Below are positions 1-64,000 of a DNA stretch of 64,000 bases, piece by piece (positions within the stretch are counted from its first letter, which is position 1; each line of letters begins with the position of its first letter). Source of the stretch: an uncultured Gammaproteobacteria bacterium (GTDB lineage: Bacteria > Pseudomonadota > Gammaproteobacteria > Pseudomonadales > Azotimanducaceae). Below the pieces are notes generated by a model that did not search any database, was not told where the DNA came from, and saw nothing but the letters and a program-made list of their open reading frames with translations. A program made the position numbers and the translations under genes. The stretch lies in the NCBI GenBank assembly GCA_913043815.1, contig CAJWNY010000004.1, positions 1 to 64,000 of the forward strand, in the 5' to 3' direction.

Positions 1-1
1 A

Positions 2-121
2 CCACAGACTCCGGGACCACAGACTCCGGGACCACAGACTTTGGGATCGCAGACTCCTGGGCCGCAGACTTCAGGGCCGCAGATTCCAGGACCACAGACC
101 TTGGGGTCGCAGACTTCCGAA
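2..121 (+). repeat. In-frame 15-bp tandem repeat encoding the pentapeptide [PS]Q[TI][PLS][GE] (8 copies visible, continuing past the window edge)
   Basis: Codon-by-codon reading: PQTPG PQTPG PQTLG SQTPG PQTSG PQIPG PQTLG SQTSE. Confidence 0.9.
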
Positions 122-1276
122 TCAATAGGTGGATCTCAGCAATTCACGACTGAAACAATTCCTAGTAAAAGTTACAGTGATGAATCTAAGGTGATTGCGG
201 AGTCAAACACGGAAGTAGCCTCTTCAATTTTAAGTGGCTTGTTGAGTAAAAGCGCTTTACGAAATAACCCTGCAGAAAGAACTATTGAAAATGCATCGCA
301 GGGCGCATTAACTCAAGCCACAAATCTGGATAGGTCGGCAGACAGCACCTTGTCGGCGCTACGAGCGCTACAAGCCTTTAGTTTGGTAAAGCCAGACGCC
401 AAGACTGGCGACCTTCGTCCCGGTAGTGGTGAGTTGGTGAACCCGATGGCCAGCACTATGATCGGTGCTCATGATTTGCGCGCTCAGCGTCAGCAAATAA
501 TACGCGGAGGGCAATCTGCTGAAGCAAGTAAAGATTTTGCTGAAAAGGAAGTTGATGGGTCGGACAAAGCGAGCATGGCCAAGATCATGTCCGAAAAATT
601 ATCTATCTCTGACTTGAGACAAGCAAGACAAGCAATTGATTCAGCTATGGAATTTGCTCGCTCGAACGTCCAGAATAGAGAGGATTTATTATCTGCGCCG
701 GTTGCGGGGGAGAGCGCATTTGCTGCTAGTTCAACGCTAGCTGCACCGCCCGTCAGCGCACTTCAAGGTGCAACGACTAACGTAGCGCCGGTGACCACCA
801 GTTTAGGCGGAGTGCTAAGTGCCAATGATCCGAGTTTAATGCAGGCGCGGATGCAGCCTTATCAAGATTGGGCTGAAAAATTCGGCGAAGTGCTGGGACA
901 AAAATTGTCCTTAGCAGTGAAGCAAGGGACCTGGGCGATAAAGTTAAACCTGAACCCACATAGTTTGGGTGAAATTGCTATTTCGCTGGAGGTTGGCGAA
1001 AAGGGAATTGAGGGCCAATTGTCAGCAAATGACGGCGCTGTTCGTCAATTAATGAGTGACGCACTGCCTAAGCTTCGCGCCTCGCTAGAGGATCTTTTCG
1101 GTCAAAGCGGTAACGTAAATATTGAAGTGGGCAGCGACGACGCGACCAAAGATAAACAGTCATCCGGGGACATGGTGGAAATAGCCATAGATCTTGAAGA
1201 CGAAATGTTTAATGACAGCAAAGTTATGTCAGGAAGCGGTATCACCTTGCGAGATGGTTTTGATGTCTTGGTTTAA
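2..1276 (+). CDS. fliK: Flagellar hook-length control protein FliK (5' end outside the window)
   Basis: Frame is open from the window edge (CCA CAG ACT... from nt 2). C-terminal Flg_hook-like region 'WAIKLNLNPHSLGEIAISLEVGEKGIEGQLSANDGAVRQLMSDALPKLRASLEDLFG'; directly upstream of fliL-fliM-fliN. Confidence 0.9.
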   Translation, partial: PQTPGPQTPGPQTLGSQTPGPQTSGPQIPGPQTLGSQTSESIGGSQQFTTETIPSKSYSDESKVIAESNTEVASSILSGLLSKSALRNNPAERTIENASQGALTQATNLDRSADSTLSALRALQAFSLVKPDAKTGDLRPGSGELVNPMASTMIGAHDLRAQRQQIIRGGQSAEASKDFAEKEVDGSDKASMAKIMSEKLSISDLRQARQAIDSAMEFARSNVQNREDLLSAPVAGESAFAASSTLAAPPVSALQGATTNVAPVTTSLGGVLSANDPSLMQARMQPYQDWAEKFGEVLGQKLSLAVKQGTWAIKLNLNPHSLGEIAISLEVGEKGIEGQLSANDGAVRQLMSDALPKLRASLEDLFGQSGNVNIEVGSDDATKDKQSSGDMVEIAIDLEDEMFNDSKVMSGSGITLRDGFDVLV

Positions 1277-1315
1277 ATTTTACAGGTGCAGTGCACCAAA
1301 AGTTAGGAGAATAAA

Positions 1316-1891
1316 GTGGCTGAAGTAGAAGATGTTGAAGCATCCGGCGGCAAAGGCGGTCTGATTAAAATTATTCTTGTTGTTCTTTTAGTGCTAATTG
1401 TAGCTATTGGCTCAGCCTTGGGCAGCCTCTTTTTTACTGGGTTTTTTGACGCGCCCGAAGAAGATGCGGCAGAAATAGCCATTGCCGAGTTAGAGGCTGA
1501 AATAGAAAATACTGAAGCGCTGCAGCAACCGGAAAAAGTTTCTAAGGAAACTTTGGAGGAAGAAAAATTCAAACCAGCGTATCACTCGTTTTCTGCGCCT
1601 TTTGTCGCCAACGTAATGAACTCGCGCAAGGTTTTGCAAATCTCCTTAGCCATAATGACTTACTATGACGAAAGGGTAATAGAAGCAATAACGACCCATG
1701 AGTTGGCAATCACTTCGTCAATTCTTGACCGCTTGCGTATGATCACAGAGCCGGAGATTAAAGATCCGGATTTTCGTCGTGAGCTTGCCGAAGACTTAAC
1801 GTTGGTGATTAACGAGGTTTTAGAGAAGTTTGAAGAATTCAAATTCGCTGGCGTTGAAGAGGTCTATTTCACAGGTTTTGTAGTCCAATAA
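1316..1891 (+). CDS. fliL: Flagellar basal body-associated protein FliL
   Basis: GTG start; single N-terminal TM helix and FliL-like periplasmic domain ending 'GVEEVYFTGFVVQ'; position between fliK and fliM. Confidence 0.9.
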   Translation: MAEVEDVEASGGKGGLIKIILVVLLVLIVAIGSALGSLFFTGFFDAPEEDAAEIAIAELEAEIENTEALQQPEKVSKETLEEEKFKPAYHSFSAPFVANVMNSRKVLQISLAIMTYYDERVIEAITTHELAITSSILDRLRMITEPEIKDPDFRRELAEDLTLVINEVLEKFEEFKFAGVEEVYFTGFVVQ

Positions 1892-1956
1892 AATTCTAGC
1901 ATTTAGCTTTACAGTTGGCGTGATCAATTATTCATGCCCCGATTCAGAAGAAAAAT

Positions 1957-2964
1957 ATGGCTGATGACAATAGTAGGTTGCTGTCCGATGAAGAATTGCT
2001 CGCCATCGAAGAAATGGTTGCTTCGGGTGACCTAGATGGAGAGGGATTTAACGTTGGCGTTGCGTCAAATCGCTATGACTTGACACTGCAAGACACCAGC
2101 GTTGGCGTTAATGTAACGGCCATCGAGCAGATCAATGATCGGTTTCATCGTTTCTTGCGTGCCGGGCTGCTTGAGGATTTGCGCTACAACCCGAAGCTCA
2201 AATCGGGGCGTATTGACATCATAAAGTATAGTGAATATGTACAGAGCACGGAGCCGCCGGTTTCTGTCAATGTTTTGAGGATAGACCCACTGCGCGGAGA
2301 GTGTCTTTGTCTAATCCACTCTCAAGTTGTTTTTAGTTGTTTAGATAACTGGTTTGGTGGTAACGCACGCACACTTGCGTCTGTGCCAGCGGGGCGGATT
2401 TTTACGCCTACAGAAACAGCAGTGATCGATAAAATACGCAGCGTAGTTTTTGACTCGCTTACTGAGGCTTGGTCGCCGTTCCTAAAGATAGAATGCGAAA
2501 TTTCCTCTGCCGAAATTAGTGCGGTGTTTGCAAACATCGCTGCAGATGACGATATGGTAATTCTTAATCGATTCGAAACGGAAATTATGGGCGATGAGAG
2601 CGAGAAAGGCTTTATAGATATCGTCTACCCTTACGCTAGCTTAAAGTTAGTTCGCGATGTGCTGCGTGCTCGAGTTGAGACCAGTCCTGGCAATGCTCAG
2701 GCAGAGAGTGAGTGGAGCAAGACTTTAAACGCAAGTGTTGATGAAGTAGAAGCAAAGGTCGTGGTGAAGGCCGCAGAAATTTCTATCTCCATTGATCAGT
2801 TATCAAATCTCAAAGTGGGAGATTGGTTGCCGTTTAGAGCGCCAGACCATGCCGAAGTCTCCGTAAATGGGTTCCCAATTTTTAACGCGGATGTTGGAAG
2901 TCGCGGTAACCAAGTCGCAGTTCAAATTGTCAGTAGCGTTTTGTCAAAGGAAAATCATGAGTGA
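1957..2964 (+). CDS. fliM: Flagellar motor switch protein FliM
   Basis: N-terminal 'LLSDEELLAIEEMV', 'YDLTLQDTSVGVNVTAIEQINDRFHRFLRAGL', 'FIDIVYPYASLKLVRDVL'. Confidence 0.95.
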   Translation: MADDNSRLLSDEELLAIEEMVASGDLDGEGFNVGVASNRYDLTLQDTSVGVNVTAIEQINDRFHRFLRAGLLEDLRYNPKLKSGRIDIIKYSEYVQSTEPPVSVNVLRIDPLRGECLCLIHSQVVFSCLDNWFGGNARTLASVPAGRIFTPTETAVIDKIRSVVFDSLTEAWSPFLKIECEISSAEISAVFANIAADDDMVILNRFETEIMGDESEKGFIDIVYPYASLKLVRDVLRARVETSPGNAQAESEWSKTLNASVDEVEAKVVVKAAEISISIDQLSNLKVGDWLPFRAPDHAEVSVNGFPIFNADVGSRGNQVAVQIVSSVLSKENHE

Positions 2965-3271
2965 AAATGAAGAAAATTTAGAATCCCCAGCCGCTGAGTC
3001 GGAGGCCGAATCGAATATTGATCAAGAGGTCATTCGCGCAATACCCATCTCAATGACGGTTGAAGTCGGCAGCACCAGTTTAAAACTGCGCGACTTGCTG
3101 CGACTCTCCCAAGGCAGCGTCCTAGAGTTAGATCGCTCTGTAGGGGAATTAATGGACGTGAAGATTAACAATACCATCATCGCAAAGGGCGAAGTGGTTA
3201 CAGTGGGCGATAAGCTTGGTATTAGCGTTGTTGAAATCGTCGCGCCGCTGGAAAGAGTTAAGCCGGTCTAG
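2957..3271 (+). CDS. fliN: Flagellar motor switch protein FliN
   Basis: ATG at 2957 overlaps the fliM stop; 'IPISMTVEVGSTSLKLRDLLRLSQGSVLELDRSVGELMDVKINNTIIAKGEVVTVGDKLGISVVEI'. ORF-track start (2867) is too far upstream. Confidence 0.93.
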   Translation: MSENEENLESPAAESEAESNIDQEVIRAIPISMTVEVGSTSLKLRDLLRLSQGSVLELDRSVGELMDVKINNTIIAKGEVVTVGDKLGISVVEIVAPLERVKPV

Positions 3272-3275
3272 CTCA

Positions 3276-3635
3276 ATGGAAGTTTCACCGCTAGTTTCAG
3301 CTTTTCTTAGCTTCTTATTTGTTATTGGTTTGTTGCTTTTGACTCTTTGGTTTATCAGGGCTAGAGGCGTAGGCGTTGCGACAAGAACAAGCGGAGATCT
3401 GCAAGTGATGCAAACTCTGCGTATGGGAGCCAAGCATCATCTTAGCGTTGTTAGATATGGCGATCGGACATTACTGCTGGGCATTAGTGGGCAACAAATA
3501 TCCCTTTTGGACAACCAAGCCTCGGATGACTCGCCTATGCGCGAAAATAGTGAGGACTCACTAAACGGCCCTGCCTCAGGCCAGCCTCCAAAATCGTTTG
3601 CGGCAAATCTGAAAAGCCTATTACCGAAGCGCTAG
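3276..3635 (+). CDS. fliO: Flagellar biosynthetic protein FliO
   Basis: ATG at 3276 in frame with the track ORF; N-terminal TM then 'VMQTLRMGAKHHLSVVRYGDRTLLLGISGQQISLL'; follows fliN. Confidence 0.85.
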   Translation: MEVSPLVSAFLSFLFVIGLLLLTLWFIRARGVGVATRTSGDLQVMQTLRMGAKHHLSVVRYGDRTLLLGISGQQISLLDNQASDDSPMRENSEDSLNGPASGQPPKSFAANLKSLLPKR

Positions 3636-3755
3636 GCTAGTGAGGTGTTGGACCATTGGTCTTGTACCCCTTTTGCATGCGGTTCATAGTAATGGTACTT
3701 CCAAAAGTAATTTTAAGAATAATATCCCTAATCAAAATAAAAGAGTCCTAATCTC

Positions 3756-4469
3756 GTGAATAAAACTAATGATTACAGCGATGATAAAGCCTACCGAAGA
3801 ATGCTTTTTGAACTTGGTTCTCTGGTGAATGGTAATCGGGCCAGAAGTCATGCTCACCGAAGTCAAATTATCGATAATGTGACGAATGGCCTAAGTAGCT
3901 TGTTAACAGCCTTTAGCCGAAATCGCAATTTGATGAGCGAGTCTACGACTAATATCTACCGGTCGCGTAGGGTGTTTCTTGAGAGCAAGTCTGATTACCA
4001 GGCGCTAAACGCCGAGCAGCGGCAGCGAGTTATGGACGAGATAGAATATCAATGCCTAAAGCAACGCTCTGACAGCAATCGAGAAATCATGTCTTTGAAC
4101 GTCGCTTTGACGCGCTTCAACCAAGAATTCGTTCAACTGTTGGAAGCTGTAAAAGAAACTAACGCAGCCAAACTCTATTTCAATGATGTTCAGCACGAGC
4201 ACAACGTCGAAATATTAGATAACGGTTTGGACGCTGTAGGTCTTACAGAAGGAGCTGGAGAATTTGGTAACCTAATTGCCCAGCTTACGGAGCAAGTAAG
4301 CGCAAATACCGAACTTTTAGAAGAAGGTTTCGAAGCTTCTAACCAGAATGGGCAGAAATTTGCAGAAATCCGTGAATCCTTAGAGGCGGAATTAGCAGCT
4401 ATTGACGAGTGTTGGGATAAGATCGAAGCCCAGCAAGCTCTAGCAGCTGAACTGGTGGCTTCACTCTGA
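3756..4469 (+). CDS. Hypothetical cytoplasmic coiled-coil protein inserted between fliO and fliP
   Basis: 237-aa ORF with its own ATG, helix-rich, Glu/Gln/Leu-rich C-terminus, no TM or signal peptide; no family recognised. Confidence 0.7.
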   Translation: MNKTNDYSDDKAYRRMLFELGSLVNGNRARSHAHRSQIIDNVTNGLSSLLTAFSRNRNLMSESTTNIYRSRRVFLESKSDYQALNAEQRQRVMDEIEYQCLKQRSDSNREIMSLNVALTRFNQEFVQLLEAVKETNAAKLYFNDVQHEHNVEILDNGLDAVGLTEGAGEFGNLIAQLTEQVSANTELLEEGFEASNQNGQKFAEIRESLEAELAAIDECWDKIEAQQALAAELVASL

Positions 4470-4567
4470 TCGAACTTCTGCTTTTGTTGTGTCTGACTGA
4501 GCTCAAAAAATTGCCAACGTTGGCTTTGCGAGAAAGCTGCTCTTAAGGGTGGTGCGCGCCAGAGAAG

Positions 4568-5587
4568 TCAGGGCTGTAGACTCTTTTCTTCTAAAAGTAT
4601 TTCCACTGCGCCCAGTAACTCCGAGTCCAGGGTGGTGCCAAGCCACACTGGCAGGTTGTTACGTAGCTTAAGCAACTGTGATTCAGTGCAATTTACCCCA
4701 GTTTTTTCTAGCCAGCGGCGAAACTTCTCCCCGCGTTCACCGGGACTGTGGTGGCTCAAAAGCAGTGATCTTACACCTGCGGTTGAACAAGGGTTGTCGG
4801 GTTTTGTTTGGACTCGCCCTGTGCTCTTTACGTCAAGAGTCTGGTTGCTAAACGTATTCGTGGAAGTGGGCTCGTTTGACAGAGCTTCTTGAAGGGCATT
4901 TTGCGCTTCTGGCTCCTCTGTAGTTTCCAGCGATTCTCTAAGCAAAGCAGCGTCCTCCGCTAGCTCGGGCGCCGCGCTGGCGGCTGCATTTGCTGATTTT
5001 TCTTTTATTTGGTTTGCGATTTTTTCGGAGGTTGTGTCGTCTTCGGCAAGAATATCGCGCTGTTTAAATACTGCTTCCGCATAGTCTGTTGCCTGTTGTG
5101 GAAACCCCTCTGCGTTTGCAATTGTGGTGGGTCCAAGATGGTAACTACCTAAGGCTTGAATTAAAGAATCGTTACTTTCAATTTCTGCATTTTGGTCTAT
5201 TAGTTCTTTAAGATAGCTCACTCCTGCGTCTATATTTATGCATGGGTCAAATAACAGTTCGCGCTGCGTGATACCCAAATGCTCTGCTGTGAGAGGCCAC
5301 TTTATCTGCATAACACCGATCGCTTCTGAACTAGATACCGCCTCTGGGTTTAAGCTGCTTTCTACAATAGCCACGGCGATAGCCAGTTCAACATCGATAC
5401 TGTAGCGCTCTGCAGAGCGAATAAAGCAGGTTATATAGGGTATATCGCTAAGACGCTTGTCTGGTGTCTTGCCCGAATTTTCTGCCTCGGCCCAAGCCGT
5501 GTTTAAAACCGGCATAGTTAAAAAAACAAGCATTGCGAACTGCATCTGTCTCGTAAATGTTGGAGAGCGTAATAGTGATTTAATCAA
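4568..5587 (-). CDS. Lytic transglycosylase (SLT domain) with long unknown C-terminal extension
   Basis: Signal-like N-terminus; SLT motifs 'AIVESSLNPEAVSSSEAIGVMQI', 'DPCINIDAGVSYLKELI', 'ALGSYHLGP'; residues after ~190 are not recognisable. Confidence 0.8.
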   Translation of the reverse strand: MIKSLLRSPTFTRQMQFAMLVFLTMPVLNTAWAEAENSGKTPDKRLSDIPYITCFIRSAERYSIDVELAIAVAIVESSLNPEAVSSSEAIGVMQIKWPLTAEHLGITQRELLFDPCINIDAGVSYLKELIDQNAEIESNDSLIQALGSYHLGPTTIANAEGFPQQATDYAEAVFKQRDILAEDDTTSEKIANQIKEKSANAAASAAPELAEDAALLRESLETTEEPEAQNALQEALSNEPTSTNTFSNQTLDVKSTGRVQTKPDNPCSTAGVRSLLLSHHSPGERGEKFRRWLEKTGVNCTESQLLKLRNNLPVWLGTTLDSELLGAVEILLEEKSLQP

Positions 5588-5820
5588 GTCGAGGTATTCC
5601 TAAGTTCATCCAGAGCTTTAGTTTTAGATACAAGTGCTGCGCTGGTCGCTAATGAGTCCCGTTTTGCCCGGCTATGCCGCCCCTTGTTTCTAGATAGTTA
5701 TGCAAAGAATAGCGCCTCGTCAAGCCGTCGAAAAATCGACCAATGGAGTTAAAAAGACGTCACTTTTTTTAGTGTTTCACCTTGGCTACGATAACTCATT
5801 GATTCATATACGTATTATTA

Positions 5821-5837
5821 TTGGCATCGACTTTGCA
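5821..5837 (+). promoter_or_regulatory. Putative sigma-54 (-24/-12) promoter upstream of fliP
   Basis: TTGGCATCGACTTTGCA: GG-N10-GC spacing and close match to TTGGCACG-N4-TTGCW; 118 nt before the fliP start. Confidence 0.65.
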
Positions 5838-5954
5838 TATACATTCTCGTAAGACCTAATGGCAAGAAATTGCCACCGATCATATTTCTGGCAACGCCTT
5901 GCAGGCTTTCTACCTGTTGCAGCGGAAAGGGTCTAAAAGAAAATGAAGGTTTAA

Positions 5955-6746
5955 ATGGTATCACTGAACAAAAGCATAAGCGAAACTCGCAAAGAGCAGG
6001 CCAAAGGCCGTTTATCTATTTTAGTATTGGCCAGTCTATTTCTGGCATTACCGAGTTTCGGTTATGCCGAAGGCATCCCTGCCTTGAAAATTCTAGAAGC
6101 TAACGAAGGCGGCACAGAGTACAGCTTGTCTCTACAACTGCTTATTGTTATGACGCTGTTGGGTTTTTTGCCCTCTATCCTTATTTTGATGACCTCTTTT
6201 ACCCGAATAATTATTGTTCTTTCTCTATTGCGTCAAGCCATGGGTACAGCGCAAACCCCTCCAAATCAGGTGTTGGTAGGTATTGCGATTTTTTTGACTC
6301 TTTTTATTATGAATCCGGTTCTAGAATCTATTTACAACAACGCACTTGAGCCAGTACAAAATAACGAGATCACATTTCAAGAGGGTTTAGATCGCGCACG
6401 AGTACCGCTACAAGAATTTATGTTGAATCAGACTCGTGAGAAAGATCTGATTATGTTTATGGAGATGTCCCAGTCTCCTGCCGTAGAAAATGCTGACGAT
6501 ATTCCTTTGAGCGCCTTGGTGCCGGCGTTCATTACCTCGGAACTAAAAACGGCTTTCACGATAGGCTTTTTGATTTATATCCCCTTCATCATTATTGACT
6601 TAGTAGTAGCCAGTGTCTTGATGTCCATGGGTATGATGATGCTCTCGCCAATGATGATTTCCATGCCTTTTAAACTCCTTCTTTTTGTACTCGTTGACGG
6701 CTGGGGATTAGTTACCAGCTCCCTCGTCGCTACATTTGTAACTTGA
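5955..6746 (+). CDS. fliP: Flagellar type III export membrane protein FliP
   Basis: 'LIVMTLLGFLPSILILMTSFTRIIIVLSLLRQAMGTAQTPPNQVLVGIAIFLTLFIMNPV', 'ELKTAFTIGFLIYIPFIIIDLVVASVLMSMGMMMLSPMMISMPFKLLLFVLVDGW'. Confidence 0.97.
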   Translation: MVSLNKSISETRKEQAKGRLSILVLASLFLALPSFGYAEGIPALKILEANEGGTEYSLSLQLLIVMTLLGFLPSILILMTSFTRIIIVLSLLRQAMGTAQTPPNQVLVGIAIFLTLFIMNPVLESIYNNALEPVQNNEITFQEGLDRARVPLQEFMLNQTREKDLIMFMEMSQSPAVENADDIPLSALVPAFITSELKTAFTIGFLIYIPFIIIDLVVASVLMSMGMMMLSPMMISMPFKLLLFVLVDGWGLVTSSLVATFVT

Positions 6747-6754
6747 GGTAAGCC

Positions 6755-7024
6755 ATGGATACATCACTTGTAATGGATATTGCGGTTGACTCGTTACGCG
6801 TAACTGTACTAGTTGCAGCGCCGATATTAGCGGCGGCTCTAATGTCTGGTCTGCTTGTTGGTATTTTGCAAGCAGCTACCTCTATTCAAGAAATGACTTT
6901 GAGTTTTATTCCGAAATTGGTTGTCATGGTATTGGCAATTCTTATTTTTGGCGAATGGCAAATTGCTGTGCTGGCGGACTACTTTGAAACGATATTTGAA
7001 CGCATAAGAACGATTACGTTATAG
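6755..7024 (+). CDS. fliQ: Flagellar export protein FliQ
   Basis: 89 aa, two TM helices, 'SGLLVGILQAATSIQEMTLSFIPKLV'; between fliP and fliR. Confidence 0.95.
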   Translation: MDTSLVMDIAVDSLRVTVLVAAPILAAALMSGLLVGILQAATSIQEMTLSFIPKLVVMVLAILIFGEWQIAVLADYFETIFERIRTITL

Positions 7025-7030
7025 CCGCGA

Positions 7031-7801
7031 ATGAATATCATGCTTCCAGAAATCGTCAACCTGCTACAAAATTTCATGTGGCCTTTTGTCCGCGTGTCCG
7101 TGGTACTAATTGCGGCACCTTTATTTGGCATGGAGGCGATTACTTTACGTATACGCATAGCCATTGGTTTTGTCCTAACGTGGATGATTTTTCCAATTGT
7201 AGAAGTACCGGAAATAGATCCCCTAAGTATATTTGCAGTACAAATGATGATTAACGAAATAATTGTTGGGATATTGATGGGGTTAACGCTTCAGATCGTA
7301 TTGGCGGCCATAATAACCAGTGGCCAAGCAGTTTCGTCAAGCATGGGTTTGGGTATGGCGAATATGGTTGACCCCAATTTAGGTAACGTCCCAACGCTGT
7401 CTCAGTTTTTTTTGGTAATCAGCATGCTTTTATTCCTAGGTCTGGGTGGTCACCTAGTCATAATCAGTATCCTTGTTCAAAGTTTCACCTCGTTGCCGAT
7501 CGGTGCTGGATTAGCAAATACCAATGCAATACAGGGTTTTTTGGTCTGGTCATCAACAATTTTTATAGGCGCACTAACATTAGTCCTGCCTATAATTTTA
7601 GGATTGCTGATGGTTAACGTTTGTCTTGGTGTAATTTCAAGAGCTTCTCCTAGCTTGAATGTTTTTGCTGTGGGTTTCCCTGCCCTTATACCACTTGGGT
7701 TTGGCATGGTAATTATCACGATGGCATTCATTATTTCGAGAATGGAAAGTCTATGGTTTGCGGGCTTTCAAATTCTTAACGAAAACTTGCTGGGATTGTA
7801 A
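7031..7801 (+). CDS. fliR: Flagellar export protein FliR
   Basis: 'SSSMGLGMANMVDPNLGNVPTLSQFFLVISMLLFLGLGGHLVIISILVQSF'; adjacent to fliQ and flhB. Confidence 0.95.
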   Translation: MNIMLPEIVNLLQNFMWPFVRVSVVLIAAPLFGMEAITLRIRIAIGFVLTWMIFPIVEVPEIDPLSIFAVQMMINEIIVGILMGLTLQIVLAAIITSGQAVSSSMGLGMANMVDPNLGNVPTLSQFFLVISMLLFLGLGGHLVIISILVQSFTSLPIGAGLANTNAIQGFLVWSSTIFIGALTLVLPIILGLLMVNVCLGVISRASPSLNVFAVGFPALIPLGFGMVIITMAFIISRMESLWFAGFQILNENLLGL

Positions 7802-8952
7802 TGGCTGAAGAATCCTCTCAAGACGATAAGACAGAAGAACCGACCGCGAGAAAATTGGAAAAAGCGCGTGAAGACGGTCAGGTTTTGCGCTCTCAAGATA
7901 TGACAATTGCAGCGGTAACTATTTCTGTAATAGCCTCAATGTATGTCGGAGGCTTTTGGTTAGGGCCGCAGTTTGTTGCAATATTTGCCGAAGCTTTGAC
8001 TATTCCAGCAAATTTTGCGTTCGAAGAAGATTTAGCGATTGGGCGTTTCGGCCGCCTGGCCGCAGAAAGTTTTTACGTTATGTTTCCGGTTTTTGCCGTG
8101 GCAGTAGTCATGGCGATAGCTTCGGCTACAGCACTAGGCGGCTTTGTGGTTTCTGGGAAAGCCATCATGCCAAAGGCGAGTAAATTAAATCCTTTGAAGG
8201 GCTTGGTGCGAATTTTTGGTACGAAGGCGTTAGTAGAGTTAGGTAAGGCACTTTTGAAGTTCTCCATGGTGGCGACTATCGGTGGCACCTATCTTTACTT
8301 CAATTTTGATCAAATTTTGAAGATTGGCCAAAGTCCGATTATGAGCGCAATTGTAGAAAGTATTGAGTTTGTTCTATTTGGTGGCTTCATAGCTTCACTC
8401 GCATTGCTGGTGATTGCAGCGGTAGACGTGCCTTATCAAACCTACGAGTTTTTTAAAAAGCTCAAGATGACCAAGCAAGAAATAAAAGATGAGATGAAAG
8501 AGGTTGAGGGTCAACCAGAAGTAAAACAAAAGATTAGGCAAAAACAACAAGAAATGGCCCAAGGCAGAATGCTCGACGACGTACCCAAAGCGGACGTGAT
8601 TGTCACAAACCCACAACACTTCTCTGTTGCTCTGGTTTATGAAATAGATCAAGAAGAGGCTCCGAAGGTGTTGGCAAAGGGCACCAATATGATGGCGAAG
8701 CGAATAAGAGAAGTTGCAACAGAAAATGGCGTTGAAATATTTGAGGCGCCGCTATTAGCGCGCGCGCTGTATTTCACTACTGAAATAGGTATGCCGATAC
8801 CTCCCGGGTTGTTTCACGCAGTGGCTCAGGTCATCGCCTATGTATACAGCCTAAACTCTGTCACCCCCGGTGGTGCAAAAGTGCATAAACCAAGACCCCA
8901 AGTGCCTGAAGAATTGGTATTTGATGAACTTGGACGACGAAACGTTGATTAA
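7801..8952 (+). CDS. flhB: Flagellar export switch protein FlhB
   Basis: 'DKTEEPTARKLEKAREDGQVLRSQDM', 'MTKQEIKDEMKEVEGQPEVKQKIRQKQQEMA', autocleavage region 'VIVTNPQHFSVALVY'. Confidence 0.96.
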   Translation: MAEESSQDDKTEEPTARKLEKAREDGQVLRSQDMTIAAVTISVIASMYVGGFWLGPQFVAIFAEALTIPANFAFEEDLAIGRFGRLAAESFYVMFPVFAVAVVMAIASATALGGFVVSGKAIMPKASKLNPLKGLVRIFGTKALVELGKALLKFSMVATIGGTYLYFNFDQILKIGQSPIMSAIVESIEFVLFGGFIASLALLVIAAVDVPYQTYEFFKKLKMTKQEIKDEMKEVEGQPEVKQKIRQKQQEMAQGRMLDDVPKADVIVTNPQHFSVALVYEIDQEEAPKVLAKGTNMMAKRIREVATENGVEIFEAPLLARALYFTTEIGMPIPPGLFHAVAQVIAYVYSLNSVTPGGAKVHKPRPQVPEELVFDELGRRNVD

Positions 8953-8968
8953 AAAACAGGATAAAAAA

Positions 8969-10393
8969 ATGATTTCTTTAAAAGAAGAACCGATATTAGT
9001 TGAAGATTTGTGTTTTAGTCCGGAAGACAGCGACGCGCTTGATACATGTCGGCGCGCTCTAGCAAATGCAGGGTCAGTTATCATTACTGCAGCAGGCAAT
9101 GAAAGTTTGTTGGCGCACTACACCCGAGTATTGCTCAGTCAACTGCCCGGACAAAATACTTTAGACCAACGTAAGCTATCTGTTCGCAGAATGCCAAGAG
9201 ATAAAGATGCGTTGCTGGCAGCATTGAATAGATTGCTTGCCGAGTTAGATTTTGAAAGCGTAGGTGCGAAGAAGAAAGTACCGACTTCTGAAATCTGGCT
9301 GTATGAACTACCCGGGCCAAGTGATTCTGAGTTCATCGTAACTACTGCAAAAATGATTCGTCAGTTTAAAGCCGCTGGTGTGTCGATTATTGTTAACTCT
9401 CGTCAAGCGCGTCCGGGATCCGAGCTTTTGAGTAAGTTATCACAACGAGTTAGGGGAACTCTGGTTGAATTTGCGTTGCCAGATAAAGATTCTTGTATTG
9501 CTCTTGCAGAAAAAGTCACAGGCACTAGTGACGCATTGCAGGTTAATGGCCTGATCAAAGATCTTGGTTATACATTTCAAAAAAGTCAGGCTGCTTCGCT
9601 GTCTGTGTTTCCGCAAGAAACCGCTGTCGATTTATCAACTCAACAGATGTTAACGCAGCGCAAGCCGATAAAGGCAACGCCCCAGACTTCTAGTAAAATT
9701 TCGCCTACAGCAGATCTACCTAGCATTCGTAGCATTGGGAGGAGGTCGAAGAAATTTTTGCTAGTCGGAGGTGTTTTTATATCAGTCGCGATGTTTGGCT
9801 TTTACGCAGTGAATCAAATTAATTGGGTCGATTTGCAAAGTTCCGTTAGCACCTTATATGCAGATTTAATCCAAAGTAATGAAGTTGCGAACTCTACCGG
9901 TGAAACCTCTAGCAACCCTTTGGGAGAAGAAGTTAAGGCTGTTGCGGCAAGTTCCAACGCGAGACAAACAACGCTCGCGGTCTCAGAACAAAGTGTTTCT
10001 AGTAAGTCGTCTGATCAAATGAGCGCCCTAGAGGAGTCACTAGCGGAAACACTAGAACTTAATGATTCAGAAGAGAATCTGACAGAACTTTTTCTTTTCA
10101 AGCCACCTCTACCTAACGCAAGTGCGGTGTATGTCCAGCACGCATCGTTTCGTTTATCTCAGGGGGCTTATATTTGGAAGAATAACGCAAAGCGTTTGTC
10201 TGATGCTCAAATTTTTAGTAAAGGTAGTACCGACACTCGGTTTGTAGTTGTGAGCGGCCCATTTACCGATCGGCTTGAAGCTCAGCAGTATCTTGATAAC
10301 GTGGGGGTTACTGACAAAGCCTATTTTATTTTAGGCGATGCACTTGGCGAACTTCTAGTTGCGCCGAGTAACGCTTTAGCGAGTATGGAGTAG
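8969..10393 (+). CDS. DamX-like protein: degenerate ATPase-like N-domain, one TM helix, C-terminal SPOR domain
   Basis: ATG at 8969 preceded by AGGAT. TM 'KFLLVGGVFISVAMFGFYAV'; SPOR-like 'YVQHASFRLSQGAYIWKNNAKRLSDAQIFSKGSTDTRFVVVSGPFTDRLEAQQYLDNVG'. No canonical Walker A. Confidence 0.65.
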   Translation: MISLKEEPILVEDLCFSPEDSDALDTCRRALANAGSVIITAAGNESLLAHYTRVLLSQLPGQNTLDQRKLSVRRMPRDKDALLAALNRLLAELDFESVGAKKKVPTSEIWLYELPGPSDSEFIVTTAKMIRQFKAAGVSIIVNSRQARPGSELLSKLSQRVRGTLVEFALPDKDSCIALAEKVTGTSDALQVNGLIKDLGYTFQKSQAASLSVFPQETAVDLSTQQMLTQRKPIKATPQTSSKISPTADLPSIRSIGRRSKKFLLVGGVFISVAMFGFYAVNQINWVDLQSSVSTLYADLIQSNEVANSTGETSSNPLGEEVKAVAASSNARQTTLAVSEQSVSSKSSDQMSALEESLAETLELNDSEENLTELFLFKPPLPNASAVYVQHASFRLSQGAYIWKNNAKRLSDAQIFSKGSTDTRFVVVSGPFTDRLEAQQYLDNVGVTDKAYFILGDALGELLVAPSNALASME

Positions 10394-10396
10394 ACC

Positions 10397-11386
10397 ATGG
10401 CTGACGAAGACAATAAGAACGAAGAGGCAAAATTGCCGGAGGGAGAGGAATCTTTTGACTCTGCTGCTGCAGTAGATGCCATTGTTGAAGGAACACGCAG
10501 TCGGGTAGATGAGATCGAAGAAGCCTTAGATGGCGCCTTGGTCGCTAACAATGATTCCGCCCAAGCTGCTGCAGAGGCTCCCGACGCGATACCTGAAAAA
10601 AGCATAGAAAATGATTCCGAGATCGTTCTAGATTTAGGTGATGTTGAAGTTGCGCCGACGGTCGCTAAGAAAAAAGACGATGTTGAAGAACCTTCGCTGC
10701 AAATTCATGTAGGTAAAGACGACGTTCGTATTTCCACAGGGCACCCCCTTATAGACGATATTGCGGCCCAATTAGAAAAATCCCGAAAGTTTACGATTTA
10801 CGCGGTTTCGTCGCTGTTTATTGCGCTGCTCACGAGTGTTTTATTTTACATTCTTATGTCCGCTCAGATGTCAAAAAAGGTATCTGAAGTAAATTCAATG
10901 ATGGCTGCTGTAGCGAAGCGCACGTTGCAGGTGACGAAAGGCATCGAGACCTTCAGTACCTTAGAAGAAAGAATCGGCCAAACTTTGTTGAATCAAACCT
11001 CTCTAGCGGAAACTTTGGCCGCCAATGATTTGGCTGTTGCAGAATTAGAGCTTAGAATTACTGGGCTGAATGAAAGTATGCAGGCGGATATTGGGCGAGT
11101 CGTAGATGAAAGTAGCAATTATCTGGTGCAAACTAGGGGGGTGCTGCAAGAAGAGAATCAGAAGACTTTCAACACTTTAGGTGATTTACAAAGTATTTTG
11201 GTAGAGCAGCGTGGAATGATTGCACCGATCAGTAATTTGAGCCGCGAAGTGAATCAGGTTAAAGGGGATTTAGCTGAGGTGCGTAAGACCATCGATGATC
11301 TCTATACTATTGAGCGCGCACGCATGGCGAGAGAATTGTTGGATCAAAGAGACGCATCGCAGCTTCAGTCGACTGAAGAAAACTAG
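10397..11386 (+). CDS. Hypothetical membrane protein: acidic N-terminal region, one TM helix, coiled-coil region
   Basis: Starts 3 nt after the previous stop; TM 'FTIYAVSSLFIALLTSVLFYILMSAQM'; long heptad-like C-terminal region. Confidence 0.65.
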   Translation: MADEDNKNEEAKLPEGEESFDSAAAVDAIVEGTRSRVDEIEEALDGALVANNDSAQAAAEAPDAIPEKSIENDSEIVLDLGDVEVAPTVAKKKDDVEEPSLQIHVGKDDVRISTGHPLIDDIAAQLEKSRKFTIYAVSSLFIALLTSVLFYILMSAQMSKKVSEVNSMMAAVAKRTLQVTKGIETFSTLEERIGQTLLNQTSLAETLAANDLAVAELELRITGLNESMQADIGRVVDESSNYLVQTRGVLQEENQKTFNTLGDLQSILVEQRGMIAPISNLSREVNQVKGDLAEVRKTIDDLYTIERARMARELLDQRDASQLQSTEEN

Positions 11387-11478
11387 GTTAAACACCTCTA
11401 TCGCCGACTGAAAATGGAAACTTTTGGTATCTGGACACCTGGTATCTTGCATATTTATCATTGAGAGATAATTAAATC

Positions 11479-12108
11479 ATGTCACAGTCTTTTGTTGTTC
11501 CGGCGCTTATAACCGCTACTGCGTTGTTAATAACGCTGATATTCCTTTTCATGATTTATTTGTGGCAGCGCATCAACGCTTTAGAAAAACAGAAACCTGG
11601 GGAAATCACTCTAGCAGCCAACTCTAGTGGTGATGCACTGCTTGGTTTTAAGGGTAAAGAAATTTGGGTCGCGCTAGAAAATCCAGGTAAGTTCTCGGTA
11701 AATATTGATGAGTTAAGGCAGCGCTATACCTTTATTTTGTCACGCCATATTGAACAAATCATCGATCAGGGCCAAATGGATAAGCAAACCGGAAAGGAGG
11801 CGGTTCCGGAAAGTAATGCGGCGATTGGCGGTTTACGAGGTGAAATTCAATCGTGGTTGCCACCATCTTATGTCGCGCGGTTTTATCGTGTCGGTCGGGA
11901 TTCGGCTGTTCTTTCGGATGACGAGGTAGGCGAGCTGCGGTCGGAAGTTAGAGCCTTAGTAAAAGAAATATTGGAGCGTTTGGGCATGTCGGCTGAAGCG
12001 GCTGGTATTGGCAGTCTGATTACCTCCCACACTCTAGAATTCCGCTCTAATGCCGCAGATGGAAAGGATCCGGAGGCCGAAGAAGACCAGGTTCAACCGA
12101 CTACTTAG
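11479..12108 (+). CDS. Hypothetical N-terminally membrane-anchored protein
   Basis: TM 'VVPALITATALLITLIFLFMIYLW' followed by ~180 aa soluble domain; no family recognised. Confidence 0.6.
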   Translation: MSQSFVVPALITATALLITLIFLFMIYLWQRINALEKQKPGEITLAANSSGDALLGFKGKEIWVALENPGKFSVNIDELRQRYTFILSRHIEQIIDQGQMDKQTGKEAVPESNAAIGGLRGEIQSWLPPSYVARFYRVGRDSAVLSDDEVGELRSEVRALVKEILERLGMSAEAAGIGSLITSHTLEFRSNAADGKDPEAEEDQVQPTT

Positions 12109-12315
12109 CGGTTCTGCCCCTTGGGTCCTGCTCCTGGATTGTTAGGCAGCTTTGGTCCCGCCCACTGCTGCGCCCGCTGCACTCTGTTAAAATCATACCT
12201 TTTTAGATTCCTCTTCAAATAAGCAATTTTTGCCACTTAACGCTCAGCGAGGATCTGTCGAGTGAGGTATTATCTTTCGCTTGCTTTGCACTATTTGCGT
12301 TTTTCGAGGAATAAA

Positions 12316-14502
12316 TTGGACATCACTCATATCATTGACGGGCTTAATGAGCCTCAGCGTGAAGCGGTATCTGCGCCCCTATCAAATGCTCTAGTTATTG
12401 CCGGAGCTGGCAGTGGAAAGACTCGAGTACTGGTGCATCGTATTGCCTGGCTAGTAGATATTGAAAATGTCTCACCCTACGGCATTTTGGCTGTGACCTT
12501 TACCAACAAGGCTGCTGCTGAGTTGCGCGCTCGAACAGAATCATTGCTTAACGTATCAGCCAGATCTATGTGGGTGGGCACATTTCACAGCTTGGCTCAC
12601 CGACTGCTGCGTATGCATTGGTTAGAGGCTAAATTACCGCAAAATTTTCAAATCTTAGACGGCGACGATCAACTACGCCTGATAAAAAGAATCATGAAGG
12701 CCCTTAGCATTGACGACAAAAAGTGGCCGCCGCGACAAGTTACTTGGTTTATTAATGGGCAAAAGGATGAGGGGCGAAGGGCCAAAGAAGTGCCCACGGG
12801 GAATGATTTATTTCAAATTACCCACCAGCGTATCTATCAGGCCTACGAAGATGCTTGTAATCAAGGCGGCTTGGTAGATTTTGCTGAGTTACTTTTGCGC
12901 AGTCATGAGCTTTGGTTGAACAATCCGGAGCTGCTGGCTCATTATCAGACACGTTTTCAGCATGTATTAGTGGATGAGTTTCAAGACACCAATACTATCC
13001 AATACGCATGGTTAAGAGTGTTAGTTGGCACTAACTCGAAAATCATGGCGGTGGGCGACGACGACCAATCTATCTATGGCTGGCGTGGTGCTAAAATTGA
13101 AAACATTCAGCGTTTTAGCCAAGACTTCAGTGATGTAATGACCGTTCGTTTGGAGCAAAACTATCGCTCCACCCAAACCATTCTAGAAGCAGCCAATAGC
13201 CTGATTCAGCGCAATACCAACAGATTGGGTAAGGAGCTGTGGTCTGAGGGCAAAAAAGGGGAATTGATTAAAATTTATGCCGGATTCAATGATTTAGATG
13301 AGGCACGTTTTATTGCTGAGCGCATTGCACAATGGATAGAGAGCGGTGGTAGTCCAAATGAAGCGGCGATTTTGTATCGCTCCAACGCGCAATCTCGGGT
13401 CTTGGAAGAGGCTCTACTGCGCGCCAACATTCCCTATCAGATTTATGGCGGGCAGCGCTTTTTTGATCGTATTGAAATTAAGAATGCACTGGCTTACATG
13501 CGCCTTATAGAAGATCGTAATTCCGATCCGGCCTTTGAACGAGTGGTTAATACGCCGCCTAGAGGTATTGGCGATAAGACCATTGAAGGCGTGCGTCAGC
13601 TGGCACGTACAAGAGGTGTGTCGTTGTGGGCTGCGGCTCAAGCGGGTATCGAAGAAGGGCTTTTCACATCAAGAGTACATGGTGCAATTGGCGCATTTCT
13701 TGGTTTGATTAATGATTTGGCCGAAGCTGTAGCCCCACTAGATTTAGATGAGTTAGCTCAACAAATTGTAGAGGTCAGCGGGCTAATGGTGTTTCACAGC
13801 CAAGAGCGCGGCGAGCGCGGTTTAGCACGCAAAGAAAACTTAGAAGAATTGGTTGCCGCCTGCCGTCAGTTTAGTGGTGATTTAGTATTTCCTTTTGAAG
13901 ATGGGGACCGCGCCGAAGTCAGCGTTTTACAAGAATTTTTAGACCAGATGACACTGGACGCAGGTGATCGCCAAGCGGCCCAAGGCCCCAGTGTACAAAT
14001 GATGACACTGCACTCGGCGAAAGGTTTGGAGTTTCCGTTGGTGTTTTTAGGCGGCATGGAAGAAGGCCTGTTCCCACATCGTATGTCCGCGGACGAGCCT
14101 GGGCGGATGGAAGAAGAGCGGCGCTTAGCTTACGTGGGTATCACCCGCGCCATGCAAGAGCTTTACTTAACTTATGCCGAGAGTCGGCGTTTGCACGGCC
14201 AGGATAATTACAATCGTCCTAGTCGATTTTTATTAGAAATGCCGAAAGAGTTGCTTTCGGAAGTGCGCATGAAAACCAGCGTTAATCAGTCTTATCGTTC
14301 AGCTGCTCCCCAACGTTCTATGTACAGTGATGAAGTCGTAGAAGGAATGCGTATGGGACAGCGAGTGATGCATGGCAAATATGGCGAAGGTGTGGTGCTA
14401 CAGTTTGAGGGCGGTGGTGAGCGAGCTAAAGTTCAAGTTAATTTTTCCGAAGGTGCCAAGTGGTTAATGGTGGGCTACGCCAACTTAAAAATACTGGATT
14501 GA
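12316..14502 (+). CDS. uvrD: ATP-dependent DNA helicase II UvrD
   Basis: Walker A 'IAGAGSGKTRVL', 'VDEFQDTNTIQYAWLR', 'GDDDQSIYGWRGA', 'QNYRSTQTIL', 'MTLHSAKGLEFPLVFL'. Likely TTG start at 12316 preceded by CGAGGA. Confidence 0.95.
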   Translation: MDITHIIDGLNEPQREAVSAPLSNALVIAGAGSGKTRVLVHRIAWLVDIENVSPYGILAVTFTNKAAAELRARTESLLNVSARSMWVGTFHSLAHRLLRMHWLEAKLPQNFQILDGDDQLRLIKRIMKALSIDDKKWPPRQVTWFINGQKDEGRRAKEVPTGNDLFQITHQRIYQAYEDACNQGGLVDFAELLLRSHELWLNNPELLAHYQTRFQHVLVDEFQDTNTIQYAWLRVLVGTNSKIMAVGDDDQSIYGWRGAKIENIQRFSQDFSDVMTVRLEQNYRSTQTILEAANSLIQRNTNRLGKELWSEGKKGELIKIYAGFNDLDEARFIAERIAQWIESGGSPNEAAILYRSNAQSRVLEEALLRANIPYQIYGGQRFFDRIEIKNALAYMRLIEDRNSDPAFERVVNTPPRGIGDKTIEGVRQLARTRGVSLWAAAQAGIEEGLFTSRVHGAIGAFLGLINDLAEAVAPLDLDELAQQIVEVSGLMVFHSQERGERGLARKENLEELVAACRQFSGDLVFPFEDGDRAEVSVLQEFLDQMTLDAGDRQAAQGPSVQMMTLHSAKGLEFPLVFLGGMEEGLFPHRMSADEPGRMEEERRLAYVGITRAMQELYLTYAESRRLHGQDNYNRPSRFLLEMPKELLSEVRMKTSVNQSYRSAAPQRSMYSDEVVEGMRMGQRVMHGKYGEGVVLQFEGGGERAKVQVNFSEGAKWLMVGYANLKILD

Positions 14503-14546
14503 TATTGCGTATAAGCGAATCGAATGCGAAAAAATGGGGGAGAAAT

Positions 14547-15632
14547 ATGAAGAGTATTAACATAGTTGTTATGGCTATGATATTGGCTGGTTGTACTGGT
14601 GGGAGCGGACAAACTCAAACGACTGCAGCGGATACTGCTGAAGTGAAAAATTATCGCTGGAAAATGATTACCACTTGGCCAAAGAATTTGCCCGGCCTAG
14701 GAGCGGCGCCAGAGCGGCTAGCGCAAAAACTTAGAGTTATGAGCGCGGGTCGGCTAGATATAAAAGTCTACGGTGCTGGCGAACTAGTCGGGGCACTAGA
14801 AGTGTTTGACGCCGTATCTCAGGGGACTGCGCAAATGGGGCATGGTGCAGCATATTACTGGCGCGGTAAAATTCCAGCAGCGGCCTTTTTTGCTACCGTG
14901 CCATTCGGTATGAACGCCCAAGAAATGAATGGCTGGTTGCATTACGGCGGTGGCTTGGAACTTTGGCGTGAACTATACGCGCCCTTTAATTTAGTGCCTT
15001 TTGCTGCAGGTAATTCTGGGGTACAAATGGCTGGCTGGTTTAATAAAGAAATAAACTCGGTAGATGACCTTAAAGGTTTGAAGATGCGCATTCCCGGCCT
15101 GGGTGGAGAAGTTTTGGCGCGAGCTGGCGGTACGCCAGTGGTGTTGCCGGGTGGTGAAATATATACCGCTCTGCAAACCGGAGTTATTGATGCCACCGAG
15201 TGGGTGGGTCCCTACAACGATTTGGCTTTCTCACTACATACTGCTGCTAAGTACTACTACTACCCCGGCTGGCACGAACCCGGGCCAACCTTGGAAGCTA
15301 TGGTTAACAAGGAAGCTTGGGATTCGTTACCAGCAGATCTGCAGATGATGATTGAGGTGGCGACTAGAGCGATCAATGACGATATGTTGAGCGAATTTAC
15401 TGCGCGCAACAATGCCGCGCTAGTGACCTTAGTTCAAGAACACGGTGTGCAATTACGTAGACTGCCGGATGATGTTTTGGTGAAGCTCAAAGCTATCTCC
15501 AAAGAGGTGGTTGCAGAGGCCGCATTAGAAAATGAACTTGCAGAGCGTATCCATAATTCTTATACGACCTTTCAGCAAGATGTTGCGAGGTATCATTCTT
15601 ATAGTGAACAAGCGTATTTAAACGCCCGCTAG
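14547..15632 (+). CDS. TRAP transporter substrate-binding protein (DctP family), predicted lipoprotein
   Basis: ATG at 14547; lipobox-like 'MKSINIVVMAMILAGCTGG'; 'WKMITTWPKNLPGLG', 'GLKMRIPGLGGEVLARAGGTPVVLPGGEIYTALQTGVIDATEWVGPYND'. Confidence 0.88.
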   Translation: MKSINIVVMAMILAGCTGGSGQTQTTAADTAEVKNYRWKMITTWPKNLPGLGAAPERLAQKLRVMSAGRLDIKVYGAGELVGALEVFDAVSQGTAQMGHGAAYYWRGKIPAAAFFATVPFGMNAQEMNGWLHYGGGLELWRELYAPFNLVPFAAGNSGVQMAGWFNKEINSVDDLKGLKMRIPGLGGEVLARAGGTPVVLPGGEIYTALQTGVIDATEWVGPYNDLAFSLHTAAKYYYYPGWHEPGPTLEAMVNKEAWDSLPADLQMMIEVATRAINDDMLSEFTARNNAALVTLVQEHGVQLRRLPDDVLVKLKAISKEVVAEAALENELAERIHNSYTTFQQDVARYHSYSEQAYLNAR

Positions 15633-15647
15633 TCAAAGGGTAGATTC

Positions 15648-16475
15648 ATGGAGTTAAAAAATACCGAGTACGCAGTGGATATCGATGGCATTGCGACCAT
15701 CTGGTTGAACCGCCCACATAGAATGAATGCGTGGACTGGCAGATTGCATACCGAATACCGCTATTTGCTAGAGCAAGCGAATCTCGATAAAAAGGTCCGA
15801 GTGATTGTTGTCACTGGCCGAGGCAAAGGTTTCTGTGTTGGCGGTGATAGCGATGCTCTGAGTGGACATTCAGAGCGTGGTGGCTACGATTCTGGTACTA
15901 AAGAAGATATTGCGCTGCCCGGGTTTGGTACCAGTCCTGAATTTGATGCGGCGTTTGCTTATCACTTTGGTTTGGACAAACCTGTCATCGCAGCCATGAA
16001 TGGTCCAGCCGCTGGTGTTGGTTTAGCTTTGGCTTGTTTTGCCGATTTGCGCTTTGCTGTACCTGGGGTGAAATTCACCACAGCCCACGGCAAGCTTAAC
16101 TTACCGGCCGAGTATGGGCTTTCTTGGATGTTGCCCAAGATTATGGGCCTTGGTCGCGCCAATGATTTACTCTTAACCAGCAGAGTGTTTACCTCAAATG
16201 AAGCCCATGAGTTGGGTTTTGTGAACCAGCTATTTAGTGTCGAAGAATTGCTTCCGAAATGCTACGAGTATGCGAGAAACCTCGTGCGTAGCGTTTCACC
16301 TAACTCTTTGCGCCAGACCAAATGGCAGATATACAGAGACCTCCATCGAGACGTAGCCGCGTCGGTGATAGATTCAGAACGTCTTATTAACGAGATGGCC
16401 AAGGAAGAAGATTTTCGCGAGGGTGTAGCTGCCCTTGTGGGAAAACGTAGTCCAGATTGGCCTTCTATAAAGTAG
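15648..16475 (+). CDS. Enoyl-CoA hydratase/isomerase (crotonase) family protein
   Basis: 'IWLNRPHRMNAW', 'VIVVTGRGKGFCVGGD', 'KPVIAAMNGPAAGVGLALACFADLRFA'. Confidence 0.9.
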   Translation: MELKNTEYAVDIDGIATIWLNRPHRMNAWTGRLHTEYRYLLEQANLDKKVRVIVVTGRGKGFCVGGDSDALSGHSERGGYDSGTKEDIALPGFGTSPEFDAAFAYHFGLDKPVIAAMNGPAAGVGLALACFADLRFAVPGVKFTTAHGKLNLPAEYGLSWMLPKIMGLGRANDLLLTSRVFTSNEAHELGFVNQLFSVEELLPKCYEYARNLVRSVSPNSLRQTKWQIYRDLHRDVAASVIDSERLINEMAKEEDFREGVAALVGKRSPDWPSIK

Positions 16476-16490
16476 ATAAAGCGGCTCGCT

Positions 16491-17846
16491 CTACTTAAGT
16501 TGAGCTGGCAGCCAAGTTGCCATTTCTGGCCATACGAGCAGTGCACAGAGCAGTAATGCCTGTAAGCCAATAAATGGCACTACTCCGCGATATATCTCTG
16601 CAGTATCTACTGTCGCAGGCGCCACGCCCCGTAAGTAAAATAGTGCAAAGCCAAAGGGTGGGGTAAGGAATGAAGTCTGCAAATTTACTGCGATCAAAAT
16701 ACCCAACCAGATCGGGTCTACACCCATAGCCATGAGTACTGGTCCAACTATGGGTACCACAACAAAAGTGATTTCGATGAAGTCGAGGATAAAGCCCAAC
16801 AAAAATATCACTAGCATGACAATACCGAGCGCACCCCACATGCCGCCCGGCATTTGTTCAAACATGGTGTGCACCAATTCCTCGCCGCCGAACCCACGAA
16901 ACACCAATGAAAAAATAGATGCGCCCACTAGGATAAAAAATACCATACCCGTAGTGGAGAGCGTTGCAGAGCAAACCGCTGATAACTTATCGAAATCGAT
17001 GCGCGAGTAAAGTAATCCCAGTATCAGTGCTCCGAAAGCACCAACGCCTGCAGCTTCGGTAGGCGTCGCATAACCGCCAATAATTGAACCCAACACTGTA
17101 AAGATAAGTAAAAGTGGTGGTGCCAGTGCTTTGAATATTGGTGTTAGGGCGACAGCTTCCGTGCGTTCGGCTTTGGGCATGGAGTCGGGATAAGCAATTA
17201 CTCGAAAGATAATGTAGCCTAAGTACAGCAGCACCAAGCAAAGGCCAGGAATGATTGCGCCAGTAAATAGGTCGCCAACAGAAATAGACTTTGGAGCAAA
17301 TATGCCCATATTCAACTGGGCTTGCTGGTAACCGTTGGACAGCACATCTCCAAGCAATACTAGCGCAATTGATGGCGGGAGAATTTGCCCTAAAGTGCCG
17401 GTAGCGCAAATAGTCCCGGTTGCGACACTGGTCGGATAGTTGCGCTCTAACATAATAGGTAGTGACATCAACCCCATGGTAACCACTGTTGCACCTACAA
17501 TGCCGGTGCTGGCAGCCATTAACATGCCGACCAAAATTACTGTAATCGCAAGACCGCCTCTATATTTTCCGAGCAGTGCAGAAAAATTTGACAGTAAGTC
17601 CTCTGCAATTTTGGTTTTTTCTAGTAGCACACCCATGAAAACAAATAGCGGTACCGCAATGAGAGTTTGGTTAGTGATGATGCCAAATAGGCGGCCTGAT
17701 ACGAAACCAAGGTCGTTTATATTGAAGTTGCCGGTGATAATGCCGAACATGGCAAAGATCAAAGAAACGCCAGCTAGGGTTAATGCCACCGGATATCCAC
17801 TCAGTAATGCAAGAAAGGTTATAGCAAAAAGTAGTAGGGGCAACAT
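16491..17846 (-). CDS. dctM: TRAP transporter large permease (DctM)
   Basis: Multi-TM DctM family; 'GYPVALTLAGVSLIFAMFG', 'LIAVPLFVFMGVLLEKT', 'NLQTSFLTPPFGFALFYLRGVAP'. Confidence 0.92.
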   Translation of the reverse strand: MLPLLLFAITFLALLSGYPVALTLAGVSLIFAMFGIITGNFNINDLGFVSGRLFGIITNQTLIAVPLFVFMGVLLEKTKIAEDLLSNFSALLGKYRGGLAITVILVGMLMAASTGIVGATVVTMGLMSLPIMLERNYPTSVATGTICATGTLGQILPPSIALVLLGDVLSNGYQQAQLNMGIFAPKSISVGDLFTGAIIPGLCLVLLYLGYIIFRVIAYPDSMPKAERTEAVALTPIFKALAPPLLLIFTVLGSIIGGYATPTEAAGVGAFGALILGLLYSRIDFDKLSAVCSATLSTTGMVFFILVGASIFSLVFRGFGGEELVHTMFEQMPGGMWGALGIVMLVIFLLGFILDFIEITFVVVPIVGPVLMAMGVDPIWLGILIAVNLQTSFLTPPFGFALFYLRGVAPATVDTAEIYRGVVPFIGLQALLLCALLVWPEMATWLPAQLK

Positions 17847-17851
17847 AGCCG

Positions 17852-18379
17852 TTATTCGGTCTTGTCGGCATTTAAAAGTAATGCAGCGTGCGCCGCAACA
17901 GATGCTAAGCCCTGCAAAAAAACCAACGCTGCGGTGGCAGGCAAAAGAGATTTAAGCAGAAAAATGCCGGGAATACCGCCAACCTCAGAGGACCCCTCGG
18001 TAATACGCCAGCTGTTTTCTACATAGGTAAAGCTAATAAAAAATATAAAGGCGCCGACAGGTAGTAGGAATAGGCAATCACCAAATAAATCAATATAGGC
18101 GCGTTTTTTTGCGCTGAGGTTGTTATAAATAATATCTACCCGTACATGTGAGTTATTAGCAATTCCCATGGGAATTGCCAGCATAAATAAAATGCCGTGC
18201 ATATACATTATAGATTCCTGCATATATACACTGCCGCTACCAAAAGCGTAGCGCAGAAGAACAATGCCCATGGTCAACACAACCATGGCCAGTGCTAGCC
18301 AGCGAATGGGTTGGCATGCGGTAACGGCTATTTGCCCTGTGCGGATAAAAAAGCCGATCAGCGAATCTCGAAAACTCAC
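17852..18379 (-). CDS. dctQ: TRAP transporter small permease (DctQ)
   Basis: Four TM segments, 'VLLRYAFGSGSVYMQESIMYMHGILFMLAIPMGIANNSHVRVDI'. GTG start at 18379 overlaps the ubiA stop; ORF-track start is upstream inside ubiA. Confidence 0.85.
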   Translation of the reverse strand: MSFRDSLIGFFIRTGQIAVTACQPIRWLALAMVVLTMGIVLLRYAFGSGSVYMQESIMYMHGILFMLAIPMGIANNSHVRVDIIYNNLSAKKRAYIDLFGDCLFLLPVGAFIFFISFTYVENSWRITEGSSEVGGIPGIFLLKSLLPATAALVFLQGLASVAAHAALLLNADKTE

Positions 18380-19263
18380 GGTGAGCCTGCTAAAAAGTAT
18401 TTCTCTAGCAAAAGTTCCGAGAGAGTAAAGGCGAGTAGGCTGGCCCCCACTAATATGTTGTTTCGGAAAGCGGCGAAACACGCCATGCGCTGGCGGTCAC
18501 GGATAAGCCATTGTTGATAGATGAAAAAGCCAGCAATTACGACCAAACCAACAAAGTAAGCGTGCTCATAACCCAATCGCAGACCGAGTAAATACAGGCC
18601 CGCCAATGTCAGCGCTTGAAGGATGCCGATCATCATCTTGTCTAGGTTGCCGAATAAAATTGCCGTGCTCTTAATACCCACTTTTAGGTCGTCGTCGCGA
18701 TCTACCATCGCATAGAGTGTGTCGTAGGCAACGATCCAAAGTAGGCTAGTGAAAAACATCAATATGCTCTCCTCAGGCACAGCTAAACCTTGGGCAGACC
18801 ATGCCATTGGAATACCCCAACTAAACGCAGCGCCCAGTACTACTTGGGGCATATGAGTCCACCGTTTCATAAATGGATAGGCAATGGCTAGGGCTAATCC
18901 GCCGAAGGCTAGCAGTTGAGTCGTTTGGTTGAGGAGAAGTAGCAGTAGGCCTGCGCTTATGATGAGACCAAAAAATAGACTTAACGCCTGCTTGGAAGAA
19001 ATGGCTCCAGTGACCAGAGGCCGCTCTTTAGTGCGCTCAACAAAGCCGTCTACTTTACGGTCAGCAAAGTCGTTAATAACACATCCTGCACTGCGCATAA
19101 TAAAAGTACCGAGAGTGAAAATCACAACTAATTGGAACGGCGGCAGACCCTTGGCGGCCATGGACAGTGCGGCCAATGTGGGCCATAGCAGCAACAGCGT
19201 GCCCACGGGTTTGTCGAGGCGCATCAGTTGTAAATAATCTTGTAGTTTTGGCGAGTTCATCAA
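18376..19263 (-). CDS. ubiA: 4-hydroxybenzoate octaprenyltransferase UbiA
   Basis: 'LDKPVGTLLLLWPTLAAL', 'RSAGCVINDFADRKVDGFVERTKERPLVTG', 'YDTLYAMVDRDDDLKVGIKSTAILFG'. Confidence 0.96.
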   Translation of the reverse strand: MMNSPKLQDYLQLMRLDKPVGTLLLLWPTLAALSMAAKGLPPFQLVVIFTLGTFIMRSAGCVINDFADRKVDGFVERTKERPLVTGAISSKQALSLFFGLIISAGLLLLLLNQTTQLLAFGGLALAIAYPFMKRWTHMPQVVLGAAFSWGIPMAWSAQGLAVPEESILMFFTSLLWIVAYDTLYAMVDRDDDLKVGIKSTAILFGNLDKMMIGILQALTLAGLYLLGLRLGYEHAYFVGLVVIAGFFIYQQWLIRDRQRMACFAAFRNNILVGASLLAFTLSELLLEKYFLAGSP

Positions 19264-19488
19264 ATACAGACGGTTCGGTAAATGGGTACGGCAGTTTAGA
19301 GTTTTAGTGCGCTTAGGACCACTTTGAGGTCCATTAGGCGAGTTTTATTGCATACATTGAACTCAAACTTAGCGTCTTTAGCTCAGGAAAGAATATTATC
19401 CTCAATAGATGCAAGCTGACATTGATTTTTTTAGGTTCAAAGATTAGTTTATCGCGCCTCAATAATGTCTACTAAAGGTCAAAACTCT

Positions 19489-19656
19489 ATGAAGAAATGG
19501 CAGTGTATTGTTTGTGGTTGGATTTACGATGAAGCCGAAGGTTGCGAAGATGAAGGTGTTCCTCCGGGCACTGCATGGAATGACGTGGATGAAGATTTTG
19601 TCTGTCCTGAGTGTGGTGTGGGCAAAGATGATTTTGAAATGGTCGAGATCGGCTAA
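19489..19656 (+). CDS. rubA: Rubredoxin
   Basis: 55 aa with two CxxC pairs: '[18 protein letters not shown]...[18 protein letters not shown]'. Confidence 0.95.
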
Positions 19657-19805
19657 ATTCAATTTATCTTTTGATGCTCTAGTAGTAGAGTCCAGAAAGT
19701 GTAATCCGGGGCCCACAGTAAATGCACCCCGCAGTAATCTCCATCGAGCAATTGTCGTTGATCTAGAGCATCCCTTTGATTGATATGCGGAGCGGCAATT
19801 CCGGC

Positions 19806-19824
19806 AAAGCCTATGTTAGGCTTT
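19806..19824 (+). terminator. Possible hairpin/terminator downstream of rubredoxin
   Basis: AAAGCCTA-TGT-TAGGCTTT, 8-bp perfect stem followed by a short T stretch. Confidence 0.35.
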
Positions 19825-19897
19825 TGGATTCTCTGTTGGCTTTTGTTGCCCAGCAGCTAAAGGTTTTATCCAAAATCTTATTTCAGATGAGGTATTT

Positions 19898-21196
19898 ATG
19901 AGTCTTACCCAACGCATTCTTTTGGCCATGGTTTTTGGTCTTATTCTTGGTGCGGTTCTGCAGTGGGCGGATTTACCTCAAGAGCATTTTCTTTCACTAT
20001 ATTTTTTGGATGGTCTAATCGACTCTGGCGGCAAAATTTTTGTCACGTTGCTAAAGATGATGGTGGTACCTCTGGTCTTTGTCTCGCTAATTTGCGGCGC
20101 TGCGAGTCTGGGTGCTACGGGAAGCGTTGGGCGTTTAGGCGGTAAGACCATTGGCCTCTATTTGCTCACCACGGCGATGGCGGTCTCTATGGCCCTTTGT
20201 ATGGCTTTGGTGATTAATCCAGGATTAGACGCAACGGAGGATTCCAATGATAAGTCTCAGTACACGGCTTATGAAGGGAAGCAGGCGCCTAGCGTAAAAG
20301 ACACGCTAATTGGTATTTTCCCAAGCAATCCGGTGAAGGCCATGGCCGAGGGTAAGATGCTCCAGGTCATTATCTTTGCATTGCTGATGGGTTTGGCCTT
20401 GAGTCAGGCCGGCGAGGCTGGCGTCCGGATAGTGAGTTTTTTTAATGACCTAAATAGTGTGTTCATGAAAATGATCACTATGGTGATTATGCTCACACCC
20501 TATGGCGTTTTTTGTTTAATGGTGAAGCTGGGTGCCACCGTGGGGCTGGAGGAAATTGGTAAGGTCTTTGTTTACTTTATTACCGTTACGCTTGCTCTGC
20601 TATTCCATGCCTGTATTGTCTATCCAAGCTTGTTGAAGACGTTGGCTGGACTCAGTCCACGACTGTTCTTGCCAAAAATGAAAGAACCGTTATTGGTCGC
20701 TTTATCTACAGCGTCGAGTGGCGCAACGCTCCCGGTGACTTTACGCACCGTGCAGAATAAGCTCGGGGTCAATAACAATGTGGCGTCGTTTGCTGTCCCT
20801 CTTGGCGCCACCATTAACATGGACGGCACGGCAATAATGCAGGGTGTGGCTACTGTTTTCATCGCCCAATACTTTGGTTATGACTTAGGTCTTGCGGCTT
20901 ACTTAACCGTTATTCTCACCGCGACCTTGGCGTCTATTGGTACCGCCGCCGTACCCGGTGTGGGTCTCATCACGCTAACCTTGGTATTAGATCAGGTAGG
21001 TTTGCCCGTCGAGGGGATTGGGTTAATCATTGGCGTTGATCGACTCCTCGATATGTTACGCACAGCAGTAAATATCACAGGTGATGCAACGGTTGCTACA
21101 GTTGTGGCTAAATCTGAAGGTCAATTGGATTTAGATGTTTACCATGACTCTGAAGCGGGTTCAGCTATTGATGGGATGAGCGAGAGAGCAGTTTAG
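19898..21196 (+). CDS. Dicarboxylate/amino acid:cation symporter (SDF family)
   Basis: 'KMMVVPLVFVSLICGAASLG', 'ALSTASSGATLPVTLRTVQNKLGVNNNVASFAVPLGATINMDGTAIMQGVATVFIAQ'. Confidence 0.93.
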   Translation: MSLTQRILLAMVFGLILGAVLQWADLPQEHFLSLYFLDGLIDSGGKIFVTLLKMMVVPLVFVSLICGAASLGATGSVGRLGGKTIGLYLLTTAMAVSMALCMALVINPGLDATEDSNDKSQYTAYEGKQAPSVKDTLIGIFPSNPVKAMAEGKMLQVIIFALLMGLALSQAGEAGVRIVSFFNDLNSVFMKMITMVIMLTPYGVFCLMVKLGATVGLEEIGKVFVYFITVTLALLFHACIVYPSLLKTLAGLSPRLFLPKMKEPLLVALSTASSGATLPVTLRTVQNKLGVNNNVASFAVPLGATINMDGTAIMQGVATVFIAQYFGYDLGLAAYLTVILTATLASIGTAAVPGVGLITLTLVLDQVGLPVEGIGLIIGVDRLLDMLRTAVNITGDATVATVVAKSEGQLDLDVYHDSEAGSAIDGMSERAV

Positions 21197-21257
21197 AAAT
21201 CTTTGATCAAGGCGGGCGCGTTGCCGCTTTACTGTTATCAGGGGGAGACTAGTTTAG

Positions 21258-23285
21258 TTATACCGTTAGGTGTCCGTGATCGGCGGGCGCCCAGGTCGTG
21301 AGTAGTCCTTTTAGGGTGGCGTGCTCCTCGCTTCCAGGTGCAGCGTTCATTAAACATTCACTGCGCTCGATGACCCTCGGCATAAGAAAAGCATGGACGG
21401 CTAAGTCGGCAATTTTAAAGCTTTGTTCCCCGGCTTGTCGGGTGCCTAAAATATCGCCGGGTCCTCTAAGTTTTAGATCTTGCTCGGCCAGATAGAATCC
21501 GTCTTGGCTTTGCCTCAGAGCATTCAGCCGATGTTGACCGGCTTGGCTTAGACCTGGTTTGAAAAGTAAAAAACAGCGACTGGCAACTTGGCCTCTGCCA
21601 ACGCGTCCACGCAGTTGGTGTAATTGTGCTAAGCCCAAGCGCTCAGAATTTTCTATCACCATATGTGTTGCGTTAGGTACATCTACGCCTACTTCAACCA
21701 CGGTTGTAGCAACAAGAATATCATATTCGCCTGCCTTGAAGGCGTCCATGATGGTGACTTTCTCGTCACCGCGCATACGTCCATGGAGTAGCCCAACCTG
21801 AAAGTTAGATAAATGCTTGGTTAGGTATTCAAAGGATGCGTTCGCAGACATCGCATCTATTTCGTCAGAGTCTTCAATCAAAGTGCAAACCCAGTATGCT
21901 TGCTGCCCTTGAGACAGTGCTTGAGTTACCTGCTGAATGACCTTCTCTCTATTGTCTTCCTTCACTGTATGAGTGGTGATGGGTTGGCGGCCTTTCGGCA
22001 ATTCATTAATAATGGATACATCCATATCCGCATACAAGGTCATGGTAAGTGTTCTTGGAATAGGCGTAGCCGTCATAACCAGCTGGTGCGGGAAATTGCC
22101 CTTGTTTTGTAAAATCATTCGCTGGTGAACACCAAACCTGTGTTGTTCATCAATGATCACAAGTGATAGACGAGTAAAGTTGACTCTGTCTTGAAATAGC
22201 GAATGAGTACCCACAATGACCTGGGCGGTGCCATCGGCTATTTCTGCAAGGGATTCTCGTTTAACATTGGCCTGCATTTGGCCGGTGAGGAAGACGACCT
22301 TAATGCCTAGAGGCGTCAACCAGTTGCTGAAACTTTGAAAATGCTGCTCGGCCAATAACTCCGTTGGCGCCATAATTGCGGCTTGGCTTTTGTGCTCTAC
22401 CGCACGAATTGCCGCAAAAGCTGCCACTACCGTTTTTCCAGAACCTACATCACCTTGGATCAATCTAAGCATAGGCGTTGTACTTTCTAAATCTGTAAGT
22501 GTTTCACCGACTACCCTCACTTGAGCGGAGGTGAGGCTAAACCCCAAGTTATCTAATAGTCGCCTGCCAAGTCCATCGGCTCTTGGTAGGGCCATTGCTT
22601 GTTGTTGACGTCTTTTGAGTGCTCGGCTTTTCATTACAATGTAATAGGCACATAGCTCATCCATTGCGAGGTCTTTTTGTAGCTCCTCAATGTTGGCAAG
22701 GCTAGTGGGTTGGTGCAGTCCTATAAGTTTTTCAAATGGTGTGCCTCGCTGCTGCGGCCAAGGTAGGGCACACACTTTCTCCGCAAGGTTACGCAGGCGC
22801 TGCTGGCCTAACCCCTGGGTAGTTGGATAAACGGGTGTTAGCTCGGTTCTAGGCGGGCCGGGTTCTTTGTCAAAGGTTTGGTACTCGGGGTGGGCCATGG
22901 CAAGATTGCGACCCACGAAACCCACGCTGCCAAATGCACGAATAAATTTGGCGTTATCAATGGCACTTTTTTGGAATTTTGAAAAACGGAAAAAGCGCAA
23001 GCGGATATCACCGCCTAGCTCTTCAGAGTTACTGCCTACCCTTACTTCAAGGCTTCGCTGTCTGCCGAAGAGAATTTTGCTCCCCAATACTGGGCCGCAA
23101 ATGTAGCCCTCATCACCTGATCTCAGTTGCCCTATGGTCAGCACTTTAGATCTATCTTGGTATCGTATTGGCAGGTGCACTAAAAGGTCAATAAGACGGA
23201 AGATGCCTAACTTCTCTAAGGTTAGTGCTAACGAAGGCCCAACGCCTTTAAGCTCTGTAATCTCAGCTTGGGGATCTACAGTCAT
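21258..23285 (-). CDS. recG: ATP-dependent DNA helicase RecG
   Basis: 'LIQGDVGSGKTVVAAFAA', 'IIDEQHRFGVHQR', 'MTATPIPRTLTMTLYADMDVSIINELPKGRQPI', 'LRGRVGRG'. Confidence 0.97.
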   Translation of the reverse strand: MTVDPQAEITELKGVGPSLALTLEKLGIFRLIDLLVHLPIRYQDRSKVLTIGQLRSGDEGYICGPVLGSKILFGRQRSLEVRVGSNSEELGGDIRLRFFRFSKFQKSAIDNAKFIRAFGSVGFVGRNLAMAHPEYQTFDKEPGPPRTELTPVYPTTQGLGQQRLRNLAEKVCALPWPQQRGTPFEKLIGLHQPTSLANIEELQKDLAMDELCAYYIVMKSRALKRRQQQAMALPRADGLGRRLLDNLGFSLTSAQVRVVGETLTDLESTTPMLRLIQGDVGSGKTVVAAFAAIRAVEHKSQAAIMAPTELLAEQHFQSFSNWLTPLGIKVVFLTGQMQANVKRESLAEIADGTAQVIVGTHSLFQDRVNFTRLSLVIIDEQHRFGVHQRMILQNKGNFPHQLVMTATPIPRTLTMTLYADMDVSIINELPKGRQPITTHTVKEDNREKVIQQVTQALSQGQQAYWVCTLIEDSDEIDAMSANASFEYLTKHLSNFQVGLLHGRMRGDEKVTIMDAFKAGEYDILVATTVVEVGVDVPNATHMVIENSERLGLAQLHQLRGRVGRGQVASRCFLLFKPGLSQAGQHRLNALRQSQDGFYLAEQDLKLRGPGDILGTRQAGEQSFKIADLAVHAFLMPRVIERSECLMNAAPGSEEHATLKGLLTTWAPADHGHLTV

Positions 23286-23344
23286 GGTGACTTAGCGTTC
23301 GGCAAAAGTTGGGTACAAGATCAGTAAACTATTAACAACAACTG

Positions 23345-23734
23345 TCAAAAACTGACCACAATAGCGTCTATCTCAACTTGAGCCCCTTTAGGTAATGCGC
23401 TAACTTCAACCGCTGCTCGAGCAGGGTAGGGTTCGCTAAAATATTCAGCCATTATTGTATTTAGGTTTGCAAATTCAGATAAGTCGGTCAGATAAATGGT
23501 TAGTTTTACACAATCGCTCAGACTGCCGCCGGATGCATTGGCAACTGCCGCGAGGTTTCTAAACACTTGATGAGTTTGTTCAACAAAGTTGTCGCTGACC
23601 ATAGTCATTGTTTCCGGCACTAAGGGGATCTGCCCAGAGATAAAAGTCATGCTGCCCGGATTAACTTTTACAGCCTGTGAATAGGTGCCAATAGCAGCAG
23701 GCGCGGATTCAGTTTGAATAATATTGCGACTCAT
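23345..23734 (-). CDS. ridA: Reactive intermediate/imine deaminase RidA
   Basis: 'APAAIGTYSQAVKVNPGSMTFISGQIPLVPETM', 'PYPARAAVEVSALPKGAQVEIDAI'; ATG at 23734. Confidence 0.94.
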   Translation of the reverse strand: MSRNIIQTESAPAAIGTYSQAVKVNPGSMTFISGQIPLVPETMTMVSDNFVEQTHQVFRNLAAVANASGGSLSDCVKLTIYLTDLSEFANLNTIMAEYFSEPYPARAAVEVSALPKGAQVEIDAIVVSF

Positions 23735-23759
23735 GTTGTCTCCCAAATTGCTGAAATTG

Positions 23760-25958
23760 TTAGTTGTTGGCACGCGATAAAGTAATCACAGAAGTTATGT
23801 TTCTGAGCTTCCGCATAAGCCTTGCTAGGTGAGAACGGTTGCGCACTGTGGTGCCTATAATCAACGTGCTGATTTCAGCGTTACGCTCTTTAACACTTAT
23901 GTTATCGACGCCTGCGTCGGCTGCGGCAACTTCTGCTGCAATTTCAGCTACTATACCTTTACGCCGGCTCACATCCACTCGAAGTGTAGTAAAAAATTCG
24001 CCCTCTGTAGTAGATGTCCACCTTGCAGGAATAATTTCGTGAGATGAGCGACGTCTAAGTTCGCTCAAATTGGTACAAGTTTCAATGTGCACTACAAAGC
24101 CTTTACCGGCGGTCATATGTCCGACAATATGGTCTCCAGGCAATGGGCCACAGCATTTACCATAGTTAATAACTAGTCCGTCACCGCCGCGAATAGCGAT
24201 CGGACCACCGCCTTGTACTTCCACTGCGTCATAATCTGGGTCATCAGCAGCAAGTAATTTTTTTGCAGCTACATAAGCCATGAGTTCGCCGTTGCCAATA
24301 GCAGCTAACAACTCGTTTAGTTTTCGTACACCTAACTCGGTAAAGACTTTACGCAGGCGCCTGAAATCTAGGTCATTGATGCTGGTATTGGCATTGCCAA
24401 GTGAGCGGTTGAGTAGTTTTCTACCTAGTGCCACCGATTCACCTTGCTGCTGATGTTTCAGCTCATGGCGTATGGCAGAGCGGGCTCTCGATGTAACAGT
24501 AAATGTCAGCCAATCGGGATTTGGCCTGCCGCCCTCTGCTGTGATAATTTCGACCCTCTGGCCACTCTCTAACTGCTGGGAAAGCGGCGCTAGTTTTTGG
24601 TCAATACGACACGCGATACATCGGTTGCCGACGTCGGTGTGAACGCTGTAAGCAAAATCTACCGGGCTCGATCCGTTGGGTAATTCCAATATTTTACCTC
24701 TAGGTGTAAACACGTAAATCTCATCCGGAAATAGGTCAATTTTAAGGCTTTCAATGAACTCTAGTGGGTTACCAGCGCGGCGCTGTAATTCCAAAAGGTC
24801 TTTGATCCACTGCCGAGCCCTTTGTTGATTAGAATCAAATTCACCTTCGCTTTTGTACAGCCAATGTCCTGCAATGCCATTTTCCGCAACCGCATCCATT
24901 TGTTTGGTGCGAATTTGTACTTCAATAGGCACACCGTGCATGCCAAATAAACTCGTATGCAGCGATTGATACCCGTTGACTTTGGGTATGGCAATATAGT
25001 CTTTGAAACGACTGGCAACGGGCTTGTATAAATTGTGCACAATACCTAGAGCGCGATAGCAGGCATCAGGCTGATCAACTACTACGCGAAAGCCAAATAC
25101 ATCCATAATTTCGAGAAAAGATTTTTGCTTCGATTTCATCTTCTTGTAAATGGAGAAAGCGTTTTTCTCTCGGCCTACAACTTCTGCACTAATGCCTTCA
25201 CGGTTTAGAGCGGCGGTCACTGTGTTGCCAATCTCTTCCATAAGTTTGCGGCGGTTGCCTCGTGCAGAAATAACGGCTCGCTCAATCCGATCTGAGCGCA
25301 GAGGGTAAAGGGCCTTAAAACCAAGGTCCTCCAGTTCACTTTTCATTGTGTGTATGCCCAACCTATTCGCAATAGGGGCATAAAAGTCTAAGGTTTCTTT
25401 AGCAATGCGTTTGCGCTGGCTTGCAGACATTACGCCAATGGTTCTCATGTTGTGTAAACGATCAGCCATTTTCACCATAATCACGCGAATGTCTTTGGCC
25501 ATGGCCAGGGCCATCTTTTGAAAGTTTTCAGCCTGAGCTTCGTCGCGATTGGCAAAAATTTTACTGAGTTTCGAAACGCCGTCGACGATTTCTGCCACCG
25601 GTTCACCGAACATCTCGCCAAGAGATTGTTTGTTAGCGCTGGAGTCCTCAATGACATCGTGAAGTAATGCTGCTATGAGCGTTTGATGATCCATGCTCAT
25701 TTCCGCAAGGATTTGGGCAACGGCTGTTGGGTGGGTAATATAGGGATGGCCGGTGCGTCTGCTTTGGCCTTCGTGCGCTAACGTTGCGTAGCTGTGGGCA
25801 GCCCTAACCCTGTCTACCTCATGCTCGTTAAGATAGGTGAGCTTAGCTGCTAGGGTATCTATGGTCGCAGGGGCTGCTACCTCAGTTTGCTTAGCGTGCG
25901 CAGCAAGCTGCGTTTCAAAGAATGATTGGGAACTGGGCTCAGCCCGCTGCCGACTCAT
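23760..25958 (-). CDS. spoT: Bifunctional (p)ppGpp synthetase/hydrolase SpoT
   Basis: HD domain '[13 protein letters not shown]', synthetase '[49 protein letters not shown]', TGS and ACT regions; next to rpoZ-gmk. Confidence 0.96.
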
Positions 25959-26235
25959 CTTCTCCCACTTTGCCACTGTTCAGATTTTCGATACTGAAAT
26001 CAATATTAATTTCTTCATCGTCTGGAGAGATTTCTTGGCTGTCTAACATCTCATGACTGATAAGGCCTTCAGCAATCTCCCGAAGTGCAATGACCGTAGG
26101 CTTATCGTTTTCTTCAGGTACCAATGCTTCTGTGTTGTAGTTGCGCAAAGCACGCGCGCGTCGACTAGCGAGCATAACTAGTTCGAACCGGTTATCTACG
26201 TTATCTAAACAATCTTCAACAGTTACTCTAGCCAT
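25939..26235 (-). CDS. rpoZ: RNA polymerase omega subunit
   Basis: '[30 protein letters not shown]'. Confidence 0.97.
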
Positions 26236-26281
26236 GGGTTATCTCGAATATAAAACGGGCGTTGATTAGTCGACGATACAG

Positions 26282-26310
26282 ACCAAAGCCTTGATGCACA
26301 AGGCTTTGGT
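26282..26310. other. 12-bp perfect inverted repeat (5-nt loop) in the gmk-rpoZ spacer
   Basis: ACCAAAGCCTTG-ATGCA-CAAGGCTTTGGT; no adjacent T-tract on either strand. Confidence 0.85.
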
Positions 26311-26324
26311 GCGATTTTGCAGGT

Positions 26325-26936
26325 TTATAGACCTAGCAGTGATTTAATTTCGGGGCGCTGAGTTTGAATTGCAGTCGATTGTCTGCCGGTTCTTATTACA
26401 GATAGTAATTGAGCGAGGGCAATGTCGAAATCATCGTTGATGATCAAGTAGTCGAAATTTACTGCGCTTGCCATCTCTAGGGATGCCTCACCGAGTCTGC
26501 GCTGAATGTTTTCAGCAGTATTTTGACCCCTAGATATCAATCTGTCTTCAAGGGTCTGAATTGAAGGAGGCAGAATAAAAATGCTCACCGCGTCTGGCAT
26601 TATGGCTCTGACTTGGGCAGCACCTTGCCAGTCAATTTCAAGAATTACGTCTTGGCCATTTTCTCGCTCGCCAGATACTTCGCTGCGTGATGTGCCGTAG
26701 CGGTTATCAAACACTTCAGCGTACTCAAGGAACTCTTCACCAGCGATCATTTGGCCGAATTTGTTATGATTTACAAAATGGTAATTGACCCCATCCTGCT
26801 CGCCAACGCGAGGCTCTCGAGTAGTGTGACTAACCGCCACAACTAAATGTTGATCACCTTCCAGCGCCGCGGAAACTAGGCTTGTTTTCCCTGCGCCAGA
26901 GGGCGCTGAGACCAATATGAGTTGTCCTTGAATCAT
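26325..26936 (-). CDS. gmk: Guanylate kinase
   Basis: 'LILVSAPSGAGKTSLVSAAL', 'SHTTREPRVGEQDGVNYHFV', 'ILEIDWQGAAQVR'. Confidence 0.97.
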   Translation of the reverse strand: MIQGQLILVSAPSGAGKTSLVSAALEGDQHLVVAVSHTTREPRVGEQDGVNYHFVNHNKFGQMIAGEEFLEYAEVFDNRYGTSRSEVSGERENGQDVILEIDWQGAAQVRAIMPDAVSIFILPPSIQTLEDRLISRGQNTAENIQRRLGEASLEMASAVNFDYLIINDDFDIALAQLLSVIRTGRQSTAIQTQRPEIKSLLGL

Positions 26937-27802
26937 TCTATGTTTTGCACCTGTTCCCGAATTTGTTCGATGATGACCTTAAGATCTATCGAGGTTTGCG
27001 AGCTTTCAATCTTAATGGATTTTGCCCCAAGCGTGTTTGCCTCTCTGTTGAGCTCTTGAGTTAAAAAGTCTAGCCGCCTGCCGTGAGGCCCAGCGCCGCC
27101 AATAAGTTCTTTTGCCTCTTTTACATGTACTATCAGTCGATCTAGCTCTTCTCTAACATCTGCCTTTTGCGCAAGCAATGCGACTTCTTGTTCCAGACGG
27201 TCATTATCTATTGAAACTTCCAGCTCTGCGACTCGCGCTACTAAACGTTGACGTTGTTGCTGGGCCAGATTGTTTGCGAGTGGTTGAATGGCGTCCACAT
27301 GCCTCCCGATAAGTTCCAGCTGCTGCTCGAGGATAACTTTTAGTCTTTCACCTTCCCGAGAACGTGCTTCAACAAATGCTCCCAAGGCTTCGTCAAAAAG
27401 CTCTAAAACGTCGTTGTCTAAATCAGCGTCTTGGGTTGGTGAAGATTGCATCACGCCTGGCCAGTTTAGTATGTCTATGGCGTTCAACGCCGCAGTATCT
27501 GGTGCCAAAGTTTTGAGTGCATTGATGGCTTGTAGTAGCTCATGAACCTTTTCCTGATTTACCTGTAGGGGCTTGCTGCCAGCAATTGACTCAACTCGTA
27601 GTGAGCAATCTACTTTGCCGCGGTTAAGTTGCTTGCGAGCTTTGTCTCTGACTTTTTGCTCCAGATCTCTCAGGCGGTCGGGCATGCGAAAGGCAGTCTC
27701 TAAATAGCGATGATTCACCGACTTCAATTCCCAAACTAGGTGATGCTGTCCAACGTCGCGTTCACTGCGGGCGAAGGCGGTCATGCTATACATTTGATTC
27801 AT
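26933..27802 (-). CDS. yicC: YicC family endoribonuclease
   Basis: 'MYSMTAFARSERDVGQHHLVWELKSVNHRYLETAFRMPDRLRDLE', C-terminal 'GRRLDFLTQELNREANTLGAKS'. Confidence 0.95.
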   Translation of the reverse strand: MNQMYSMTAFARSERDVGQHHLVWELKSVNHRYLETAFRMPDRLRDLEQKVRDKARKQLNRGKVDCSLRVESIAGSKPLQVNQEKVHELLQAINALKTLAPDTAALNAIDILNWPGVMQSSPTQDADLDNDVLELFDEALGAFVEARSREGERLKVILEQQLELIGRHVDAIQPLANNLAQQQRQRLVARVAELEVSIDNDRLEQEVALLAQKADVREELDRLIVHVKEAKELIGGAGPHGRRLDFLTQELNREANTLGAKSIKIESSQTSIDLKVIIEQIREQVQNIE

Positions 27803-28082
27803 TTTATCTGCGTAATTCTAATTAATTAAACGCACTGGGCGTAGGGTGAGCTAAGAATACTACGTCTATTAAAGTAAGCTAAGCTTTAGTCCTCTAATTT
27901 GGGGTGGTTGCGAACTCAAGCTAAGGCCCTCTGAACTGGGATTGGCGGTTGTTGCGCGTTTAAAACAGGCTCTTTGATTGAAATCGCTGTTCTCTATGTA
28001 TCATTGAGTTAATAATTCATTTCCTTAGCTTTGATGGCGTCAATGCCGCGAAGCAATTTTTAGAAACGCCCTAGGAGATACT

Positions 28083-28784
28083 ATGCGGCCAAGTGGTAGA
28101 TCAACCGATCAGCTCAGAGACATTAAATTTACGCGCAACTTCACCATGCATTCTGCAGGATCTGTGTTGGTAGAGTTTGGTAATACAAAAGTTATCTGTA
28201 CTGCTTCTGTAGAGAATTCAGTGCCTGGATTTTTGCGTGGTAGAGGGGTTGGTTGGGTCACCGCAGAATACGGTATGTTGCCGGGTGCGACTAACAGCCG
28301 CAATGATCGCGAGGCGGCCCGCGGTAAGCAGGGCGGCCGCACTGTAGAAATTCAGCGTCTTATCGGTCGCTCGCTGAGGGCTATGGTAGATATGAAAGCC
28401 CTGGGGGAGCGGACTATTCGTCTAGATTGTGATGTGATTCAGGCTGACGGCGGTACCCGAACTGCGTCAATTACCGGCGGCGCTGTGGCCTTAGCCGACG
28501 CTATTGCCTCTGTAAATGCACCCGGCGCTCTGATTGGTATGGTTTCTTCGGTAAGCGTCGGCATTTACAAAGGTACGCCCGTACTGGACTTAGATTATGC
28601 TGAAGATTCCAATGCCGAAACCGACATGAATGTCGTTGCCATGGACGACAAAGGTTTTATCGAGTTGCAGGGTACTGGCGAAGAAGCACCGTTCAACAAG
28701 ACAGAACTACTTGCGCTAATTGAGCTGGCGGAAAAAGGCACCGCCGAGTTACTCGCTCTTCAACAGGCCGTATTGGCACAATAA
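28083..28784 (+). CDS. rph: Ribonuclease PH
   Basis: '[44 protein letters not shown]', '[14 protein letters not shown]', '[18 protein letters not shown]'. Confidence 0.97.
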
Positions 28785-28809
28785 GTTGACGCAGTAATTT
28801 GCACATTCT

Positions 28810-28838
28810 GGCCCCATCAGGAAACTGCTGGGGCCTTT
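28810..28838 (+). terminator. Putative intrinsic terminator between rph and pyrE
   Basis: GGCCCCA ... TGGGGCC stem with inner CAG-GAAA-CTG, followed by TTT. Confidence 0.6.
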
Positions 28839-28926
28839 AGGCGAAGTAAGTTTGAGCGGTGGGGATAACCGCTTTCTTGTTTACCTAGCTACTTCGTTAA
28901 CGTTTTCTTTTTAGTTTGGAGAAAAA

Positions 28927-29577
28927 ATGACCGCAATAACTTCCACCGCATCCTTTATCGAATTTTTAGCTGGCCAAGGCGTCTTAAAGTTTGGTGACTT
29001 CACTTTGAACTCAGGTAGAAAGAGCCCGTATTTTTTTAATCTGGGCGCAGTGGATGATGGCCTCGGGCTGTTAACTTTGGGCAGGGCTTATGCTGATGCC
29101 ATTGTGGCGTCCAAGATAAAATTTGATGTTTTATTTGGGCCTGCCTACAAGGGTATTCCGATTGCAGTGACTACTGCATTAGCGCTGGCAGAGCGAGGAG
29201 TTAATGTGGGAGTGGCCTACAACCGCAAAGAAGCCAAAGACCATGGTGAAGGTGGCAATTTGGTGGGTGCGCCAGTCAAAGGCCGCATACTATTAGTAGA
29301 TGACGTTCTAACTTCTGGCAAAGCCATTCGTACCGCAGTAGACCTGATTAGAGCTGAGGAGGCGGAAATTGCTGGTGTGGTTATTGCGCTGGACAGAGCT
29401 GAATTCGGCCCGTCGGGGCACACCGCCGTAGATATCCTGTCTGCAGATTTAGCAGCGCCTATGGTCTCTATTGCTGGGATAGCCGATGTGATTAGTTTTC
29501 TGCAAGGGCAGAATGATATGCATTCTGTTTTGCAGAGCATGCGCGAATATCAGCAAGCTTATTGCAAGCTTGCTTAG
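28927..29577 (+). CDS. pyrE: Orotate phosphoribosyltransferase
   Basis: 'LKFGDFTLNSGRKSPYFFNLG', 'YNRKEAKDHGEGGNLVGAPVKGRILLVDDVLTSGKAIR'. Confidence 0.97.
   Translation: MTAITSTASFIEFLAGQGVLKFGDFTLNSGRKSPYFFNLGAVDDGLGLLTLGRAYADAIVASKIKFDVLFGPAYKGIPIAVTTALALAERGVNVGVAYNRKEAKDHGEGGNLVGAPVKGRILLVDDVLTSGKAIRTAVDLIRAEEAEIAGVVIALDRAEFGPSGHTAVDILSADLAAPMVSIAGIADVISFLQGQNDMHSVLQSMREYQQAYCKLA
29552..29574. terminator. Palindrome at the pyrE 3' end, possible bidirectional terminator for convergent pyrE/slmA
   Basis: AGCAAGCTT-ATTGC-AAGCTTGCT, 9-bp perfect stem just before the pyrE stop. Confidence 0.35.
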
Positions 29578-29612
29578 CGAGATAACAATGCCCTAATAGC
29601 TGCGCGTCTGAA

Positions 29613-32521
<2,909 letters not shown>

Positions 32522-32552
32522 GGGTTCTCATATTGCCTGGTTTGTTTGCTAG

Positions 32553-33797
32553 TTATTTTTTATCTAGTTGTTTTGAAAAAACAGAGATTATTTCATCTAA
32601 CAGATGTTCTGCTATTTGACCCTTGCTCTGGCGAGGGTATCTAGTTTCACCATTTGGGTGGATGAAAGTCACTTCGTTATCTTGGCTGTTAAATCCAATG
32701 TCATGGTCTGAAACGTCATTTACAATAATGGCGTCTAAGCCCTTGCGCTGGCGCTTAGACCGAGCATATTCCAAGGAGTTATGTGTTTCGGCCGCGAAGC
32801 CAATGACCAGTCCGGCCGACTTGCTGGCAACTACACTGGCTATAATATCTGGATTTTCAACAAGGCGCAGACTCATATTAGGGTCTTGCGTTTCTGCGCG
32901 TTTGATCTTCTTGTCCTTAATAGCCTCGACGCGATAATCGGCTACCGCAGCAACGCCTATAAATACGTCAACGCCGTCTAAATGCTGGTGTACTGCGTCA
33001 TGCATTTCTAGCGCGGTGGTCACATTTAATCTTTTAATGGACGAATTAGATTCAGGTACTCGTGGCCCGGCGATGACGCTGACCTTGGCCCCTCTAGCGA
33101 GGGCTGCATTGGCTATACTTAGCCCCTGCAATCCAGAGCTGTGGTTGGAGATATAGCGCACCGGATCTATGGCTTCTTGGGTTGGCCCAGTTGTAATCAT
33201 TATGTGCAACCCGCCCCATTGGTTGCTCTTTTCACTTTCTGTCATTGGTGAATATTGTTGGGTAATTATTGTCTCTATGATTTTTTCGGGTTCGGTCATC
33301 CTGCCAGGGCCATCGTCTCCGCAGGCTTGGTCACCATGGTCAGGCCCGATAAGTCGGTAGTTATAACTGGTCAAAGTTTGCAGATTGGTTTGTGTAGCTG
33401 GGTGTTTGTACATCTGCTGGTTCATTGAGGGTGCAATACTGATGGGCGCTTGGGTAGCCAAACATAGGGTTGTAAGTAAATCGTCGGCCTGACCTTGAGC
33501 AAGCCTTGCAATGCAGTTCGCTGTTGCCGGCGCTATAACAATTTGGTCCGCCCATCTAGCTAATTCGATGTGGCCCATGGCGGCTTCTGCATTTTCGTCC
33601 CACAGAGTATTGCGAACTGGGCTGCCAGATACTGCTTGTAGAGACGTTGGCGTAACAAAGCGATGAGCATTTTCTGACATCACAACTTTGACCTCTGCGC
33701 CTTGGGCAACGAGACCTCTTACAAGGGCGGGGGTTTTATACGCAGCAATGCCAGACGAGATACCAAGTAAAATGTGCTGTCCTGCAAGTTTAGACAT
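32553..33797 (-). CDS. coaBC: Phosphopantothenoylcysteine decarboxylase/synthase
   Basis: 'ILLGISSGIAAYKTPALVRGL', 'APSMNQQMYKHPATQTN', 'ITTGPTQEAIDPVRYISNHSSG'. Confidence 0.96.
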   Translation of the reverse strand: MSKLAGQHILLGISSGIAAYKTPALVRGLVAQGAEVKVVMSENAHRFVTPTSLQAVSGSPVRNTLWDENAEAAMGHIELARWADQIVIAPATANCIARLAQGQADDLLTTLCLATQAPISIAPSMNQQMYKHPATQTNLQTLTSYNYRLIGPDHGDQACGDDGPGRMTEPEKIIETIITQQYSPMTESEKSNQWGGLHIMITTGPTQEAIDPVRYISNHSSGLQGLSIANAALARGAKVSVIAGPRVPESNSSIKRLNVTTALEMHDAVHQHLDGVDVFIGVAAVADYRVEAIKDKKIKRAETQDPNMSLRLVENPDIIASVVASKSAGLVIGFAAETHNSLEYARSKRQRKGLDAIIVNDVSDHDIGFNSQDNEVTFIHPNGETRYPRQSKGQIAEHLLDEIISVFSKQLDKK

Positions 33798-33949
33798 AGC
33801 GAAACCTTAAAAAATTAGATAACGAAGATCAGTGTTGCGCCCTAGGTTCAGCTTCAGAACGAAAGTTACAACTGTGGGGCGCGACCCGTGAAGCAACGTC
33901 TGAAAAAACGAAGGTTACCATTGAACCTCGTAAAGACGTAATCAATAGA

Positions 33950-34592
33950 TAGCAAGAAGATAAGCGCTCTCGAGAAGGGCTTTTGTGCCGCGGGCTAGAA
34001 AATTTTTCAGCGGCCGAGCTTTTGGCGCTGTGTTTGGTTTTCGAAAGCCAAGGCGCAGACGTGGTGGGTATGTCCCGCTGGTTTCGGGAGTATTGCCTCT
34101 CTGGTCGGAGCGCCGATTAGTACTTTGACTAAATTTCGCGGCGTAGAAAAGGCTTAATCTGCTCAGATCAAAGCGATGCAGGAACTGATGGCAGGAGATG
34201 AGAGAGCCGATTTTGCCGAGGGTGAACGCTTCAATGACCAGCAGTCGGTGAGTCGATATCCACGCAAGCGCTTTGGTTACTCACCCAGAAAAGTGCTTTT
34301 TTGCTTGTTCCTAAATTCCAAGCACGAACTGCTGTCCTTTGAGGTTATGTTTAACGGTTCTATCGACCGCGCCCACGTGCTCCCCCTTGAAGGATTACGT
34401 CGGGACATTGAACTGAATGCGGCTGTAATTTTGGCGCAATCACCCTTCCTAGGGTCCTGAGCCAAGTCAGGCAGATATATTTTGACCAAAGAGTTATCTT
34501 ACGCACGTAAACAAGTAGATATTCGTGTACCTGATCATTTCGTTGATTCTGCCAGAAACACGGTTTCTTTGGCCGCGAGAGGCCTGATCTAG
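33950..34592 (+). pseudogene. radC: RadC (DNA repair protein family) pseudogene
   Basis: RadC pieces readable in successive frames: 'DKRSREGLLCRGLENFSAAELLAL', 'FGSIASLVGAPISTLTKFRGVEKA*SAQIKAMQELM', 'FCLFLNSKHELLSFEVMFNGSIDRAHVLPLEGLRRDIELNAAVILA', frameshifted 'NHPS*GPEPSQADI', 'VDIRVPDHFVDSARNTVSLAARGLI*'; lies between coaBC and rpmB, the usual radC site. Confidence 0.92.
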
Positions 34593-34659
34593 CCTTTTTT
34601 GTTGCTCTAATAGCCTCACTTTGGTATAAACTCGCCTCAAATTTATAGGGAGCCCGACT

Positions 34660-34896
34660 ATGTCTAAAGTATGTCAGGTCACAGGCAAAAGACCAATGGC
34701 TGGCAACAACGTCAGTCACGCAATGAATAAGACGAGAAGGCGCTTTTTGCCTAATCTGCATTACCACCGTTTTTGGGTGGAGGCAGAAAAGCGCTACGTC
34801 AGATTAAGAGTATCTTCGAAAGGTATGCGTATTATCGACAAGAATGGTATCGATATCGTTCTCAAGGATGTGCGTGCCGCAGGGCACAAGGTATAA
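34660..34896 (+). CDS. rpmB: 50S ribosomal protein L28
   Basis: '[61 protein letters not shown]'. Confidence 0.98.
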
Positions 34897-35006
34897 CGAA
34901 CTCTACTCGCCTATCTGCCTAGCAGCTTAAGTGGATTAAAGATTATGGTTGTACGGCGCGGGGTGGTTGTTAACCTGCCGAGCTGACAATAAAACGGATT
35001 AAAACT

Positions 35007-35162
35007 ATGCGTGATAAAATCAAACTCGTTTCAAGTGCTGGTACCGGACACTATTACACGACTGACAAAAACAAGAAGAACACACCAGATAAGATGGAAA
35101 TAAAAAAATTCGATCCCGTTGTGCGCAAGCATGTGCTCTACAAGGAAGCTAAGATCAAGTAA
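35007..35162 (+). CDS. rpmG: 50S ribosomal protein L33 (absent from the ORF track, 51 aa)
   Basis: Hand translation: [51 protein letters not shown]. Confidence 0.98.
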
Positions 35163-35165
35163 GGA

Positions 35166-35990
35166 ATGCCTGAACTGCCCGAAGTCGAAACGACTCGGCG
35201 GGGCATAGAGCCCTTCCTGCTGGATCAACTGATTCTAGCGATCGAAGTCCGGCAGCCTCGCCTGAGGTGGCCGGTAGACTTGCCTTCCAACCTTGTCGGC
35301 AGCAGGGTCATCACTATTGCCCGTCGCGGGAAATACATTCTTATCACCACTCAGATCGGCTCCTTGCTCATACACCTCGGTATGTCGGGAAGCCTCAGAG
35401 TTGTGAGCCCCCAAACCCCACCTAAACTTCACGATCATATTGACATCAAATTGACCGGCGATCATTGGCTGCGTTTTAACGATCCGCGTCGTTTCGGCAG
35501 TTTCCATTTCCAGCCGGGTGATGCTCACGATCATTGGCTGCTTAAAGATTTGGGTGTCGAACCTTTGGAAAATGAGTTTTCCGGTGACTATCTGTTCAAG
35601 AAGTCTAGGCGACGTAAGGTTGCAGTAAAGAACTATATTATGGATGGCAAAGTAGTGGTGGGTGTTGGCAATATCTACGCCGCTGAATCGCTCTTCATGG
35701 CTAAGATTAGGCCTGCAACGGCAGCGCAGCGAGTGAGTCGACTGGCTTACGAAAAATTAGCTCAAGCGATTCGTATGATTTTGGCAAGGGCCATCAAAGT
35801 GGGTGGTACTACATTGCGGGACTTTGTCGGTTCCGACGGACAGCCCGGCTATTTTAGCCAAAGCCTCAATGTCTATGGTCGTGAGGGTCAACCTTGTAGA
35901 GAGTGCGCTAGCACTCTTAAAGGCCAGGTATTGGGCCAGAGAAGTACAGTCTACTGCCCTGCATGTCAGATATTCAGTGGTTGGCGCTAG
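35166..35990 (+). CDS. mutM: Formamidopyrimidine-DNA glycosylase
   Basis: 'MPELPEVETTRRGIEPFL', 'VGVGNIYAAESLF', C-terminal zinc finger 'CRECASTLKGQVLGQRSTVYCPACQ'. Confidence 0.97.
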   Translation: MPELPEVETTRRGIEPFLLDQLILAIEVRQPRLRWPVDLPSNLVGSRVITIARRGKYILITTQIGSLLIHLGMSGSLRVVSPQTPPKLHDHIDIKLTGDHWLRFNDPRRFGSFHFQPGDAHDHWLLKDLGVEPLENEFSGDYLFKKSRRRKVAVKNYIMDGKVVVGVGNIYAAESLFMAKIRPATAAQRVSRLAYEKLAQAIRMILARAIKVGGTTLRDFVGSDGQPGYFSQSLNVYGREGQPCRECASTLKGQVLGQRSTVYCPACQIFSGWR

Positions 35991-36194
35991 CGCCGTTTTA
36001 GCAGCTCTGTTCGGACGTCCTGTTTTCACGAATATTTAACAGGAGCCAAATTTTGTCCTCGAGATTTGAAGATTTTTTCGTTTTCCGCTCTAACCATTTG
36101 CTCAGACGCGCAAGCTTTTCGATAACTCTCAAAACAAGTGATAACGATTCGGCTCCGGCACACCGTAGTTATAAACTAAGTATAACCAGTCCGT

Positions 36195-36686
36195 TTAGCC
36201 CTTTGAATTCTTGCGGGCTAACTCTGAAATAACTTCAGCGTGAACGAATTGGGATATGTCGCCGCCTAGCGCTGAAATTTCTCTGACTAAAGTGGATGAG
36301 ATAAACGAGCAATCTTTCGATGTGGGTAAAAACACGTACTCAAGCTGAGGGTCCAAAGACCTATTCATCTCCGCCATCTGAAATTCGTAGTCAAAATCAG
36401 TAACCGTGCGCAGCCCGCGAAGCACAAATCGAGTGTCCTTAGACCGCACGTAATCGACTAAGAGAGTGTTAAAACCCTCAACGGAGACTCTGTCGCCATA
36501 CTCTGCAAGAACCTTTTCGCAAAGGGCGATTCTGTCTGCTAGGTCTACCTTTGGATCTTTGTTAATCGAGGTGCCAATGGCCAAGACCACATGGTCAAAT
36601 AGGTGTAATGCTCTTTCGACCAGATCTGTATGCCCATTGGTGATTGGGTTAAATGATCCAGGATAAACGACAGTTCTTTTCGACAT
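36195..36686 (-). CDS. coaD: Phosphopantetheine adenylyltransferase
   Basis: 'VVYPGSFNPITNGHTDLVERAL', 'VLRGLRTVTDFDYEFQMAEMNRSL', 'FISSTLVREISALGGDIS'. Confidence 0.97.
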   Translation of the reverse strand: MSKRTVVYPGSFNPITNGHTDLVERALHLFDHVVLAIGTSINKDPKVDLADRIALCEKVLAEYGDRVSVEGFNTLLVDYVRSKDTRFVLRGLRTVTDFDYEFQMAEMNRSLDPQLEYVFLPTSKDCSFISSTLVREISALGGDISQFVHAEVISELARKNSKG

Positions 36687-36802
36687 AGTCTTATTCTCTG
36701 CGCCTTATGACGTCTGATTTCTTTGATGAGGACGAGATACTAGCGCTGGGTTTTTGCTACTGCAACTTGATTGAGCACGACAAAATGTGCTCGGTGCTTT
36801 TG

Positions 36803-37375
36803 TCATTTGCTCACTACTAAGGCACTGAAGGTGGTGCCGCCGGAAGTGCTTCTCTCAATAGCAAAGCCATAAGTGTTGCTTAATTCTTCGATCAGTTCGG
36901 CCTGATTAGATTCGATGTAAATGTATTTACCTACTAGTTTTTTTTGGGCGATAATTTCTAAACAGTGACTCAACAGTTCTGGTTGCGCGTATGGTGGGTC
37001 GAGAAAGATAATGTCAAAAGGTGCACTCAAAGCGCCTAGATAGTCGAGCGTATTGGCCTCTATGACTTGGCAAAGGGGTTCGTCAAGGTCAAAGACATTT
37101 TTTTCCAACGTTCGAAAAATTGTTGGCTCTCTCTCTATGAGCACTACTTCGCCGGCGCCTTGCGAAAGAGCCTCTATGCCCAGAGCCCCTGATCCAGCGA
37201 ATAAATCAAGACACCTGGCGCCATCAATTTCCGGTCGAAGCCAATTAAACAACGTCTCTCGGGTTCTGCCCAAAGTGGGTCTTAAATCTTTAATCTCCGG
37301 AAATGTGATTTTTCGCCCTCGCCACCTACCACCAATAAGGCGCACCGATTGAGATTTAGTTGTGCGCTGTTTCAT
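36803..37375 (-). CDS. rsmD: 16S rRNA (guanine966-N2)-methyltransferase RsmD
   Basis: 'RLIGGRWRGRKITFPEIKDLRPTLGRTRETLFNWL', 'CLDLFAGSGALGIEALS', 'IIFLDPPY'. Confidence 0.95.
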   Translation of the reverse strand: MKQRTTKSQSVRLIGGRWRGRKITFPEIKDLRPTLGRTRETLFNWLRPEIDGARCLDLFAGSGALGIEALSQGAGEVVLIEREPTIFRTLEKNVFDLDEPLCQVIEANTLDYLGALSAPFDIIFLDPPYAQPELLSHCLEIIAQKKLVGKYIYIESNQAELIEELSNTYGFAIERSTSGGTTFSALVVSK

Positions 37376-37576
37376 AGGAAATTTAATGAAAAGGATTTAG
37401 ATTTGATTTCAAAGATCATAGAGTATTAAGTGGCAGTGCGCTCTATGGGATCTAACTTCTTTACGTGGAATGGGATGTGGATTAAGAGTGCGCATTTTGC
37501 GTTATAATGTGTCAAAGATTTGGGCCACTGGGTTCAAAAACCTTTAGAAAAGAATCTCACCATAGATGTTACCGAC

Positions 37577-38545
37577 ATGTCAGATACCAAAGTCCCCGGC
37601 CTTTTTTCTAAGCTAAAATCTGGTTTGGCAAAAACACGCGCCCAACTCGCAGCTGGAGTGGGCATTCTCCTGCTCGGTGAGAAAGAAATCAATGACTCGG
37701 TCTTAGAGGATTTAGAAACTGCGTTGATCACTACCGATGTTGGCTTGGATACAACTCAAGCCATTATCGAAAACCTGAGGCAGCGTGCCCAACGCAGCGA
37801 ATTGGCAAACACGCATGCATTGCATGAAGCTTTGCACGGCCAATTAGTGGAGCGCCTGTTACCTATTACTAAAACTTTTGAACTGCCAGAGAAAAGTACA
37901 GGTATGCCTCGAATCATTTTCTTTGTCGGTGTAAACGGTGTAGGTAAAACTACTACCATCGGTAAGCTGGCAAAGCGCTTTAAGGATGATGGCAAAAGTG
38001 TGTTACTTGCCGCAGGTGACACTTTTCGCGCAGCAGCGGTAGAGCAGCTACAGGAGTGGGGAGTGCGTAATGACATTCCCGTGATTAGCCAGCCTCAAGG
38101 CTCAGACAGCGCATCAGTAGTGTTTGACGCTGTGCAGTCTGCCCAAGCTCGAGATGTAGACTTGTTGCTTGTAGACACAGCCGGCCGTTTGCAGGCTAAA
38201 ACTCAATTAATGGATGAGCTGGAAAAAGTTCAGCGCGTAGTTAAACGGCTAGATCCAGATGCCCCCCATGAAGTGATATTGGTGCTTGATGGCGGCGTTG
38301 GTCAAAATGCTCTTAGCCAAGTTAAGTTATTTGATGAGGCGGTAAAACTTACCGGTTTAGTAGTGACCAAACTTGATGGTACCGCTAAAGCGGGGGTCAT
38401 TTTTGCTGTTGCGAGTGGCTCCGGTGGCGTCCCCAGGGTCCCTCTATATTTTATTGGTGTGGGAGAAGGCGTAGATGATTTACGCCCTTTTAATGCAGAT
38501 GATTTTGTTCAGGCATTGCTGGCCAGTGATCAAGGGGTTGGTTAG
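37577..38545 (+). CDS. ftsY: Signal recognition particle receptor FtsY
   Basis: 'FFVGVNGVGKTTTIGKLAKRF', 'AAGDTFRAAAVEQL', 'LLLVDTAGRLQAKTQLMDEL', 'LTGLVVTKLDGTAKAGV'. Confidence 0.96.
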   Translation: MSDTKVPGLFSKLKSGLAKTRAQLAAGVGILLLGEKEINDSVLEDLETALITTDVGLDTTQAIIENLRQRAQRSELANTHALHEALHGQLVERLLPITKTFELPEKSTGMPRIIFFVGVNGVGKTTTIGKLAKRFKDDGKSVLLAAGDTFRAAAVEQLQEWGVRNDIPVISQPQGSDSASVVFDAVQSAQARDVDLLLVDTAGRLQAKTQLMDELEKVQRVVKRLDPDAPHEVILVLDGGVGQNALSQVKLFDEAVKLTGLVVTKLDGTAKAGVIFAVASGSGGVPRVPLYFIGVGEGVDDLRPFNADDFVQALLASDQGVG

Positions 38546-38550
38546 ATATA

Positions 38551-39246
38551 ATGGCCAGAATAGTGTTAGAAACCGTAACCAAACAATTTTGCAGCGGTTA
38601 CAAGGCGTTGACAGACGTTTCGGTGGAATTTGACTCTGGGTCCATGACTTTTCTAACCGGGCATTCTGGTGCTGGCAAGAGTACATTTTTGCGTTTGCTG
38701 ATTGGCGCTGATACACCTACTCGAGGTCGAGTACTGGTGGGTGGCGTGAATATCAGCGAATTAAGTGCAAAGCGCATGCCTTGGTATCGACGCAATGTAG
38801 GAGTGGTATTTCAAGATCATCACTTGCTCGCTGATCGGTCTGTATTTGAAAATGTGGCATTGCCGCTCCGTATCGGGCACTTTCCTACAAAAGAGATCGC
38901 TCCCCGAGTAAGAGGGGCGTTAAGTGCCTTAGATTTACTGGATAAAGAAAAACTTCTGCCGGGCTTTTTGTCTACCGGGGAGCAACAGCGCGTGGGCATC
39001 GCCCGTGCTGTTGTGAATAGACCTAAAATTTTACTCGCAGATGAACCAACGGGTAACTTAGATCCAGATTTATCGCAGACGATAATGGATCTTTTCAGCC
39101 AATTCAGGGAGATTGGCACCACGGTTATTATCGCCACGCATGACATAGAGTTAGTGAAAAATATGGGTCAACCCACACTCAAACTGGTTGCAGGGTGTCT
39201 TGAAGACCCGATTGCCGCGCAAACAAAAGTAACTGAGTTTAATTGA
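38551..39246 (+). CDS. ftsE: Cell division ATP-binding protein FtsE
   Basis: Walker A 'LTGHSGAGKSTFLRLLIG', 'LSTGEQQRVGIARAVVNRPKILLADEPTGNLDP'. Confidence 0.96.
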   Translation: MARIVLETVTKQFCSGYKALTDVSVEFDSGSMTFLTGHSGAGKSTFLRLLIGADTPTRGRVLVGGVNISELSAKRMPWYRRNVGVVFQDHHLLADRSVFENVALPLRIGHFPTKEIAPRVRGALSALDLLDKEKLLPGFLSTGEQQRVGIARAVVNRPKILLADEPTGNLDPDLSQTIMDLFSQFREIGTTVIIATHDIELVKNMGQPTLKLVAGCLEDPIAAQTKVTEFN

Positions 39247-39264
39247 TGAAAAATCAGGTGCATT

Positions 39265-40242
39265 TTGTTTAGCAAGAAAACAGACCGCCTTGACCCTTGG
39301 GCTAAGCCATCAGGTGGTTTTAACAATTGGCTAAAGGATCATGGGCGCACGTTTAATGATACGACGCTATATGTAAGCCAGCGCTTGGCTAGCAGCTTAT
39401 TTGTTTGGTTTTTAGTCGGTATCGCTCTAGCGCTTCCCGGCATACTTTGGCTAGCTCAAGTGAACCTCCATGTGGTTGGCGAGGGCTGGCAGGGTCGGGC
39501 AGGGTTGACCTTGTACTTCGAAGCCGGTGTTAAACCCTCCAAGATAGAGGCAGTTTTAAAAGACTTGAAAAAAATCCAGGTGGCCGACAAAACGGCGCTA
39601 ACAACATCTGATCAGGCGCTAAAAGATTTTGTCGCTCAAACATCGGGCTCCCTTGAGTTGCGTAACATTTTAGCTAGCCTCGATGAAAACCCGCTACCTG
39701 CGTCCATCCAAATTACTAGCCGCGAGGGCGCAGACTTTATCGAGCTTGAAAGCCTGCAAAGGCAGTTACGAGCTAAACCTCAGGTCAACGACGTAATCAT
39801 TGAAAAGACTTGGTTGGAGCGTTTGCGTGATATTACAAGTTTGTTAAACCGGCTAGGTTGGATATTGGGCTTGCTATTTGGTCTGGGGGCGATCTTTGTC
39901 ACTTCCGCATCTGTACGTTTAGCCATAGAGTCGCGCTTGGAAGAGTTGCTCGTTTTGGCCCTTGTAGGTGCAACCAAGGGGCAAATGCGTCGACCATTCA
40001 TTTATTTCGGAGCCTGTTATGGCTTAGGCGGTGGTGTGATGGCAGTGATGTTTTTAGCACTCATTCTTAATGCAATTGAAGGGCCGCTGCAGGCGCTGCT
40101 TAGCAGTTATCAAGTACCACTGGTCGTCCAAGGCTTCGACAGCCAGTTTTTAATGAGCATACTGGGAATAGGTATTGTTCTGGGTGTAATAGGTGCTTGG
40201 GTGGCGGTACGGCAACGTTTATACAGCGCGCAATTCCTGTAG
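39265..40242 (+). CDS. ftsX: Cell division protein FtsX
   Basis: TM/periplasmic loop/3 TM arrangement, 'VNDVIIEKTWLERLRDI', 'LEELLVLALVGATKGQMRRPFIYFGACYGLGGG'; TTG start. Confidence 0.93.
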   Translation: MFSKKTDRLDPWAKPSGGFNNWLKDHGRTFNDTTLYVSQRLASSLFVWFLVGIALALPGILWLAQVNLHVVGEGWQGRAGLTLYFEAGVKPSKIEAVLKDLKKIQVADKTALTTSDQALKDFVAQTSGSLELRNILASLDENPLPASIQITSREGADFIELESLQRQLRAKPQVNDVIIEKTWLERLRDITSLLNRLGWILGLLFGLGAIFVTSASVRLAIESRLEELLVLALVGATKGQMRRPFIYFGACYGLGGGVMAVMFLALILNAIEGPLQALLSSYQVPLVVQGFDSQFLMSILGIGIVLGVIGAWVAVRQRLYSAQFL

Positions 40243-40319
40243 TGGTAGTTTCTTTGCAACGCTGCGCGGCCTTCCCGGTTTTGAGCAACTTTTGTCAAGA
40301 TTTGTGGAACTTATTTTTG

Positions 40320-40346
40320 TTAGCACTCATTAAGTTAGAGTGCTAA
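40320..40346 (+). promoter_or_regulatory. CIRCE element (HrcA operator) upstream of rpoH
   Basis: TTAGCACTC-ATTAAGTTA-GAGTGCTAA: 9-bp half-sites match the canonical CIRCE consensus exactly with N9 spacer; ends 33 nt before the rpoH ATG. Confidence 0.93.
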
Positions 40347-40379
40347 TATTATGTTTATCGTGTTACCGGAAGTATCACC

Positions 40380-41231
40380 ATGACAACAAATATTATGGCA
40401 ATGCCAAGCATCGCTCCAGGCCGCGACCTCGATGCCTATTTACGTACAATCAGCCAATTTCCCATTCTCAAACCGGAGGAGGAAAAGTTACTTGCTGAGC
40501 GGTTTTATGCTGATCAAGATCTGGATGCCGCCCGCGAATTAGTGATGTGCCATCTGCGCTTTGTGGTTCACCTTGCTCGTTCTTATAAAGGCTATGGGCT
40601 TTCTCAAGCGGATTTAATCCAAGAGGGTAATGTAGGGTTGATGAAAGCCGTGAAAAGGTTCGACCCTAACGTAGGCGTACGTTTAATTTCCTTTGCAGTG
40701 CATTGGATTAAGGCCGAAATTCACGAATACATTCTGCGCAATTGGCGCATAGTCAAAGTTGCTACAACCAAATCACAACGGAAGTTGTTTTTCAATCTTC
40801 GTGGTGCCAAGCGCAGCAGTGCCTGGTTAAGTTTGTCAGAGACCCAAGCTATCGCTGAAGATTTAGGTGTTTCTGCGGCGGAAGTTACGCGCATGGAAGG
40901 CCGGCTGAGCGCAAGTGATATGGCATTCGATGGGTTTGGTATAGATGAAGAATCTGCAACCGCGCCAATGCATTTTTTGGCCTCGGCGGCGCCAGATCCA
41001 GCTGATCTTGTGGCAGATGAGCACATGCAACAAGACGCTAGCCTTCGCCTCAGCTCTGGACTTGCAGGTCTAGATGAGCGTAGCCGAGATATATTACAGC
41101 AGCGCTGGTTGAGCGATGACAAGTCTACGCTGCACCAACTCGCCGCTGAATACGGCGTCTCTGCTGAACGCATTCGACAGCTGGAAAAAAACGCAATGAA
41201 GAAACTCAAGCTGGCCATTACTGCAGACTAA
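40380..41231 (+). CDS. rpoH: RNA polymerase heat-shock sigma factor RpoH (sigma-32)
   Basis: 'DLDAYLRTISQFPILKPEEEKLLAERF', 'HLRFVVHLARSYKGYGLSQADLIQEGNVGLMKAVKRFDPNVGVRLISFAVHWIKAEIHEYIL', 'TKSQRKLFFNLR'. Confidence 0.97.
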   Translation: MTTNIMAMPSIAPGRDLDAYLRTISQFPILKPEEEKLLAERFYADQDLDAARELVMCHLRFVVHLARSYKGYGLSQADLIQEGNVGLMKAVKRFDPNVGVRLISFAVHWIKAEIHEYILRNWRIVKVATTKSQRKLFFNLRGAKRSSAWLSLSETQAIAEDLGVSAAEVTRMEGRLSASDMAFDGFGIDEESATAPMHFLASAAPDPADLVADEHMQQDASLRLSSGLAGLDERSRDILQQRWLSDDKSTLHQLAAEYGVSAERIRQLEKNAMKKLKLAITAD

Positions 41232-41234
41232 TAA

Positions 41235-41609
41235 ATGGCCAAATTGTTCATTTTTATAGGAGGCTCTCTAGGCCTTCTCGGGGTTGTGCTTGGTGCCTTT
41301 GGCGCTCATGCTTTGAAGGAGCGCCTCTCTGAATCTGGTCTTTCTAGTTGGGAGACCGCTGTCTCCTACCAGATGTATCATGCGCTAGTTTTACTCTTCG
41401 TCGGCTTATGGTTGCTGCTCGACGGCCCCACCTCGCTGCGTTACGCAGGAGTACTTTTTATGGTCGGCATCGTACTTTTCAGCGGTAGCATTTTTGCATT
41501 GGTTTTAGGCGCGGGTTCCTGGTTGGGCCCTTTGACACCGCTAGGTGGTGTAACTTTGATAGCTGCATGGACCACTCTCATATATTCTGCTCTCGCCATT
41601 AATAAATAA
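41235..41609 (+). CDS. DUF423 small membrane protein
   Basis: 'GGSLGLLGVVLGAFGAHALKERLSESGLSSWETAVSYQMYHALVLLFVGL'. Confidence 0.9.
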   Translation: MAKLFIFIGGSLGLLGVVLGAFGAHALKERLSESGLSSWETAVSYQMYHALVLLFVGLWLLLDGPTSLRYAGVLFMVGIVLFSGSIFALVLGAGSWLGPLTPLGGVTLIAAWTTLIYSALAINK

Positions 41610-41641
41610 GTCGGTACCTCAGTTTTTGGGAGAAATTTTTA

Positions 41642-42376
41642 GTGCCACAGCAAGATTCGGCCAGTAATCAAAACGCCGACATGTCTTTGTACAGCGACGT
41701 CGAGCATAGCTATATCCGTCGTCGCGGCCGTTTTACTAAGGCCCAAGCCAGTGCGCTCGAGCGCCTAGCACAACACTACCGCATGTCTACTCAGGAAATA
41801 AATACCGACCTTCGCGAATTAGGCATCGAAATTGGTTTTGGGATGGGACATGAACTCATTGTTTGGGGCCAAGAGCAGCCGCAAAAACTACTCTTGGGCA
41901 TTGAGCTTTATCAGCCAGGCATAGGCTCTATGCTCTCTAGACTAGAAAATCTCAAAATTGGAAATGTTGCTCTTGTAGATGAACCGGCACAGAAAGTGTT
42001 AGCTGAACTAACGCCTAAGTCGGTATCGGAAATAAGAATATTTTTCCCTGATCCTTGGCCCAAAAAGCGTCACCTAAAGCGCAGACTAATTCAGCCCGAA
42101 TTTTTAGAGCAAATGCTTGTTGTACTGAAACCCATGGGTATTGCTAGACTCGCAACGGATTGGGCTGAATATGGAGAGTGGATGGCGGAACATTTCGCCA
42201 TGAACACGAACTTTAAATGCGAGCTCGACGCAATCAGAGATCCAATTCTGGCTGAGAGTGGCCTGACAACATCGCTGGATTCGCTCGGAGCAGTTCGCGG
42301 CAGAACAAAATTTGAAACGCGCGGAGAGAAGCTGGGCCACCGTATTCGTGATTTCACGTATCGTCGTGTTAGTTAA
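41642..42376 (+). CDS. trmB: tRNA (guanine46-N7)-methyltransferase TrmB
   Basis: 'IRRRGRFTKAQASALERL', 'IEIGFGMGHELIVWGQEQP', 'EIRIFFPDPWPKKRHLKRRLIQPEFLEQ'; GTG start. Confidence 0.95.
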   Translation: MPQQDSASNQNADMSLYSDVEHSYIRRRGRFTKAQASALERLAQHYRMSTQEINTDLRELGIEIGFGMGHELIVWGQEQPQKLLLGIELYQPGIGSMLSRLENLKIGNVALVDEPAQKVLAELTPKSVSEIRIFFPDPWPKKRHLKRRLIQPEFLEQMLVVLKPMGIARLATDWAEYGEWMAEHFAMNTNFKCELDAIRDPILAESGLTTSLDSLGAVRGRTKFETRGEKLGHRIRDFTYRRVS

Positions 42377-43502
42377 CAAACTCTTCCAATACAGTATCTA
42401 GATAGCGAAGTCCGAGTTCGGTCGTACTGCACCGGTCGGTCCGGACTAACCCTTGGGCGACAAGTCGATCCCATTGGGGCTTTATTTCCTGCCAATCTAA
42501 ACCAGTTTTTTCAGTAAACGTTTCCGTGCCGGTGCCATCGATTAGACGCAGGGCGTTCATCATGAATTCTAACGGCAGCTGTTCTTTGGTCACTTTTTGC
42601 ACCGAAATTTTTTCAGGCTCGTCTAGATAAAGCCGTGGCTGCGAGGCTTTTTGCGTGCGTAGAATTTGCCCCCTCTCGCTGACCTTTCCATGGGCACCAG
42701 CGCCTAAGCCTACGTAATCTCCAAATGACCAGTAATTAATATTGTGTTGGCAGTAGGCTGACTCTTTTGCATACGCTGAAATCTCATATCGGTGATAGCC
42801 TTGAGCGGTAAGCAATTCATTACCCTTGGTCTCTATTTCAGCGAGAACCCCATCTATGGGTAGCAGGGGTGGCCGTTTAGCAAACTCTGTTTTCGCTTCT
42901 ATGGTTAGCTGATACCAAGAAATGTGCGGGGGGGATAGTGCAATGGCGCTCTCTAGATCAAAAAGAGCGTCTTTTAGGCTTTGGCCGGGCAGACCCCACA
43001 TTAGGTCGATGTTGATGTTTGCGAAACCGGCCGACCTGGCTCTGGCAACGGCTGCGACTGTTTCAGCAGAATTGTGCACTCGGCCGAGTTTAGCGAGTTG
43101 ACTGTTTTGAAAAGACTGAGCGCCAATAGACAAGCGGTTGATCCCAGCACTTAGATAATGCTCAAAGTCTGTATATTCTTGAGTGCCTGGGTTCGCCTCC
43201 ATGGTGACTTCAGCGTCCGCCGCAATGGGTAAATGCTTCAGCAGCGTTGCCATGAGTTTAGGTTTAAAAAGGCTGGGCGTACCACCGCCAAAGAAAACCG
43301 TTTTAAAGCCGTCCTCCAAAAATTCCGTGTTCGCTAATGGAGAAAAAGTATCTGCCGACTGAAGCTGCCAATCCTTTAGCAACGAATCCAGATACCTTTG
43401 CTGATCAACATCACCTTTGAGTGGATGAGAATTAAAATCACAATAGGGACATTTTTTGACACACCAAGGAAAGTGAATGTACAGCCCCGGGTTACTAAGC
43501 AT
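42369..43502 (-). CDS. hemW: HemW-type radical SAM coproporphyrinogen oxidase-like protein
   Basis: 'LYIHFPWCVKKCPYCDFNSH', 'VFFGGGTPSLF', 'RLSIGAQSFQNSQLAKLGRVHN'. Confidence 0.95.
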   Translation of the reverse strand: MLSNPGLYIHFPWCVKKCPYCDFNSHPLKGDVDQQRYLDSLLKDWQLQSADTFSPLANTEFLEDGFKTVFFGGGTPSLFKPKLMATLLKHLPIAADAEVTMEANPGTQEYTDFEHYLSAGINRLSIGAQSFQNSQLAKLGRVHNSAETVAAVARARSAGFANINIDLMWGLPGQSLKDALFDLESAIALSPPHISWYQLTIEAKTEFAKRPPLLPIDGVLAEIETKGNELLTAQGYHRYEISAYAKESAYCQHNINYWSFGDYVGLGAGAHGKVSERGQILRTQKASQPRLYLDEPEKISVQKVTKEQLPLEFMMNALRLIDGTGTETFTEKTGLDWQEIKPQWDRLVAQGLVRTDRCSTTELGLRYLDTVLEEFVN

Positions 43503-44094
43503 TTAAAGTAAGACTTACCGACAACTGTTTAACAAGGTCCCGACTGGCTTGGCCGCGATGGCTAATTTGATTCTTAATCTCTGCAGGCAGCTCAGCAGCG
43601 CTGCTTTTATGACTGGCGACAAAAAACAAAGAGTCATAGCCAAATCCTCCTTCACCTTGAGGAGCGGCAAGAATTTCGCCCCACCACTGGCCGTGGGCTA
43701 TAATGGGCGTTGGGTCTTGGGGGTAGCGTAAAAATACCATACAACAAAAAAAGTAGGCGGCGCGCGAAACTTGGTCAGCTAATTGGGCAAGCAATACCTT
43801 GTTATTTTCCGTATCAGTGGCATCTATGTGAGCAAAGCGAGCCGAATGTATGCCAGGGCGGCCGTCTAACGCGGGTACAACCAAGCCGCTGTCGTCTGCA
43901 ATGGCCGGCAGGGCAGACGCTGAGCTCACTGATCTGGCCTTAATAAGGGCGTTTTCTACAAACGTGGCACCATTTTCCACGGGGCTTGGAATATCTGTGT
44001 CGGTTTGATTTTCAAGTTGTAACCCCAGGGGTCCCAGCAAGCGGCGCATCTCAACAATTTTTCCGTTATTCCGGGTGCCGAGCATTACCTTCAT
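43495..44094 (-). CDS. rdgB: XTP/dITP diphosphatase
   Basis: 'MLGTRNNGKIVEMRRLL', 'FVENALIKARSVSSASALPAIADDSGLVVPALDGRPGIHSARFA', 'GEGGFGYDSLFFV'. Confidence 0.96.
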   Translation of the reverse strand: MKVMLGTRNNGKIVEMRRLLGPLGLQLENQTDTDIPSPVENGATFVENALIKARSVSSASALPAIADDSGLVVPALDGRPGIHSARFAHIDATDTENNKVLLAQLADQVSRAAYFFCCMVFLRYPQDPTPIIAHGQWWGEILAAPQGEGGFGYDSLFFVASHKSSAAELPAEIKNQISHRGQASRDLVKQLSVSLTLNA

Positions 44095-44531
44095 TATTCA
44101 GCCCAATAAAGTTTTTGATTGAACTTCAGTAATGTTGATTTGCCGTCTGGTGCGGTGGCTTCAATTTTAATTCGATGTACTTCTTGGTCAGCAAAGCGTA
44201 GCTCTGCAAGGTAATAAATGGCGTCGCCTTCAGTAACTTGCTCAAAATCCAAATCTTGCAATTGGCCCAACAAATTTTGACTCTCGCCGGTAATTTTAGC
44301 TTGCACTGGTTTTTTTTCGCCATTGAGGATGGACACGTTGACCAACGCGCGGTCTTTGCCACGAGAAATTTTGTATTGCGCTGCGATATTCGATTTTAGC
44401 ATGGTTGTAGGAATTACAATGTAGTGAAGTTCGTACTGACCAAAGCGCTGCATTTTTTCTGCTATGCTGATCGGGCTAAAAATTATCGCTGCTACTGAAA
44501 ACAAAAACGTTAATGTTATTTTTATAGTCAT
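44094..44531 (-). CDS. DUF4426 family secreted protein
   Basis: Signal peptide, 'GQYELHYIVIPTTMLKSNIAAQYKISRGKDRALVNVSIL'; conserved place between rdgB and metW. Confidence 0.8.
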   Translation of the reverse strand: MTIKITLTFLFSVAAIIFSPISIAEKMQRFGQYELHYIVIPTTMLKSNIAAQYKISRGKDRALVNVSILNGEKKPVQAKITGESQNLLGQLQDLDFEQVTEGDAIYYLAELRFADQEVHRIKIEATAPDGKSTLLKFNQKLYWAE

Positions 44532-45124
44532 GAAGACTTTCCTAGTCGATAAAATGCGTAGGTGCCAAAAAAGTTGGGCGCCCAGTTAATAAATTTTTTC
44601 TCCTGATGGTTCGCGTTGACCACCCGACGCTGAATTATATTTATAGATTCAGCAGCACAAAGTTGCTCGAAGTCAGTGAATGTGCAGAGGTGAATGTTGG
44701 GAGTGTCGAACCAGTTATGTGGCAGTTGCTTCGAGACCGGCATCACACCGCTTAGAGCTAATTGGGCGCGGCATCTCCAATGAGCAAAATTAGGGAAAGT
44801 GACAATGCATTCCTCGCCAATGCGCAGCATGTCTCTAACTAGTTCTCTTGGCGCTTTGACCGCTTGCAGTGCGTCGGTCATTACGACCATATCAAAGCTA
44901 GCGTCGACAAAGTTGCTGAGGCCTTGGTCTAAGTCTTGTTCAATAACATTCACACCTTTGCGCACGCAAGTGCGTATGTTTTCCTCGTCTCTATCCAAGC
45001 CGTAACCGTTTACACGCTTGTCGCGTTGCAGGTGATCAAGTAATTCACCTTCGCCACAACCTAAGTCTAATACGCGAGCGCCTGGGTTAATTAACGTAGC
45101 AATGAGTTTCAGGTCACCTCTCAT
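44528..45124 (-). CDS. metW: Methionine biosynthesis protein MetW
   Basis: '[23 protein letters not shown]', '[53 protein letters not shown]'; overlaps metX. Confidence 0.94.
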
Positions 45125-46305
45125 GCCCCCCCCTCGTTTTTTATACCCAATTGCTTTGGAGAGCTTTCAAATTCTTCGAGGGAGCGTTGCAGAAACGCAC
45201 GGAGGACTTTTGTATATCTATCAAGGGGCAGTAAGAACGAGTCGTGCCCGTGCTCAGATTCGATGATGGCGCTGGCAACATTTTTTCTAGCCCTAATTAG
45301 CGCATCGACTATCTCTTGAGATCTTTCAGGCGAAAATCGCCAGTCTGTAGAAAAAGAAAGCACCAAAAACTTGGCTTTGGTTTTCCTCAGTGCTCTAGTG
45401 AGATCGCCATCAAATTCTCGAGCCGGATCGAAATAGTCTAGGGCTCGGGTCATCAAAAGATAGGTGTTGGCATCAAAATACTGCGTGAATGCTCTTCCTT
45501 GATAATGAAGGTAGCTCTCTACTTGGAACTCAACATTAGCGCCTTGTTCAAAGTCGCCAGATTTAATGTCGCGGTCAAACTTGGTTTTCATCCCGTCTTC
45601 TGAAAGATAAGTAACGTGACCAACCATTCTCGCAAGCATTAGTCCGTTCTCAGGATTCTTATTAAATTGTCGGTAATTTCCTGCGCAGTAATCTTCATCT
45701 GTTGTGATGGCTTGTCTGGCGATTTCGTTAAACGCGATATTTTGCGCGGACAACTTGGCTGCCGAGGCTATCAGGACAGCTGAATAAAGCCTTGCTGGGA
45801 AGTCGATACTCCACTGCATTGCCTGCATGCCGCCAAGGCTACCGCCAATTACCGCGGCAAATTTTTGGATTCCGAGGTGGTCGGCTAGGTGTGATTGACT
45901 AGCCACCCAATCTTTAACCACAACATTGGGAAAGCTTGGGCCGAATATTTCGCCTGTCATTGGGTCAATGGAATTTGGCCCTGTGCTGCCATGACAGCCA
46001 CCTAAGTTGTTCAGACTTAGGACGAAAAACTGGTCTGTATCAATGCACTTTCCTGGTCCAATACATGCATCCCACCATCCTGGTTTCGCGTCATCTGCCG
46101 CATGAAAACCCGCCGCATGATGGTGGCCTGATAATGCGTGACAGATAAGTATTGCGTTAGATTTTTCAGCATTTAGGGTGCCGTAAGTTTCGAACACCAA
46201 TTCGTATCCATGCAACACGTCGCCGTTTTGCAATAAAAATGGCTGGGAGTGGTGATAGAGTTGGGGGTCAATTAGGCCCACCGAATTTTCTCTAGAGCGA
46301 CTCAT
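45121..46305 (-). CDS. metX: Homoserine O-acyltransferase MetX
   Basis: '[31 protein letters not shown]', '[19 protein letters not shown]', '[15 protein letters not shown]'. Confidence 0.95.
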
Positions 46306-46841
46306 TAGATGAAGGCGTACGCGTTAGGTAGCGATCTTTGCGCGATAGACAGCATCAAAATAACCACCATAGGTGAAAAATCTAAGGGTCCCATTGAAGG
46401 CAATACGCTTCTGATTGGACTTATTAGTGGGTCTACTAATTGATCTAATAGCGCCAAACCGGGGTGGCTATTGCCTTGGGAGACAAAGCTCGCAATAACA
46501 ATGATCAGCATTGACCACCAATAAAAATCTACCAAAACAGAGAGTGTTCGGACGATTCCGAAAATAGCGTATTGGCCTATTGATAGGCCTCCCATGCTAA
46601 TAAGAGCTACGAAAACAATGCCCATAATCAAGGCCATTAGTAACGTCGCTAAGTCAAATTTACCTGTAGCAGGTAAAAGTTTTCGCAGTGGCGCGGCGAG
46701 TGGATCACTGCCTTTAATCAGGGCTTGGCTGATGGGATTATAGAAGTCGGCACTGCTGGCCTGCAGTAAAAACCTTACAAGAAAAAGCAATGTGGCTAGC
46801 CGCATAATCAAGTCGATGATTAGGATGAGTGTCTGGGTCAT
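46305..46841 (-). CDS. YggT family membrane protein
   Basis: '[35 protein letters not shown]', second repeat '[29 protein letters not shown]'; next to proC. Confidence 0.92.
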
Positions 46842-47650
46842 GATTTAGCTCCAAATTCTACGGCCAATTCCTTGGCTCTCTTTTCCGCTGCGCTCAAAGC
46901 GTCGATAACAGTAGCGGGGAAATCTTGTGCCAGCATTAAATTTAACGCTGCCTCAGTGGTGCCGCCAGGGGAGGTCACGTTTTTACGTAAAGTGCCCGGA
47001 TCTACATTGCTCTTTTGCGCCATAAGGGCTGCTCCGAATGCAGTTTGTTCGGTAAGCTTTTTGCTCAATTCTGCATCCAAGCCGAGTTTTTGCCCAGCGG
47101 CGATCATATTTTCCATTAGCAAAAAGAAGTAGGCCGGCCCGCTACCCGACACAGCGGTAACGGCATCTAAATGCGCTTCTTTACTAACCCAAGCCACTTC
47201 CCCGACTGCTTCGAGAATGTGGGTGGCTAACGCTTTTTGTTGATCAGTTACCCGACTGTTGGCAAACAAACCAGTCATTCCTGCCCCCAATAATGCGGGA
47301 GTATTTGGCATACAACGTACGATCGGCTGATTTGCAGGCAGCCAAGTTTCAAGGCTTCGCAGATCAATACCGGCGACGATAGAAATGATCAGTTGATTAG
47401 GTGTCAGTCCAGACAAAGCCTCTAGCACTTGGCCTATTACCTGAGGTTTGACGGCCAACACTATTACATCAACGGCCTTGATGGCTTGATCATTATTAGC
47501 AGCCGTTACAACACCCAATACAGAGAGCTTCTCTAGTTGCTTTGCGATCGGGTCAGCGGCCGCTATCTCGCTTGGGGAGGTACCACTTTCGATCAGGCCG
47601 TTGACTAAACTGCCGGCCATATTGCCTGCCCCGATAAAGGCGATACTCAC
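46838..47650 (-). CDS. proC: Pyrroline-5-carboxylate reductase
   Basis: 'IAFIGAGNMAGSLVNGLI', 'IVRCMPNTPALLGAGMTGLFAN', 'VSGSGPAYFFLLMENMIAAGQKLGL'. Confidence 0.96.
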   Translation of the reverse strand: MSIAFIGAGNMAGSLVNGLIESGTSPSEIAAADPIAKQLEKLSVLGVVTAANNDQAIKAVDVIVLAVKPQVIGQVLEALSGLTPNQLIISIVAGIDLRSLETWLPANQPIVRCMPNTPALLGAGMTGLFANSRVTDQQKALATHILEAVGEVAWVSKEAHLDAVTAVSGSGPAYFFLLMENMIAAGQKLGLDAELSKKLTEQTAFGAALMAQKSNVDPGTLRKNVTSPGGTTEAALNLMLAQDFPATVIDALSAAEKRAKELAVEFGAKS

Positions 47651-47689
47651 TGTTCATCTCCTACCGCTAAAAATTACAAATTACGTAGT

Positions 47690-48376
47690 TTACTCTCTTG
47701 GGCCAAATAAAGCCGTGCCTACTCTAATCATTGTCGCACCTGCTGCAATAGCGTGCTCCAAATCTCCGGTCATCCCCATAGATAGGGTATCCCAAGCCCC
47801 CGCAAATTCAGGGTTTAGGGCATCCTTTAAGTCAGCATATAATTGTGCCACGGTTTCGTAGCCTACCCTAGGGTCAGTGTCTTGACTCAGTATGGCCATC
47901 AAACCGCGTAATTTTAGACTTGGCAAATTGCTCATCTGCTTAATCAAGTCGGCGCATTCCTCAGGGCCTACGCCGCCCTTGTTGGGATCATTATCGATAT
48001 TCACCTGAAGCAAAATATTTAAGGCTTTGCCTTTTGGACATTGGCTACTTAGGCGTTGAGCAATTTTTAGACGGTCTACTGTGTGCACCCATTGAAATGA
48101 CTCAGCGATAACCTTTGTTTTGTTTGACTGAATATTACCTATGAAATGCCAAGTCAGAGGCTTTTTGTCGAGGTATTGAATTTTTTCTGTGGCTTCTTGG
48201 AGATAATTTTCACCAAAGTTAGTTAGGCCTAGCCCATGAGCCTCTGCGACACTTTCCCTAGTTTGGTATTTGGACACGCCAATGAGTTGCACCTCATGCA
48301 GCGCTCGGTTGCTGCTTGCGCAAGCTGTTAGTATGCGTTCGTTTAGCCGTTCTAAGCGGTTGTTTAAAGTCGTCAT
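47690..48376 (-). CDS. yggS: YggS/PLPBP family PLP-homeostasis protein
   Basis: 'FGENYLQEATEKIQYL', 'LTWHFIGNIQSNKTKVIAESFQWVHTVDRLKIA', 'LSMGMTGDLEHAIAAGATMIRVGTALFG'; likely ATG at 48376. Confidence 0.93.
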   Translation of the reverse strand: MTTLNNRLERLNERILTACASSNRALHEVQLIGVSKYQTRESVAEAHGLGLTNFGENYLQEATEKIQYLDKKPLTWHFIGNIQSNKTKVIAESFQWVHTVDRLKIAQRLSSQCPKGKALNILLQVNIDNDPNKGGVGPEECADLIKQMSNLPSLKLRGLMAILSQDTDPRVGYETVAQLYADLKDALNPEFAGAWDTLSMGMTGDLEHAIAAGATMIRVGTALFGPRE

Positions 48377-48480
48377 AGATGATTCATAAAATGTTAAACA
48401 TAAAAGCTTCTTATCAATTAATTTCGGGAGATTCGCATTTAGCCGCATACTTACGCTTTTTTTGAGCAATTTGCTGAAAT

Positions 48481-48888
48481 CTAGTCTAGCTCATTGAACC
48501 AGCTTTCTAAGATAAGACAGGCTGATTTTTCATGAATATCGCCGCCCCGAATACTGTCTCGCGTCATCTCGTTAGCGCTCCATGAGCTCAAGCGCTCGTC
48601 CATCATTTGCACCTTAATCCCAGATAGCCTTTCTATTTCTTGGGCGAAATTTCTCGTCTTAATCGACATGTCTGATTCAGTGCCATCCATGTTTAAGGGA
48701 AGGCCTACCACTATAGCAGCGGGTTTGTATTCTTGAATAATGGACGCTATCTCAAGCCAGTTGGGTTTTCCATTGCGGGCCTTTAGCGTGGCTAAGCCAC
48801 CAGCAGTTCTGGTGACGGTCTGGCCCACCGCCAAACCAATGAATTTCAGTCCAAAATCAAAGCCGAAAACGTAGCCTTTTATCTCCAT
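48481..48888 (-). CDS. ruvX: Putative pre-16S rRNA nuclease RuvX (YqgF)
   Basis: 'GFDFGLKFIGLAVGQTVTRTAGGLATL', 'VVGLPLNMDGTESDMS', 'VQMMDERLSSWSANEM'. Confidence 0.94.
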   Translation of the reverse strand: MEIKGYVFGFDFGLKFIGLAVGQTVTRTAGGLATLKARNGKPNWLEIASIIQEYKPAAIVVGLPLNMDGTESDMSIKTRNFAQEIERLSGIKVQMMDERLSSWSANEMTRDSIRGGDIHEKSACLILESWFNELD

Positions 48889-48890
48889 AT

Positions 48891-49439
48891 TTAGCCATGG
48901 CCAGGTTGTGTGGCGATCAGATTGAAATCTATTCCCAATAATTGTGCTGCGGCTTGGAGCTTTTCTTCAGCCGGGGTGTCAAAAAGTATTTCTGGTGTAG
49001 CCTCAACTGTAAGCCAGCTATTGCGACTAATTTCGCTTTCAAGCTGGCCCTCTCCCCACCCTGCATAACCAAGGGCAATCAGGAAATTTTCGGGTCCTTC
49101 CCCGGTCGCTATAGCAGTCAACGTCTCCATCGCTGTTGATAAACGGACGTTTTCCGCAACGTCAACCGATGTACCAAATTCTTGTCCGCCGCGGTAAAGA
49201 ACAAATCCTCGGTCTTGCGCAACAGGGCCACCATCTAGTACCAATTGCTCAACCCAGCGGCGTTCAGGTTGCATATTCAGCTTTGCTAGCAGTTCCAAAA
49301 TAGAAACGTCGGTAGGTCTGTTCACTACGATACCCATAGCGCCCTCGTCGTTGTGCTCGCAGATATAGGTCAGTGTATTGCCAAAGTAGTCACCGGAAAG
49401 CTCAGGCATGGCCATTAAGAAGTGATTTTTAAAATTCAT
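48891..49439 (-). CDS. YqgE/AlgH family protein (DUF179)
   Basis: 'HFLMAMPELSGDYFGNTLTYICEHNDEGAMGIVVNRPTDVSI', 'LDGGPVAQDRGFVLY', 'ALGYAGWGEGQLESEI'. Confidence 0.95.
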   Translation of the reverse strand: MNFKNHFLMAMPELSGDYFGNTLTYICEHNDEGAMGIVVNRPTDVSILELLAKLNMQPERRWVEQLVLDGGPVAQDRGFVLYRGGQEFGTSVDVAENVRLSTAMETLTAIATGEGPENFLIALGYAGWGEGQLESEISRNSWLTVEATPEILFDTPAEEKLQAAAQLLGIDFNLIATQPGHG

Positions 49440-49508
49440 AGTGAACCTGATTTCTTGGCTATTATTTGGATGCCACTAGGGCAAAGTAGTTGACGGCGAG
49501 CACTTGCG

Positions 49509-50342
49509 TTAAAAATCAATGCCAGTTCCTCGTTTTGAAAACTGCCAAGTACGTGTGAAATCTAGGCGGTCATAGCTTTTACGCATTTCTACGGTAAATG
49601 GTTGGAACGGTGCTGCTTGGCGTACTGTAGCTAAAGCAGCGTCATCAAGCTTCGGCTGACCTGATGATCGCAGAATTTTTACGCTCGCCAGACTGCCGTC
49701 GCGGAGAATACTCACTAACATTGTCAATTCACCTTCTAATAACCCTGATGGGTAATTATTGCGGCCGATGCGTTCGCACTTACGCCGCCAGGTGTTGAGA
49801 TAAGTGGTCTCAGGGGCTGTGAATTTACTGAAATTATTGAGTTCTCGCGTGCGATTAAGACCTTGGGCTGTTGGGCGCTGGGAGTCTATGCTCGCTTGGA
49901 AATTAGCAAAGGCTTCTACGGCCTCTCTGGCATTGAGTGTTCGTTCGCTTTGTTGGGTGGCGCTTTCACTCAGTTCTTTAAAACGCTGAGTGGTTTCTGC
50001 GAGGTTTTTGCCAGTGGTTGCAGGCGATACGTTTTCTTTACGCAAACTCCTCTCTGTCTCTGTAGAGCGATCTAAACTGTCCTTGAGTGGTTTGGTACGT
50101 GCAGAGTGTAGTGTTGATGAATCTCCAGACAAGCCCAGTTCGAGCCTGATATAAGAGGGCTCTGCTTTAGGTTTGAGCTGCGAAAAACCGATACCTAAAA
50201 GTAAAATACCATGGACAAGTAGGGCCAGGAAAACACTGAAGCCCATCCGACCCTCGCCATTGGTTTGTCGCAGTACCGTTGGCGAGAAGTCTTTTGCAGT
50301 TATCAGCGCAATTTCGCAGTTGGGCGCGCCGGCTTTAGTCAA
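49509..50342 (-). CDS. Energy transducer TonB-family protein
   Basis: N-terminal TM; C-terminal 'GRNNYPSGLLEGELTMLVSILRDGSLASVKILRSSGQPKLDDAALATVRQAAPFQPF'. Confidence 0.88.
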   Translation of the reverse strand: MTKAGAPNCEIALITAKDFSPTVLRQTNGEGRMGFSVFLALLVHGILLLGIGFSQLKPKAEPSYIRLELGLSGDSSTLHSARTKPLKDSLDRSTETERSLRKENVSPATTGKNLAETTQRFKELSESATQQSERTLNAREAVEAFANFQASIDSQRPTAQGLNRTRELNNFSKFTAPETTYLNTWRRKCERIGRNNYPSGLLEGELTMLVSILRDGSLASVKILRSSGQPKLDDAALATVRQAAPFQPFTVEMRKSYDRLDFTRTWQFSKRGTGIDF

Positions 50343-51309
50343 GTTGTTTAACTATTGCGTCGATGAGATCGCCGGCAATATCAAGGTCAAATTGAGCGTC
50401 AAGCTCTCTGATGCAGGTGGGGCAGGTAACGTTTATTTCTGTCAAGTAGTCGCCTATGATATCTATCCCAACAAACATCAGTCCCCGCCGTTTTAATTCC
50501 GGCCCTACTTGTTCTGCAATCCACTGGTCTCTGGCGGTGAGGGGCCTAGCTTCACCGCGACCTCCAGCTGCGAGGTTGCCTCTGGACTCGCCAGCAGAAG
50601 GGATTCTTGCTAACGCATAAGGCACCGGTTCGCCATTAATTAACAGGATGCGTTTGTCTCCGTCAATTATTTCAGGCAGGTACACTTGCCCCATAATTTG
50701 CTGAGCCCCGTTGTCGGTGAGTGTTTCGATAACTACGGTCAAATTGGGATCATTTTCCATAACCCGAAAAATTGATGCGCCACCCATGCCATCCAATTTT
50801 TTGAATACAACATTTTTGTGTTTTTTGTGAAAGGCCTTAAGCACGTCCATTCTTCGACTTACCACTAAAGCTGGGCAGCACTGGGGGAAAATAGTGGCAA
50901 AAAGTTTTTCGTTGCAGTCCCTGAGTGATTGAGGCTTGTTAACCACAAATGCACCATCCGCTTCTGCCCGTTCCAGCAAATAAGTGGTATAGATATATTC
51001 CATGTCAAAGGGTGGGTCCTTGCGCATCATAATGATGTCCATTTCAGCCAACGGCCGCAAGGTTTCTTCGCCCAAGGCATACCAGTCATTGCCGGCAATT
51101 GTTGGATCTAAGGTTTGCGCAAAATCTTCACGCAGTTTTAAACTGGATGTTAAGCCGCACACTGTGCCTTCATGGATGATTAGATCTTCCTGTCGAAGGT
51201 AGTAGATGTCTAAGCCGCGATGCTGAGCTGAGCGAATCATGGCAAGGGTGGAATCTTTCTTGAGCGATATAGAATCTATTGGATCCATTAGAAAGGCTAT
51301 TTTTTTCAT
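50335..51309 (-). CDS. gshB: Glutathione synthetase
   Basis: 'MKKIAFLMDPIDSISLKKDSTLAMIRSAQHRG', 'MMRKDPPFDMEYIYTTYLLE', 'LAAGGRGEARPLTARD', 'GLMFVGIDIIGDYLTEINVTCPTCIRELD'; ATG at 51309. Confidence 0.97.
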   Translation of the reverse strand: MKKIAFLMDPIDSISLKKDSTLAMIRSAQHRGLDIYYLRQEDLIIHEGTVCGLTSSLKLREDFAQTLDPTIAGNDWYALGEETLRPLAEMDIIMMRKDPPFDMEYIYTTYLLERAEADGAFVVNKPQSLRDCNEKLFATIFPQCCPALVVSRRMDVLKAFHKKHKNVVFKKLDGMGGASIFRVMENDPNLTVVIETLTDNGAQQIMGQVYLPEIIDGDKRILLINGEPVPYALARIPSAGESRGNLAAGGRGEARPLTARDQWIAEQVGPELKRRGLMFVGIDIIGDYLTEINVTCPTCIRELDAQFDLDIAGDLIDAIVKQLD

Positions 51310-51565
51310 AATCTGGGGCCGTAACAAATAAATTGAGTGCCTAATCTGATGTTTGAAGGGCGATGCAGGCATGCTGTCATCAGTACTTTACTCACCCTGA
51401 TCGCGGTGTCTATCTCTCGAGCGCTTTTTGCTCACACCTCGCTAAAGTATTTGGTCGAAATTTAGGTAATATGTCGCAAGCCGGTGAGCCTTAGGCAAAT
51501 CAATGATATTTGTCCATAAGCTGCTAGAAGCGAAGTGCGTCATATAGCCTAATGAGTACAATTTT

Positions 51566-52795
51566 TTGATATCAAACGAGAACAATTTGCCCATCACCCA
51601 CGAGCGCCAAGCCACATTGGGTCGAGCTAGGAGGTCTTTTGAGCGGGGATTGCTGGCCCTAATTGTTGATGAAGATGGGCAGCGTGGATTAGTTACGCTG
51701 CAACATGTAGCGAGGTTGTTGATGGAGGTTGAGCCATCCTCAAAAGGTCACTTAAACGTCGTTGTGCGATGGCTTGGCGCTATTCGCCGCGAGCAACTGC
51801 AATTGTGTGAAGAAATCTTTACTATATTGCGTGGCCTAGGGCAAATAATACGCACTTGGGAACTAGTAATAGTCGACCCAGAAACAGAATTTTTGCCAAA
51901 TATTGAGTTGCAAACACTTTCTGCTAGTACTCAAATAATGCTTCAGCAGTTGAGCCCTATTGGCGGTAAGCCGTTAGGTTTATCAACTGAAATTCAGTCG
52001 AACTTGGATGGCATCATTAAGGCTAACGGAGGTGACTCGGAAGATGACAATTTCACTCGGGTGCTGCAAACCTTGGACGAAGCCTTAGGAGCAATGCAAT
52101 TACTGCTCGAGGAGTGGGCTTTGCATATGGAGGATCCTGCGAAAGTTGCAGCAGTTGCGCAAGGCTTCAAGGCGCTCAGAGAGCACAGTGATGATCAGCG
52201 ACTAGGGGATGTGATCGAAGTGACCTGGGCTACCGAGAATATGCTCGATCGACTGGTCGATGGCACCCTTGCAGTAAGCGCTGACTTTCACTTTGTGGCA
52301 GATGCTGCTATAAATTTTCTTGTCACGCTAAGCGATAAACTTAGGCAGATCGCAGCTGGTTCTGGCGTATCTAGTTTTATTGATGACTATATCTATGCTG
52401 AGATTATTGAAAGCGCTGACATCTTAGCTTCAGGTGGTGACCTAAGTTTGAAAAGCCAAGCGTTTGAGGAAGACTTTCCACGGGAGCAAGGCCTAGTTCT
52501 AGGACCATCCTCTAAATCAGAAAATCAGCTCTATGCGGCGACGATGGCAAGTACCGCGGGTGATGGTCTACCATTTTCTCTGAAGCAAACGATTAAAGCA
52601 TTTCAAGCGGCAAGTCGTTCGTTAGATGAAGCCCTTTTAGCGCAACAAGATCGGCACGTTTCTGAGGATTCAGGTCTCAGTGAGGAAAGTCTCTTTATGG
52701 CGCGCACATTGCGTGAGCACTTGCAGAGTAGCGCCGAGATCTCTGATAAATTACAGGGGTTGTTATCGGCAGATTTTAGACATCAGCTCGATTAA
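51566..52795 (+). CDS. ChpA/FimL-like orphan protein (Hpt-like helical domains lacking the phospho-His), no kinase domain
   Basis: 'RARRSFERGLLALIVDEDGQRGLVTLQHVARLLMEVEP' and 'VAAVAQGFKALREHSDDQRLGDVIEVTWATENMLDRLVDGTLAVSADF' resemble ChpA N-terminal repeats and its 'AFHTLKGSGRMVGA..IGELAWSIENMLNRVLDGTI' Hpt motif; located right after gshB. Confidence 0.6.
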   Translation: MISNENNLPITHERQATLGRARRSFERGLLALIVDEDGQRGLVTLQHVARLLMEVEPSSKGHLNVVVRWLGAIRREQLQLCEEIFTILRGLGQIIRTWELVIVDPETEFLPNIELQTLSASTQIMLQQLSPIGGKPLGLSTEIQSNLDGIIKANGGDSEDDNFTRVLQTLDEALGAMQLLLEEWALHMEDPAKVAAVAQGFKALREHSDDQRLGDVIEVTWATENMLDRLVDGTLAVSADFHFVADAAINFLVTLSDKLRQIAAGSGVSSFIDDYIYAEIIESADILASGGDLSLKSQAFEEDFPREQGLVLGPSSKSENQLYAATMASTAGDGLPFSLKQTIKAFQAASRSLDEALLAQQDRHVSEDSGLSEESLFMARTLREHLQSSAEISDKLQGLLSADFRHQLD

Positions 52796-52826
52796 GGTTT
52801 GCCTTAGCCCGCCCATAAATAGCCGC

Positions 52827-53597
52827 TTACTGCCATCCTTGGGCCTGCTGTATCAAGCCTAGCGCCACGCTAGGCATTGTCTCGGCGCGTAAAATGGTGC
52901 TGCCAAGTTTGTAGCGGGGCATCTGGTTTTGCAGAAAAAGATCTAACTCTTTGTCGCTCCACCCGCCCTCTGGACCGATGAAAGCAGTGCGGTTAACCGG
53001 GGACATTTGAGCAGGAAAGGCTTCGCCTGAGGAGTGAAAAACTATGCCGTTTTCTGTTTGGTTGATAACACCTTCCAAGGTTTGCGGCTTTTTTAGTTCA
53101 GGCAAATAAAGTTGCCCGCATTGTTCACAGCTGGCGCTGATGACGCGTTCCCAGTGTCCCCTTTTATTTTCTATTCTGTCGGACTTGAGCGGAACATTGC
53201 TCCGGTCTGCTTGTATCAACAAAATTTTGCCTGCGCCGAGTTCTGTGGCGCGTTGGAGGGCTCTGTCCATTGCGGCACCCTTTATAAGGCCTATGGCTAG
53301 GGTGAGCGAGTAAAGGCGACTGTTGGCTGGTGGCCTTGCAGCAGTAATTTCTACGTCTGTGGATCTTGGGTTGGCTTTGCTAATGATTGCGGTAAACAGC
53401 GCTCCGTTACCGTCGAAGATATTGATCTCATCGCCGATATTTAGCCGAAGTGCACGACAAAGATAATTAGAGCGCTCTGAATTCAGCTGTATTTTAGCCC
53501 CGATGTGATGCGGCCCTGGAAAATAAAATAAGCTAAACCTCGGCAACGTCAGGCCCTCAATTAAATCCCAGATTAGAGCATATTTTGGAGCTAGCAC
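52827..53597 (-). CDS. rsmE: 16S rRNA (uracil1498-N3)-methyltransferase RsmE
   Basis: 'LCRALRLNIGDEINIFDGNGALFTAII', 'GLIKGAAMDRALQRATELGAGKILLIQADRS', 'AFIGPEGGWSDKELDLF', 'LGSTILRAETMPSVALGLIQ'. Exact start uncertain (overlaps metF). Confidence 0.93.
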   Translation of the reverse strand: MLAPKYALIWDLIEGLTLPRFSLFYFPGPHHIGAKIQLNSERSNYLCRALRLNIGDEINIFDGNGALFTAIISKANPRSTDVEITAARPPANSRLYSLTLAIGLIKGAAMDRALQRATELGAGKILLIQADRSNVPLKSDRIENKRGHWERVISASCEQCGQLYLPELKKPQTLEGVINQTENGIVFHSSGEAFPAQMSPVNRTAFIGPEGGWSDKELDLFLQNQMPRYKLGSTILRAETMPSVALGLIQQAQGWQ

Positions 53598-54411
53598 CCC
53601 ATCTGTTTAGAGTATAAAAGTGCAGCCCGGGTGCGCCTAGTTCAAATAGTCGCTCGCATAAGCGTGTGACAATCTCAACGCCGAACTTGCTCAAATCTGC
53701 TTCATCATGCTGCCGGTCCCTAAGCGCATGGTCTAGCCACCGCGGAATATCTGCGCCGGCTTTGCCGCTAAAGCGAATCAGTGATGCATAGTTAGTAATC
53801 GGCATAATTCCAGGAATGATAGGAATATCAATATTGTGTTTCTGGCATCCATCCAGAAAGTAAGCATAGGCCTCTGTATTATAAAAATACTGAGTAATAG
53901 CGGTATCTGCACCGGCCTCTACTTTTTGCTTAAAAAAGTTGAACTCGTCGGCAGCTGTGGGTGAATCTGGATGGATTTCTGGGTAGGCGCCCACAACGAT
54001 GTTGAAGTTGTTTTGGAACTTGTCTTTTACAAGGCTGATTAGGTCCTTTGCGTAAGTAGGTTGCTGCCCCTGCCCTGAAGGTTGGTCTCCACGCAGGCAA
54101 AGTAACTGTTTGACGCCATTGTCTTTGTAGGTCTGGACCATCTCTAACACCTCTTCGTCACTGGTTGTGCCTGAGGAAAGGTGAGGTATGGCATCTAGAT
54201 TTCGTTTGAGTAGCCGTTGTACTACGTGCTTTGTACCTTCTTTGGTGGAGCCACCCGCGCCGTAGGTCACGGAGACGAAATCTGGGTTTAATGCAGCTAG
54301 TTTATTCGCTGCGCCTGCAAGGAGCCTATCTTGACCTTCGATATCTCGTGGCGGAAAAAATTCGAAGCTTAGAGATTTTTTTGTTGGTTTTTGTGCATTC
54401 CGATCCGGCAT
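53557..54411 (-). CDS. metF: 5,10-methylenetetrahydrofolate reductase
   Basis: 'LSFEFFPPRDIEGQDRL', 'PDFVSVTYGAGGSTKEGT', 'HLSSGTTSDEEVLEMVQTYKDNGVKQLLCLRGDQP', 'LGAPGLHFYTLNR'. Confidence 0.96.
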   Translation of the reverse strand: MPDRNAQKPTKKSLSFEFFPPRDIEGQDRLLAGAANKLAALNPDFVSVTYGAGGSTKEGTKHVVQRLLKRNLDAIPHLSSGTTSDEEVLEMVQTYKDNGVKQLLCLRGDQPSGQGQQPTYAKDLISLVKDKFQNNFNIVVGAYPEIHPDSPTAADEFNFFKQKVEAGADTAITQYFYNTEAYAYFLDGCQKHNIDIPIIPGIMPITNYASLIRFSGKAGADIPRWLDHALRDRQHDEADLSKFGVEIVTRLCERLFELGAPGLHFYTLNRWGASSKICSNLGFN

Positions 54412-54550
54412 GAATTCTCGCTAAAGCTCAGCAAATAGAGCTGTCTATAATTCTAAAAAGCAATATGCGTCTGTCCTGTGATGCCCTCTTTCGATTGGGC
54501 GCTGAATAAAGCTGTAGTCAGATTCATTCAGCGTTTACCCGCTCTTGCCT

Positions 54551-55708
54551 CTATCTGGCCGCAGCGGCTAAAGCCTCAGCTTTATCTGTCCGCTCCCAGC
54601 TAAAGTCGCAATCGGTTCTGCCAAAGTGGCCATATGCAGCGGTGTCTAAGTAGATTGGGCGCTTGAGGTCTAGCATCGCAATCAGGCCTTTAGGTCGCAA
54701 ATCAAAGTGCTCACGCACAAGTTGAATGATTCGCTCATCACTAATGGTGGCGGTGCCAAACGTGTCAATACTGATAGAGGTCGGCTCTGCTACACCAATA
54801 GCGTAACTGACCTGAATCTCGCAGCGCTTAGCTAGGCCAGCAGCAACGATGTTTTTTGCTACATATCTACCCGCGTAGGCTGCAGAACGGTCGACTTTAG
54901 ACGGGTCTTTACCTGAGAAAGCACCGCCGCCATGACGTGCCATACCACCGTATGTATCAACGATAATTTTTCTACCGGTGAGACCACAGTCGCCTACAGG
55001 GCCACCGATAATGAACTGGCCGGTTGGATTGATGTGAAATTTGGTTTCACTAGAAATCCAGTTTTGTGGCAGTACTGGCTTTACTATTTCTTCCATGACT
55101 GCTTCGCGCAGTTGCTCTTGAGTCACGTCTGGATCGTGTTGCGTCGAGAGTACAACTGCTTCAATGGCCACGGGCCGACCTTCTTCATCGTAACTGAACG
55201 TGAGTTGGCTTTTCGCATCAGGTCGCAGAAATCCAAGTGAACCGCGACGCGCTTCTGCCTGTCGTTGTACTAATCTATGCGCAAATACGATAGGCGCAGG
55301 CATGAGTACGTCGGTTTCATCAGAGGCATAGCCGAACATCAGGCCTTGGTCGCCAGCACCCTGCTCACGGTCAGATGTTTCGTCCACACCCATTGCGATG
55401 TCTGAAGATTGTTGACCTAACGCATTTACAACAGAGCATGCCGAAGGGTCAAAACCAACCTCGGGGCCATTGTAGCCGATGTCGTTTACGACTTTTCGCA
55501 CCAAACTGTCTATGTCGACTTTCGCGTTACTGCGAATTTCACCCGCAACGACAACCAGCCCTGTCTTGATGAGTGTTTCACAAGCAACTCTAGATTCTGG
55601 ATCTTGAGCCAGCATGGCGTCCAATATTGCGTCTGACACCTGATCAGCAACTTTATCTGGGTGGCCTTCGGATACTGATTCTGAAGTAAAAAGGTTTTTA
55701 TCGCTCAT
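54551..55708 (-). CDS. metK: S-adenosylmethionine synthetase
   Basis: '[53 protein letters not shown]', '[12 protein letters not shown]', '[19 protein letters not shown]'. Confidence 0.98.
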
Positions 55709-55935
55709 GCCTGACAGCCTATCTTTGGGGATCTTTCTTTGGATCTTTTTGGTGGGATAAATCTCCAGCGCTAGTATTTATACTTTAGACAGCGCCGTGA
55801 TTGTTTTCGGAGTGCGGATTCTAATAGACAATGCAAATGTATGAAACGAACTATTTGTTATTTTTATATATTCAATGTTTGCAGCGAAGCGAGCAAAACT
55901 TGACAATAGTGCTCCGCAAAAACCAGAGCTGATAT

Positions 55936-57924
55936 ATGTCTTCTTCCAGAACCGTGCTTGCCAATGCCATTCGCGTGCTATCAATGGAAGCGGTGCAAGC
56001 CGCAAATAGTGGACACCCCGGTGCGCCCATGGGGCTGGCAGACGTTGCAGAAGTGTTGTGGAGAGATTTTCTTTCCCATAATCCTGCGGATCCCACTTGG
56101 ATCAACAGAGACCGCTTTGTGCTTTCCAATGGCCATGGTTCAATGTTGCTTTACAGCCTCTTACACCTTACTGGTTACGAGGTCAGCCTGCGGGACTTGC
56201 AGGATTTTAGGCAATTGCACTCTAAGACCGCAGGGCACCCGGAGTATGGTGAGTGTCCCGGCGTTGAAACCACTACTGGGCCTCTTGGCCAGGGTATTGC
56301 ATCGGCGGTAGGTATGGCCCTTGCTGAGAAAAAGCTGGCGGAAGAATTTAACACTGCAGATTTTGATTTAGTTGATCACCGAACTTGGGTGATTGTTGGC
56401 GACGGTTGCTTGATGGAGGGTATCTCTCATGAGGCTGCTTCACTAGCGGGTACTTTGGCACTCGATAAGCTGATTTGTATATATGATGACAACGGTATTT
56501 CTATTGACGGCGAAGTGGACGCCTGGTTCAGCGAGGACGTTCCGGCTCGGTTTGAGGCATATGGTTGGAAGGTAATTCGCAATGTGAATGGACATGACGC
56601 TGAGGAAATCATTAGCGCCCTTTCTACGGCGGCGAAGAGCGATGGGCGTCCAACATTAGTTTGTTGCAAAACCACTATTGGATTTGGCTCCCCCAGCAAG
56701 CAAGGTACAGCGAGCGCTCATGGTTCAGTTTTGGGGCGTGACGAAATTGAGGCAACCAAAGTAGCGTTAGGTTGGACCCACGAGGGCTGGGAGATTCCAG
56801 AAGATGTATATCAGGCATGGAATCGACGCGAGTCTGGAGAAAAGCGGCAAAATGATTGGCAGCAAATTTTAGAGGGATACAGTGCTGCGCACCCTCAGGA
56901 GGCCGCAGAGTTTGTTCGCAGAATGCGCGGCGAGTTGCCGAGTAATTGGCAAGAAGCTATTCAAGCATTTGCTGAAAAAGAACAGCAGTCGCCAGCGAAT
57001 TTAGAAACGAGAAAATCTTCCCAAGCATGTATTTCTGCAATAGCGGCCGGGGTGCCAGAGCTTTTTGGCGGTTCGGCGGACCTTACCGGTTCTAACAACA
57101 CCCGTTGGGCCGAAGCCACTGATTTTCAGCACATGAGTTACGGAGTGCGGGAATTTGGTATGACCGCTATTAGCAATGGCATGCAATTGCATGGCGGTTA
57201 TCGGCCGTTTACCGGCACGTTTTTGATTTTTATGGAATACGCTCGCAACGCTGTGCGTTTGGCGGCTTTAATGAAGGTGCCAAATATCTTCGTTTATACC
57301 CATGACTCCGTGGCCGTCGGCGAAGACGGCCCCACCCATCAGCCGGTAGAGCAAATAGCCAATTTACGCACAACACCAAATTTAAATACTTGGCGTCCTT
57401 GCGATACAGTTGAATCAGCAATTGCTTGGCAATCTGCCGTTGCCAGTACCGATAGGCCAACGGCACTGATCTTTACTCGCCAAAAAACCGTAGCCCAATT
57501 AAGAGATAAAGCTACTTTTGATAATGTGAAGCGAGGCGGCTATGTTTTGGGAGACACGCAAGGGCAGCCGGATGCAATTGTGATCGCTACTGGGTCGGAA
57601 GTGGAGTTGGCAGTTGCCGCAGCTGTGTCTCTAGCCAGTTCGAATGTGAAAGTCAGAGTGGTTTCAATGCCATGTGTTGAAGTATTTGATGCGCAATCAT
57701 CAGAGTACAAAGAGTCAGTGCTGCCTAACACAGTACGCGCTCGCGTTGCCGTAGAAGCAGGGCATCCAGATATCTGGCATCGTTTTGTTGGTTTGGACGG
57801 ATTTGTAGTAGGCATTAATTCGTTCGGTATGTCTGCTCCCGGACCACAAGCTATGGCCGAGTTGGGCATCACTGCAGAAAACGTAGTACAGCAGGTACAT
57901 AAAGTAATTGAAGCGACGGGCTAG
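55936..57924 (+). CDS. tkt: Transketolase
   Basis: '[73 protein letters not shown]', '[23 protein letters not shown]'. Confidence 0.98.
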
Positions 57925-58013
57925 TTATAGCTGAGCGAGTTGGCGCCGTTAAAGTGCCAGCTAAATTTGTCAGCTGGACACGTAAAGGTTTAGCGAGAGC
58001 TGGAAAGTTTTGT

Positions 58014-59183
58014 ATGCATTTGCCCTTTATAAGATCCGTTAAAGACATAGACTTACGCAATCAAAGAGTGTTGATTCGTGCGGATCTTAACGTACCGATC
58101 AAAGACGGCCTCGTCACTAGTGATGCTCGGATAGTAGCGTCCCTGGCAACCATTAGGTTGGCCTTGAATGCTGGGGCCAGCGTGGTTGTGATGTCGCACT
58201 TGGGGCGCCCGATCGAAGGCCAATACGCAGATCAATATTCATTAGCACCTGTGGCTCAGCGACTTGCTCAATTACTAGACCGTGAAGTGCCATTACTGGC
58301 GCAGCCGGAAGATTGCCCAGCAATAGAGTTTGGGGAAATCGGCTTATTAGAGAACGTTAGATTTCTAATGGGTGAAAAAAGTAATTCGGCTGAACTGAGT
58401 CAGCGCCTGAGTGATCAATGTGACGTATTTGTTATGGATGCCTTTGGCACTGCACATAGAGCGCATGCTTCTACTCATGGTGTTGCTGAGTTGGCGGCTG
58501 CAGCTTGCGCAGGATTATTGTTGGATGCAGAACTTAAAGCCTTTCAGCACACGTTAAGCGCGCCGCAGAAGCCTATGGTTGCGATTATTGGCGGCGCTAA
58601 AGTATCGACCAAATTAGAAGTATTGGGTTCGCTGGCAGGTATTGCAGATCGTATTATTGTTGGCGGCGGTATTGCGAATACTTTTATTGCAGCTGCTGGG
58701 TACGAAATAGGCAAATCGCTTTATGAACCTGAATTGCTCGGGGTGGCCAAAAACATTGCTGGCCGAGTAAAAATACCCATTCCAGTAGATGTTATGGTGG
58801 GCAGGGCGTTTGACGAGGCGGCGACTGCAATTGTAAAAAATATCGACGATGTAGCGGCAGATGAAATGATTATGGATATTGGTCCTGTGACCGCCCGCGC
58901 ATGGGCGGAGACGCTACTGGATGCTCAGACAATTATGTGGAATGGCCCCTTAGGTGTATTTGAATTTGATCAATTTGGCGAGGGCACCAGAGTCCTTGCG
59001 CAAGCTATAGCTGACAGTAGCGCCTACTCTATTGCGGGTGGTGGCGATACACTAGCTGCTGTAGACAAGTACTGTGTCACGGATGGGATTTCTTATATCT
59101 CCACAGGTGGCGGCGCGTTTTTAGAACTTGTCGAAGGCAAGGTGCTGCCTGCAGTGGAAATGCTAAGGCTGCGCTCGGTTTAA
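58014..59183 (+). CDS. pgk: Phosphoglycerate kinase
   Basis: '[34 protein letters not shown]', '[13 protein letters not shown]', '[17 protein letters not shown]', 'NGPLGVFEF'; likely ATG at 58014. Confidence 0.96.
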
Positions 59184-59308
59184 AGATTTACGGTCAAGTA
59201 GCGACTTGCAGTCGATTGAAAATGTAGACGAAAAAGATGTAACACTCAAAAAGAGGCGTTCACGTTAGGCGTCGTTGGAAATGAACATACTAGATTACGG
59301 AGAAAAAA

Positions 59309-60373
59309 ATGGCGCTCATAAGCTTACGTCAGTTACTAGATCATGCGGCAGAGAACGACTACGGGGTTCCGGCCTTTAATGTAAATAATCTAGAGCAGAT
59401 GCGCGCCATTATGGAAGGCGCTCAGGAAACTCAGAGTCCAGTGATCGTGCAGGCATCTGCTGGAGCGCGTAAGTATGCTGGGGCCAATTTTTTGCGCCAC
59501 TTAATGCTTGCCGCCGTTGAAGAATTTCCGGATATCCCGGTTGTTATGCATCAAGACCATGGCGCATCTGCGGATGTATGCCAGCGTTCAATGCAGATGG
59601 GTTTTACCTCGGTCATGATGGACGGTTCGCTTCTAGAGGATCAAAAAACACCAGCGGAGTACGAATATAACGTTGCTGTTACGCGCCGGGTTGTTGAAAT
59701 GGCCCATGCCTGTGGTGTTTCTGTAGAGGGCGAGCTGGGCTGTTTGGGTTCATTAGAATCAGGCACTGCCGGCGAAGAGGATGGGGTGGGCGCTGAGGGC
59801 ATTTTGACCGTAGAGCAAATGCTTACCGATCCAGAGCAAGCGGCCGACTTTGTTGCTAAGACCGGGGTAGATGCTTTAGCTATTGCAATAGGTACTTCTC
59901 ACGGCGCTTACAAATTTAGTCGTCCGCCTACGGGAGATATTCTTGCCATCGATCGCATCAAGGCGATTCATAAACGGTTGCCTAATACGCACTTAGTCAT
60001 GCACGGAAGCTCCTCTGTTCCCCAAGATTTGTTGGCAGAAATTAATGAGTTCGGCGGCGAAATTCCTGAAACTTATGGCGTGCCGGTTGAAGAAATTCAG
60101 CAGGGTATTCGTCATGGCGTTAGGAAGATAAACATAGATACTGACCTTCGGTTAGCGTCCACTGCAGCCATTCGTAAGCACTTAGCCGCTAATCCCAGCG
60201 AATTTGATCCGCGTAAATATTTTGCTGACTCTCAGGTTGCCATGAGGAAAGTAGTCATTGATCGCTATGAGGCGTTTGGTACGTCAGGTCAGGCGCCAAA
60301 ACTGCGCGTTAATTCTTTAGAGAAAATGTTTTCTATGTACGCTGCCGGCGATTTAGAGCAAGTCGTTAAGTAA
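59309..60373 (+). CDS. fba: Class II fructose-bisphosphate aldolase
   Basis: '[30 protein letters not shown]', '[30 protein letters not shown]', '[52 protein letters not shown]'. Confidence 0.97.
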
Positions 60374-60424
60374 TGAGCCTGTTGGCTATTGGCTTTGCGC
60401 TGGTGATTAAGTTCGGTCAAGACT

Positions 60425-61408
60425 TTGCTGCCTGAGGCCCGAGGCCTTGGGCAGTTTGACGACGCGAGCCTCGTTCATGCATTGGCGTCGTCCCCGGTAG
60501 ATGAGCAAACTTGGCGTCCAATGGATGCGGCTCTTCTAGATGACTATAACCAGTTTTATGGTTTGCAGTTCGATGGGGTCGAGCGTCACTTAGCCTTGAT
60601 CGAAAGCACTGGCGAGCGCATTACAATGCAAGCTTTCGTTCCAAGCCAGCGTGAAATTCGAGCTTGGGCAGTGGTTTGTCATGGCTACTATGATCATGTT
60701 GGTCTTTACGGACACTTGATCAATGACCTGTTAGAGCGAGACATTGCAGTGATGTCTTTCGATCAGCCAGGGCACGGCCTTTCAACCGGCGATCGAGCAA
60801 ATATTAATGATTTCCAGCAATATGTAAATGTCATAAACGTAGTCCATGATTTTGCTGCTAGTAGTGCCTTAGAGAAGCCACTGCACTGGTTTGGGCAAAG
60901 CATGGGCGGTGCACTTGTGATGGAATATTGGCGGCAGCAAGTGGACGAAAAGCCCACCGGCGAAGTGGTTTTGTTGGCGCCTTTAGTGCGCCCATATGCC
61001 TGGCCAGTAATGCGCTGGGCTTTTGCCCTGGCAAAACGCACCGTTGCAGCGCGGCCAAGGAATATGGACGCGAATATGCTCAATAAAGAGTTTCTTAGCC
61101 TCTTGGCTGCAGATCCTTTGCAAGCCAAAGTCCTCCCAGTTGCTTGGGTGCAAGCCATGATAAACTGGTTTACTAAATTTGAAAAATATCCGAATTCCTC
61201 AATGCCGTTGAATATTGTTCAGGGCTATGAGGATCGCACTGTGAGTTTTCGCCATAACCTAAAGGTGCTTAGCAGCCAGTTTGAAAATGCTGCTATTCGT
61301 ATAATTCCTAAGGCGCGGCATCATCTTGTTAATGAAACACCCGAGATCTATGCTGAGATTTGGTCTTGGCTAGACGACATTTGTGAATGGTACAAAGCTA
61401 AAAGCTGA
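60425..61408 (+). CDS. Alpha/beta hydrolase (monoacylglycerol lipase / lysophospholipase-like)
   Basis: 'WAVVCHGYYDHVGLYGHLINDLLERDIAVMSFDQPGHGLSTGDRANI', 'HWFGQSMGGALVMEYW' (nucleophile elbow); TTG start called by the track. Confidence 0.85.
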   Translation: MLPEARGLGQFDDASLVHALASSPVDEQTWRPMDAALLDDYNQFYGLQFDGVERHLALIESTGERITMQAFVPSQREIRAWAVVCHGYYDHVGLYGHLINDLLERDIAVMSFDQPGHGLSTGDRANINDFQQYVNVINVVHDFAASSALEKPLHWFGQSMGGALVMEYWRQQVDEKPTGEVVLLAPLVRPYAWPVMRWAFALAKRTVAARPRNMDANMLNKEFLSLLAADPLQAKVLPVAWVQAMINWFTKFEKYPNSSMPLNIVQGYEDRTVSFRHNLKVLSSQFENAAIRIIPKARHHLVNETPEIYAEIWSWLDDICEWYKAKS

Positions 61409-61425
61409 TGCTTGAGAGGAAGTAA

Positions 61426-62790
61426 ATGTTAGATGCAATTTTCCCCCAAAAACAAATTCGTACCGATGCAGAAAGTTTGCAAATTTGGGGCAAAGATTGG
61501 ACCAATAGCTTCCCTGTAGATCCGGCAGCGATTGTTTTTCCTGAAACCACTGAACAGGTACAAGAGCTGGTTGCTTATGCAATTAGCGAAAATGTGAAGC
61601 TTGTGCCATCTGGCGGACGAACGGGTTTGTCCGGCGGTGCTGTGGCAAGTAACTCAGAAGTTGTGGTTTCCTTTGACCGGATGAATAAAATTCTAGGTTA
61701 TTCTGCTGAAGACCGCATCGTTACTTGTGAGCCGGGTTTGGTTACCGCCAATTTGCAACAGTTCGCGCTAGAGCAAGGATTATACTATCCAGTAGATTTC
61801 GCCTCGTCGGGCTCTAGTCAGATCGGTGGTAATGTGGCTACCAACGCAGGAGGCATTAAAGTCATTCGTTATGGCCTAACCAGAGATTGGGTGGCTGGTA
61901 TGAAGGTAGTTACCGGTACGGGGGCATTGTTAGACTGCAATGCGGGTTTGGTAAAAAATGCTACGGGGTACGATTTTCGGCATTTGCTGGTTGGGTCCGA
62001 GGGTACGTTGGGCTTAATGTGTGAGTTGGATATGCGTTTGGCCCGAATGCCTGAACCACAATCGGTTATGGTTGTTGGCGTACCTAAAGTTGCAGACTTG
62101 CTAAATATCCTACATGCCTTCGCCGATCAAATTACTTTGTCCGCTTTTGAATTTTTTTCTGATTTAGCTCTAACCAAAGTTCAAGCCCATAGGGGTCTCC
62201 CAGCACCTTTAACAGAATCGGTGGCTTACTATGCTTTGCTCGAATTTGATCAGTCCTCGCTGACGTTAGCCGAAGAAGCTTTTTCGCGATGCATGGATGC
62301 AGGTTGGTTAGTCGACGGTGTTGTCAGCCAATCTGAAGCTCAAGCAAAATCTCTATGGCAATTGCGTGAAGGCATCTCAGAAAGCCTAGCCTCTTATACG
62401 CCCTACAAAAATGATTTATCTGTGCGCATTAGCGAGGTGCCTGTATTTTTGGCAGATGTAGATCGCTATGTTAGCGAGTCATATCCCGAGTTTGAAGTCT
62501 GTTGGTACGGACACATTGGCGACGGTAACTTACACCTGAATATTCTGCGTCCTGAAGATATGAGTGTCGAGGAATTCTTCGAGCACGGCCATGGCATGAG
62601 TCCAAATATTTTTGAAATTGTTGCAGCACGCAGAGGCAGTATTTCAGCTGAACATGGTGTGGGGTTATTGAAACGCGATTTTCTAAGCTACACGCGAAGT
62701 GATGAGGAGATTGAATTAATGCATGGTCTCAAAGCGCTGTTTGACCCGCATCAAATTCTTAATCCAAATAAACTACTAGCCAGCAGATGA
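61426..62790 (+). CDS. FAD-binding oxidase (D-2-hydroxyglutarate dehydrogenase/GlcD family)
   Basis: 'IVFPETTEQVQELVAYAISENVKLVPSGGRTGLSGGAVA', 'YPVDFASSGSSQIGGNVATNAGGIKVIRYGLTRDWVAGMKVV', 'CWYGHIGDGNLHLNIL'. Confidence 0.92.
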   Translation: MLDAIFPQKQIRTDAESLQIWGKDWTNSFPVDPAAIVFPETTEQVQELVAYAISENVKLVPSGGRTGLSGGAVASNSEVVVSFDRMNKILGYSAEDRIVTCEPGLVTANLQQFALEQGLYYPVDFASSGSSQIGGNVATNAGGIKVIRYGLTRDWVAGMKVVTGTGALLDCNAGLVKNATGYDFRHLLVGSEGTLGLMCELDMRLARMPEPQSVMVVGVPKVADLLNILHAFADQITLSAFEFFSDLALTKVQAHRGLPAPLTESVAYYALLEFDQSSLTLAEEAFSRCMDAGWLVDGVVSQSEAQAKSLWQLREGISESLASYTPYKNDLSVRISEVPVFLADVDRYVSESYPEFEVCWYGHIGDGNLHLNILRPEDMSVEEFFEHGHGMSPNIFEIVAARRGSISAEHGVGLLKRDFLSYTRSDEEIELMHGLKALFDPHQILNPNKLLASR

Positions 62791-62850
62791 TGCAGGGCTA
62801 GGTGTTTATATTGTAGGGTTTCAGATTTTGGCAATCGATCGTTTTACAAT

Positions 62851-63522
62851 CTAAATTTTGAGAATTTCATCTGCAGTGGCAAGGAATGCAACACTTGCAC
62901 ATTGTTGTGCAAAGAGGCCATTACACACGACGCCTGGGACATTGTTAATCTCGGATTCTAACGATAATGCATCGGCGATATTGAGCTCGTGAACATCGAG
63001 TATCCAGTTACCGTTGTCCGTTACAACACCTTCGCGCCATATTGGTTGGCCGCCAAGTTGCACCAGCGTACGTGCCACTAAACTTCGCGCCATTGGAATA
63101 ACTTCGACAGGTAGAGGAAAGTTGCCGAGCTTGGACACTAATTTGCTATGATCTGCAATGCAGACGAATTCGTCTGCACTGGCAGCAATAATTTTTTCAC
63201 GAGTGAGTGCAGCGCCGCCGCCTTTAATCATTTGTCTTTGCGCATTAATCTCATCGGCACCGTCCACATACACATCGACGCGAGCCGCTGAATTCAAATC
63301 TAAGACCAGAATGCCATGGGCTTGCAGCCGCCTAGTTGAATCTTCGCTAGAAGAAACCGCGGAATCAAAAGTATGTTTGACGGTGGCTAATGCGTCTATG
63401 AAATGATTGGTAGTGGAGCCTGTTCCCACGCCAACAATGCTAGTTGGTCCAAGTTTTGACGCAATGTGTTTTAGCGCCGCTTGGGCTGAAAGTTGCTTGA
63501 GCTCGTCTCGTGAATAATTAAT
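62851..63522 (-). CDS. rpiA: Ribose-5-phosphate isomerase A (start codon non-standard or unresolved)
   Basis: '[65 protein letters not shown]', '[27 protein letters not shown]'. N-terminal part read by hand upstream of the track ORF (62851..63429); ATT at 63522 is a candidate start. Confidence 0.9.
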
Positions 63523-63563
63523 GTTTGGCCCCGGTCGTAATTAAGTTGGCAGTTAAGTTAGCA

Positions 63564-64000
63564 ATGAACGTGGAAAATGGTGACATGCTTGAAAATTATG
63601 TAAAGAAAATTCTCTCTTCCAGAGTATATGAACTTGCCCAAGAGACCCCGTTAACCCCTGCGCCATTACTAAGTAGGCGCCTTGGGGCACAAGTTTTTTT
63701 AAAACGCGAAGACTTACAGCCCGTTTACAGTTTTAAGCTCCGCGGAGCCTATAACAAAATTTCCCAGTTATCCGACACGCAAAAAGCAGCCGGTGTGATC
63801 ACAGCTTCTGCCGGCAATCATGCCCAGGGTGTGGCAATGGCGTCAACGCGGTTGGGTATTAAGGCGATTATCGTCATGGGCCGTAATACGCCCAGCATAA
63901 AGATCAACGCTGTAAAAGATCGTGGCGCTAAAGTCATTCTGCACGGTGACAACTACGACGAGGCTTCGATACATGCAAAACAGTTGTGCGAGGAACAAGG
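63564..64000 (+). CDS. ilvA: Threonine deaminase IlvA (3' end outside the window)
   Basis: Hand translation from ATG 63564 (alternative 63585): 'MLENYVKKILSSRVYELAQETPLTPAPLLSRRLGAQVFLKREDLQPVYSFKLRGAYNKISQLSDTQKAAGVITASAGNHAQGVAMASTRLGIKAIIVM'. Confidence 0.93.
   Translation, partial: MNVENGDMLENYVKKILSSRVYELAQETPLTPAPLLSRRLGAQVFLKREDLQPVYSFKLRGAYNKISQLSDTQKAAGVITASAGNHAQGVAMASTRLGIKAIIVMGRNTPSIKINAVKDRGAKVILHGDNYDEASIHAKQLCEEQ

What the first reader, a model, noticed from the sequence alone, without database searches (positions are those of the whole stretch)
40320..40346. Perfect CIRCE (HrcA operator) directly upstream of the sigma-32 gene rpoH
Seen: TTAGCACTC-N9-GAGTGCTAA with all 18 half-site bases matching canonical CIRCE, ending 33 nt before the rpoH ATG. 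A TAATAT hexamer overlaps its right arm (40344-40349) with a weak -35-like TTAGCA 18 nt upstream, so bound HrcA would block a promoter there. Established: CIRCE/HrcA classically represses groESL/dnaK operons, and in E. coli-type gammaproteobacteria rpoH is instead controlled by promoters and mRNA structure with no HrcA. Inference: here the HrcA repressor would sit above the sigma-32 activator, wiring two heat-shock systems in series. Whether rpoH-CIRCE has been described in other clades was not checked.
Basis: partly seen in the sequence, partly recalled or inferred. Interest (0 to 1): 0.72.

Follow-up and report, generated by a model that had tools for sequence, protein, structure and literature searches.

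The report
HrcA operator inside sigma-32 gene promoter
Just ahead of the gene for the heat-shock activator sigma-32 lies a perfect docking site for the heat-shock repressor HrcA, built into the gene's likely promoter, and the same arrangement recurs in very many beta- and gammaproteobacteria that keep HrcA, so in these bacteria one heat-shock switch probably controls the other.

Summary
A perfect CIRCE (18/18 arm bases) lies at 40320-40346, 33 nt before rpoH; it is the only site in the window with up to 3 mismatches. The genome encodes full-length HrcA, and its only two sites with intact core arms are at rpoH and groES. In the family, 40 of 58 rpoH genes examined carry a CIRCE (at most 2 mismatches), and at least 119 further loci occur across beta/gammaproteobacteria. 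In a class-wide sample it tracks HrcA (96/271 HrcA+ versus 8/98 HrcA-; p=4.5e-8, uncorrected for phylogeny). Alignment showed more: the right arm runs into an extended -10 (GAGTGCTAAAAT), with the hexamer's last T in 117/119 rpoH sites versus 6/42 groES CIRCEs. Most loci also carry a sigma-E-like promoter (GGAACTT-N16-TCTAA) whose -10 lies in the CIRCE; in this window's genus that element is off-spacing and no RpoE was found. Most likely HrcA covers the rpoH core promoter. Binding and transcript starts are untested. CIRCE upstream of rpoH was already listed for Geobacter sulfurreducens in 2004 (PMC545781). I found no description of the composite promoter, but a key 2003 beta/gamma survey was not readable.

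The parts
40320..40346 (+). CIRCE, the HrcA operator (TTAGCACTC-N9-GAGTGCTAA)
   Evidence: Perfect match, single in window; conserved at the same place upstream of rpoH in relatives
40341..40349 (+). Extended -10 element TGC-TAATAT; its first six bases are inside the CIRCE right arm
   Evidence: Sequence; last T of the hexamer in 117/119 named rpoH-CIRCE loci versus 6/42 groES CIRCEs
40306..40312 (+). GGAACTT, a sigma-E -35-like remnant; spacing to TC is 14 nt, not the conserved 16, so probably not functional here
   Evidence: Sequence; canonical spacing from alignment of relatives; no RpoE above cut-off in this genus
40380..41231 (+). rpoH, sigma-32 (283 aa)
   Evidence: TIGR02392 389.8 bits, above cut-off
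39265..40242 (+). ftsX-like gene upstream of rpoH, following ftsY and ftsE; possible source of read-through transcripts
   Evidence: TIGR00439 best match at 227.2 bits, below its 255 cut-off; ftsY and ftsE pass theirs

Best explanation
The palindrome is a working HrcA operator built into the core promoter of rpoH. Without stress, an HrcA dimer on the CIRCE covers the stretch from the -35 region through the extended -10 (TGCTAATAT) and keeps RNA polymerase off. When heat or unfolded protein inactivates HrcA, rpoH transcription rises together with groESL, the other HrcA target in this genome. Restored chaperone (GroEL, by analogy with Bacillus) would then reactivate HrcA and close both promoters. 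Shown here: the site, the HrcA gene, the groES site, the conservation, the fused -10 and the association with HrcA. Inferred: binding, occlusion, heat induction and GroEL feedback. In many relatives a sigma-E promoter (GGAACTT-N16-TCTAA) runs into the same operator, so HrcA would also gate envelope-stress input; in this genus that input looks lost.
For: Perfect single site. Full-length HrcA. Only rpoH and groES have intact core arms in the genome. CIRCE with at most 2 mismatches at 40 of 58 family rpoH genes. At least 119 rpoH-CIRCE loci in beta/gammaproteobacteria. Association with HrcA, p=4.5e-8. A -10 fused to the right arm at rpoH but not at groES, p=3e-27. In degenerate sites the left arm has 27 mismatches and the right arm 12, as expected if the right arm doubles as promoter.
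Against: No binding or transcript data. The associations are not corrected for phylogeny. Several family members keep HrcA but have no recognisable rpoH CIRCE, so control is dispensable. Eight CIRCE+ genomes lack a detected HrcA, two of them nearly complete. The -35 is weak. ftsYEX read-through could supply rpoH transcript independently of this promoter.
Confidence: 0.82

Rival explanations
1. The inverted repeat acts mainly in RNA: a hairpin in ftsX-rpoH read-through mRNA that stabilises or regulates the rpoH message, as reported for the groESL CIRCE of Rhodobacter capsulatus (Jager et al. 2004, title seen in the reference list of PMC6238624).
For: The arms form an 11-bp stem in the predicted RNA fold. 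In Lysobacterales-type sites the change to TTAGCAGTC is matched by GACTGCTAA.
Against: In the window's family 12 of 13 TTAGCAGTC left arms face an unchanged right arm, which breaks the pair. A start site about 7 nt after the -10 would leave the CIRCE outside that transcript. The fold is weakly better than shuffles (z=-1.9). Association with HrcA is not predicted.
Confidence: 0.07
2. A relict: an ancestral operator that HrcA still binds, but rpoH output here is set mainly by other promoters, read-through and post-transcriptional control of sigma-32, so HrcA matters little.
For: Degenerate or missing sites in HrcA-positive relatives, especially in genomes with a second rpoH, where 7 of 17 keep it.
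Against: All three members of the window's genus keep a perfect 18/18 site although the spacer and flanks differ, which indicates current selection on the arms.
Confidence: 0.1
3. Chance palindrome without function.
For: None beyond the absence of binding data.
Against: Expectation is 0.01 per window even at 3 mismatches. The site is conserved in all three genomes of the genus with different spacer sequence. HrcA is present.
Confidence: 0.01

Closest known systems
CIRCE upstream of rpoH in Geobacter sulfurreducens (Rodionov et al. 2004, PMC545781, Table 8)
   Same: Perfect CIRCE close upstream of rpoH (position -51 there; the site starts at -60 here), in a genome with hrcA and a groESL CIRCE
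   Different: Different phylum; predicted only; that paper also lists CIRCE at hrcA-grpE-dnaKJ, which was not found here; no promoter overlap was described in the passages read
Classical HrcA/CIRCE control of groESL and dnaK operons (Bacillus and many others)
   Same: Same operator sequence, same repressor family, and a groES CIRCE in this genome
   Different: The target is a sigma-factor gene; the operator's right arm is the promoter's extended -10, which is not so at groES CIRCEs of the same class
E. coli rpoH P3, the sigma-E-dependent promoter (general knowledge)
   Same: Relatives of the window show a sigma-E-like promoter of the same form (GGAACTT-N16-TCTAA) directly upstream of rpoH
   Different: E. 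coli has no HrcA match (control genomes) and no CIRCE scheme; in this window the sigma-E element is off-spacing and RpoE was not found

Membership tests
HrcA/CIRCE operator | TTAGCACTC-N9-GAGTGCTAA sequence | tested here: met
   18/18 arm bases
HrcA/CIRCE operator | hrcA in the same genome | tested here: met
   TIGR00331 305 bits against a cut-off of 197.2; PF01628 5.4e-59
HrcA/CIRCE operator | Regulon includes a class I chaperone operon | tested here: met
   CIRCE with 2 mismatches upstream of groES
HrcA/CIRCE operator | HrcA binds the site and represses in a heat-sensitive way | not testable with these tools
   Needs EMSA/footprint and an hrcA mutant
Sigma-70 extended -10 promoter | TGnTANNNT sequence, conserved | tested here: met
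   TGCTAATAT at 40341-40349; last T in 117/119 rpoH loci
Sigma-70 extended -10 promoter | Mapped transcript start about 7 nt downstream | not testable with these tools
   Needs 5'-RACE or differential RNA-seq
Sigma-E (RpoE) promoter, this window | GGAACTT with 16 nt to TCNNA, and RpoE present | tested here: not met
   GGAACTT present but 14 nt to TC; no RpoE above cut-off in three genomes of the genus
Sigma-E (RpoE) promoter, related loci | GGAACTT-like -35 at conserved spacing, with RpoE in the genome | tested here: inconclusive
   Spacing met: canonical GAAC in 82/119 named loci, 56 at one exact offset versus about 0.5 elsewhere. RpoE tested only in the family: 15 of 16 with the motif versus 13 of 24 without (p=0.012, uncorrected)

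The most novel reading that the evidence does not exclude
A composite rpoH promoter is ancestral to the beta/gamma lineage: a sigma-E -35, then a CIRCE whose left arm and spacer hold the sigma-E -10 and whose right arm is a sigma-70 extended -10. One HrcA dimer would gate two sigma-factor inputs to sigma-32, and the E. coli/Pseudomonas scheme would be a derived state after HrcA loss.
Probability: 0.55. Interest if true: 0.65.

Novelty: new variant of a known kind. Interest (0 to 1): 0.52.

Why it matters
Textbook accounts set HrcA/CIRCE repression and sigma-32 activation side by side, and E. coli, which lacks HrcA, serves as the gammaproteobacterial model. If this holds, many beta/gammaproteobacteria (Stenotrophomonas, Nitrosomonas, Pseudoalteromonas, methanotrophs, Rhodocyclales and others) put the sigma-32 gene under HrcA, so cytosolic chaperone status would gate the whole sigma-32 regulon and, in many of them, also sigma-E input. 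One hrcA deletion and a few promoter mutants would test it directly.

Tried and rejected
Chance match: rejected. RNA hairpin: disfavoured. A functional sigma-E promoter in this window: rejected on spacing and missing RpoE, although common in relatives. Generic sigma-70 scan: no hit. Wider CIRCE regulon in this genome: only rpoH and groES have intact cores; with one mismatch allowed there are 20 places against 13 in the reversed control. The 3-mismatch site C27:23049 was not pursued. Assigning the window to Halieaceae: not supported, since its RpoH is no closer to Haliea than to Alcanivorax. Other proteobacterial classes: none of the roughly 110 genomes drawn outside the class matched the strict pattern. 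CIRCE at second rpoH paralogues: none with fewer than 6 mismatches. Literature searches gave only the Geobacter report as a direct precedent; Permina and Gelfand on beta/gamma/epsilon heat-shock regulons is not in the library and may already list rpoH sites.

Full report
OBSERVATION. The site is as described: TTAGCACTC-ATTAAGTTA-GAGTGCTAA at 40320-40346, no mismatches, 33 nt before the rpoH ATG at 40380. It is the only match with up to 3 mismatches in the window, where 0.01 would be expected. The downstream gene is RpoH (TIGR02392 above cut-off); upstream lie ftsY, ftsE and an ftsX-like gene.

THE GENOME. The genome (2.85 Mb in 133 contigs, about 90% complete) has one full-length HrcA (TIGR00331, 305 bits) followed by grpE and by dnaK and dnaJ (the last three named from their sequences). 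Searching for the arms with up to 3 mismatches gives the perfect rpoH site, a 2-mismatch site upstream of groES, and a 3-mismatch site that was not pursued. With only the core arms (GCASTC-N9-GASTGC) exactly two sites are intact: rpoH and groES. The groES site ends about 117 nt before its ATG, downstream of a sigma-32-like promoter (CTTGAAT-N13-CCTTAT) that could also be read as a sigma-70 promoter. No CIRCE with up to 3 mismatches lies at hrcA.

CONSERVATION IN THE FAMILY. rpoH was fetched from family members. Of 58 loci that could be anchored, 40 have a CIRCE with at most 2 mismatches: 33 of 41 in genomes counted as having one rpoH and 7 of 17 in those with a second paralogue (some loci are cut short by contig or fetch ends, so 40 is a lower bound). 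All three members of the window's genus have a perfect site with differing spacers. HrcA is present in 56 of 59 family genomes, so several genomes keep HrcA but have a degenerate or missing rpoH site. In degenerate sites at the homologous place the left arm has 27 mismatches and the right arm 12, as expected if the right arm has a second role.

BREADTH. In 369 genomes drawn from the class, 104 match and 271 have HrcA: 96 of 271 HrcA+ versus 8 of 98 HrcA-, Fisher p=4.5e-8. Six of the eight exceptions are below 90% completeness. The test ignores phylogeny, and the pattern is strict, so 35% of HrcA+ genomes is a lower bound. Genomes drawn outside the class gave no match.

THE SITE IS PART OF A PROMOTER. 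Aligning 80 named loci on the CIRCE shows that the right arm runs into a -10 hexamer: GAGTGC-TAAAAT, TAATAT, TAAGAT and so on, preceded by TGC, which makes an extended -10. The hexamer's last T is present in 117 of 119 named rpoH loci, against 6 of 42 groES CIRCEs collected from the same class (p=3e-27). The fusion is therefore specific to rpoH and is not a property of CIRCE as such. Upstream, GGAACTT is conserved 9 nt before the CIRCE; GAAC falls at one exact offset in 56 loci and within one nt of it in 82, against about 0.5 per offset elsewhere. Sixteen nt after it comes TCTAA, with TC from the left arm and TAA from the spacer. GGAACTT-N16-TCTAA matches the sigma-E promoter form (general knowledge; sigma-E drives rpoH P3 in E. 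coli). In the family the canonically placed motif goes with RpoE: 15 of 16 genomes with the motif have it, 13 of 24 without (p=0.012, uncorrected). In the window's genus the element is not canonical (GGAACTT at 40306-40312, 14 nt to TC) and no RpoE exceeds the cut-off in any of three genomes, two of them 99% complete. The CIRCE persists there without the sigma-E element, so it is not a by-product of it.

MECHANISM. HrcA on the CIRCE would cover the core promoter and exclude RNA polymerase. HrcA would thus repress groESL both directly and through rpoH. Heat or chaperone titration would release both; recovered GroEL would restore HrcA (known for Bacillus; inferred here). In relatives with the sigma-E element, HrcA would gate that input too. 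Binding, start sites and heat response are untested.

KNOWN OR NEW. CIRCE upstream of rpoH was listed for Geobacter sulfurreducens in 2004 (PMC545781). No other paper in the searchable library was found to describe it, but the beta/gamma/epsilon survey of Permina and Gelfand is not held and RegPrecise was not available. The operator at rpoH is therefore a known kind. The shared -10, the sigma-E overlap and the breadth in beta/gammaproteobacteria look undescribed as far as could be checked.

Noticed in passing
G001, G002, G008, G014, G020, G022, G024, G025, G030, G034, G038, G041, G046, G051-G054 (loci L056, L060-L074): A sub-group of the family carries a second RpoH paralogue (about 50-56% identical to the window's RpoH) with no CIRCE upstream; in these genomes the CIRCE of the first rpoH is often degenerate (7 of 17 intact).
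   Followed up: partly
G000, G021, G050: All three genomes of the window's genus lack an RpoE (sigma-E) match above the TIGR02939 cut-off, which most of the family has; the envelope-stress sigma factor may have been lost.
   Followed up: partly
L207 (G134:C39:147500-153500); similar spacing in G263:C33: In family f77 hrcA and the CIRCE-bearing rpoH lie about 2.5 kb apart, separated in G134 by one long coiled-coil-like ORF on the opposite strand.
   Followed up: partly
L188 (CAMAQZ010000013.1) and L147 (JAHEKG010000156.1): Records titled Klebsiella pneumoniae (MAG) and Rhodospirillales bacterium (MAG) carry the beta/gamma-type rpoH-CIRCE; the titles may be wrong.
   Followed up: no
groES CIRCEs in the class: groES CIRCEs have their own spacer and flank preference (GCACTCACT..., then GCTAACAA or GCTAACAG), distinct from rpoH CIRCEs; the reason is unknown.
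   Followed up: no
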